Shown here: positions 1 through 44,181 of the stretch, one piece after another
How positions within the stretch are numbered: the stretch's first letter is position 1
Layout: every line of letters begins with the position of its first letter
Assembly (NCBI GenBank): GCA_007692425.1
Contig: RECG01000022.1
Coordinates: forward strand, 1-44,181
Direction of reading: 5' to 3'
From: Acholeplasmataceae bacterium
GTDB taxonomy: Bacteria > Bacillota_I > Bacilli_A > Acholeplasmatales > Acholeplasmataceae
DNA: 44,181 nt
Made by a program: the position numbers and the translations under genes
Notes under the pieces: model-generated
The model's database searches: none
Seen by the model: the letters and a program-made list of their open reading frames with translations, nothing else
Told to the model about the DNA's origin: nothing

Positions 1-55
1 AACCCGTGAATGCATGCGTGAAAGGCATGTGAGTTAACCGTTTCTCCAACGGGCC
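1..55 (-). tRNA. tRNA-Glu (anticodon UUC), 3' part cut off by window edge
   Basis: On the minus strand a tRNA begins at base 55. It has acceptor strand GGCCCGT, a D-arm, an anticodon stem CATGC/GCATG enclosing the loop CTTTCAC (anticodon TTC, glutamate) and the 5' side of the T-arm (CACGGGTT). The window ends inside the T-loop, so about 20 bases of the 3' part are missing. It lies 6 bases downstream of tRNA-Ser and was probably made from the same transcript. Confidence 0.85.
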
Positions 56-61
56 TTGGGG

Positions 62-152
62 TGGCGGAGTAGGAGGGATTTGAACCCTCGCGCCAGTTTC
101 CCGACCTACACCCTTAGCAGGGGCGCCTCTTCAGCCACTTGAGTACTACTCC
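62..152 (-). tRNA. tRNA-Ser (anticodon GCU)
   Basis: Complete 91-base class II tRNA. The acceptor stem GGAGTAG pairs with CTACTCC, followed by discriminator G and an encoded CCA (62-64). The anticodon loop is CTGCTAA, anticodon GCT, reading AGC/AGU serine codons. A long variable arm is present, as expected for serine, and the T-arm contains GGTTCAAATCC. It is the first gene of a minus-strand tRNA unit with tRNA-Glu 6 bases behind it. Confidence 0.95.
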
Positions 153-158
153 GACTTC

Positions 159-185
159 TATAAAGCACGCTTTCGCGCCTTTATA
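159..185. other. GC-cored stem-loop between tex and tRNA-Ser
   Basis: TATAAAG and CTTTATA arms continue into a GC core closed by a GAAA tetraloop (minus-strand reading), giving about 11 pairs with one bulged base. There is no T-run right after it on the minus strand. An 8-T run lies further out on the plus side. It overlaps the -10 and start region of the tRNA promoter. It could be the tex terminator or a leader structure of the tRNA transcript; the sequence does not decide. Confidence 0.4.
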
Positions 186-213
186 GAATACCTTTTTTTT
201 AGATTTCTGTCAA
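185..213 (-). promoter_or_regulatory. sigma-A-type promoter of the tRNA-Ser/tRNA-Glu unit
   Basis: A perfect -35 TTGACA (208-213) is separated by 17 bases from TATTCT (185-190). It sits just 2 bases beyond the tex stop codon. Predicted transcription start is about 25-30 bases before the tRNA-Ser 5' end. Confidence 0.7.
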
Positions 214-214
214 C

Positions 215-2386
215 TCATTTTCCGTCTTTCAACATGGTGAGTCCGACTTTGCCGCGGTTGGTATCGATGTTAAGGACGTAAACCTTGACGATATCCCCGA
301 CATTGACCACATCGCGGGGGTGTTTGATGTATCGCTTTGCCATCTTGGAGATGTGGACAAGACCGTCTTCTTTAAGTCCGATGTCGACAAAGGCACCGAA
401 GTCAACCACATTGCGAACAGTCCCTTCGAGTTCCATGCCGATGACAAGGTCTTCAATTTTCAAAATTTCGCTTTTGAGAATGGGTTGTGCAAACTGGTCT
501 CTTGGATCTCTAAGCGGTGCAATAAAGGCATCAAGGATGTCATCGAGCGTATATTTGTCAACAGACAATTCTTCTTGCAGTTGTTTTCTGTTGATATTTT
601 TGATGATGTCTTTAACCGCATCTTTTCCAAACATCAAACCATCGATGTCATATCGCTTCATGATGGTTTGGGCGATGTCATAACTTTCCGGATGGACTGC
701 AGTCATGTCAAGCGCTTCATCTCCATCTGGAATACGTAAGAAGCCAGCGGCCTGTTCATATGACTTATCGCCCATTTTGGGCACTTTTAACAATTGTTTT
801 CGGTTGGTGAATCGGCCGGTGGTGTCCCGGAATTTGACGATGTTTTCAGCGCTTGATTTGTTCAAGCCCGACACATACATCAACAGCGCCTTGCTGGCGG
901 TGTTGACGTTGACGCCGACTTGGTTGACAGCCTGAGTGACCACAAAGTTCAAGGAATCGTTCAGTTTCTTAGGTGTGACATCGTGCTGATATTGGCCGAC
1001 ACCAATGCTCTTGGGATCAATCTTGACAAGTTCCGACAAGGGGTCTTGCAGCCGTCTGGCAATAGAGGCGGCACTTCTTTCTTCAACCGAGAAATCCGGA
1101 AACTCTTCACGTGCCAGCTCACTGGCCGAATACACGGATGCGCCCGCTTCATTGACAATCACATATTGGACAGGCAGTTGCGTGGTCTTAATCAACTCGG
1201 CGACAAAAGCTTCTGTTTCTCTTGAAGCGGTGCCGTTGCCGATGGCAATGATCTCAACACCGAATTTCTTGATCAGTCTGACCAGCACCTGTTGTGATTC
1301 GACGGTCTGGCGTTCGGTGACCGTCGCACCAACCGCACGTTCGTGGGGGTAGATGACGCCTTTTTCAAGCACCGTACCCTGGGCGTTGACAACCGAAAGC
1401 TTGCATCCGGTACGGAAGGCAGGATCGATGCCCAGCACGACCTTGCCTTTGAGCGGCGGCTGCAAAAGCAATTTTTGCAGATTCATCGAGAAAATCTCAA
1501 TGGCTTGCTCTTCGGCTTTTTCGGTCAGTTCGCTTCTGACTTCTCTTTCCAGACTTGGATAAATCAACCGTTTCAACGCATCTTCCACGGCAATCTTGAA
1601 ATAGGGCGCGACAATGGAATTGTCGTCACGAATCAGCTTGCGTTCGAGATAAGCGGTCATACGCTCTTTGTCCAGTTCGATTTTGACCGTGATGATCTTT
1701 TCGTTTTCAGCGCGGTTGATGGCCAGCACACGATGTGGTCTGATTTTTGAAACGTCTTCATTGAAATCATAATACATTTCATAGACCTTGCGTTCATCAA
1801 CGGCGTTTTTCTTGACCGTGGTGATGACCGTTCCATATTTCACCATCATCTCACGTAGGTCTTTGCGGTAGTTGGCGTCATCGCTGATCATTTCGGCAAT
1901 GATGTGTAGTGCGCCTTCAATCGCCTCATCGACGTTGGCCACCTGGTCGTTGACATATTTCTTGGCTTCTTCCTTGACATCCTCATAAGGAAAGAGCATC
2001 ATCCAGGTTGCAAGCGGTTCAAGACCCTTGGCCACCGCTTCGGTCGCCTTGGTCTTTTTCTTTTCTTTATAGGGGCGATAAAGATCTTCGACTTCGACCA
2101 GTTTTTGGGCGGCCAGGATGTCTTGCTTCAAGTCCTCGGTCAACATGCCTTTTTCATCGATGAGCCGTAAAACATCTTCTTTCCGTTTCAAAAGGTTGTT
2201 TTGATAATCCCAGGTTTTAAAGATGTCGTTGATCTTTTCTTCATCAAGACCACCGGTGGCTTCCTTGCGGTAACGGGCGATGAACGGAATGGTGTTGCCT
2301 TCGTCAAGAAGCCCTAGCACGGTCGTGACTTGTTTTTCGCTTACCTGAAGTGTTTTTTTGATTTCATTAATGATGTGTTCGTTCAC
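215..2386 (-). CDS. tex: Tex family RNA-binding transcription accessory protein
   Basis: 723-aa Tex protein, close to the usual family length. Seen in order: the N-terminal helical Tex domain (NTIPFIARYRKEATGG near residue 30), the YqgF/RNase H-like fold (VLGIDPAFRTGCKLSVV near 320), helix-hairpin-helix repeats (NTASKALLMYVSGLN onward, near 500) and a C-terminal S1 domain (GMELEGTVRNVVDFGAFVDI to the end). The family binds nucleic acid through S1 and affects transcription or tolerance to stress; the exact role in Bacilli is not settled. It starts with GTG at 2386 behind an AAGGAGAG ribosome binding site. It is probably cotranscribed with the gene at 2438-3094; the 50-base gap contains a small hairpin. 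The stop codon abuts the tRNA promoter. Confidence 0.95.
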   Translation of the reverse strand: MNEHIINEIKKTLQVSEKQVTTVLGLLDEGNTIPFIARYRKEATGGLDEEKINDIFKTWDYQNNLLKRKEDVLRLIDEKGMLTEDLKQDILAAQKLVEVEDLYRPYKEKKKTKATEAVAKGLEPLATWMMLFPYEDVKEEAKKYVNDQVANVDEAIEGALHIIAEMISDDANYRKDLREMMVKYGTVITTVKKNAVDERKVYEMYYDFNEDVSKIRPHRVLAINRAENEKIITVKIELDKERMTAYLERKLIRDDNSIVAPYFKIAVEDALKRLIYPSLEREVRSELTEKAEEQAIEIFSMNLQKLLLQPPLKGKVVLGIDPAFRTGCKLSVVNAQGTVLEKGVIYPHERAVGATVTERQTVESQQVLVRLIKKFGVEIIAIGNGTASRETEAFVAELIKTTQLPVQYVIVNEAGASVYSASELAREEFPDFSVEERSAASIARRLQDPLSELVKIDPKSIGVGQYQHDVTPKKLNDSLNFVVTQAVNQVGVNVNTASKALLMYVSGLNKSSAENIVKFRDTTGRFTNRKQLLKVPKMGDKSYEQAAGFLRIPDGDEALDMTAVHPESYDIAQTIMKRYDIDGLMFGKDAVKDIIKNINRKQLQEELSVDKYTLDDILDAFIAPLRDPRDQFAQPILKSEILKIEDLVIGMELEGTVRNVVDFGAFVDIGLKEDGLVHISKMAKRYIKHPRDVVNVGDIVKVYVLNIDTNRGKVGLTMLKDGK

Positions 2387-2405
2387 GATGTTCTCTCCTT
2401 ATATA

Positions 2406-2430
2406 ACACAAAAGGGCCAGGCCCTCGTGT
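2406..2430 (-). other. small stem-loop between the 218-aa gene and tex
   Basis: ACAC...GGGC pairs with GCCC...GTGT around a 3-base loop with a mismatch or bulge in the middle. The T-run is inside the stem, so it is a weak candidate terminator or attenuator. It may only partly separate tex from its upstream gene. Confidence 0.35.
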
Positions 2431-2437
2431 GTGCTTT

Positions 2438-3094
2438 TCAACCAAGTTTTTTTAGTGTGATGCGGACTTGAGAGGTCGTCGGATCTAATGTGAAGAACGC
2501 TCCATCCTCATTTTCAATGTCATAAGTGATCAATTGATGATTGTTGTTCTCCCAAAGTCCGAGATGGGCAAAATCGGGGTCCGTGAGCAACTCTGCGTTG
2601 GCCGACCGGTCCATGTCGACCAGGAAGAAGGCCATGGTGTCAAACCCTTCAATGGATTCAATGTCTTGCACGATGTCTTCATTGATGTCGCTGCTACGAT
2701 AAAAATAGATATAAATGAAGGGGTTGCCCATGAGTTTCTCATAAACATCTTCATATCCTTCGCGACCCATGAAATAAGTGAAGTCACCGTAAGTTCCGTC
2801 GCCATTGTCCCCCACGATGTAGGTGAGATCAGCCATAGTGAGATGTTGCATCTCATCAAATGGACCGACAAATTCGGGGTCTTTGAAATAATTGACGACA
2901 AAGATGACCGTCACGATGACAACCGTCAAGGCGATCGAAAGCATGCCGATCCGGAAGAACATGATTTCATTCTTGCTGGGTTTGCGGAATCTTGGTGGCA
3001 CTTCCTTGGGTGTCTTGGTGACCGATGTCACCGACGAGGGCGTCGCTTGTTTTTTGTTTGGCTTGGTATGTTTGTGTTTTTTTGCTCTTGCCAT
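2438..3094 (-). CDS. membrane-anchored protein with a cysteine-free thioredoxin-like domain
   Basis: 218 aa, not assigned to a named family. Residues 1-40 are strongly basic (KKHKHTKPNKK) and cytoplasmic. One membrane span follows at about 45-67 (GMLSIALTVVIVTVIFVV), then an acidic outside domain. Within the latter, FIYIYFYRSSDINEDIVQ followed by FFLVDMDRSANAELL resembles the beta1-alpha1-beta2 pattern of a thioredoxin fold, but no CxxC or any cysteine is present, so redox catalysis is not expected. The start is ATG 3094: AGGA lies 9 bases upstream, and the promoter at 3118-3146 would start RNA near the in-frame GTG at 3112, which lacks a ribosome binding site. It is followed by tex. The fold assignment is inference; existence of the gene is well supported. 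Confidence 0.75.
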   Translation of the reverse strand: MARAKKHKHTKPNKKQATPSSVTSVTKTPKEVPPRFRKPSKNEIMFFRIGMLSIALTVVIVTVIFVVNYFKDPEFVGPFDEMQHLTMADLTYIVGDNGDGTYGDFTYFMGREGYEDVYEKLMGNPFIYIYFYRSSDINEDIVQDIESIEGFDTMAFFLVDMDRSANAELLTDPDFAHLGLWENNNHQLITYDIENEDGAFFTLDPTTSQVRITLKKLG

Positions 3095-3117
3095 TATGTC
3101 ACATCCTATCACATAGC

Positions 3118-3146
3118 ATTATACCGAAACAACCGGCAAAATACAA
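3118..3146 (-). promoter_or_regulatory. sigma-A-type promoter for the 218-aa gene and tex
   Basis: TTGTAT (3141-3146), 17-base spacer, perfect TATAAT (3118-3123). It lies in the 69-base gap after acpS and supports ATG 3094 as the start of the downstream gene. Confidence 0.75.
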
Positions 3147-3163
3147 CAATGTCGCGAATTATG

Positions 3164-3520
3164 TTAAGGGACCTCGATGATCACATAAGCGATGGCGTGA
3201 TCATCAGTGTGGGTGATGCTGATATGGAACACTTCGTCCGCTGAAATGCGTTCGCTTTCCACATACGGGCTGCCGTTGTCATTTTTCAAGATGGCAAAGT
3301 CGCGATAGTAGGTGTCACCCTTACCGCTGCCAATGGCTTTGAAGATTGCCTCCTTGGCTGCGAATCTTCCACCAAGAAAAGCCAACTTCGCGGTTTTGTC
3401 AGTGATGTTGTCAAAAAGTGCTTTTTCCTGACTGTTGAGAATGCGTTCAATCAATCTGTCATCTGCCTTTTTCTCAAGACGTTTGAGATCAACCAGGTCA
3501 ATGCCGATGCCTTTGATCAT
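3164..3520 (-). CDS. acpS: holo-[acyl-carrier-protein] synthase
   Basis: 118-aa AcpS, normal family length. It transfers 4'-phosphopantetheine from CoA to the serine of acyl carrier protein, activating it for fatty acid synthesis. The two family signatures are present: GIGIDLVD at 4-11 with metal-binding Asp8, and GRFAAKEAIFKAIG at 51-64 with Glu57. The C-terminal SITHTDDHAIAYVI strand is also typical. The ATG at 3520 overlaps the whiA stop by four bases (ATGA), implying translational coupling. It is the last gene of the long operon that begins with glnS. No clear terminator follows before the next promoter at 3118-3146. Confidence 0.95.
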   Translation of the reverse strand: MIKGIGIDLVDLKRLEKKADDRLIERILNSQEKALFDNITDKTAKLAFLGGRFAAKEAIFKAIGSGKGDTYYRDFAILKNDNGSPYVESERISADEVFHISITHTDDHAIAYVIIEVP

Positions 3521-4449
3521 GGTTTGAGCCCCTCTCGGATTTGATTGGCCATCTGTCTGATTTTGACAAGGCGGTGATTCATGCCGGAGCGGCTGATGGT
3601 TTCCTGATAGGTTTCTTCAAACTTCTCAACCAGTTCCCGCAGGTTGGCTTCCGGATTTGCTTTGCGTAACGTCATGACTTGTTGTGTCTTATTGTCGATG
3701 GTTTTGAGATACTTCTCAATGACTTCGATGTCTTTGATCTGTTCGTTGGCCGCGATAATCGTTTTCTTCTCGTTGGCAATCTCACAATTCATGACACGGT
3801 TGATGGAGTTATTGAAATCGCGTTTGATGCGCAGATCTTCAAATTGGAAGACTGAGTTCTGAGCCCCTGTGACGGCTAGAAAATGGCTGATTTTTTCGGC
3901 ATCCTTGAGGTAGGTGATGTATCCGTTTCGTCTTTCGATGATACGGGCATTGAGATCAAACGCGTTCATCAACTGTTGCAGAAAAACAATCTGGTCTGGT
4001 TGTTGGGCGTAGATTTCGAGATGATATTCCGCGGTTTTCGGGTGGTTCACCGATCCAGCTGCCAAAAACGCTGCCCGCAAATACGCCCTTTTTTGATCTT
4101 CAGACTGGGTCAACACATCCTGGCTTTCCAAAGGGTTGTCCATCAGGCTATGCTCATTGATGATGTCATCGATTTTCGATGTGAGACGGATGATCACCGT
4201 TTGGCGTCGCTTCAATCTGACTTGTTTTTTGGTCATCAAGGATGTTTCTGCCTGATACAATGACCTGACCAACTGCAAAAACCGTTTGGCAACGGTCGGG
4301 TTGTTGGTTTTGAAATCCAACATTTTCTGCCGGTTTTCAATATGAAATTCGGTACTGAGGTTCAGGAAGGCTGCGAATTCAGCCAGTTGTTCATCAAGCG
4401 AAGCGGGAATACTGACGAGCTCTTCCTTCACCGTTCTGGCAAATGACAT
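3517..4449 (-). CDS. whiA: WhiA-family DNA-binding regulator
   Basis: 310-aa WhiA. It has an N-terminal LAGLIDADG endonuclease-like fold that lacks nuclease function in this family, and a C-terminal helix-turn-helix. Visible marks: MSFARTVKEEL at the start, YLRAAFLAAGSVNHP near 135, the INRVMNCEIAN segment near 215, and the C-terminal LRELVEKFEETYQETISRSG recognition-helix region. In Bacillus WhiA affects cell division and chromosome segregation; in Streptomyces it is a sporulation regulator. Bacillus places whiA after rapZ and yvcK, which are not here. Its ribosome binding site (GGGAG) overlaps the last codon and stop of trxB. It is coupled to acpS downstream. Confidence 0.93.
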   Translation of the reverse strand: MSFARTVKEELVSIPASLDEQLAEFAAFLNLSTEFHIENRQKMLDFKTNNPTVAKRFLQLVRSLYQAETSLMTKKQVRLKRRQTVIIRLTSKIDDIINEHSLMDNPLESQDVLTQSEDQKRAYLRAAFLAAGSVNHPKTAEYHLEIYAQQPDQIVFLQQLMNAFDLNARIIERRNGYITYLKDAEKISHFLAVTGAQNSVFQFEDLRIKRDFNNSINRVMNCEIANEKKTIIAANEQIKDIEVIEKYLKTIDNKTQQVMTLRKANPEANLRELVEKFEETYQETISRSGMNHRLVKIRQMANQIREGLKP

Positions 4450-4450
4450 G

Positions 4451-5365
4451 TCACTCCCACGTTTCGAGATATTTCAAAACATTTTGAGCCGCGACGGCAC
4501 CATCGGACGTGGCGGTGACCACTTGACGGATTTGCTTGACGATGACATCACCGGCAGCATAGATGCCGGGCACTTTGGTTTCCATTTTATCATTGGCGAT
4601 GATATAGCCATAGTCATTGGTGACGCCCAGGTGTTTGACCATGTCGGTGACGGGGATCATGCCCACATACTCAAAAACACCGTCAGCGTCAATGTTGATT
4701 TCTTCACCTTGTTTGTTTTTGATGAGCACGCCTGTGAGTCCTTTGTCGTCTTTCAAAAACTTCACGACTTTCGACCCATAGTGGATATCAAGGTTTTTGG
4801 CTTTGAGTAAAATTTCTTGGGCTTTCTTGTCTGCCGTCAGATGGTCCATGTCCTGGACAAGCGTCACATGACTGGCCAACGTGGTCAGATAAGAGCCTTC
4901 TTCCACGCCGGAGTTGCCGCCGCCGATCACGACGACTTTGCGGTCTTTATAGATGGGACCGTCACAGATGGCACACCAGCTGATGCCGTTCATGGCAAGT
5001 TCATCTTCGTTTTCCACACCAAGCCGGCGGGGAATGTTGCCCGTCGCGATGATGACGGCTTTGGCCTCATATGTTGTATTCGGGGTAATCACCTTTTTGA
5101 GATGACCTTCAATGTCGATTTTGGTGACTTCATCATAGATGACTTCGACCCCGATATCCTCGACGTGATCAAGCATGCTCAAAGCGAGCTCATGACCGGC
5201 CATTTTTTTAAATCCCGTATAGTTTTCGATTTCATTGTAATTAACCAACTGTCCACCAGGTACATTCTTTTCAAAAATGGCGACATTGAGATTGGCCCTT
5301 TTGGCATAAATGCCAGCAGTCATGCCGGCAGGACCTGTGCCGACAATCAAGACGTCATATAACAT
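4451..5365 (-). CDS. trxB: thioredoxin reductase (NADPH)
   Basis: 304-aa low-molecular-weight thioredoxin reductase. FAD site VGTGPAGMTAGIYA at 8-21; active-site pair CAIC at 131-134 (usual form CATC, so Ile replaces Thr); NADPH site VVVIGGGNSGVEEG just after it; C-terminal FAD motif AAGDVIVKQIRQVVTA. It reduces thioredoxin with NADPH in the cytoplasm. ATG 5365 has an AAGGAGAT ribosome binding site. It lies 12 bases after ppaX and two bases before the whiA start. The ferredoxin-dependent variant of the family is less likely because the GGGNSG and following basic region look NADPH-type, but cofactor preference is an inference. Confidence 0.95.
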   Translation of the reverse strand: MLYDVLIVGTGPAGMTAGIYAKRANLNVAIFEKNVPGGQLVNYNEIENYTGFKKMAGHELALSMLDHVEDIGVEVIYDEVTKIDIEGHLKKVITPNTTYEAKAVIIATGNIPRRLGVENEDELAMNGISWCAICDGPIYKDRKVVVIGGGNSGVEEGSYLTTLASHVTLVQDMDHLTADKKAQEILLKAKNLDIHYGSKVVKFLKDDKGLTGVLIKNKQGEEINIDADGVFEYVGMIPVTDMVKHLGVTNDYGYIIANDKMETKVPGIYAAGDVIVKQIRQVVTATSDGAVAAQNVLKYLETWE

Positions 5366-5377
5366 GTCATTATCTCC

Positions 5378-6016
5378 TTATATCAAATCTTTCAAATGAG
5401 GGAGTTCGTCGATGGCGAACTCCGGATGTTCGGCCAACATCTCTGCAAGCCTTTTACTATAGGTGACCGCACAAGCCTGAACACCGGCGGCTTTGGCGGC
5501 TTTGATGTCATTTTCGTGATCACCGATATAAACGGTTTCTTCTGGCTTTGCTTCAAGTTTTGTCAAAGCAAGCAAAATGGGTTCGGGATCTGGTTTGTGT
5601 TTGTCAACATCTTCGAAAGCGACCAACGCGTCAACAAGATCAAGTAACCGGGTTTGACGGAGGTGCGCTTGGGCGATATCGTGTTTTTTTGATGTCACGA
5701 TGCCGATTTTGCATCCTTTGCTTTTCAAGTAGCGCATGGTGTCACGGGCTTGTGGATAGGCCTCAAGCCCTGTTTCGAAGCGCGCATCGGAGATGGCGCG
5801 ATACGCTTCAATGATCATCTCCACATCCTGGTCCTTGTCTGCGTAATAGCCGAAGGTTTGGTAAAGTGTTTGTCCCAGCATGGCGCTAAATTCTTTTTCA
5901 GAGAGTTTGATCGTTGGAAAATATTTGGCAAACACTTCTTTCAAACTGTCGATGATGATATCGGTCGACCGGATCAACGTTCCATCAAGATCAAACAGAA
6001 ACGTCTTGATCAGCAT
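5378..6016 (-). CDS. ppaX: HAD-superfamily phosphatase, probable pyrophosphatase PpaX
   Basis: 212 aa. The start is ATG 6016 behind AGGAGAG; an open frame extends upstream, but only inside lgt in another frame. HAD motif I FLFDLDGTLIRS (nucleophile Asp and acid/base Asp) is at the N-terminus; motif II IGIVTSKKHD; Lys motif KHKPDPEPI; motif III VYIGDHENDIKAAKAAG. Length and gene order (hprK-lgt-ppaX) match Bacillus PpaX (216 aa), which hydrolyses the pyrophosphate released when HprK dephosphorylates Ser-P-HPr. A general phosphoglycolate phosphatase (Gph) is the alternative; context favours PpaX. It overlaps the lgt 3' end by 26 bases. Confidence 0.85.
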   Translation of the reverse strand: MLIKTFLFDLDGTLIRSTDIIIDSLKEVFAKYFPTIKLSEKEFSAMLGQTLYQTFGYYADKDQDVEMIIEAYRAISDARFETGLEAYPQARDTMRYLKSKGCKIGIVTSKKHDIAQAHLRQTRLLDLVDALVAFEDVDKHKPDPEPILLALTKLEAKPEETVYIGDHENDIKAAKAAGVQACAVTYSKRLAEMLAEHPEFAIDELPHLKDLI

Positions 6017-6968
6017 GGCTCTCTCCTGTCTCATCCACAAACAAATCAACATAAAATGCCTGATCTTTGATGACGTGTCTTTTGCCCAGGATGATGGCGA
6101 GCCCGCCCAGCATGAAGAGGGTGAGCGACAAATAGATGTTGATAGGGACACCGAAGAAACGCAACGCATCGCCAGGTGCGCCTTGGGTACGCAAGGGTTC
6201 GATAATGAGTCCGCGACCGAAACCATACCAGATCAAGTATAGGCCGATGAGGTCGCCGACTTTGAACCAACGTTTTCTTCTGATGATCAACATCAGGACA
6301 AGGCCGACAAAGTTCCAGATGCCTTCATACAAAAATGTCGGATGATGATAAACACCGTTGATGAACATCTGCTCGCGGATGAACGCAGGCAGGATGTTGA
6401 GCACCCATTGGGACTGGATGGCCGGTCCGTAGGCCTCGGCATTCATGAAGTTTCCCCAACGACCGACAATCTGGCCGATAAAGAACCCCGGTGCGACAAT
6501 ATCGGTGATTAACCAAAAATTGACTTTTTTGATTTTCGTGAAAATAATCAGAAAGAGAATGACGGTAATGACCACACCGTGGATGGAAAGGCCGCCTCGT
6601 CGTAAATCAAAGACATCCCACAAGGTGTTATAGTTCGGTGTCGGATCGAAGATGACGTAATAAATGCGTGAACCGATAATAGAAATGGGGACGGTATACA
6701 AAAGTCCGTCAAACAAGATGTCGGTGTTGAGTCCGAGTCGTTTAAACTCAAAATACCCAAGCGTGGCAGCCAGCGTGATGCCCGTTAAAATAAAGACCGC
6801 ATACCAGGCGATTTGGGCGAACCCCACATCGATGGCAATCGGATTGTATGGTGTTGCTGTCTGGGTGGTGATTGCCACCGTAATCAACAGCAGAAAGCCC
6901 AGAAGCATGCCGCCATAAAGATAAAAGGCCTTTTTGTTAAGTTTGATGTAATCAAAGATCTTCGTCAT
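5991..6968 (-). CDS. lgt: prolipoprotein diacylglyceryl transferase
   Basis: 325-aa integral membrane enzyme. It transfers diacylglycerol from phosphatidylglycerol to the lipobox cysteine of preprolipoproteins, the first step of lipoprotein maturation; a substrate candidate (lipoprotein at 43376) lies in this window. Marks: about seven membrane spans; RRGGLSIHGVV with the conserved His; GRWGNFMNAEAYG; HHPTFLYEGIWNF; and a distal GFGRGLIIEPLR arginine motif. It is longer than the Bacillus enzyme (about 270 aa) because of an N-terminal extension and a C-terminal cytoplasmic tail (YVDLFVDETGESHADQD). ATG 6968 lies inside the end of hprK (17-base overlap). Confidence 0.95.
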   Translation of the reverse strand: MTKIFDYIKLNKKAFYLYGGMLLGFLLLITVAITTQTATPYNPIAIDVGFAQIAWYAVFILTGITLAATLGYFEFKRLGLNTDILFDGLLYTVPISIIGSRIYYVIFDPTPNYNTLWDVFDLRRGGLSIHGVVITVILFLIIFTKIKKVNFWLITDIVAPGFFIGQIVGRWGNFMNAEAYGPAIQSQWVLNILPAFIREQMFINGVYHHPTFLYEGIWNFVGLVLMLIIRRKRWFKVGDLIGLYLIWYGFGRGLIIEPLRTQGAPGDALRFFGVPINIYLSLTLFMLGGLAIILGKRHVIKDQAFYVDLFVDETGESHADQDVSV

Positions 6969-7902
6969 GCTCGTCGTCTTCCTTTCTAATGCGGCTTGCT
7001 TTTTTGGCGACCTCTTCAGTCAAGGTCAAAGCAGCGTGATAGCCCAAATACTTGAGTTTCTGGTTCATCGCTGCGCTTTCGACCAAGGTCGCGACATTTC
7101 TGCCCGGCAGGATAGGAATGGTGATTTTGGCGATTTCTGTACTGAAATACTTAACGGTTTCGGTTTCAATGCCAAGCCGGTCATACTGCTTGCCTTTTTG
7201 CCATTGTTCAAGTTCGACCACAAGTCTGATTTTTTTGGATTCGCGATAAGCCCCCGCCCCGAACATCGAGACGACATCGACAATGCCGATGCCCCTGACT
7301 TCAATGTATCGTTCTAAAAGTTTGGGGGCATGTCCGACCAGGACACCGTGCGCCTGCTCGAATATGTCGACGCGGTCATCGCTGATCAGCAGGTGTCCGC
7401 GTTTGACCAGTTCCAATGCCGTTTCACTTTTGCCGATACCGCTTTTGCCGGTGATGAGCGTGCCCATGCCATGGATATCCAGCAGCACGCCGTGGACACT
7501 GATTCGCGGCGCCAGTTTGCTATGAAGATAAGCATATAGCTGACTGCTGACCGCGGTGGTTCTCATTTTGCTTTTCAGGATGGCGACATTGTATGTCTGT
7601 CCGAGTTTGATATAGACATCATCGACGTGCACATTGATTGAGAAAATCACACATGGGGGCTGCAGGCTGAAGATCTTTTCGAGTCGTTCATGACATGTCT
7701 TTTCGTCCATGAGCTTCATGAACGCCTTTTCCTTTGAGCCGATCAAGACGATTCTTTCCGGTTCGAAAAAATCAAAAAAACCAGCCAGTTCCACGCCGGG
7801 TCTGCTCAACATTTCGTTTTTGATGGTGCGTTTGAGGGCTTGTTCACCATGAAGCACATCAAGCTCCAAATCACGGACAAGCAATGTGACCGTTAACGGC
7901 AT
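6952..7902 (-). CDS. hprK: HPr kinase/phosphorylase
   Basis: 316 aa, normal length. It phosphorylates Ser46 of HPr using ATP or PPi and dephosphorylates it by phosphorolysis, controlling carbon catabolite repression and PTS flux in Firmicutes. N-terminal domain (RPGVELAGFFDFF at 34-46) followed by the kinase domain: His137 in RISVHG, Walker A GKSGIGKS at 152-159, ISDDRVDI, and the family signature EVRGIGIVDVVSMFG. The start ATG 7902 has a perfect AGGAGGT. It is followed by lgt (overlap) and ppaX, the Bacillus order. Confidence 0.96.
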   Translation of the reverse strand: MPLTVTLLVRDLELDVLHGEQALKRTIKNEMLSRPGVELAGFFDFFEPERIVLIGSKEKAFMKLMDEKTCHERLEKIFSLQPPCVIFSINVHVDDVYIKLGQTYNVAILKSKMRTTAVSSQLYAYLHSKLAPRISVHGVLLDIHGMGTLITGKSGIGKSETALELVKRGHLLISDDRVDIFEQAHGVLVGHAPKLLERYIEVRGIGIVDVVSMFGAGAYRESKKIRLVVELEQWQKGKQYDRLGIETETVKYFSTEIAKITIPILPGRNVATLVESAAMNQKLKYLGYHAALTLTEEVAKKASRIRKEDDEHDEDL

Positions 7903-7908
7903 CTGTCT

Positions 7909-8442
7909 TTACCTCCTGTGGTTTTGACGCATCGGTGGATGGAAAAACCAACGACGTAGATAACTTGTAAATAAAAACCGGATCATGGTGAAGAAAACCG
8001 CGAAGACAATGATTTGTTCCACACCTAGAAAACGGAATCCTGTTGTCAACAACAGATCAACCGTATACATGATGAGAATGAAGACCATCAATGAAATCAG
8101 ACCCATGCTCATCAACATGACGCTCGTGAAATATTTGTATAAGAGGATCTTGGTCATGTTTTCAATGAGCGTGACGAGTGCGATGGCCAGGAAAAAACCG
8201 AGTAGTTCCAAAACGACAAAAGGCTGGTTAATCCCGGCGGAAAATCCAATCAGGGCAGCAGCGACAATCAAATTCACCATGAAAGACAGCATCAGATGAA
8301 TCAGGTAATTGGTATGAAGCAGAAACGTGATGCCAAACCGTTGCTTTTGATTCTTTTTATATTTCTTCAGTTGTTCGAGCAGCTCATTCATTTCTTCTTC
8401 GCTCAATTTGTCTTTCTTCTTGTCATCTTTTTTGGGATCCAC
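7909..8442 (-). CDS. four-span membrane protein, probably YvlD-like (phage holin 4 superfamily fold)
   Basis: 177 aa. A charged N-terminal tail (DPKKDDKKKDKLSEEEMNELLEQLKKYKK, about 35 residues, probably helical) is followed by four hydrophobic spans at about 48-68, 72-93, 105-128 and 138-160, and a basic end. The spacing of the spans and the position directly before hprK, downstream of uvrA, match Bacillus yvlD. Sequence identity to YvlD is not obvious by eye, so the name is inference from topology and synteny. The start is GTG 8442 behind GGGGGTG. Six bases separate it from hprK. YvlD-type proteins are linked to envelope stress in Bacillus; no function is shown here. Confidence 0.65.
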   Translation of the reverse strand: MDPKKDDKKKDKLSEEEMNELLEQLKKYKKNQKQRFGITFLLHTNYLIHLMLSFMVNLIVAAALIGFSAGINQPFVVLELLGFFLAIALVTLIENMTKILLYKYFTSVMLMSMGLISLMVFILIMYTVDLLLTTGFRFLGVEQIIVFAVFFTMIRFLFTSYLRRWFFHPPMRQNHRR

Positions 8443-8491
8443 CGGTTCACCCCCTGACCTTATTTCATTATAACAAATATCTGACGTTTTG

Positions 8492-14577
<6,086 letters not shown>

Positions 14578-14621
14578 GATGATCACCCCGTCTTATGATA
14601 GGCGCGCTCATCCCATATTAC

Positions 14622-16709
14622 TTAATTGACTTGACGTTTGACTTTTCTTAAGCCGGGGTGGCTTTCAAGTATTTTCTTGATGCCGTGTGGCAGCGCGAAT
14701 GCAATGGTCGCGACATCCCCTTCAATCGATACCACGACCCCTTTGCCAAAGGTGTTGTGCTCGATATGATCGCCGGTCTTGAGCAGGTTGCTGACCGGCG
14801 TCGCGGTCTCAATTGATTTCGGTTGGTCAAATGCGATGCGGGATTCCGTGATGAAGCGCGAGGGAAAACAGAATTTGACTGTGCCGAAAATCATCCGTTG
14901 GTCAGCGTAGCTCATATACAAACGTTCCTTTGCCCGGGTCATGCCGACATAGGCGACGCGACGTTCTTCTTCAAGTTCCACCGTGCCCAGCAATGACTGT
15001 GCACTTGGAAAAATGTTTTCTTCCAAGACCACCATGAATACGATCTTGAATTCCAATCCTTTGACCTGATGAACGGTTGACAACTTGACATGATTATGTT
15101 CTTCGACAGGCTTGTCAAGATCGGTATAAAGTGCGATCTGGTCCAAGAGTTGTGTCAGTTTGCTTTCGAACGATCCTTCGTAATATCGGTCACCCTGGGT
15201 GAAGACCGATTGTAACTCCTTGAGGTTGTCAATCCGATCATCGCTTAATTCATCCTGGTCGCTTCGCAACATATCGAGATACCCGGTCTTGTGCATGATG
15301 TAAGGGACGACTTGTTCAAGGTCAATCATCTGCATGATATCACCGTTCATGTCCAACACCATCTCTTTAAAGGTGTTGAGCGCGGTGTGTGCCTGAGGGG
15401 TGAGCCTGACATGATCAATCGCTTCAAACATCGACAAGCCGAGTTCTCTGGCTTGTTGTTCGAGCCTTTGGACGCTGACCATGCCAAGTGCCCGTTTCGG
15501 CACATTGATGATTCTTTTCAAGTAAAAATCCTGGGTCGGATCAAGGGCGATTCTGACATAGGCGAGCGCATCTTTGATTTCTCTGCGCTCATAAAAGGAA
15601 ATGCCACCATAGATGATGTAGGGAATGCCTTGTTTGATAAACGCATCTTCGAAGATGCGGCTCAAGGCGTTGTTGCGATACAAAACCGCGATATCCTCGT
15701 AACGGTAACCGAGGTTGACAAGCCGTTCGATTTCATTGACGACAAAATAGGTTTCACGATAATCGCTTTGGGCGTGGTGATACATCGGCGGATGCCCGAG
15801 CCCCAGGCTGCTTTCAAGGTTCTTGGCGGCGGGTCGGTTGATGTTGTAGCCGATCAACTGGTTGGCGGCCCTTAAAATCAAATTGGTTGACCGGTAGTTG
15901 TGTTCAAGCACGATTTTGTCTGCTTGGAAGTCTTTGATGAAGTCTTCGTTGTTTTGATAATGTGCGCCCCTGAAACCATAAATGCTTTGATCTGGGTCGC
16001 CGACGACAAAGACGTGCTTGTGTGTCTGTCCGAGCAGCTTGATGATTTGATATTGGATCTGGTCGGTGTCTTGGAACTCGTCGACCAAAATGTGTTCAAA
16101 ATACGTTTGATAATATTCTCTGATGTCTTTGTATCCTTGCAGCAATTCAAGCGTGTAGATTTCGAGATCATCAAAATCGACGAGTTGGTTTTCTCTGAGA
16201 TAACTTTGATAGGCTTTGTAGATGGCCTCCTCTTCGGTTCGCTCGAACTCGGGCAGACGCATGCTCTTATAACGGGAGATAATATTCTTATAATATCTCA
16301 AAGTCCGGTCTTTTTTGTCAATGTCCAATGTCTTGATCACGTCTTGAATGATGCGTTTGCCATCATCTTCATCAATGACGGTGAAATTCGGACGATAGTC
16401 GTAAGGTAATTCTGTGATGTGTCTTCGCAGGATTTGCAGGCCGAAAGCGTGAAAGGTGTAAAGCCAGACATCCATGGCATGAGGTCCGGTCATTTCGATG
16501 ACGCGTTGTTTCATTTCCCTGGCCGCCTTGTTCGTGAACGTCACGGCCAGGATCCGTTCCGCCCTGACATCGTTCATGATCAAGTATGCGATGCGCGTGG
16601 TCAGGGTGCGGGTTTTGCCTGTTCCCGCTCCGGCAACAACAAAAAGCGGTGCATGAGGATAGATGACCGCCTTTAATTGTGAATCGTTAAGTGTTGCCAG
16701 CCAGTTCAT
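14622..16709 (-). CDS. pcrA: ATP-dependent DNA helicase PcrA
   Basis: 695 aa, typical PcrA. Superfamily 1 3'-5' helicase acting in repair, rolling-circle replication and removal of RecA or stalled polymerase. Walker A VAGAGTGKTRT (27-33), VTFTNKAAREMK, DEFQDTDQIQ, VGDPDQSIYGFRGA, EHNYRST, STVHQVKGLEFKIV, EERRVAYVGMTRAK. The C-terminal Tudor-like domain (GDHIEHNTFGKGVVVSIEGD) that contacts RNA polymerase is present. ATG 16709; the ribosome binding site is modest (GGTGAG). Second gene of the glnS operon, 15 bases after glnS. Confidence 0.97.
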   Translation of the reverse strand: MNWLATLNDSQLKAVIYPHAPLFVVAGAGTGKTRTLTTRIAYLIMNDVRAERILAVTFTNKAAREMKQRVIEMTGPHAMDVWLYTFHAFGLQILRRHITELPYDYRPNFTVIDEDDGKRIIQDVIKTLDIDKKDRTLRYYKNIISRYKSMRLPEFERTEEEAIYKAYQSYLRENQLVDFDDLEIYTLELLQGYKDIREYYQTYFEHILVDEFQDTDQIQYQIIKLLGQTHKHVFVVGDPDQSIYGFRGAHYQNNEDFIKDFQADKIVLEHNYRSTNLILRAANQLIGYNINRPAAKNLESSLGLGHPPMYHHAQSDYRETYFVVNEIERLVNLGYRYEDIAVLYRNNALSRIFEDAFIKQGIPYIIYGGISFYERREIKDALAYVRIALDPTQDFYLKRIINVPKRALGMVSVQRLEQQARELGLSMFEAIDHVRLTPQAHTALNTFKEMVLDMNGDIMQMIDLEQVVPYIMHKTGYLDMLRSDQDELSDDRIDNLKELQSVFTQGDRYYEGSFESKLTQLLDQIALYTDLDKPVEEHNHVKLSTVHQVKGLEFKIVFMVVLEENIFPSAQSLLGTVELEEERRVAYVGMTRAKERLYMSYADQRMIFGTVKFCFPSRFITESRIAFDQPKSIETATPVSNLLKTGDHIEHNTFGKGVVVSIEGDVATIAFALPHGIKKILESHPGLRKVKRQVN

Positions 16710-16724
16710 GGCTCACCAGCTTTC

Positions 16725-18356
16725 TTATTTGTAGGAGCTTTTCAGAGGCACGATTTCATTCAAGACAGGTTTGCCTGGTGTGCTGGATGGATCAATGCTG
16801 AAATAGCCGTTTCTGATTAATTGAAACTTGTCTCCGTCCGATACCTCTTCAAGCGCGGCTTCGACATAACCTGCCTGACTGGTCCATGACGCCGGGTTGA
16901 AGCGCATCATCAAATCGCCTGTTTCCTCTTCCTTGATCATCGGACCAAAGAAATGAAACGTGGCGGGAACGGCTTTTGATGCCTCGACAAAATGAATCGT
17001 GCCGTTGGGCTTGCGTGCGGAAAAACCTGATCCGCTCAATGTTTCAGGATCATATGTCACCAACACTTCTTTGACATGACCGTTTTCATCTTTGACCACA
17101 TCATGACATTTGATGAAATAAGCGTTGAAAAGACGAACTTCATCACCAACGGACAGACGCTTGAATTTCTTATTTGGTTTTTCGATGACGAAATCTTCTG
17201 TCTCAATATACAGGTGTCTCGAAAAAGCAACCTTCTTGGTTCCCATTTCAGGTTTTTCAATATGCCACGGCGCTTCAATATACTCAATCTTGTCTTCCGG
17301 ATAGTTGGTCACGGTGACTTTGAGGGGGTCGATGACCGCCATGGCACGTCTGGCGCTTGCTGACAAGTCATCCCGCAATGCCGCCTCAAGCATGTCGATG
17401 CCGATGTTTGAATTGATTTTGGACAGTCCGGCTGAAAGAATGAAGTGACGGATGGATGCCGGGGTGTAGCCACGGCGTCTTAAACCCGATAATGTCGGCA
17501 TGCGCGGGTCATCCCAGCCGATGACCTTGCCTTCTTCGACAAGGGTCCGTAAAAGCCGTTTGCTCATGACGGTGTTTTCAATGCCTAATCTGCCAAATTC
17601 GATTTGCCTTGGTATGTCGGGCATTTCCGTTTCACGGACGAACCAGTCATAAAGCGGCCGGTGGTCTTCAAACTCCAGACTGCATAACGAATGCGTGATG
17701 CCTTCGATGGCGTCTTCAAGCGGATGAGCGTAGTCGTACATAGGATAGATGCACCATGTTTTGCCTGTATTGTGGTGTTCGGCGTAAGAGATGCGGTAGA
17801 TGACCGGGTCCCGCATGTTCATGTTGGGGCTCTTCATGTCGATCTTGGCGCGCAGGACACATTCGCCTTCCTTGAATTTGCCTGCTTTCATGTCCAGAAA
17901 CAGAGCTTTGTTATCTTCAATGGCGCGGTGGCGGTAGGGTGATTCAACGCCGGCCGTCGTGAGATTGCCACGTTGTCTGGCGATGTCTTCTGCCGACGAA
18001 TGGTCGACATAGGCAAGACCTTTGTCGATCAGGATCAAAGCGCGTTTAAACATCTCGGCGAAATAATCCGAGGCGAAAAAAATGTTTTTCGGCTCATAGC
18101 CCAGCCAGCGGATGTCTTCAAGGATGGCCTTGACATAAACATCGTCTTCCTTGGTCGGATTGGTGTCATCATAACGCAGGTTGGTGTATCCGCCAAAGTG
18201 CTTGGCCAGTTCAAAGTTGATGACGACCGCCCTGGCGTGACCGATATGCAAGAATCCATTGGGTTCCGGTGGAAACCGTGTAATGATTTCCTTGTGTTTG
18301 CCCGAAGCCAGGTCTTGCTCGATGATGGTCTTGATAAAATTGGATTGGATTTCCAC
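16725..18356 (-). CDS. glnS: glutaminyl-tRNA synthetase
   Basis: 543-aa class I synthetase that charges tRNA-Gln directly. RFPPEPNGFLHIGHARA with HIGH at 37-40, LRYDDTNPTKED, the VMSKRLL KMSKS-like loop, DDPRMPTLSGLRRRGYTP, and the two C-terminal anticodon-binding beta-barrels are visible. These are GlnRS-specific rather than GluRS features, and the ASGKHKEIITRFPPEPNG opening matches the E. coli-type enzyme. The chosen start is GTG 18356: AGAGGTGA stands five bases upstream, and the promoter at 18382-18410 would start RNA at or after the upstream in-frame ATG 18383. Most Bacilli lack GlnRS and use GatCAB amidation, so acquisition by transfer is likely. First gene of a 12-gene operon. Confidence 0.93.
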   Translation of the reverse strand: MEIQSNFIKTIIEQDLASGKHKEIITRFPPEPNGFLHIGHARAVVINFELAKHFGGYTNLRYDDTNPTKEDDVYVKAILEDIRWLGYEPKNIFFASDYFAEMFKRALILIDKGLAYVDHSSAEDIARQRGNLTTAGVESPYRHRAIEDNKALFLDMKAGKFKEGECVLRAKIDMKSPNMNMRDPVIYRISYAEHHNTGKTWCIYPMYDYAHPLEDAIEGITHSLCSLEFEDHRPLYDWFVRETEMPDIPRQIEFGRLGIENTVMSKRLLRTLVEEGKVIGWDDPRMPTLSGLRRRGYTPASIRHFILSAGLSKINSNIGIDMLEAALRDDLSASARRAMAVIDPLKVTVTNYPEDKIEYIEAPWHIEKPEMGTKKVAFSRHLYIETEDFVIEKPNKKFKRLSVGDEVRLFNAYFIKCHDVVKDENGHVKEVLVTYDPETLSGSGFSARKPNGTIHFVEASKAVPATFHFFGPMIKEEETGDLMMRFNPASWTSQAGYVEAALEEVSDGDKFQLIRNGYFSIDPSSTPGKPVLNEIVPLKSSYK

Positions 18357-18381
18357 GAGAATCACCTCTTTTGTCTCATTC

Positions 18382-18410
18382 ATTATATGATAAATCCGTC
18401 TAAACTACAA
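18382..18410 (-). promoter_or_regulatory. sigma-A-type promoter of the glnS-pcrA-ligA-uvrA-hprK operon
   Basis: TTGTAG (18405-18410), 17-base spacer, perfect TATAAT (18382-18387). The predicted RNA start is about 20 bases before GTG 18356, leaving no room for a T-box or other riboswitch leader. No other comparable promoter was seen between here and acpS, about 15 kb downstream. Confidence 0.8.
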
Positions 18411-18421
18411 GGAGACATATG

Positions 18422-18450
18422 AAAAACCGACCGTTCAAAGAACGGCCGGC
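18422..18450 (-). terminator. rho-independent terminator of the 562-aa gene
   Basis: On the minus strand GCCGGCCGTTC, loop TTTG, AACGGTCGG, then TTTTT. Nine to ten pairs with one mismatch. It lies 19 bases after the stop of the gene at 18469-20157 and just upstream of the glnS promoter. Confidence 0.85.
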
Positions 18451-18468
18451 ATGATGACTTGCAAAACA

Positions 18469-20157
18469 TCAGGGTTGTTCTGGTAGAAAACCATAGAGAT
18501 CACTAAAATCAAAATCATAGTCATCGAGATCACCAAAGGCATCAAGCAAATCCTGGACGAGCTCTTGTTGTTGCTGTTCTGTCAGGTTTTCATAAACATC
18601 CAGTAATGCCTCAATGGCTTCACTCGTGTCTGCTTCCGGATTAATCAGGCTGTCAATCACGTCATTGATGGCGTCGTTAAGCGCCGGCGGATATTCCGGG
18701 TTGTTTTGGATGGTTTCCAATACATCTTGGATGGCTTGTTGGATTTCAGCATAGGGGATGGTCTCATTAAGGGTAACATAGACGCGCAGGCGGTTGTTGA
18801 CGACTGTCACGGATTCAATGTTCAAGCCGGCGCTGCTGACCTGCGTTCCGAAGTCGCGAATGATGAACGTGCCTTCACTGATGAAGTCGCTGTCACCAAT
18901 CAGGACAAGAATGTTTTGGATGTCTTCTCCTGAAAGCGACACTTGTCCGGCGACAAGTTCTTCGAGATGAATGCGAAGGTCGTTGCCGTCAGCCTGGGCG
19001 GTTGCCCTGATCTTGATCACGGTTTGGAAACGATGTGCACTGTTATCAAGTTTTTCAATGGTGATGGGGATGTTGATGTACATGTGCTCATCGATTGTGA
19101 CAAAAGGCGGCATGGCTTTCATCAAATAGGAATCGAACAGCTCCGTGGCATGAAGCGTGCCGTCATCTTCGATGGCGTCTTTGAGGAAGAAGTCAAACAT
19201 GCGGTTAAGCAAAAGATGGTCGAGTTCAATATAAGGATTGATCGTGGTGGCGTCCAGCGTGGAGAACAGCAGATAACTCGCTTTGGCGGTAAGAATGTCT
19301 TGTAACTGTGAATTTTCCGTGATTCTTAATGCCGGGTCGAGTTCAAAGACGGGTGTGGTCACATCGCGGGTTCTCCCAAGTGCCAAATCCGCTGTGAAGT
19401 TGCCCTCTCTGACTCCGATATCCAAAAGTTCGTTTTGTTCGATAAATTGCATGAGCGAATTGACCAGGGCGGCACTTTGCGGGTCGCCTTCAAGCATGGT
19501 GGCCATCATGTTTTCGACATCCACACGCAATTCTCGTTCGGCCGGGCTGAAATGAACCAATCCACCAAGCTGGGTGTTGATGGTGTCCTCGATATTCATG
19601 CCCATGGCACGTTCGGCCACCCAGCTGACGGCATTGAACATCCACGCCATGGGAATTCTGCCCACATTGACCTTGTCAAGTGTGAGCACGACTTCCGAGG
19701 TGTCGGCTGTCAACTTGAAAACCATCAGCAAGTTGGTTTTATACGTAAACGACGAGACAAAGACATGAACGCCGCTTTCAATTTCAATGGTATCGTCTTT
19801 AAATCGGATCCATGTGCCTTGATAACCGAAATAATCCTGTTTGATGACATAGTCGCGTTGATCCGTGGTCGGCGCGTCAGGGTCCGCATAATGGATATTT
19901 CGTTCACGCAAGGTGTTGAGCAGGATGGCGTTGGCCTGTTGTTGTGTGAATGCGACGCTGATGACCGAGTCGTCGTCATGATCTTCAAGAAAGAGGTCTA
20001 TCTCTTCCTTGACCATGTCGCCCAGACTGATCGTTGCCGGCTCTTGGAAATCCTCAAGCGGGATTGAAACGTTGGTGTAGGTCATCACCACAAACAAAAC
20101 GGGGAAAAAGAGAATGGCCAAAATCGGCAGAACAATGATCTTGAATAGAAATCGCAT
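18469..20157 (-). CDS. signal-anchored extracytoplasmic protein with duplicated YpmS-like beta-rich domain
   Basis: 562 aa; no confident family. One N-terminal membrane span (residues about 5-27), then an entirely outside protein. Two halves look related. The first has SVAFTQQQANAILLNTL, then strands (TIEIESGVHVFV) and a VVLTLDKVNVGRIP segment. The second has YIELDHLLLNRMFDFFL, then MYINIPITIEKL and DLRIHLEELVAGQVSLS. This 'N-x-L-L helix, strands, hydrophobic Gly strand' layout recalls YpmS/DUF2140 proteins. The C-terminal 100 residues are acidic and helical (EAIEALLDVYENLTEQQQQEL), ending DYDFDFSDLYGF. ATG 20157 follows GGGTGG. It stands alone: terminators on both sides and a weak candidate promoter (TTGTTT-17-TAAGAT) upstream. 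A role in the envelope is inference. Confidence 0.7.
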   Translation of the reverse strand: MRFLFKIIVLPILAILFFPVLFVVMTYTNVSIPLEDFQEPATISLGDMVKEEIDLFLEDHDDDSVISVAFTQQQANAILLNTLRERNIHYADPDAPTTDQRDYVIKQDYFGYQGTWIRFKDDTIEIESGVHVFVSSFTYKTNLLMVFKLTADTSEVVLTLDKVNVGRIPMAWMFNAVSWVAERAMGMNIEDTINTQLGGLVHFSPAERELRVDVENMMATMLEGDPQSAALVNSLMQFIEQNELLDIGVREGNFTADLALGRTRDVTTPVFELDPALRITENSQLQDILTAKASYLLFSTLDATTINPYIELDHLLLNRMFDFFLKDAIEDDGTLHATELFDSYLMKAMPPFVTIDEHMYINIPITIEKLDNSAHRFQTVIKIRATAQADGNDLRIHLEELVAGQVSLSGEDIQNILVLIGDSDFISEGTFIIRDFGTQVSSAGLNIESVTVVNNRLRVYVTLNETIPYAEIQQAIQDVLETIQNNPEYPPALNDAINDVIDSLINPEADTSEAIEALLDVYENLTEQQQQELVQDLLDAFGDLDDYDFDFSDLYGFLPEQP

Positions 20158-20234
20158 ATGCTATACCACCCTTTCGTGATTCCATCTTAATCCTTTATGT
20201 GAAAAAAAACAATATCTTTACCTTCTCAAGCAAA

Positions 20235-20268
20235 GAAACAACCTGAACGCTGTCATTCAGATTGTTTC
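20235..20268 (-). terminator. rho-independent terminator overlapping the tsaD stop codon
   Basis: Minus strand: GAAACAATCTGAA, an 8-base loop, then TTCAGGTTGTTTC, a 13-pair stem with one G-T pair, followed by a short T-rich tract. The TGA stop of tsaD (20257-20259) lies in the left arm. It ends the yugI-pgi-tsaEB-rimI-tsaD operon. Confidence 0.8.
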
Positions 20269-21258
20269 AAAGTTAATGATTGATTGTCCGCCCAGCACGT
20301 AGTCCGGGTGGGGTCCTTCATGAAGAAATTGATAATGGGCCGCAGCCGCGATCATCGCGGCGTTATCCGTGCAATACTGCATGCTGGGAATTAAGATTTC
20401 GCGGTCGGGAATTTCTTTGACAATCCGTTGACGCAGGCCGCGATTGGCCGCGACACCACCAGAGACAATGATTTGTTTGACGTCATAAGCTTGTGCGGCC
20501 TGTCTTGTTTTTTCAATCAAGACATCCAGTACGCTTGTCTGGAAAGAGGCACACATGTCATTGATGCGGATTTCCTCTCCGCGTTGTCTGGCATGATGAA
20601 CAGTATTGATGACGGCGCTTTTCAAACCTGAAAAACTGAAATTGTATGCGCTCCGGTCCAAATAAGACCTTGGCAAATCATAGGTGTCTTTTCCTTGAGC
20701 AGCCAATTTGTCGACAATCGGTCCGCCAGGATAGGATAAGCCCAGTGTGCGGGCGACCTTGTCATAGGCCTCACCGACGGCGTCATCGAGCGTGGTGCCA
20801 AGCATGTGGAAGTCCATATGTCCTTTCAGGTAGAGCAGTTCGGTGTGACCGCCTGATACCAACAGGGCGAGTGCGGGAAACGTCATCTCGTGTTCGAGGC
20901 TGACCGCATAGATGTGTCCAATCAGATGGTTGACACCGATCAACGGTTTTTGATGGGCAAACGCGAAGGCGGTTGCCGCATTGATGCCGACCAAAAGCGA
21001 CCCGATCAGGCCGGGTCCCTTGGTTACCGCCACCAAATCAATCGCTTCAGGTTTGATGTCTGCTTGGACAAGCGCCTGATCAAACACCTTGGTCATATGT
21101 GCGACGTGGTTGCGGGAGGCGATTTCAGGGACGACGCCTCCATAAGTCTGATGAATGTCAATTTGTGAAAGCACGATGTGTGCGCGCACGTCCTTGCCAT
21201 CTTTGAGAATGGCGACGCTGGTTTCATCGCAACTTGTTTCAACAGCTAAAATAATCAT
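20257..21258 (-). CDS. tsaD: tRNA N6-threonylcarbamoyladenosine synthase, catalytic subunit
   Basis: 333 aa, normal length. TsaD transfers threonylcarbamoyl from its AMP adduct to A37 of ANN-decoding tRNAs, working with TsaB and TsaE. ASKHA fold: [13 protein letters not shown] at the N-terminus; metal-binding His pair in [58 protein letters not shown]. The start is ATG 21258 behind AAAGGAGAT; the open frame upstream is inside rimI. One base separates the rimI stop from the ATG. Last gene of the tsaE-tsaB-rimI-tsaD cluster, the classical Bacilli order. Confidence 0.97.
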
Positions 21259-21259
21259 G

Positions 21260-21691
21260 TCATATCTCCTTTGAAAGGACAACGGCGTCCTCGGATTCAT
21301 AATAGTGTTTACGGATGTGAGAACGCTCAAAACCGTGTTTGATATAAAACGCTTGTGCGGCGGCGTTGCTTTTTCTGACTTCAAGGGTAATGTGCTTGAC
21401 GCCTTGTCGCATCACGAAGTCAAGGGCGTATTCAAGCAGTTTGGATCCATGTCCTTGTCTTTGGTGTTCGGGATCGACCGCCACATTCATCATCTCGGCA
21501 TCCGGTGTGACAATCCTTAATCCTAAATAAGCGATGATGTGTCGATTCATTTCGCCGACCACATAATAAGCAAAAGGATTGTCAGTCAATTCTTGGACCA
21601 AAAAGTCAGGTCCGAGTGACTGTTTGAAAACTTTGTTTTCAAGCATCACGATGCTCTTGACATCTTCAAGTCTTGCTTTTCTGATGTTCAT
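21260..21691 (-). CDS. rimI: GNAT N-acetyltransferase, ribosomal protein S18-alanine acetyltransferase RimI-like
   Basis: 143 aa GNAT protein. It begins [19 protein letters not shown]; the acetyl-CoA site is [15 protein letters not shown] (Q-x-x-G-x-G) near 80; the C-terminal [13 protein letters not shown] strand-helix is typical of RimI. The start at ATG 21691 is chosen by homology pattern; the ribosome binding site is weak, and the first 26 bases overlap the tsaB end, so coupled translation is likely. The position between tsaB and tsaD is the family's usual place; it acetylates an N-terminus, classically of ribosomal protein S18. Substrate in this organism is inferred. Confidence 0.88.
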
Positions 21692-22277
21692 TGGCTTCTG
21701 CTTCGGTGATTCGTAAATAGTTGGGCACGAGGTTGTGGACATCCTCGACCAAGACGGCCCGCTCAAGAATGCGGGGGACGGAAACCTCGTAATGCCGTTC
21801 ACTGATAAAGACTGCTTCGGCGGATTGATACGCTTCTGTTTGAGAAAATTCAGCAAAAGGCCTCAATTGATCTGCCATGATGACGGCGCCGTTTTCATAG
21901 ACAGCCGAAAAGACATTGCCGCGTCTGGCATCAGTCATGGCTGCGATGCGTCCTTGATAACCGCTCGTGAGAAAAAAGAGACTGCTGACTGTTTTCAGTG
22001 GCATGTTTTTCGTATAGGCAAGCATTTTACCGACCATCACGGCAATTCTGAGTCCTGTGTATGAGCCCGGTCCGACCCCGATGATAATCTCGTCAATCCG
22101 GTCAAGTGTGAGTTTGTTTCTTTTCAACATCTGGTCAATACGATCAATCAAATACTTGGCGTGGTCGCGTTGTGCGATACGAATGGAAAAATCCTTGAGT
22201 TGGTCACCACGGGCGTAGCCGATATACATCAGGTGGGTGGAGACATCAAACAAGAGGCGCTTGGGTATTTTGCTCAT
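21666..22277 (-). CDS. tsaB: t6A synthesis protein TsaB
   Basis: 203 aa, within the range for TsaB, an inactive paralogue of TsaD that acts as its partner. LLFDVSTHLMYIGYA replaces the usual LAIDTS opening; GVGPGSYTGLRIAVMVGKMLA is the hallmark segment; AAMTDARRGNVFSAVYE follows. ATG 22277 overlaps the tsaE stop by four bases (ATGA). Confidence 0.94.
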   Translation of the reverse strand: MSKIPKRLLFDVSTHLMYIGYARGDQLKDFSIRIAQRDHAKYLIDRIDQMLKRNKLTLDRIDEIIIGVGPGSYTGLRIAVMVGKMLAYTKNMPLKTVSSLFFLTSGYQGRIAAMTDARRGNVFSAVYENGAVIMADQLRPFAEFSQTEAYQSAEAVFISERHYEVSVPRILERAVLVEDVHNLVPNYLRITEAEANEHQKSKT

Positions 22278-22732
22278 ATGTATTGCACCGCCCTTTTACA
22301 TGGATAACCCACACACTCCATGGTGATGTCGCGGGTTTCATCGCCGGTTTTGTTGATGCCGACCAACAGGTGGTCGTTTGGCAATAAGGCCTTGACGTTG
22401 TAAGGCCATTCAATGACGACCATGCCATCACCGTCGATGTATTCTTCCAGATCAAAATCATTGCCAATCTGGTCAAGGCGATAGAGATCCAAGTGAAAAA
22501 AGGTGCATTCTATGTTGTCGGTGTCATATTTCTTCATGATGGTAAAGGTCGGACTGTTGACGATTTCTTTGACATTGAGGGCGCGTGCCAGACCTTTGGC
22601 GAATGTGGTCTTGCCGGATCCGAGTTCACCATTCAATAAAATGACGACCCGTTTTTCAGATTTGAGCAGCAAACCCAGTTCGTAGCCGATCATTTCGGTT
22701 TCTTTGGCTGAGTGCGATTGTTTATGTTTCAT
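22274..22732 (-). CDS. tsaE: t6A synthesis ATPase TsaE
   Basis: 152-aa P-loop ATPase of the TsaBDE complex. Walker A NGELGSGKTTFAKGL near 33-47; switch region VNSPTFTIMKKY; FHLDLYRLDQ; VVIEWPYN. It starts 11 bases after the pgi stop. It resets the TsaB-TsaD complex between catalytic rounds. TsaC (the threonylcarbamoyl-AMP maker) is not in the window. Confidence 0.95.
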   Translation of the reverse strand: MKHKQSHSAKETEMIGYELGLLLKSEKRVVILLNGELGSGKTTFAKGLARALNVKEIVNSPTFTIMKKYDTDNIECTFFHLDLYRLDQIGNDFDLEEYIDGDGMVVIEWPYNVKALLPNDHLLVGINKTGDETRDITMECVGYPCKRAVQYI

Positions 22733-22743
22733 GTGTGTGTCTC

Positions 22744-24048
22744 CTATTTGATATTGTGTTCATCGCCTGTTTTGCCAAGCAACGCGAACATGTTGGTTTT
22801 ATATGCTTCGACACCCGGTTGATCAAAAGGGTTCACACCAAGCAGATAGGCGGACATGGCGCAAGCCTTTTCAAAGAAGTAAACCAGGTGACCGAAGGTC
22901 TCCGCATTCAATGCGGGAATCGTGATCAACAGATTGGGAACACCGCCGTCCTGGTGTGCCATCATCGTGCCTTTCATGGCTTGTTTATTGACGTGTGACA
23001 CTGTTTTTCCGGCTAGATAATTGAGCTCGTCAAGGTCATCCGGTTCGCTATCGATGATGACGTCCGCTCCCGGATCATTGACATGGATCGTGGTCTCGAA
23101 GAGATGGCGTTCACCCTCTTGGATGTATTGTCCCAGTGAATGAAGATCGGTGGAAAAGGCTGCGCTCGCGACAAACAGTCCTCGATGTTCCTTGCCTTCA
23201 GACTCGCCAAACAGTTGTTTCCACCATTCGTTGAAATAGGTCAAGGCAGGTTCATATCCGACCAACAGTTCGATCTTTTTGCCTTGTTGGTAAAGCAGAT
23301 GGCGGGTCGCGGCGTAAAGATAAGCCGGATTGTCAGCCAGTTCGGGTGTGCCATATTGCTTAAAGGCCTCTTTAGCGCCCTTCATGACGGCATCAATATC
23401 GACGCCTGCCACCGCCATAGGCAACAACCCCACGGCCGTCAACACGCTAAACCGTCCACCGACGTCATCAGGGATGACGAGCATGTCATAGCCGTTTGTC
23501 TTGGCCAGTGTATGAAGTGCACCTTTTTGCCCGTCGGTTGTGGCAATGATCCGTCTGGCCGCTTCGTCGCGTCCGACCTTGTTTTCCAAATGTTTTTTAA
23601 GGACCCGGAACGCAACGGCCGGTTCGGTCGTGGTTCCGGATTTCGAGATGACATTGATGGCATAAGCCTTGTCATCCAGATAAGTCATAAGTCCAGACAA
23701 ATAGGGCGCCGACAATTGATGTCCGGCAAACACGATTTCCGGTGTTGTTTTTGAAAAGGGTCTTTTGACAAACTCAAGCCCGGCTTTGGCGCCTAAATAA
23801 GATCCGCCAATACCGATGACTACGAGGACATCGCTGTGTTTGCGAATGTCGGCGGCGATTTTTTTGATTTGTTGAAACGCTTGGCTGTCGCTGCTATCCG
23901 GCAAGTCAAGCCAACCTAAAAAACCGCTCCCCTTTCCGGTGCGATCATGAATCATGTGATGAATCTTTAAAACCTTTTTGTCTAGCGTCTCGGGTTGTTC
24001 ATCCAAAAATGAACGGACGCCCGAAAGATCGAGTTTGATGGGGTTCAT
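22744..24048 (-). CDS. pgi: glucose-6-phosphate isomerase
   Basis: 434 aa, slightly shorter than Bacillus Pgi (450). It interconverts glucose-6-P and fructose-6-P in glycolysis. Marks: [49 protein letters not shown], and the catalytic Glu region [11 protein letters not shown]. Two starts are possible. ATG 24048 has GAGG at good distance and is chosen; ATG 24060 overlaps the stop of the upstream S1 gene as ATGA and would add four residues. The yugI-pgi neighbourhood also occurs in Bacillus. Confidence 0.96.
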
Positions 24049-24056
24049 GGTGTGCC

Positions 24057-24383
24057 TCATTTCTTTAACGCTTTTTCGACCCAATGTGGCAATGCTTGCG
24101 CCAAGGGATGGAACCCTTTTTTGATTTTGACCATTTTTTGGATGCGCGGATGCATGGGGTGGGCCTGCTTATAGCTTAGTTTCAAACGTTTGTTTTTGTC
24201 ATCGATTTTGAGTACCAGAGCTTCGATTTCATCACCAATGCTGAAAAGGTCTTCGATCGAAGCGACATAATGGTCCGATAATTCGGAAATGTGGACCAGT
24301 CCCGAATATGCGCCGTGCTCGACGAACACGCCATAAGATTGAATGCCTGTGATTTTGCAGATGATTCGTTCATTGATTTCCAT
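24057..24383 (-). CDS. yugI: S1-domain RNA-binding protein, YugI/CvfD family
   Basis: 108 aa. One S1 domain fills residues 1-75 ([20 protein letters not shown], then [24 protein letters not shown]), followed by a basic helical tail ([18 protein letters not shown]). It resembles the short general-stress S1 proteins of Bacilli (YugI/GSP13, CvfD), which bind ribosomes or RNA and act post-transcriptionally. The start is ATG 24383, just after the promoter at 24402-24430. First gene of the operon with pgi. Symbol given by family and synteny. Confidence 0.85.
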
Positions 24384-24401
24384 AAACAAAACCTCGTTCA
24401 C

Positions 24402-24430
24402 ATTATAACATGTTTTATAAATGAAGTCAT
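24402..24430 (-). promoter_or_regulatory. sigma-A-type promoter of the yugI-pgi-tsaEB-rimI-tsaD operon
   Basis: ATGACT (24425-24430), 17-base spacer, perfect TATAAT (24402-24407). The -35 directly abuts the degV terminator. Confidence 0.65.
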
Positions 24431-24431
24431 G

Positions 24432-24469
24432 AAAAAAGACGCCTCGGCGCATGCGCGCCGTTGGCGTCT
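24432..24469 (-). terminator. rho-independent terminator of degV
   Basis: Minus strand: AGACGCC, GGCGC, loop, GCGCC, GGCGTCT with a TTTTTT tail. A long two-part GC stem with a small internal loop, 17 bases after the degV stop. Confidence 0.92.
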
Positions 24470-24486
24470 CTTGTGGGTGTGATACG

Positions 24487-25326
24487 CTATTCGTATGCCA
24501 TATAAACGCCTAATCCTCCCAGACCGACATGGGCTGAAACGACAGGGCTGATGACACCTGTGATCTTGACCGCGATTTTGTCTCCAAGTTGGAAAATATC
24601 ATGTTCCAATTGTTTGGCAAACGTGGTGTGATCCACATAGGCAATCCGCACCACGACCTTGCCGAATGCCAACAGTTTTTCCACTTCTTTGACAAGATAG
24701 GCAAGCACGCTTGGGACGCTTCTGACTTTGTGTTCAAGTTCCAGCACACCTTGTTTGAATCGCAAAATCGGCTTGACTTTGAGCACGTTGCCGATGACGG
24801 CTTGCACTTTGCCGATTCTTCCGCTTTTGACCAAGGTTTGAAGGTTGTCAATGGTGAAGATGATGGATCCCTTGCTTTTCAGGTCTTCGAGATGAGCAAG
24901 ACCCTCTTGCAACGTGTGTCCCTGGTCAAAAAACTCAATCATCTTCTCGGTCAGATAAGCGCCTCCGTTGATGGTGGTTTCGCTATCGACCACGGCCACC
25001 TTCTTGTTTTCAAGAATGGTCTGTCCGAGGGTGGCTGAATTGTTTGTGCCGGAGAGTTGCTTGGAAATGGTCAGACAAAGCACTGACTCATAGGTTTCAA
25101 GTTGCTCTTCATAAGCCTTCAAAAAGGCTTCCGGCGATGGTTGGGATGTTTTGACATCCTTCTTCAACTTGAGCGCTTCAACCACCAACTGCGGGTCGAT
25201 TTGCCCGTCAACAAACTCCTTGTCGTCAATCAACACTTTAAGCGGCACAACCGTGATGTTGTGCTGTTTGGCATATGCGGGATCGACACTGAAGGTCGAA
25301 TCGATCACCAAACCGACTTTTCTCAT
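24487..25326 (-). CDS. DegV family fatty-acid-binding protein (FakB type)
   Basis: 279 aa, usual DegV length. The family binds a fatty acid and presents it to the kinase FakA for phosphorylation and entry into phospholipid synthesis. Marks: LVIDSTFSVDPAYAKQ near the N-terminus, the TSQPSPEAF loop, LTISKQLSGTNNSATLG, VDSETTINGGAYLTEKM, and the C-terminal SAHVGLGGLGVYMAYE. The start is ATG 25326 with GAGGTGAG 7 bases upstream; the in-frame GTG at 25338 overlaps that site. Single gene with its own terminator. A possible promoter TTGGCA-17-CATAGA upstream is weak. No fakA is seen nearby; which acyl chain it binds cannot be read from the sequence. Confidence 0.9.
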   Translation of the reverse strand: MRKVGLVIDSTFSVDPAYAKQHNITVVPLKVLIDDKEFVDGQIDPQLVVEALKLKKDVKTSQPSPEAFLKAYEEQLETYESVLCLTISKQLSGTNNSATLGQTILENKKVAVVDSETTINGGAYLTEKMIEFFDQGHTLQEGLAHLEDLKSKGSIIFTIDNLQTLVKSGRIGKVQAVIGNVLKVKPILRFKQGVLELEHKVRSVPSVLAYLVKEVEKLLAFGKVVVRIAYVDHTTFAKQLEHDIFQLGDKIAVKITGVISPVVSAHVGLGGLGVYMAYE

Positions 25327-25424
25327 GATTTCACTCACCTCTTATTTCTATGTTTTCAATGTGATGCCTTGCCAAAGCGCGGCAATATTAAATGAATGGT
25401 TTTGTGTTGTCTTGATGATGAAAC

Positions 25425-25453
25425 CCCGGTTCAAGCAAAAGCTTGCAGCCGGG
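25425..25453 (-). terminator. probable terminator hairpin after the NifU-type gene
   Basis: Minus strand: CCCGG, bulge CTG, CAAGC, loop TTTT, GCTTG, AA, CCGGG, then GTTTCAT. A stable stem but poor T-tract. It lies 24 bases after the NifU-type stop codon. Confidence 0.5.
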
Positions 25454-25477
25454 TCGCGTGTGTTTGCTTCATGTTGT

Positions 25478-25708
25478 TCAGTCAACGGTGACAACGGCAA
25501 TGACGCCTGGCACATTTTCCAAAAGCAAGGTTTCAATGCCTTGTTTCAGTGTGACATCCAATGCGATACATCCGTCACAAGCGCCAAGCATGCGCACGTA
25601 GACAATGCCATCTTCGATATTGACAACCTCGATGTCTCCGCCGTCGCGTTGCAGATAGGGTCTGACTTTTTCAATGATGCTCATGACTTGTTCTTTGGTT
25701 TGGTCCAT
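25478..25708 (-). CDS. NifU C-terminal-domain Fe-S scaffold protein (YutI type)
   Basis: 76 aa. A single NifU C-terminal domain: VRPYLQRDGGDIEVVNIEDG, then the cluster-binding pair C44 and C47 in LGACDGC. Small free-standing versions carry or transfer iron-sulfur clusters in the cytoplasm; Bacillus YutI is the likely counterpart, and the yutD homologue next door fits. The start is ATG 25708 behind AGAGGTG; an in-frame GTG three codons earlier is within that site. Own promoter at 25732-25760. Confidence 0.9.
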   Translation of the reverse strand: MDQTKEQVMSIIEKVRPYLQRDGGDIEVVNIEDGIVYVRMLGACDGCIALDVTLKQGIETLLLENVPGVIAVVTVD

Positions 25709-25731
25709 GGTGAACACCTCTTCTCATGCAT

Positions 25732-25760
25732 AGTATATAGAAAAGAGGCCGGAAATACAA
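25732..25760 (-). promoter_or_regulatory. sigma-A-type promoter of the NifU-type gene
   Basis: TTGTAT (25755-25760), 17-base spacer, TATACT (25732-25737). It lies wholly within the 57-base gap after yutD. Confidence 0.6.
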
Positions 25761-25765
25761 CTGAT

Positions 25766-26053
25766 TTAGTCCTTGTCCGCTTTATCTGGTTTCATGCGTT
25801 TGAGCACGTAATGAGCGCAGTTGAAATTGCAAGATTCGTTGAGATAGTCGGGAATCCTTCTGAAACCATTGGGGCTCTTCGGATCGGAGTTGAACCCCTT
25901 GAGTCTGAGCATGCCTGATGACATGTCGCCGACGATATAAGTATACCGATCGAAAGCAACATCGACATAGCGCTCCTGGAATTTCAGCAAATCAAATCCT
26001 TCTTTATGGTTTTTGATCAGTTCGAATTGACCGAACTCGGTATCAATAATCAT
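25766..26053 (-). CDS. yutD: YutD family protein (DUF1027)
   Basis: 95 aa. Family marks: FQERYVDVAFDRYTYIVGDM, GMLRLKGFN, then DYLNESCNFNCAHYVLKR with the conserved Cys pair and tyrosine-leucine-basic end. Biochemical function is unknown; in Bacillus yutD lies close to the yutI NifU gene, as here. The start is ATG 26053, two bases after the ispDF stop, with AAGGTG upstream; a GTG at 26059 overlapping the ispDF stop is the alternative. Last gene of the cdaA operon. The lysine- and aspartate-rich end (KPDKADKD) is charged and probably disordered. Confidence 0.85.
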   Translation of the reverse strand: MIIDTEFGQFELIKNHKEGFDLLKFQERYVDVAFDRYTYIVGDMSSGMLRLKGFNSDPKSPNGFRRIPDYLNESCNFNCAHYVLKRMKPDKADKD

Positions 26054-26055
26054 AT

Positions 26056-27177
26056 TCACACCTTCTTCAAGAGAACGACCGCTTCGGCGGCAATGGCTTC
26101 GCCGCGGCCGATGGCGTCTCGTTTTTCATAGGTTGTCGCCTTGATGCTCACTTGGTTGATATTGATGCCGAGGTGGTTGGCGATGTTGGTTCTGATGTCG
26201 TTGATGAATGGATTGATTTTGGGTTGTTCGGCGTAGATGGTGGCATCGATATTGACGACACCATGACCGTTATCTTTGATGCACGCATGTGCGTGTTTTA
26301 AAATCAACGTTGAATCCATGTTTTCATATTGTGGGTCGTCATCGGGAAAATGGGTCCCGAGATCACCCAGGGCAAGCGCACCGAGCATCGCTTCGGCAAT
26401 GGCGTGCAACAAGACATCAGCGTCGCTGTGTCCCGCCAATCCTCTGTCGTGCGGAATATTGATGCCTCCCAAAAGCAGAGGCCTTTGCTTGATCAGTGGA
26501 TGAATATCAAAACTATGTCCGATCCGCATGGCTTGCTCCTTTGTAAGCACGTGTGACACATATGTAAGATCTTCTTGAAAGGTGACTTTTAGATTGGGGC
26601 TGTCGTTGATCACCACATACACGTTGTCACCAGGATAAAACTGTTGGTATAATGCAACGTCATCATCGTGCGCGTCGCTGTTGCGCAAATGGGCGTGACG
26701 GATTTTTTCTGTCAGGAAGGCTTGTGGGGTCTGGGCGAGAACATGGGTGTTACGGTCAAGGCTTTTAACGGCGTTGTCTTGATGTTGTTTGAGCGCGCTC
26801 GTGACCGGCTCCGCCAACAAGACGGCATCGTGCAGGGCAATCGCTTCTTCAACTTTCGAAATGGCTTCTTTGGTAATCAACGGTCTGGCCGCGTCGTGAA
26901 TGAAGACATAGGGTGTGGTGACTTCCTTGAGGCCGTTGAGGACACTCTCGCTTCTGGTCTTTCCACCGATGACAAGACGGATGTCTGGTGCGATGTGTTT
27001 CTTGACTTCTTGAAAATCGTTTTTGGCGACGACCAGTATCACATCAAAACCAAGCGCTGAAAAGGCCTCGACGCTAAATAGGAAGAGAGGTTTTCCGTCT
27101 ATCGGATAAAGGATTTTCGAGCGGTCCAGCTTGGTCCTTCTGCTGGTGCCTGCCGCCACAATCAAGGCTGTGTTCAT
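26056..27177 (-). CDS. ispDF: bifunctional IspD/IspF: MEP cytidylyltransferase and MECDP synthase
   Basis: 373 aa covering two steps of the MEP isoprenoid pathway. Residues 1-215 are IspD (adds CMP to methylerythritol 4-phosphate): ALIVAAGTSRR, YVFIHDAARPLIT, AQTPQAFL. The N-terminal CTP loop is atypical: RSK where the family usually has PK. Residues about 216-373 are IspF (cyclises to 2-C-methyl-erythritol 2,4-cyclodiphosphate): metal site SFDIHPL, GLAGHSDADVLLHAIAEAMLG, DLGTHFPDDDP, then KATTYEKRDAIGRGE. The fusion is common in alpha- and epsilonproteobacteria; Bacilli usually have separate genes. The skipped IspE kinase gene is not in the window. ATG 27177, two bases after the preceding stop. 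Confidence 0.95.
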   Translation of the reverse strand: MNTALIVAAGTSRRTKLDRSKILYPIDGKPLFLFSVEAFSALGFDVILVVAKNDFQEVKKHIAPDIRLVIGGKTRSESVLNGLKEVTTPYVFIHDAARPLITKEAISKVEEAIALHDAVLLAEPVTSALKQHQDNAVKSLDRNTHVLAQTPQAFLTEKIRHAHLRNSDAHDDDVALYQQFYPGDNVYVVINDSPNLKVTFQEDLTYVSHVLTKEQAMRIGHSFDIHPLIKQRPLLLGGINIPHDRGLAGHSDADVLLHAIAEAMLGALALGDLGTHFPDDDPQYENMDSTLILKHAHACIKDNGHGVVNIDATIYAEQPKINPFINDIRTNIANHLGININQVSIKATTYEKRDAIGRGEAIAAEAVVLLKKV

Positions 27178-27179
27178 GC

Positions 27180-27695
27180 TTATACCTTGAGATACGCGTC
27201 AAGCTTCTGGTCATGCGGTCCGGGTTCGAAATGATCGATTTCCTGAAAATCGTAAATGATGCCAATGACGTGGCGAGGACGGTGTTTCTGTAAGAAATCA
27301 TCATAATAGCCCTTGCCGAAACCAATCCGGTAAAACGTTTTGGAAATGGCAATTGCCGGCACAAGCAAAAGATCGATGTCATCATCAACGCGTTTGCCCA
27401 AGACGGGTTCCAAAATGCCAAAATCGCTTTTGACGAACCTGGATGTTTCGGTGGTGGCATAAAAATGGATGCCGTCCTTTTCGACCTTGGGATAAGCGGG
27501 CCTGATGTCCAAATCAGCAATTTCCCGGATGTCAAGTTCATTGGTCACAGGCATATAGAGGCCAATGATTTTTGCTTCGCTGAAAAAAGGCAAGGCCTTG
27601 ATGAGATCGACCATGCGGGCACTGCGTGCCAGCACTTCCGCCTTGCTGAGTTGTTGCCGTTTTTCAAGCATGCTTTTACGGATGTCTTTTTTCAT
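27180..27695 (-). CDS. 5-formyltetrahydrofolate cyclo-ligase
   Basis: 171 aa. Converts 5-formyl-THF to 5,10-methenyl-THF with ATP, recovering stored folate. N-terminal KKDIRKSMLEKRQQLS (basic ATP/folate-binding helix), IIGLYMPVTNELDI, and the C-terminal ATP loop IGFGKGYYDDFLQKHRP, which is the clearest family mark. The start is ATG 27695, overlapping the stop of the preceding gene (TCATGA) with AAGGA upstream; the open frame further upstream is inside that gene. Also called MTHFS/YqgN. Confidence 0.94.
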   Translation of the reverse strand: MKKDIRKSMLEKRQQLSKAEVLARSARMVDLIKALPFFSEAKIIGLYMPVTNELDIREIADLDIRPAYPKVEKDGIHFYATTETSRFVKSDFGILEPVLGKRVDDDIDLLLVPAIAISKTFYRIGFGKGYYDDFLQKHRPRHVIGIIYDFQEIDHFEPGPHDQKLDAYLKV

Positions 27696-29278
27696 GAGAC
27701 GATGTCCTTGTAATAACAACCGTGTCCATCGAACTGCGGATTTTCCGCAATCTTCAAGGCCTGGGCTGCTGCTTGGTAAAGCTTGTGTTCGTCATGGGCG
27801 TCGTTACCGCCGATGGCAATACCGGCAAAGACTTCGAGTTCAACGCTGATGGATCCATATTGCATCTTGAGATTCAAGAAGGTTTTATTGCTCTTGATGC
27901 CGTTGGCGAGAACCTCCATCTTGCGTGGATCGGTGACCAGAACGGCAAATTCAATGCCGCCGATCCGGAAAATATCGCCTTTCTCCGTGACAAAGGTGGC
28001 GCGCAATTTTCGAATGTATTCCGCCATGAGCATATTGCCGACTTCGCGCCCGTGCAATTCGTTGATTTTAGGCATATTCTTCAAATGGATGACCTTGAGT
28101 TGAAAATACTTGTTGTTTTTGAACAACTGGTTCATGGTCACCATGAGATCGTTTTGGTCTTTCAGGTTGTCAAGTTCATCGATGTTGCTAGCTTTGAAAT
28201 GTCTGGTCTTGACCGGATTGAGCGTTCCCATGATTACGGCGGCGTTCTGATCTTCAAACAAGCGTTTGCCTTTTTCCTTGAACCAGACATATTGACCGTC
28301 AACCAAAACCCGGTAAGAGGTGGTGTATTGTTTCTTGTTGATGGTCAGATCGCCTAGGATGGCCAAGTATTTTTTCAAATCCTCGGATTCAATCAGTCGT
28401 CTGAAATCGGTCAAATCCAAAAGGTTTCCCGGCAGTTTTAACATGTCGACCAATGTATCGCTGGCCCAGATGGTCCGTTCATCCAAATCAATGTAGAACA
28501 GCCCCTCTTCGCTAATTTCCAAAGTGGCGATGAATTTATGTCGGATGCTCTCAAGTTCGTTATTACGGTCGCTTAATTCTTTTTCAACAGCGAGCATGTT
28601 GAAATCACTCTTCTTTTCACCCACGCAAATGCGCCCCTTGTATCGCCCCAAGGCAAAGACCGGCTGCATGACCATGTGAAGAATGACGGGGTTGCCGTCG
28701 GCATTAAAAAATGAGAGTTCCTGGATGTCGCTGTCGCCTGGTTTGGCGTTTTCGCGATATTCCAGATAATGATTTTCCAGTGCCCGGTTATTGATTTCGG
28801 TTTGATTGAGCTTGGTGAACCGGATGGTTTTGTTAAAGACGGTAAACAACTTTTTGCCGATGATCTCGTCCTTGTCCATGTGCAATTCTTGGAGAAGGCT
28901 CGTAGAAATGTCCTTGATGCGTTCTTTCGCATCCACGACATAATAGGCATTCCAACGGCTGTTTTTAATGGATTTGACAAACAATTGATAATGGTTGGCT
29001 TTCAACGTTGACGTTTTGAATGTGGTATAAAGCACCATGAGAAACAGGGCATAGACAAACAAGGTGAACCCGATATAAGCCTGTTGATATGTCCCTGCCA
29101 CACTGATCCAGTCTGTCTGATAAAAGACAACAATAACCATCACCGCGATGGCAATGTTCAAAAAAGCAAGAATCAGACGAAAACGCAAAACCTTTTCGCT
29201 TTGAATGCTTTGGATGATGACCAACACCAACGTAAAGACGGTGATGATCAGTGGATACAACGGATGTTGGACAAGCAT
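27692..29278 (-). CDS. three-span membrane protein with two PAS-like domains and a degenerate GGDEF domain
   Basis: 528 aa. Three N-terminal spans (about 9-25, 31-53, 63-87), a PAS-like region about 100-225 (YYVVDAKERIKDISTSLLQE), a coiled-coil (VEKELSDRNNELESIRHKF), a second PAS-like region about 250-360 (GLFYIDLDERTIWASDTL), and a GGDEF domain from about 385. In it, GGDEF reads GGIEF at 440-444 (codon ATT where GAT or GAC is expected), and the metal-binding DxDxFK region reads VIHLKNMPKINELHG. Diguanylate cyclase activity is therefore unlikely. No EAL, HD-GYP or DHH domain follows, so it is not GdpP. It is second after cdaA, four bases behind a 58-codon gene. Ligand binding, cyclase regulation or scaffolding are possible; function unknown. 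Confidence 0.85.
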   Translation of the reverse strand: MLVQHPLYPLIITVFTLVLVIIQSIQSEKVLRFRLILAFLNIAIAVMVIVVFYQTDWISVAGTYQQAYIGFTLFVYALFLMVLYTTFKTSTLKANHYQLFVKSIKNSRWNAYYVVDAKERIKDISTSLLQELHMDKDEIIGKKLFTVFNKTIRFTKLNQTEINNRALENHYLEYRENAKPGDSDIQELSFFNADGNPVILHMVMQPVFALGRYKGRICVGEKKSDFNMLAVEKELSDRNNELESIRHKFIATLEISEEGLFYIDLDERTIWASDTLVDMLKLPGNLLDLTDFRRLIESEDLKKYLAILGDLTINKKQYTTSYRVLVDGQYVWFKEKGKRLFEDQNAAVIMGTLNPVKTRHFKASNIDELDNLKDQNDLMVTMNQLFKNNKYFQLKVIHLKNMPKINELHGREVGNMLMAEYIRKLRATFVTEKGDIFRIGGIEFAVLVTDPRKMEVLANGIKSNKTFLNLKMQYGSISVELEVFAGIAIGGNDAHDEHKLYQAAAQALKIAENPQFDGHGCYYKDIVS

Positions 29279-29282
29279 GTTA

Positions 29283-29459
29283 TCACCCCAGGATGTATGG
29301 TAGCGCGTAGAAGATAAAAAGGATGGCGAAGGTGATCAAGACGGCAAGCACATAAACCAGCGCTTGATGCCGGCTGAAGAAAATGGCAATTTTTTCAGCC
29401 ATGATCCTGCTGCCGAAACCTTTGAATGGTTCAATTAAAATGACAAATAGTTTTTTCAT
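29283..29459 (-). CDS. 58-aa single-span membrane protein between cdaA and the GGDEF-like gene
   Basis: A short unannotated gene. ATG 29459 follows GAGGG at a 7-base distance; TGA is at 29283, four bases before the next ATG. The protein opens MKKLFVILIEPFKGFGSRIM, has an amphipathic middle (AEKIAIFFSRHQ) and one strong membrane span at about 33-57 (LVYVLAVLITFAILFIFYAL). Ribosome binding site, tight spacing in the operon (10 bases after cdaA) and a charge pattern typical of a cytoplasm-facing N-terminus all support a real gene. No family recognised. Context suggests a partner of CdaA or of the GGDEF-like protein; this is inference. Confidence 0.75.
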   Translation of the reverse strand: MKKLFVILIEPFKGFGSRIMAEKIAIFFSRHQALVYVLAVLITFAILFIFYALPYILG

Positions 29460-29469
29460 GATGCAGCCC

Positions 29470-30216
29470 TCACTTCATGAACATGTTAAGATATTCCATC
29501 AATTTATCACGGTCGTTGATTTTTAGCATGATGCCTTCAATGGCAATGGAGATGTTGCCGGTTTCCTCGGAAACAATGATGGTCATGCTGTCTGTGATTT
29601 CACTGATGCCGAGTCCTGCGCGATGGCGTGACCCCATCGTTTTCTCGAAGTTCTGGTTGTCGGAGAGAACAAAGTATGCGCCGGCACAAAGCACGTGGTC
29701 GCCGCGAATGATGATGGCACCGTCGTGAAGCGGTGTCTTGGGTGTGAAGATGTTAAGGAGTAGTTCTTTGGAAACCTCGGCATTGAGCGTCACCGCCCGG
29801 TCTGCATATTGGTCCAGCGTGTTGTGTTTTTCAATCGTGATCAACGCTCCGGTCTTTTGGCCCGCCATGGTTGTAGCAGCTTCAACAATGCTGTTTTTGG
29901 TTCGTTCACTGCTGATCACAAACGAACCGTCCCTGATGTCGCCTTTCCAAACCATTTCTAGCGCTCTTCTAATATCCGGTGCCATGATGATGATCAAAAG
30001 CACCGGCAGCCATTGGACAAGATAGGTCAGCATTGATGCACTGATCAACAGGTCGAAATGGTTGGCAATCCAGGCCAATGCATAGACAAAAAGAAACGAG
30101 ATGGCGATACTGAGCATGCGCTTGTTGCTGACAAGAAACTTGACAACAAAAAAGACAAGAATCCAAACGATGTACGCATCAATGATGATTTTCCAGACAG
30201 GCGTGTCAAACAGCAT
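29470..30216 (-). CDS. cdaA: membrane diadenylate cyclase CdaA
   Basis: 248 aa. Makes c-di-AMP from two ATP. Three membrane spans (about 7-28, 34-50, 58-78), then the DAC domain with catalytic DGA at 165-167 (TPLHDGAII) and RHR at 197-199 (GSRHRAGLG). The start is ATG 30216, with AAAGGAGAG upstream and a promoter RNA start about 20 bases before; residues read further upstream precede the ribosome binding site. In Bacilli cdaA is normally followed by cdaR and glmM. Here it is followed by a 58-aa membrane protein and a degenerate GGDEF protein, so its regulator may be different. First gene of a six-gene operon. Confidence 0.96.
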   Translation of the reverse strand: MLFDTPVWKIIIDAYIVWILVFFVVKFLVSNKRMLSIAISFLFVYALAWIANHFDLLISASMLTYLVQWLPVLLIIIMAPDIRRALEMVWKGDIRDGSFVISSERTKNSIVEAATTMAGQKTGALITIEKHNTLDQYADRAVTLNAEVSKELLLNIFTPKTPLHDGAIIIRGDHVLCAGAYFVLSDNQNFEKTMGSRHRAGLGISEITDSMTIIVSEETGNISIAIEGIMLKINDRDKLMEYLNMFMK

Positions 30217-30241
30217 GGCGATCTCTCCTTTTTCAACATCC

Positions 30242-30250
30242 ATTATATCA
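30242..30250 (-). promoter_or_regulatory. extended -10 promoter of the cdaA operon
   Basis: TGATATAAT, i.e. TATAAT (30242-30247) with an upstream TG. No good -35 hexamer at 16-18 bases. A 6-base inverted repeat (ATTTCA/TGAAAT, 30259-30276) lies where the -35 would be. Confidence 0.6.
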
Positions 30251-30311
30251 CATCTTTCATTTCACAAAAATGAAATTAGGGTTATTTGCCGCGTCTTGAA
30301 TCCTTTGCCGT

Positions 30312-30340
30312 TTGCTTTTTCAAGCGTTTCATTTTACAAT
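30312..30340 (+). promoter_or_regulatory. probable promoter of hflX
   Basis: TTGCTT (30312-30317), 17-base spacer, TACAAT (30335-30340). It drives away from the cdaA promoter. Leader about 25 bases. Confidence 0.55.
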
Positions 30341-30370
30341 GGTGATAGAACATACGTCAGCGAGGACACC

Positions 30371-31627
30371 ATGGATCAAGCATTACTTGTCGGCCTTGGC
30401 TTGCAGGCCTCTTTCGAGACCATCAGCGCATCGCTTGATGAACTTGAAAGTCTGGCGGCCGCACTGGACATACAAACCAAGGAAAAAGTCATTCAAAGGG
30501 CAAAAACCATTTCACCCCGCTTTTATATCGGAAGCGGAAAAGTCGCAGAAATCAAGACGATGATCACCGCGCTGGAAATCGACATCGTCATTTTTGATGA
30601 TACACTCTCTCCAGCCCAGTTGAAGAATCTTGAAAAGAGCCTGGATATCCAGGTGATTGACCGTAGTTTCTTGATTTTGTCTATTTTTTCTGAGCGGGCC
30701 CAGAGCAAAGAGGCCGTCCTTGAAGTGGCCCTTGCACAAAAAACTTATATGCTGCCGCGTCTGGTCGGCATGCGCAACTCCTTGTCCCGTCAAGGAGGTG
30801 GCAGTTATAACGCCAAAGGTCCAGGTGAAACCAAGCTGGAACTCGACCGTCGTCGTTTATTGAATGATATCTATCAAATCAAGCAATCTTTGATTAAAAT
30901 CAACCGTGATAAGGAAACCGCGCGCAAGCAACGTCAAAAAAACAAGATACCGGTTGTTGCCTTGGTTGGTTATACCAATGCCGGAAAATCTTCCACCATG
31001 AACAGTCTTGCCCGCCATTTGCAGCACAACTCGGATCCCGTTTTGGAAAAGGATATGTTTTTTGCCACCCTTGACACCAAAGCCAAGAAACTGCAGAAAA
31101 GCAATCAACCGCCTTTTATTTTGATTGACACTGTGGGTTTTGTTGCCAAGCTTCCCCATGAACTCGTCCGTTCATTCGAAACGACATTAAGCGATGTTGT
31201 CGCTGCTGACCTGTTGATTCACATCGCGGATGGTGCGGCGTTTGATCTTCGACAGATTGAAACCACCAAAGCCGTGTTGCAAAGCATGGGTGCAGATCAT
31301 ATTGAGCGTTTGCTCGTGTTGACGAAGAAAGAGATTGCACCACATGTTCCCAACATCGAAGAGGACTATCTTTTCATCAGCAACCGGACCGATGAAAACA
31401 TTCCTGAGCTCGTAGATGCCATCTATGGTCACTTGTATAAGGATAGTCGTATCCAAACGCTGAAAATCCCATTCGATCAAGGACAGGTCTTTTCCATCAT
31501 CAAAGAGAACAACACCATCTTGGAGAGTCGCTATGAGGATGATGGCATTTATGTGAAAGCCATCCTCACACCTGAGCAAACCACTTTGTTCAGACGCTGG
31601 ATTATCAACAACAAAACCGCCTCGTAA
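30371..31627 (+). CDS. hflX: GTPase HflX
   Basis: 418-aa ribosome-associated GTPase that splits or rescues 70S ribosomes under stress. N-terminal glycine-rich domain (RFYIGSGKVAEIK; VIFDDTLSPAQLKNLEK), the SRQGGGSYNAKGPGETKLELDRR linker segment, and the G domain: G1 VGYTNAGKSSTMN, G2/G3 FATLDTKAKKL and LIDTVGFVAKLPHELV, G4 VLTKKE. The conserved GTRGPGE motif reads NAKGPGE here, a small deviation. The start is ATG 30371 with GAGGA upstream; a long open frame upstream runs through cdaA in antisense and is not coding. Its stop codon lies in the terminator at 31613-31636. Confidence 0.95.
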   Translation: MDQALLVGLGLQASFETISASLDELESLAAALDIQTKEKVIQRAKTISPRFYIGSGKVAEIKTMITALEIDIVIFDDTLSPAQLKNLEKSLDIQVIDRSFLILSIFSERAQSKEAVLEVALAQKTYMLPRLVGMRNSLSRQGGGSYNAKGPGETKLELDRRRLLNDIYQIKQSLIKINRDKETARKQRQKNKIPVVALVGYTNAGKSSTMNSLARHLQHNSDPVLEKDMFFATLDTKAKKLQKSNQPPFILIDTVGFVAKLPHELVRSFETTLSDVVAADLLIHIADGAAFDLRQIETTKAVLQSMGADHIERLLVLTKKEIAPHVPNIEEDYLFISNRTDENIPELVDAIYGHLYKDSRIQTLKIPFDQGQVFSIIKENNTILESRYEDDGIYVKAILTPEQTTLFRRWIINNKTAS

Positions 31628-31636
31628 GGCGGTTTT
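31613..31636. terminator. bidirectional terminator for hflX (+) and tRNA-Ser (-)
   Basis: AAAACCGCC, 6-base loop, GGCGGTTTT: nine perfect pairs with T-rich tails on both sides. The hflX TAA (31625-31627) lies in the loop. On the minus strand it is 10 bases after the tRNA-Ser CCA end. Confidence 0.88.
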
Positions 31637-31646
31637 ATTTTGATGG

Positions 31647-31738
31647 TGGCGGAAGAGATGGGATTCGAACCCATGTGCCTCTTTTGGAGACAACCGCATT
31701 TCGAGTGCGGCTCGTTATGACCACTTCGATACTCTTCC
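31647..31738 (-). tRNA. tRNA-Ser (anticodon CGA)
   Basis: 92-base class II tRNA: acceptor GGAAGAG/CTCTTCC, discriminator G, encoded CCA (31647-31649), anticodon stem CCGCA/TGCGG with loop CTCGAAA (anticodon CGA, UCG codon), long variable arm, T-arm GGGTTCGAATCCC. It lies between dusB and hflX. Confidence 0.95.
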
Positions 31739-31751
31739 CTCACTCACATTC

Positions 31752-31757
31752 ATTATA
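31752..31757 (-). promoter_or_regulatory. possible -10 element for tRNA-Ser(CGA)
   Basis: Perfect TATAAT 13 bases before the tRNA 5' end. A poor -35 (ATGATT, 16-base spacer) would lie inside the end of dusB. Read-through from dusB is the alternative. Confidence 0.45.
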
Positions 31758-31759
31758 CA

Positions 31760-32731
31760 CTAAGCTCTGAAAAAATCATCGAGATGGCGTATGAAATCTT
31801 CTTTTGTTTTGGTTTGGGTGAGTGTTCTCCGTAGTTTGCTTGCGTGCTCGATGCCTTTGAGGTACCAAGGCCCATGACTGCGCATTTCCAAGATGGCAAT
31901 GTGTTCGCCTTTCAGTTTGATCAGGGCTTCCAAATGTTCAATCATCGTATGTCGGATGTCGGTATGTGAGGGGCGCTCAAGCATGGTGCCGTCTTTGAGA
32001 TACTGGTTGATTTCTTGAAAGATCCAAGGATTGCCGAGTGCCGCCCTGCCGACCATGACCGCATCACATCCTGTGTAATCCAACATGTGTTTGGCGCTCG
32101 GTCCGTCAAGCACGTCACCATTGCCGATGACTGGAATGGTCACGTGTTGCTTGACCTCGCGAATGATGTCCAAATTCGCTTTTCCGCCGTAACCTTGGGC
32201 CCGGGTGCGGGCATGGACCGTGATGGCGCTGGCACCGGCTGCTTCGATTCGTTTGGCCACTTCAACAGCATTGATGGTTTTTTCATCCCAGCCACTTCTG
32301 ATCTTGACCGTGACAGGTTTGCTGACACTTGAGACGACCGCTTTGACAATCGATTCAATCAAATCTGGATTCTTCATCAAGGAAGCGCCAGCCTGGGCTC
32401 GTAGCGCGACCTTGGGGACAGGGCACCCCATGTTGATATCAATCACATCGCAATTTGAGTGTGTGTCGATATAGGTTGCGGCTTCAACCATCGTGTCAAG
32501 ATTGGAACCGAAAATTTGTTGTGCCAGCGGCCTTTCTTCTGTTGTCATGAACAGCAGTTTGATGGTCTTCGCGTTTTGATAAATCAATCCTTTGTCGGAA
32601 ACCATCTCGGCAAACACCAAACCAGCCCCATGACGACGGGCCAAGATGCGGAACGGACTGTTTGAAACGCCCGCCATGGGCGCAAGCACGACTTTGTTTT
32701 CAATGTTTAAAGGACCAATTTTAAATGACAA
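31760..32731 (-). CDS. dusB: tRNA-dihydrouridine synthase (DusB type)
   Basis: 323-aa flavoprotein reducing uridines in the tRNA D-loop. TIM barrel: KVVLAPMAGVSNSPFR, FAEMVSDKGLI, DINMGCPVPKVALRAQAGA with catalytic Cys103, KIRSGWDE, ITVHARTRAQGYGG, GNGDVLDG, VMVGRAALGNPWIF. The start is TTG 32731: GGGTGAT precedes it, the family starts with M-x-FKIG, and the promoter at 32748-32776 would begin RNA at or beyond the in-frame ATG 32749. B. subtilis carries a dus gene of this kind near lysS; here the two are about 6 kb apart. Confidence 0.93.
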   Translation of the reverse strand: MSFKIGPLNIENKVVLAPMAGVSNSPFRILARRHGAGLVFAEMVSDKGLIYQNAKTIKLLFMTTEERPLAQQIFGSNLDTMVEAATYIDTHSNCDVIDINMGCPVPKVALRAQAGASLMKNPDLIESIVKAVVSSVSKPVTVKIRSGWDEKTINAVEVAKRIEAAGASAITVHARTRAQGYGGKANLDIIREVKQHVTIPVIGNGDVLDGPSAKHMLDYTGCDAVMVGRAALGNPWIFQEINQYLKDGTMLERPSHTDIRHTMIEHLEALIKLKGEHIAILEMRSHGPWYLKGIEHASKLRRTLTQTKTKEDFIRHLDDFFRA

Positions 32732-32747
32732 GAAAATCACCCGCTTC

Positions 32748-32776
32748 ATTGTATCATACGTCATATGAAGTTGCAA
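32748..32776 (-). promoter_or_regulatory. sigma-A-type promoter of dusB
   Basis: TTGCAA (32771-32776), 17-base spacer, TACAAT (32748-32753) with an extended TG (TGATACAAT). It leaves only a short leader before TTG 32731. Confidence 0.7.
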
Positions 32777-32779
32777 TCA

Positions 32780-32788
32780 TGCTAAAAT
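32780..32788 (+). promoter_or_regulatory. probable extended -10 promoter of hslO
   Basis: TGCTAAAAT just beyond the dusB -35, so the two divergent promoters are packed back to back within about 40 bases. Confidence 0.5.
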
Positions 32789-32811
32789 GAGACTGGCAAA
32801 CGGAGTGTGAT

Positions 32812-33714
32812 ATGATGAAAGACCATGCCTTGATCGCGCTTGCTTTTGACAAGCAAGTGCGCATTTATGTATCACAAACAACCCATCTTGTCGAACAGGC
32901 AAGACAACTGCATCAGACCTGGCCGACGGCAACCGCCGCGCTCGGTCGTTTGTTGACGGCTTCTGCCATGATGGGGCTGATGTATAAGAAGGGCGAACGC
33001 CTGACCTTGCGTGTCAAGGGTGATGGTCCGATCGGTCAGATGCTGGTCGAAGCCAATCCGGAAGGTGATGTGCGCGGTGAAATCCAAAACCCTCATGTCT
33101 ATCTGACTTTCGACGATCCTTCGCTTAAACACAAGTTAGATGTCGGTTCTGCCGTCGGCAAAGGGTTTTTACATGTCACGAAAGATTTGGGAATGAAAGA
33201 TTACTTTACCTCGTCCTCGGCACTTCAAACCGGTGAAATCGGTGACGACTTCACCTACTACTTCGCAATGAGCGAACAAGTGCCGTCTTCGGTCGGTCTT
33301 GGTGTACTGGTGGATGTCGACCAATCTGTGCTCGCCAGCGGCGGGTACATCCTGCAATTGCTTCCTTATACGTCAGAAACAACCGTTCAACGGATTGAAG
33401 ACATCATTGGCGCCATACCACCGATGAGCACGTTGATTCACGAAGGTAAGACACCTGAAGATATCGTCTCGTTGTTGTCTGACGGTACAGCTGCCATCTT
33501 GGACAAACGCTTGTTGCGCTATCATTGTCATTGTAGCAAGCGTGGTTTTGCCAGATCTTTAAGTGCTTTGGATCGTGAAACGTTGGATACGTTGATCAAC
33601 GAGGACGGAAAAGCCGAGGTCGAATGTCATTTTTGTCATCGCAAATATGTCTATTCGAAAACGGAACTCCTGCAAATCAAATCCGGTCGGGAACCACAAA
33701 AAAAGGAAGTCTGA
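32812..33714 (+). CDS. hslO: Hsp33 redox-regulated chaperonin
   Basis: 300 aa. Holdase chaperone switched on by oxidation. N-terminal domain: TATAALGRLLTASAMMG, LRVKGDGPIGQMLVEA. C-terminal zinc switch: C239 and C241 in YHCHCSK, C272 and C275 in VECHFCHRKY, the CxC...CxxC arrangement that binds Zn when reduced. Either ATG 32812 or the next codon (also ATG) may start; GGAG lies 6 bases before the first. Divergent from dusB. Its TGA falls in the loop of the terminator shared with maf. Confidence 0.95.
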   Translation: MMKDHALIALAFDKQVRIYVSQTTHLVEQARQLHQTWPTATAALGRLLTASAMMGLMYKKGERLTLRVKGDGPIGQMLVEANPEGDVRGEIQNPHVYLTFDDPSLKHKLDVGSAVGKGFLHVTKDLGMKDYFTSSSALQTGEIGDDFTYYFAMSEQVPSSVGLGVLVDVDQSVLASGGYILQLLPYTSETTVQRIEDIIGAIPPMSTLIHEGKTPEDIVSLLSDGTAAILDKRLLRYHCHCSKRGFARSLSALDRETLDTLINEDGKAEVECHFCHRKYVYSKTELLQIKSGREPQKKEV

Positions 33715-33727
33715 TGAACTTCCTTTT
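33701..33727. terminator. bidirectional terminator shared by convergent hslO and maf
   Basis: AAAAGGAAGT, 7-base loop CTGATGA, ACTTCCTTTT: ten perfect pairs, T-runs on both strands (seven T on the minus side). The hslO TGA (33712-33714) is in the loop and the maf TAA (33726-33728) begins in the right arm. Confidence 0.9.
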
Positions 33728-34277
33728 ATTCGAATGTTTTTAACATGTCCAGCACATCTTTCAAAGGAAGGCCGACAATGGTTAAAAAATCACCTTTATA
33801 GTTGTCGACCAGCGCCGCCCCTTCGCCTTGTATGGCGTAAGCTCCGGCCTTGTCAAGGGGTTCGCCACTTTGAATATACTTGTTGATTTCGATGTCGCTC
33901 AAGGGTTTCATGAAGACTTCGGCTTCTGAATAAAAGGTCTTGATCTGATCGCCTTTGACCAGTGCAACACCCGTATAAACCGTGTGCCGTTCGCCCGACA
34001 ATGTTTTCAGCATGCGATATGCGTCTTTCTCATCTGTCGGTTTGCCGAGAATCTCATTATGGTGAACCACGATCGTGTCAGCGCCAAGCACGATGTCGTT
34101 TGGATGCAGCATCGCCACATCGAGCGCTTTCATGCTGGCCAGTTCGATGACAAGATCTTGCGGTTTCTTCTTATGATCAAGTGTTTCGATGATCTTGCTT
34201 GGTACGACACGAAAATCAATGCCTGCGTCTGATAACAGTTTTGCCCTTCTAGGTGAACTGCTGGCTAAAATGATCAT
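33726..34277 (-). CDS. maf: Maf-family nucleoside triphosphate pyrophosphatase
   Basis: 183 aa. House-cleaning pyrophosphatase that hydrolyses non-canonical or excess NTPs; overproduction blocks septation in Bacillus. Marks: ILASSSPRRAKLL at the start, VLGADTIVVHHNEILGKP with the metal-site Asp, LSGERHTVYTGVAL, DKAGAYAIQGEGAALVD, VGLPL. The dTTP/UTP type (YhdE) is favoured by DKAGAYAIQG; exact substrate is inference. The start is ATG 34277 behind AAGGAGGT; an upstream ATG (34295) sits before that site. Confidence 0.94.
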   Translation of the reverse strand: MIILASSSPRRAKLLSDAGIDFRVVPSKIIETLDHKKKPQDLVIELASMKALDVAMLHPNDIVLGADTIVVHHNEILGKPTDEKDAYRMLKTLSGERHTVYTGVALVKGDQIKTFYSEAEVFMKPLSDIEINKYIQSGEPLDKAGAYAIQGEGAALVDNYKGDFLTIVGLPLKDVLDMLKTFE

Positions 34278-34303
34278 GTTCGAAACCTCCTTCATCGCTA
34301 ACC

Positions 34304-34312
34304 ATTATATCA
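34304..34312 (-). promoter_or_regulatory. extended -10 promoter of maf
   Basis: TGATATAAT, identical to the cdaA element. No clear -35. About 20 bases before the ribosome binding site start. Confidence 0.6.
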
Positions 34313-34349
34313 TAGGAAATGAGTCTGGACCGACTTTTTCACGCTGGCG

Positions 34350-34358
34350 TGTTATAAT
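34350..34358 (+). promoter_or_regulatory. extended -10 promoter of the tilS-hpt-ftsH-rqcP operon
   Basis: TGTTATAAT with TATAAT at 34353-34358; weak -35 CCGACT at 17 bases. Divergent from maf. Confidence 0.6.
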
Positions 34359-34385
34359 ATAGATGGTGAAAGCCGGGGTGTTTCC

Positions 34386-35681
34386 ATGAAGGAAGTCTTA
34401 TCATTTTTAAGAGATGATTTAGCCATCAATCCCAAACAAACGTTGATCATAGCAGTCAGTGGAGGAAGCGACTCCATGGCTTTATTGTCGCTTCTCCTGA
34501 CCACATCTTATCATTTGGTCGTGGTGCATTTCAATCATCAAAAACGTCCGGAATCCCGTGATGAGGCAAAGCTCGTTGAGTCTTTTTGTCAGGAACATGA
34601 TGTGCCTTTTCATTATTATGCCTTGAATATCGCTGGTGGAAATTTCCATCATCGTGCCCATCATTTGCGCACCCATTATCTGAATGAGGTCGCACATGTA
34701 TACAAAACCCCTTATGTCTTGACAGCCCATCATCTCGATGATCTGTTGGAAAACATCCTGATCAAGCTGACGCGCGGCAGCAACCTGCTCGGATATGCCG
34801 GCATGCAACGGGTGCACCGTTTCGATGACATGATTTATGTCAAACCCATGCTCTATGTTTCCAAAGCGGACATCATGGCCTATGTCAGGGCACATCAAGT
34901 GCCTTATCTGGATGATGCGTCCAATGACGAGCACGCTTATTTACGTAATCGGTATCGACATGCCGTTGTCCCGATCATGCGCCAAGAAAATGAAACCTTG
35001 CTTGAGCAAATCAAGCAATATCACTTGCAAGTGTCTGCGGCATTCCAAGCCATTAGAAGCCACACCAAGCGTTTTTTAAACAATGGTGAGGTGATTGATG
35101 TTGTTGCGTTTCAAAATCTGGAAGAAGCTTATAAAGACGATGTGATTGCCTATTTGATCGAACTCAAGTCACTCTCCCTCACTTACCGGACCGTTCAAAA
35201 AATCAAAGCCATCTTGCAAGGTAAACGCCCCAACACATCTTATCCGCTTAGCAACCGCCACACCTTTGTCAGGGCTTATCAAGAGGCCTATATCCAGCAC
35301 TCAGAACCGGTAGAGCACAAGCGTGTTGAGCTTAAAGAGGGCAAGACCAAGGTCGGAAATGTGTCGATTTTCACATTTTTTGACAAAACTGATGCCAAAG
35401 AAACTGAATTAGTGAAACTATGTTATAATAAATTAGCGTTTCCGCTATGGATCAGGCATCGTGAAGATGGCGATATGTTGCGTTATTCTTATGGACATAA
35501 GAAACTTAAGAAATTGTTAATCGACCTCAAGATTCCGGCTGAAGCACGCAAGCGTTTGTGGGTGGTAACCGACAACGATGACCTTATCCTCTGGATCCCG
35601 GATTATTATGTCAATGAAACGCTCGGCGATGAACATGAATTATATTTCCATTTAACCGAGGAGAAAAAACATGCACAATGA
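34386..35681 (+). CDS. tilS: tRNA(Ile)-lysidine synthase
   Basis: 431 aa. Converts C34 of the CAU-anticodon tRNA-Ile to lysidine so that it reads AUA. PP-loop SGGSDS at 25-30, VVHFNHQKRP, LTAHHLDDLLENILIKLTRG, RNRYRHAVVPIM, and a C-terminal TilS domain (WIRHREDGDMLRY, KKLLIDLKIPAEARKRLWVV). ATG 34386 with GGGGTG upstream. It overlaps hpt by 11 bases. tilS-hpt-ftsH is the Bacilli order. Confidence 0.96.
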   Translation: MKEVLSFLRDDLAINPKQTLIIAVSGGSDSMALLSLLLTTSYHLVVVHFNHQKRPESRDEAKLVESFCQEHDVPFHYYALNIAGGNFHHRAHHLRTHYLNEVAHVYKTPYVLTAHHLDDLLENILIKLTRGSNLLGYAGMQRVHRFDDMIYVKPMLYVSKADIMAYVRAHQVPYLDDASNDEHAYLRNRYRHAVVPIMRQENETLLEQIKQYHLQVSAAFQAIRSHTKRFLNNGEVIDVVAFQNLEEAYKDDVIAYLIELKSLSLTYRTVQKIKAILQGKRPNTSYPLSNRHTFVRAYQEAYIQHSEPVEHKRVELKEGKTKVGNVSIFTFFDKTDAKETELVKLCYNKLAFPLWIRHREDGDMLRYSYGHKKLKKLLIDLKIPAEARKRLWVVTDNDDLILWIPDYYVNETLGDEHELYFHLTEEKKHAQ

Positions 35682-36210
35682 CATCGACAAGATTCTTGTC
35701 AACGAACAAGAAATCGCCCAAATATGTCAAAACCTAGGTAAGCAGATTACACACGACTATCAAGGCAAAAGGCCCATTTTGGTCGGTCTTTTGAAGGGTT
35801 GTATCCCTTTCATGTCTGATTTGTCAAGGCATATAGGCCTTTATGTTGATATGGAGTTCATGGCGGTCAGTAGCTATCATGGCGGCATTTCAACATCTGG
35901 CGATGTGAAAATCCGTAAGGATTTGGACATTTCCATCGCCGATCGGGATGTCCTCATCGTCGAAGACATCGTGGATACGGCCAGTACCATCATGACTATC
36001 ATCAATTTGTTCAGGCACCGTGGTGCCGCTTCCGTCAAGGTTGTCACGCTTCTTGACAAACCAGGCGGTCGGATTCACGACTTTACGCCTGACTATATCG
36101 GCAAAACCATACCGAAAGCTTTTGTTGTCGGTTATGGCCTTGATTATGATGAGCTTTACCGCAATCTTCCTTATGTGGGTGTTCTCAAGCCCAAAGTTTA
36201 CAACGATTGA
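35671..36210 (+). CDS. hpt: hypoxanthine-guanine phosphoribosyltransferase
   Basis: 179 aa. Purine salvage: hypoxanthine or guanine plus PRPP to IMP/GMP. The PRPP loop VLIVEDIVDTASTI and the MAVSSYHGG segment are diagnostic; KPKVYND ends the protein. GAGGAG lies before ATG 35671, within the tilS 3' end. In related Bacilli the protein partners with TilS and FtsH genetically. Confidence 0.95.
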   Translation: MHNDIDKILVNEQEIAQICQNLGKQITHDYQGKRPILVGLLKGCIPFMSDLSRHIGLYVDMEFMAVSSYHGGISTSGDVKIRKDLDISIADRDVLIVEDIVDTASTIMTIINLFRHRGAASVKVVTLLDKPGGRIHDFTPDYIGKTIPKAFVVGYGLDYDELYRNLPYVGVLKPKVYND

Positions 36211-36229
36211 AATATAGAGGTGCCTTTGC

Positions 36230-38152
36230 ATGAACCAAGATCCAAAAAGACCTGATCAAAAGAAAAAAACAGAATTCCGTAAAAAGCCCGACTACCTCAT
36301 CATGATTTTCACCTTGTTGGTCGTTTTTGGTGTGTTTCTTTTCTTGCGGAATACGTTGGAAGGACAGGCGCAGGAACTTACCGTATCCGAAATCCAGGCT
36401 GCTGCCAACGCCGGTCATATTGAAGAAATCAGTTATGTGTTGGTTGGTGGCGATAACTTTGACCTGGTCGAGGTTTCCGGCAAGATTTATGATCAACACA
36501 AAGGTTTATACGACAACATCGTGACATTTGAACGCATCATGCGGATTGACCAGGCACAGGAAATCATGAATGTTGTTGAAGGTTATGGCGGGAAGACAAA
36601 CGTCAATACCCGTTCAGGCATCACCTTTTGGACGGTACTGCTCAACTTGTTTCCCATTGCCTTGTTTATCGTGATTTTGTTCATCATCTTCAGAAACGCC
36701 AACTCTTCAAACAACCGGGCTTTCGATTTTGCGAAAAATCGTGCCAAGCTCAATCGCGAAAAGGGTGTGACGTTCAAGGACGTGGCCGGCTGTGACGAAG
36801 AAAAGGAAGAGCTTGAAGAAATCATCGATTTTCTCAAGGCTCCCAAGAAGTACGTTGACATGGGTGCCCGCATTCCGAAAGGCGTCTTGCTGGTCGGTGC
36901 CCCCGGCACCGGTAAAACCTTGCTTGCCCGTGCTGTTTCCGGTGAAGCCAACGTCCCCTTCTTTTCGATATCCGGCTCTGACTTTGTTGAAATGTTTGTC
37001 GGTGTCGGTGCATCCCGTGTACGCGATCTGTTCAAGGTGGCCAAAGAAAATTCACCTTGTATTCTTTTCATTGATGAAATCGACGCTGTCGGTCGCCAAC
37101 GTGGTGCCGGTCTGGGCGGCGGACATGATGAACGAGAGCAGACTTTGAACCAGCTGCTGGTGGAAATGGATGGTTTCTCGACCAATCTCGGCATCATCAT
37201 CATGGCAGCCACCAACCGTCCGGATGTGCTTGATCCGGCCTTGTTGCGTCCCGGTCGTTTTGACCGGCAGGTTACGATTGACTTGCCTGATGTGCGAGGT
37301 CGTGAAGCGATTCTTAAAGTTCATGCCCGCAACAAAAAGCTTGATCCCAATGTCAAACTGGGGGAAGTGGCACACCGCATTCCCGGATTCAGTGGTGCCG
37401 ACATTGAAAACCTCTTGAATGAAGCGGCTTTGCTTGCCGCCAGAGACAACCGCACTTTGGTTGCCGAGCAAGATCTTGATGAAGCCATGGACCGGGTTCG
37501 TATGGGTCCCGCCAAAAAAAGCAAGAAGTTCACAAAGCAAGAAAAGAGAACGATTGCCTACCATGAGGCGGGTCATGCCGTCATCGGCTTGAAACTTGAT
37601 TATGCCAATGTCGTTCAAAAAGTCACCATCATTCCGCGCGGCCGTGCCGGCGGATACAACCTGATGGTGCCTTCTGAAGAACGCTTTTTAGAAACCAAAC
37701 AATCCCTTTTGGCCATGATTACCAGCTATCTGGGTGGCCGTGTGGCCGAAGAAATCATGTTTGATACCGTGACTACCGGTGCTTACAATGACTTTCAGAT
37801 GGCGACAAGCATTGCCCGTGCGATGGTTACCGAGTATGGCATGAGCGATCTTGGACCCATTCAATATGAAAACCAGGGTGGCAACGTCTTTCTGGGTCGT
37901 GACTATTTCAAAGAAAAGAACTTCTCCGACCAAGTCGCCCACGAAATCGACAAGGAAGTCAGAAACATCATCACCATCTGTTTTGAGAAGGCCCGTGAAA
38001 TCATCACGGCCAACAAGGACTTGCTTGACACCATTGCAAAATATTTGCTTGAAGTCGAAACCTTGACCAAGGCTGATATTGATGAACTCGTGGAAACCGG
38101 CAAGCTCTCCTGGTGGAGTGAAAAGAAAGAACTTAACGGCAATGCGGCTTGA
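36230..38152 (+). CDS. ftsH: ATP-dependent zinc metalloprotease FtsH
   Basis: 640-aa membrane AAA+ protease. Two spans (about 23-44 and 127-150) flank a small outside domain; AAA+ module with Walker [15 protein letters not shown], Walker [13 protein letters not shown], and second region of homology [22 protein letters not shown]; peptidase site [10 protein letters not shown] (HEAGH zinc motif). It degrades membrane and regulatory proteins. Start ATG 36230 behind GAGGTG. The basic N-terminus ([15 protein letters not shown]) is cytoplasmic. Confidence 0.97.
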
Positions 38153-38387
38153 CAAGTTTTTAAAAGTGTCGCGTTTGATCAAGCGTCGCACTTTGGCCAA
38201 GGAAGCGGCTGAAAAGGATAAGATCGACATCAACGGCAAACCCGCAAAACCTTCCGCCCAGGTCAAGCCCGGCGATGTGCTCACCCTTTATCTGGGATTG
38301 AAAACCATCACTGTCAAAGTCGAAAGTCTTGAACTGAAAAAAGACGTGCTGATGTATCAGCTTTTAAGCGAAGAAAAAAGGCCATGA
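38142..38387 (+). CDS. rqcP: S4-domain RNA-binding protein RqcP (Hsp15/YabO family)
   Basis: 81 aa. S4 domain: [22 protein letters not shown], then INGKPAKPSAQVKPGDVLTL. RqcP binds stalled 50S subunits and helps RqcH elongate alanine tails. ATG 38142 lies in the last codons of ftsH (11-base overlap); no strong ribosome binding site, so coupled translation is expected. Its TGA is in the left arm of the terminator. Confidence 0.9.
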   Translation: MRLDKFLKVSRLIKRRTLAKEAAEKDKIDINGKPAKPSAQVKPGDVLTLYLGLKTITVKVESLELKKDVLMYQLLSEEKRP

Positions 38388-38407
38388 CTTTTCATGATGG
38401 CCTTTTT
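38375..38407 (+). terminator. terminator of the tilS-rqcP operon, overlapping the rqcP stop
   Basis: AAAAAGGCCAT and ATGGCCTTTTT, 11 perfect pairs around an 11-base loop. The rqcP TGA (38385-38387) straddles arm and loop. The lysS promoter begins directly after. Confidence 0.88.
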
Positions 38408-38409
38408 CA

Positions 38410-38418
38410 TGATATAAT
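38410..38418 (+). promoter_or_regulatory. extended -10 promoter of lysS
   Basis: TGATATAAT (TATAAT 38413-38418). Possible -35 TTTTCA in the loop of the preceding terminator, 18 bases away. The leader is only about 20 bases, too short for a T-box. Confidence 0.6.
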
Positions 38419-38445
38419 ATCTTGAATGACCGAGGAGGGTGGCGC

Positions 38446-39930
38446 ATGTATCAAGATGACCTGAATGAACAACAACAAATCCGCCGGGAAAAAGCAAAAG
38501 CGCTCAAAGACGCCGGCATTGATCCCTTTGGAGAGCCTTTTGTCCGCACACATCACACAAGCGCATTAATCGATGCCCATCAACAGGATGACTTGGAAAC
38601 GCTTGAAAAGAAGCACGTGAGCGTGGCCATTGCCGGACGCATCATGCTCAAGCGTGGACAAGGCAAGGCCGGCTTTCTTCATATCCAGGATCGTGATGGT
38701 CAAATCCAGGTTTATATCCGCCAAGACAACATTGGTGAAGCGGCTTTTGCATTATTTAAAGCCGCTGATTTGGGCGATATCATCGGTATCAAAGGTGTCA
38801 TGTTCCGTACCAAGACCAATGAGTTGACCGTCAAGGCCGAGCAGTTCATTCATCTGGCCAAAGCTTTGCGTCCGCTTCCTGACAAGTTTCATGGCTTGCA
38901 GGACAAGGAAGAGGCAAGGCGTCGTCGTTATGTCGATTTGATCGTGAATGAAGATACCCGCCGGATTGCTTATATGCGACCGAAAATCATCCGTTCGATC
39001 CAACGGTTCTTTGATGAGCGTGGCTTCATCGAAGTGGAAACGCCTGTGCTTCAAGCCGTTCTAGGGGGCGCCAATGCACGCCCGTTTGTCACCCATCACA
39101 ACGCTTTGGACATGGATTTTTATTTGCGGATTGCGACGGAACTGCCCCTCAAGAGACTGATTGTGGGCGGCATGGAGGCTGTTTATGAGATTGGCCGCCT
39201 GTTCCGTAACGAAGGCATGGATGCCAGACACAATCCCGAATTTACCACGATTGAAGCCTATTTGGCCTATTCGGATATGGAAGGCATGATGGATTTGGTC
39301 GAGGCGTGCGTCTCGACCGTGACTTATGAAACATTGGGCACCTATGACGTGTCTTACGCTGATCAGACCATCAACATGAAGCGACCTTTCAAGCGTTGGC
39401 ATATGGTCGATGCGATCAAAGACTGTGCAGGTGTTGATTTTTGGCAACAAATGTCGCTTGATGAAGCGAAAAATCTTGCTAAAAAGCATGATGTCCATGT
39501 TGAAAAGCACTATGCGTTGGGACACATCATCGAAGCATTTTTTGACAAGTTCGTCGAAAACACCATCATTCAACCGACCATGATTTATGGTCATCCGATC
39601 GAAATCAGTCCCTTGGCGAAAAAGAGCGTCAAAGATCCGCGTTTCACTGACCGCTTCGAATTGTTCATCATGAAAAGCGAATACGCGAATGCGTTCAGCG
39701 AATTGAATGATCCCATCGATCAACGCGAGCGTTTCGAGGCGCAGTTGAAAGAAAAGGCGCTCGGTAACGAAGAAGCCAACGAAATGGATGTCGATTTCGT
39801 TGAAGCGCTTGAATATGGCATGCCGCCGACTGGCGGTCTTGGCATCGGAATCGACCGTTTGGTAATGCTACTGACGGGAACACCCAACATCCGTGATGTC
39901 ATTTTGTTTCCCCATATGAAACACCGCTGA
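38446..39930 (+). CDS. lysS: lysyl-tRNA synthetase, class II
   Basis: 494 aa. N-terminal OB-fold ([23 protein letters not shown]) binds the anticodon; class II core: motif 1 near [15 protein letters not shown], motif 2 [21 protein letters not shown], motif 3 [16 protein letters not shown]. The start is ATG 38446 behind GAGGAGGGTG; an in-frame ATG at 38422 precedes the site and lies close to the predicted RNA start. Own promoter and terminator. Confidence 0.97.
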
Positions 39931-39941
39931 TGACAGTGAAA

Positions 39942-39965
39942 GGCAACCGGTTGGTTGTCTTTTTT
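39942..39965 (+). terminator. terminator of lysS
   Basis: GGCAACC, loop GGTT, GGTTGTC, then TTTTTT. Seven pairs with one G-T, 11 bases after the stop codon. Confidence 0.88.
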
Positions 39966-40051
39966 GTCGGTGGATCTATTTAATCGGTCTTGTTGGCGGC
40001 AAACCAATATGAAAAGTGCTTGTTCATTTTCATCGTAATCGGTTTTGAGTG

Positions 40052-40060
40052 TGTTAAAAT
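40052..40060 (+). promoter_or_regulatory. probable extended -10 promoter of the ABC transporter genes
   Basis: TGTTAAAAT with no recognisable -35. The rest of the gap between 39966 and 40051 shows only a weak AT stem (ATGAAAA/TTTTCAT). Confidence 0.45.
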
Positions 40061-40080
40061 ACGATTATGAGAGGGACGAT

Positions 40081-40758
40081 ATGAAACCAATCCAAGTTAA
40101 TGATCTCCATAAAACCTATCTGCAGGGACGCCTATCCACCAAGGTGCTCAAAGGACTCTCTTTCTCGCTTGACGAAGGCGAGTTTGTGTCATTGGTCGGT
40201 CCTTCGGGATCGGGCAAGACCACCTTGCTTCACGTGTTAGGTGGTTTTGAAGATTATGATGGCTCGGTTGAACTGTTTGGGAAAGAGTTGAAGACTTATA
40301 CCGAAACAGAAAAAGCGCGCATGCGGGCGCATGACATCGGTTTTGTCTTTCAGTTTTATAATTTAATCCCCAATTTGACCGCTTATGAGAACATCTTGCT
40401 TGCTTCCGTGCTTGGCAAACACAAGACCAAGGATGACATCATGGCCGTGCTTGCCATGGTGGGGATGGAAGCTTTTGCCCATTATCATCCCGGCCGGCTT
40501 TCCGGCGGGATGCAGCAACGCGTCGCGATTGCGCGATGCCTGATTAATGAACCCAGGATCATTTTCGCTGACGAGCCTACCGGCAATCTGGACTACAAGA
40601 ACGGCTTGGCCATCATGGACTTGTTTAAAACATTGAATATCGAGCATAAGAAAACGATTTTGATGGTCTCCCACAACGAGGAGACAACACGATACGGGAC
40701 ACGGGTTCTTCATTTGCTTGACGGAAAGGTGATCAAGGATGAGCGCTTGGCTATCTGA
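40081..40758 (+). CDS. ABC transporter ATP-binding protein (MacB/LolD/YknY type)
   Basis: 225-aa ATPase. Walker [14 protein letters not shown]-loop [17 protein letters not shown], signature [15 protein letters not shown], Walker [14 protein letters not shown]-loop VSHNEET. The EPTGNLD and NLIP features put it with ATPases of FtsX-type permeases (lipoprotein release, antimicrobial peptide or envelope transporters). Start ATG 40081 with AGAGGG upstream. It overlaps the permease gene by 20 bases; the two form one transporter. Confidence 0.94.
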
Positions 40759-43264
40759 TGCCTTTTTCGCATGTCGTTTTGCTTTCAAAAATATCATTTA
40801 CTACCGCTTGCGTTCCTTGCTGGTGTTTTTTAGTTTGATTGTCGTCATGACAGTTGTGTTGCTGGGGCTGTCGGCTGATGGGTTTGTCAAACATTATTTT
40901 CAAGGTACCTTGGAAGCGCGTTATCGCACCATCGATATGTCGATGCGTGTCAGTTTCAATGGTCAGACCCGTTTCTTTTCAATCACACCATTGTATCAGT
41001 CAGACGTTTTGGATGAGATTGCACAAGATCATATGCCTTTCTTTGAAATCAACGCCTTGGTTGAAAATCCGGATGGCAACAAACTTTATGTGAAAGCCAT
41101 GTCCTCGTCGCTTGAACATCTGTACAAGTTGTCCAATCTGACCGCTTTCGATTTGGCTTCGCTGTCAGATGATGAAGTGATTATCACCGAAAGTTTCGCA
41201 AGCAGTTTTGGTCTCGCTCCCGGTGATGATTTGTTGCTTCATGTCGGAGCGAGCGTCCGCACTTATGAGGTTGCCGCCGTGGTTGAAGATGGGGGCTTGT
41301 TTGCCGGCGAGACCATCTTCATCAACAAGTCCAGCAGTCTTTCGTTCTTCTTGTCTGCTTTGAATCCCGCATTTGCCTTTCCGCCGGCTGCTCTGACGTC
41401 TTTATATAATGTCATTTATTTCAATCTCGCAGAAGGTGTCACTTTTGAACAGGCAACACTCGCTTTAAAAGACATCCATAGTCAATATCGCTCGCTTGAT
41501 TACGAAGAATCGATCAATGCGGCCGCATTAAACCAGCAGATTCAGCGGATGACCATTGTGTTTAATATCATCACATTGCTGGTGATGTTGGGTTTGTTTT
41601 TCGTGCTTCATACGACGTTTTTGCTTGTGTTTCATGAAAAACAACGATCATTTGCCGTGATTCGGATGCTTGGTGGCCGGACACGACACGTGTTGACGAC
41701 GTTGATGATTGAAATGTTGTTATTTTTCTTTGCTGCGCTGTTGCTTTCCATCTGGCTGGCGAATGTCGTGATTGCCCAAGGGCTGGCTTATGTTGACGCA
41801 CCTGTGACCTACCGACTGGACACACCCACCATCTTGATGGGTGGCGGTGTCGCCTTGTTGTTGCTCATGGCTGCGATTGTCTATTATTTCATCAAGTTCG
41901 GTCAGAACACCTTGACGGAACAGGCCAAGCATCAAGGCCAGGAAACAGCACTCAAGCCGGTTTTGTTGTTGTTTGTGTTAGTGGTTTCTTTGGCCGTTTA
42001 TGTCTTGTTTGAAACATCGTGGTTGGCCGATTGGTCCGGTAACAGCCGATCCTTGATACAGATTGCGCTTGCCGTTGTGATTCTATTTTCAACTGCCTTC
42101 TTGCTGGTGTTCATTTTTTCACGTTGGTTGCATCGTCTCACCCCTTCGCGCTTGTCTTTGAACTTGAAGGTCTTGTTGTCAAAACGTGCTTTTAACCAAT
42201 ATGTGACCGTCATGTTGGTCTGTTTCACCAGTTTGTTCTTGATTGCACTCACCAACGACCACATGAACACAAAGATGGACATGCTCAAGCACGAGCAAAA
42301 AGGTGATTTCATTTTGACCAATTTTGTCAGCCGCTATGAAGACACCTATACCGCCGTCCTTGCCACACACGGCGTGGCCTCTGCAGACAAAGTGGGCCTC
42401 TATCAAAATGTCTTGGTTGTAGATCAACAGTTGGATATCCGGTCGCTTGTCTCGCTTGATGCCGGTCGCATTTCGCAATATTACGGTTTCGATATTGATG
42501 ATCATGCACTCACTTTGCTTGATCGAAACGATGTCAAGACCATCGTTTTACCCGAGCGTTTCAACGCTTTATATGGCTATCAGGTCGGTGATGACATCGT
42601 GTTATATGTCACGCCCCTGTTTCCAGAAGAGTCTTTTGAAATTGCAGGTTTTTTTCATCAGGAACTGGTAGGCGCCACCGCCTTTGTCAACTTGCATTTG
42701 TTCGATGAATACCAAAGCATTGCCAATAATGCCATTCTTGTGAATGCCTCTGGTGACCGGGCAGCATTGCAAGAAGACTTGATTAATCAGTTCGGCCGTC
42801 ATCTTGTGGTCGTGGTAGACATTCAAAAACTTGTCAACGACTGGCTCGTCGTGTTGACAAGCGGCGGCTATTACATCTTGTTTATTCTGGGAACCATGAA
42901 TGTCTTCTTCATGATTGCGATTGCGGTTCATGCCCTCTTGTTGTTTGAACAAATGAAAGATGGTTATGCGCGTTTCTTCGTGTTGGGTCTGAGCAAGCGA
43001 AACATGTTGGGCATGTTGGCAATCGAACAAGCTTTCTTGTTTATTGTCTTGCTTGTGTCGACATGGGCGGGTTATGTGTTGTTGGCAAGCAGGTTAAACC
43101 TGCTCTTGTTGTTTTTCGGTGAATACGAGCTGGTGACCATCACGGCGCCTTCTATCTGGTTGGGAAGTTTGACTGCTTTGTTGGTGTTTGTCCTTACCAA
43201 GTGGTTTTATATGGCGAAAGTTATCGCTATCAAGCCTTCTGCGGTCCTGAAATCACACGATTAG
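40739..43264 (+). CDS. ABC transporter permease with two FtsX domains
   Basis: 841 aa, about ten membrane spans: one near 27-49, a large outside domain, three near 271-385 (first FtsX core), a central pair and another near 405-500, a second outside domain (about 510-700) and three at the C-terminus (second FtsX core). It ends IAIKPSAVLKSHD, a common FtsX ending. The layout matches the 10-span permeases that work with the ATPase upstream and typically move lipids, peptides or lipoproteins or act as mechanotransmitters. ATG 40739 with AGGTGAT. Substrate not readable. No two-component system is adjacent, so a peptide-sensing (BceAB) role is less supported. Confidence 0.88.
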   Translation: MSAWLSDAFFACRFAFKNIIYYRLRSLLVFFSLIVVMTVVLLGLSADGFVKHYFQGTLEARYRTIDMSMRVSFNGQTRFFSITPLYQSDVLDEIAQDHMPFFEINALVENPDGNKLYVKAMSSSLEHLYKLSNLTAFDLASLSDDEVIITESFASSFGLAPGDDLLLHVGASVRTYEVAAVVEDGGLFAGETIFINKSSSLSFFLSALNPAFAFPPAALTSLYNVIYFNLAEGVTFEQATLALKDIHSQYRSLDYEESINAAALNQQIQRMTIVFNIITLLVMLGLFFVLHTTFLLVFHEKQRSFAVIRMLGGRTRHVLTTLMIEMLLFFFAALLLSIWLANVVIAQGLAYVDAPVTYRLDTPTILMGGGVALLLLMAAIVYYFIKFGQNTLTEQAKHQGQETALKPVLLLFVLVVSLAVYVLFETSWLADWSGNSRSLIQIALAVVILFSTAFLLVFIFSRWLHRLTPSRLSLNLKVLLSKRAFNQYVTVMLVCFTSLFLIALTNDHMNTKMDMLKHEQKGDFILTNFVSRYEDTYTAVLATHGVASADKVGLYQNVLVVDQQLDIRSLVSLDAGRISQYYGFDIDDHALTLLDRNDVKTIVLPERFNALYGYQVGDDIVLYVTPLFPEESFEIAGFFHQELVGATAFVNLHLFDEYQSIANNAILVNASGDRAALQEDLINQFGRHLVVVVDIQKLVNDWLVVLTSGGYYILFILGTMNVFFMIAIAVHALLLFEQMKDGYARFFVLGLSKRNMLGMLAIEQAFLFIVLLVSTWAGYVLLASRLNLLLLFFGEYELVTITAPSIWLGSLTALLVFVLTKWFYMAKVIAIKPSAVLKSHD

Positions 43265-43295
43265 GTTAAGATTTGCATATTTGTGAACTTTTAAG

Positions 43296-43332
43296 TTGCC
43301 ATCTTATCTTTTTGCTTATAATGTTGTATAAT
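43296..43332 (+). promoter_or_regulatory. promoter region of the lipoprotein gene with tandem -10 boxes
   Basis: Two perfect TATAAT boxes (43317-43322 and 43327-43332) ten bases apart. TTGCCA (43296-43301) lies 15 bases before the first. RNA start choice is not clear. Confidence 0.5.
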
Positions 43333-43375
43333 ACAGGTATAAACATGCTTTTTAAATAAAGGAAGGGAGATTCAA

Positions 43376-44181
43376 ATGAGAAAACTTGCATTGCTTGTGT
43401 TTGTTTTGTTGACGACCTTCGCGCTAGCTGCTTGTGATCGGCAGATTGATCTTGATCTTGATCCGCCGTCCAATGTGGTCATCACCGCCGGTGTCGTCAG
43501 TTGGGATGCCGTTGATGAGGCCGATAGTTACATTGTCTTTGTAGGATTGACCGAGTACCCCGTGACCACGACATCTTTTGACTTGAACACCTTGGGTCTT
43601 GGCGTCGGCACCTATCAGATCAGTGTGGTGGCCGTAAAAGGGGATGCACAATCGTTGCCCTCTTCGGTTGTCCCATTTGTTGTTGAAGACGGCGAACCGA
43701 CCAGTCTTGCGACGCCGCAAAATGTCCAATTGGTGGGAAGTGTCGTATCTTGGAATCCTGTTCCAAACGCACTGGGTTATGTGGTAATCATTAATTCAAT
43801 TTCTTATCCGACAACGAACACCTCGTTCAACCTTGGCCCTTTGGATTTGGCTCCTGGAACATATAGCATCACTGTCCAAGCCACAAGAAACGCCCTCCTC
43901 TCTAGTCCGTCATCTGCCGTCCAATATACGGTTTCTGCTGAAGTCGTTGACAGGGACGCCCTCCTTTTGGGCGTTTTAAGAACTTTCGATGAAGACTACG
44001 ATCTTGATTTGACCGAAAGCGATTTTGATTATGAGTGGGAATTTGATGATTATCAAAGTGCGCTCGCGATTGCCAACGCGTATACCGGGGCCGCGATTGA
44101 CATGCAAATGTCCGAAGCCAACGCTTTAGGCATGTTCCAGCATATGTTTGAATTGCCAGACCGCATGTATGACATGGATTC
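43376..44181 (+). CDS. lipoprotein with two FnIII-like repeats, 3' end outside window
   Basis: At least 268 codons, open at the window end. Signal peptide with lipobox LAAC (Cys20), so a substrate for Lgt and signal peptidase II. Then two related beta-sandwich modules of about 75 residues: VVSWDAVDEADSYIVFV ... GTYQISVVAV and VVSWNPVPNALGYVVII ... GTYSITVQAT, with the VSW, Y-x-V/I, TTSF-D/N-L and GTY marks of FnIII folds. From about residue 190 the protein turns strongly acidic (DEDYDLDLTESDFDYEWEFDD) before a methionine- and alanine-rich helical part. ATG 43376 behind GGAAGGGAG. Surface binding role is inference. Confidence 0.85.
   Translation, partial: MRKLALLVFVLLTTFALAACDRQIDLDLDPPSNVVITAGVVSWDAVDEADSYIVFVGLTEYPVTTTSFDLNTLGLGVGTYQISVVAVKGDAQSLPSSVVPFVVEDGEPTSLATPQNVQLVGSVVSWNPVPNALGYVVIINSISYPTTNTSFNLGPLDLAPGTYSITVQATRNALLSSPSSAVQYTVSAEVVDRDALLLGVLRTFDEDYDLDLTESDFDYEWEFDDYQSALAIANAYTGAAIDMQMSEANALGMFQHMFELPDRMYDMD

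Follow-up and report, generated by a model that had tools for sequence, protein, structure and literature searches.

Described c-di-AMP synthase systems and the present locus

In B. subtilis, Listeria and S. aureus, the diadenylate cyclase CdaA is encoded in a cdaA-cdaR-glmM operon. The contact between CdaR and CdaA is made by the transmembrane (TM) regions, and the cyclase is tuned by both of its operon partners, CdaR and GlmM (PMC8573169, PMC10243994); the manner in which CdaR regulates CdaA is still unclear (PMC8573169). M. pneumoniae possesses the cyclase CdaM together with PdeM, and the control of that cyclase is unknown (PMC5508000).

The window, that is, the whole stretch of 44,181 nucleotides analysed here, carries a CdaA operon with other partners. 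As in the cdaA-cdaR-glmM operons, a cyclase gene of the same class opens a dense operon, and the next gene encodes a membrane protein with one TM helix and a predicted cytoplasmic N-terminus. However, no YbbR domain was found; in its place stand genes for a protein of 58 aa and for a PAS/degenerate-GGDEF protein, followed by 5-formyltetrahydrofolate cyclo-ligase (5-FCL) and ispDF rather than glmM. The larger of the two proteins resembles GdpP (YybT) in its membrane anchor, its TM-PAS-degenerate GGDEF order and its c-di-AMP gene context, but it lacks DHH-DHHA1, has three TM segments and, within the taxonomic order, two PAS domains, and escapes the GdpP-specific domain models; its family is also linked to the cyclase gene and coexists with true GdpP in family f7. 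The CdaM/PdeM system is likewise that of a wall-less bacterium with a membrane DAC protein and a stand-alone DHH-DHHA1 phosphodiesterase, whereas CdaM, which has one TM segment, represents a separate class of cyclase, and no PAS/GGDEF partner has been described there. PAS-GGDEF diguanylate cyclases such as DosC, CC_0091 and PA0861 share the PAS and GGDEF domain folds; unlike them, the present family has lost the catalytic and metal residues. A full-text search of open papers returned no description of the cdaA-small gene-PAS/GGDEF layout, in agreement with the original prediction, which had named no described system with exactly this arrangement. The locus represents a real and widespread variant of the CdaA operon that extends clade-wide through Acholeplasma-like bacteria and into some related groups; as judged from the open papers searched, it is probably new to the literature.

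The cyclase gene and the gene block

The cdaA gene (29470..30216, minus strand) encodes a TM region and a DAC domain. Its product scored 197 bits against the NCBIfam equivalog TIGR00159 (cut-off 188.8), matched PF02457 above cut-off and could be aligned to solved CdaA structures, and its TPLHDGA and GSRHRAG motifs are both intact. The TIGR00159 match, the N-terminal TM region and the DGA and RHR motifs together identify a CdaA-type cyclase. The mechanically called ORF extends to 30243; the ATG at 30216 is probably the start actually used, because the SD sequence AAAGGAGAG precedes it and many relatives share the resulting length of about 248 aa.

The three genes are separated by 10 bases (cdaA to small gene) and 4 bases (small gene to PAS/GGDEF gene). 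All three ORFs are present as originally predicted: cdaA with its DGA and RHR motifs intact, tightly followed by a 58-codon gene and a gene for a 528-aa protein. The stop codon of the latter overlaps the start of the 5-FCL gene (27180..27695, minus strand; PF01812/TIGR02727 and neighbour table) in an ATGA at 27692-27695, an overlap that probably couples the translation of the two genes. The bifunctional ispD-ispF gene (26056..27177, minus strand; PF02542 at its own-genome site and neighbour table) begins 2 bases later in the same block, and degV (24487-25338) lies further down. Rfam searches of the window found tRNAs only and no c-di-AMP riboswitch, and the promoter and terminator scan stayed at chance level.

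A membrane PAS/GGDEF protein with a degenerate signature

The 528-aa protein (27692..29278, minus strand) was characterized by Pfam, alignment A1, an AF2 model and its distribution in the order and class. PAS_9 and GGDEF were matched above cut-off. The second PAS domain was below threshold in the window protein (PAS_3, 20.7 bits against a cut-off of 25.6), and PAS_3 was matched in 22 of 32 relatives. The AF2 model, computed with 32 relatives in the alignment (mean pLDDT 84.1, pTM 0.39), contains three helices at the N-terminus that would fit TM segments, of which the third continues into the cytoplasm, and then a PAS domain (111-223), a helix (226-255), a second PAS fold (259-355) and a GGDEF fold (375-527). 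Pfam, the PAS_3 matches in relatives and the modelled second PAS fold bear out the 3TM-PAS-PAS-GGDEF architecture with GGIEF that had been read from the sequence. A fold search with the protein retrieved only generic PAS and GGDEF structures.

A GGDEF fold with an above-cut-off Pfam match might suggest an active diguanylate cyclase that ties c-di-GMP to c-di-AMP. This is extremely improbable, as the first metal Asp is lost in every family member examined, and so is the acidic residue at the third position of the signature, which reads RIGGIEF in the window. Alignment A1 of 32 order sequences retains N406, G414, R438, G441, F444 and D450 without exception, whereas substitutions affect the acidic residue of the signature and the first metal ligand throughout; the relatives in families f7, f16, f23 and f24 have lost the same catalytic residues. 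Across the family, the signature is RxSGLxF-like, and xLxNIPxIN stands where the D-x-D-x-F region is expected. A catalytic diguanylate cyclase identity was rejected on the loss of the GG(D/E)EF signature and metal-binding acidic residues in the 32 order sequences and class relatives, and the domain resembles a pseudo-enzyme.

Pfam found no DHH or DHHA1 domain on the 528-aa protein, an absence already noted in the original prediction and now backed by positive GdpP controls. The control GdpPs were matched by PAS_GdpP (PF21370), GGDEF_GdpP (PF24898) and the DHH-DHHA1 models, whereas neither GdpP-specific model matched the PAS/GGDEF protein, which is therefore not a truncated GdpP; a GdpP fragment was thereby ruled out.

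Conservation in the order

The order was surveyed in 160 genomes, and 70 loci were inspected. A DAC domain occurs in 139 of the 160 genomes, one copy each, and the PAS/GGDEF protein in 116. The gene order cdaA-small gene-PAS/GGDEF is kept in 67 of the 70 loci; the other three, from two f3 genomes and G159, have the PAS/GGDEF gene without an adjoining cdaA, and no DAC domain was among the matches in G159 (80% complete). These loci supply the recurrence across relatives that had been set as a check, and the further families described below extend it for cdaA and the PAS/GGDEF gene. The same operon is also found in JAAYQV010000018.1, a record titled 'MAG: Phytoplasma sp.'. Among the genomes of the order that lack the PAS/GGDEF gene is an entire genus with genomes of 0.3-0.9 Mb, which we infer from this size to be phytoplasma-like. 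At 7 of 7 cdaA loci examined in this genus (L104-L110), both partners are missing, and degV directly follows cdaA in six.

The 58-aa bitopic membrane protein (29283..29459, minus strand), described from the locus survey, alignment A2 and codon-position bias, matched no Pfam or NCBIfam family. Its ORF is nevertheless considered a real gene because it fills the gap in 67 of 67 order loci with cdaA adjoining the PAS/GGDEF gene, because alignment A2 reveals a basic amphipathic N-terminal segment with an invariant Pro followed by one TM helix, and because differences among close pairs fall mostly on third positions (142/62/282 on codon positions 1/2/3). The positive-inside rule predicts an N-in topology, and the one-helix protein directly after cdaA measures 50-75 aa in this order. 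Distances of the small protein correlate slightly more closely with those of the CdaA TM region (0.77) than in the other comparisons (0.65-0.73). Family f3 keeps the small gene beside cdaA with the PAS/GGDEF gene located elsewhere, and the small gene was not seen in families f7, f16 and f24. Within its range, the small gene appears to have a cleaner link to cdaA than the PAS/GGDEF gene has.

Distribution relative to CdaR and GdpP

The YbbR (CdaR) domain was not found in the window's own genome (97.8% complete), so that no cdaR was found elsewhere to pair with this CdaA, a point on which the original prediction depended; nor was it found above cut-off in the 160 order genomes. Profile A1 was searched against a class sample of 395 genomes and matched 99, and YbbR occurred in 117 of the 395, none of them shared with those 99. 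Independence would predict about 29 shared genomes; as each of the two clusters by family, however, a formal probability of the non-overlap is not meaningful. At all eight YbbR loci read in other lineages, cdaA lies directly upstream, and these YbbR proteins are therefore true CdaR.

The original prediction also held that cdaR is replaced by the small and PAS/GGDEF genes. Position and distribution agree with replacement; a homology to CdaR could not be shown. The small protein may be a shrunken CdaR that retains its TM helix alone, an origin compatible with the other readings discussed here: it occupies the same place after cdaA, has one N-in helix, and its best HMM alignments land on the CdaR helix. 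Yet for so short a query these alignments do not reach significance (the best of 7 sequences had an E-value of 0.028 and 3.6 bits). A comparison with CdaR by hhalign gave a probability of 2.7%, compared with 4.8-4.9% for control helices; this origin is rather improbable.

GdpP was likewise not found in the order, where 61 genomes contained no GdpP-sized DHH protein. The DHH proteins found there are of about 820 aa (RecJ-sized), pairs of about 320 aa, and a few of about 530 aa, one of which was checked and is RecJ-type by Pfam. Families f7 and f22 do contain true GdpP, identified with the GdpP-specific PAS and GGDEF models, and other lineages with YbbR encode proteins of GdpP size.

Conservation in the class

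Outside the order, PAS/GGDEF relatives were found in families f7, f16, f24 and f23; G199, a generic match with an SGDEF signature, was left out of the family. The f7 relatives are about 510-520 aa and match A1 over their full length, and those of f16, f24 and f23 are about 375-420 aa, with TM segments, one PAS domain and GGDEF. Both genes occur in 49 genomes of f7, f16 and f24. In 47 of these, the PAS/GGDEF gene is preceded on the same strand by cdaA at a distance of 0.3-3.6 kb; in the other two, the genes are on different contigs. The interval holds no gene, MgsA, or an FAD-type protein of about 780 aa. MgsA, an MGS-like protein (methylglyoxal synthase), is the intervening product in f7 (L152:2629-2988, L151:3016-3399). 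The protein of about 780 aa, with a weak FAD/NAD-binding N-terminus, lies there in f16 and f24 (L153-L164, e.g. L161:190-2535) and possibly belongs to this system.

These loci bear on whether the genes are simply co-inherited housekeeping genes of compact genomes, persisting in one operon while functionally unlinked. Dense packing, the conservation of further neighbours, and vertical co-inheritance, with distance correlations of 0.83-0.89 between cdaA parts and PAS/GGDEF parts, would all be expected of such persistence. The block is nevertheless conserved in at least six families despite differing intervening genes and a variable remainder, and both partners are absent together from the small genomes; mere persistence is thus distinctly unlikely.

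Family f23 departs from this pattern. The DAC domain was not found in its genomes (G219, G288, G435 and G462; 82-97% complete; one genus; L166 and L167), and the PAS/GGDEF gene is retained with ispD-ispF. Possibly, this genus has lost c-di-AMP synthesis.

Proposed control of CdaA

The best single reading is that the PAS/GGDEF protein, with the small protein, controls CdaA, to which we assign a probability of roughly 0.48. This reading is preferred because the linkage to cdaA survives changes of the intervening gene, the distribution is complementary to that of CdaR, GdpP is missing from the order, and the protein is located in the membrane. Consistent with it, genomes without IspF retain the PAS/GGDEF gene beside cdaA, and the small phytoplasma-like genomes keep cdaA without either partner. 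The CdaR contact and the tuning by operon partners in the described systems offer a precedent. Against it stand f23 and G159, which have the PAS/GGDEF gene and no DAC domain found, and f3, in which that gene is not beside cdaA. The downstream 5-FCL/ispD neighbours, moreover, are as constant as cdaA and remain when cdaA is elsewhere.

Much of this contrary evidence would suit a PAS/GGDEF protein that senses for another target, such as the 5-FCL/isoprenoid genes, an envelope process or another nucleotide, in an old block shared with cdaA in which only the small protein is functionally CdaA's. Where sufficient sequence is available, 5-FCL and/or ispD lie directly downstream in nearly all loci, those without cdaA included, and in the window the ATGA overlap probably couples 5-FCL to the PAS/GGDEF gene; the arrangement in f3, the f23 genomes and the slightly closer fit of the small protein to the CdaA TM region point the same way. 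Such a target is nonetheless somewhat unlikely, since some loci lack 5-FCL, IspF-less genomes retain the gene beside cdaA, and neither the persistence of the cdaA link through changing intervening genes nor the complementarity to YbbR would be expected. The IspF-less genomes weaken a dependence of the gene on the isoprenoid pathway, and a strict dependence on CdaA does not hold in f23; therefore, neither neighbour alone explains its retention.

If CdaA is indeed the target, the PAS domain or domains would sense a signal in the cytoplasm, whether a redox, gas, flavin or heme state or a metabolite, and the signalling helix would carry the change to the degenerate GGDEF domain. Serving as a dimerisation or nucleotide-sensing module, that domain could work through membrane contacts to shift CdaA between oligomers of lower and higher activity, and the small protein would act as a helix adaptor on the TM region of the cyclase. 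A read-through fusion model, made from the natural frame of cdaA, small and large genes in L008 with stops read as residues (A3), gave a pTM of 0.32, too low to speak for contacts or a complex.

The locus is best explained as the housekeeping operon for c-di-AMP synthesis in a large clade without CdaR. More tentatively, and at somewhat less than even odds, a second class of regulator for the essential CdaA is suggested across a broad clade: a membrane PAS/pseudo-GGDEF sensor, joined in one order by a one-helix adaptor, that would stand in for CdaR by position and, where GdpP is missing, for the sensor module of GdpP by its PAS input. If so, a clade without CdaR and, in the order, without GdpP would illustrate a different solution to CdaA switching, with PAS input placed on c-di-AMP synthesis. 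The question of CdaA switching could also be approached experimentally in Acholeplasma strains that can be cultured, or by co-expression in E. coli, which produces no c-di-AMP of its own.

While PAS input would act on synthesis, a stand-alone DhhP/PdeM-like enzyme would degrade the messenger. A DHHA2 search of the window's own genome found nothing. Tandem DHH proteins of about 320 aa, of DhhP/NrnA type by size, are encoded at G000:C9:72424-73771 (L119), and such pairs are frequent in the order; by analogy with M. pneumoniae, the two members are possibly one nanoRNase and one c-di-AMP phosphodiesterase.
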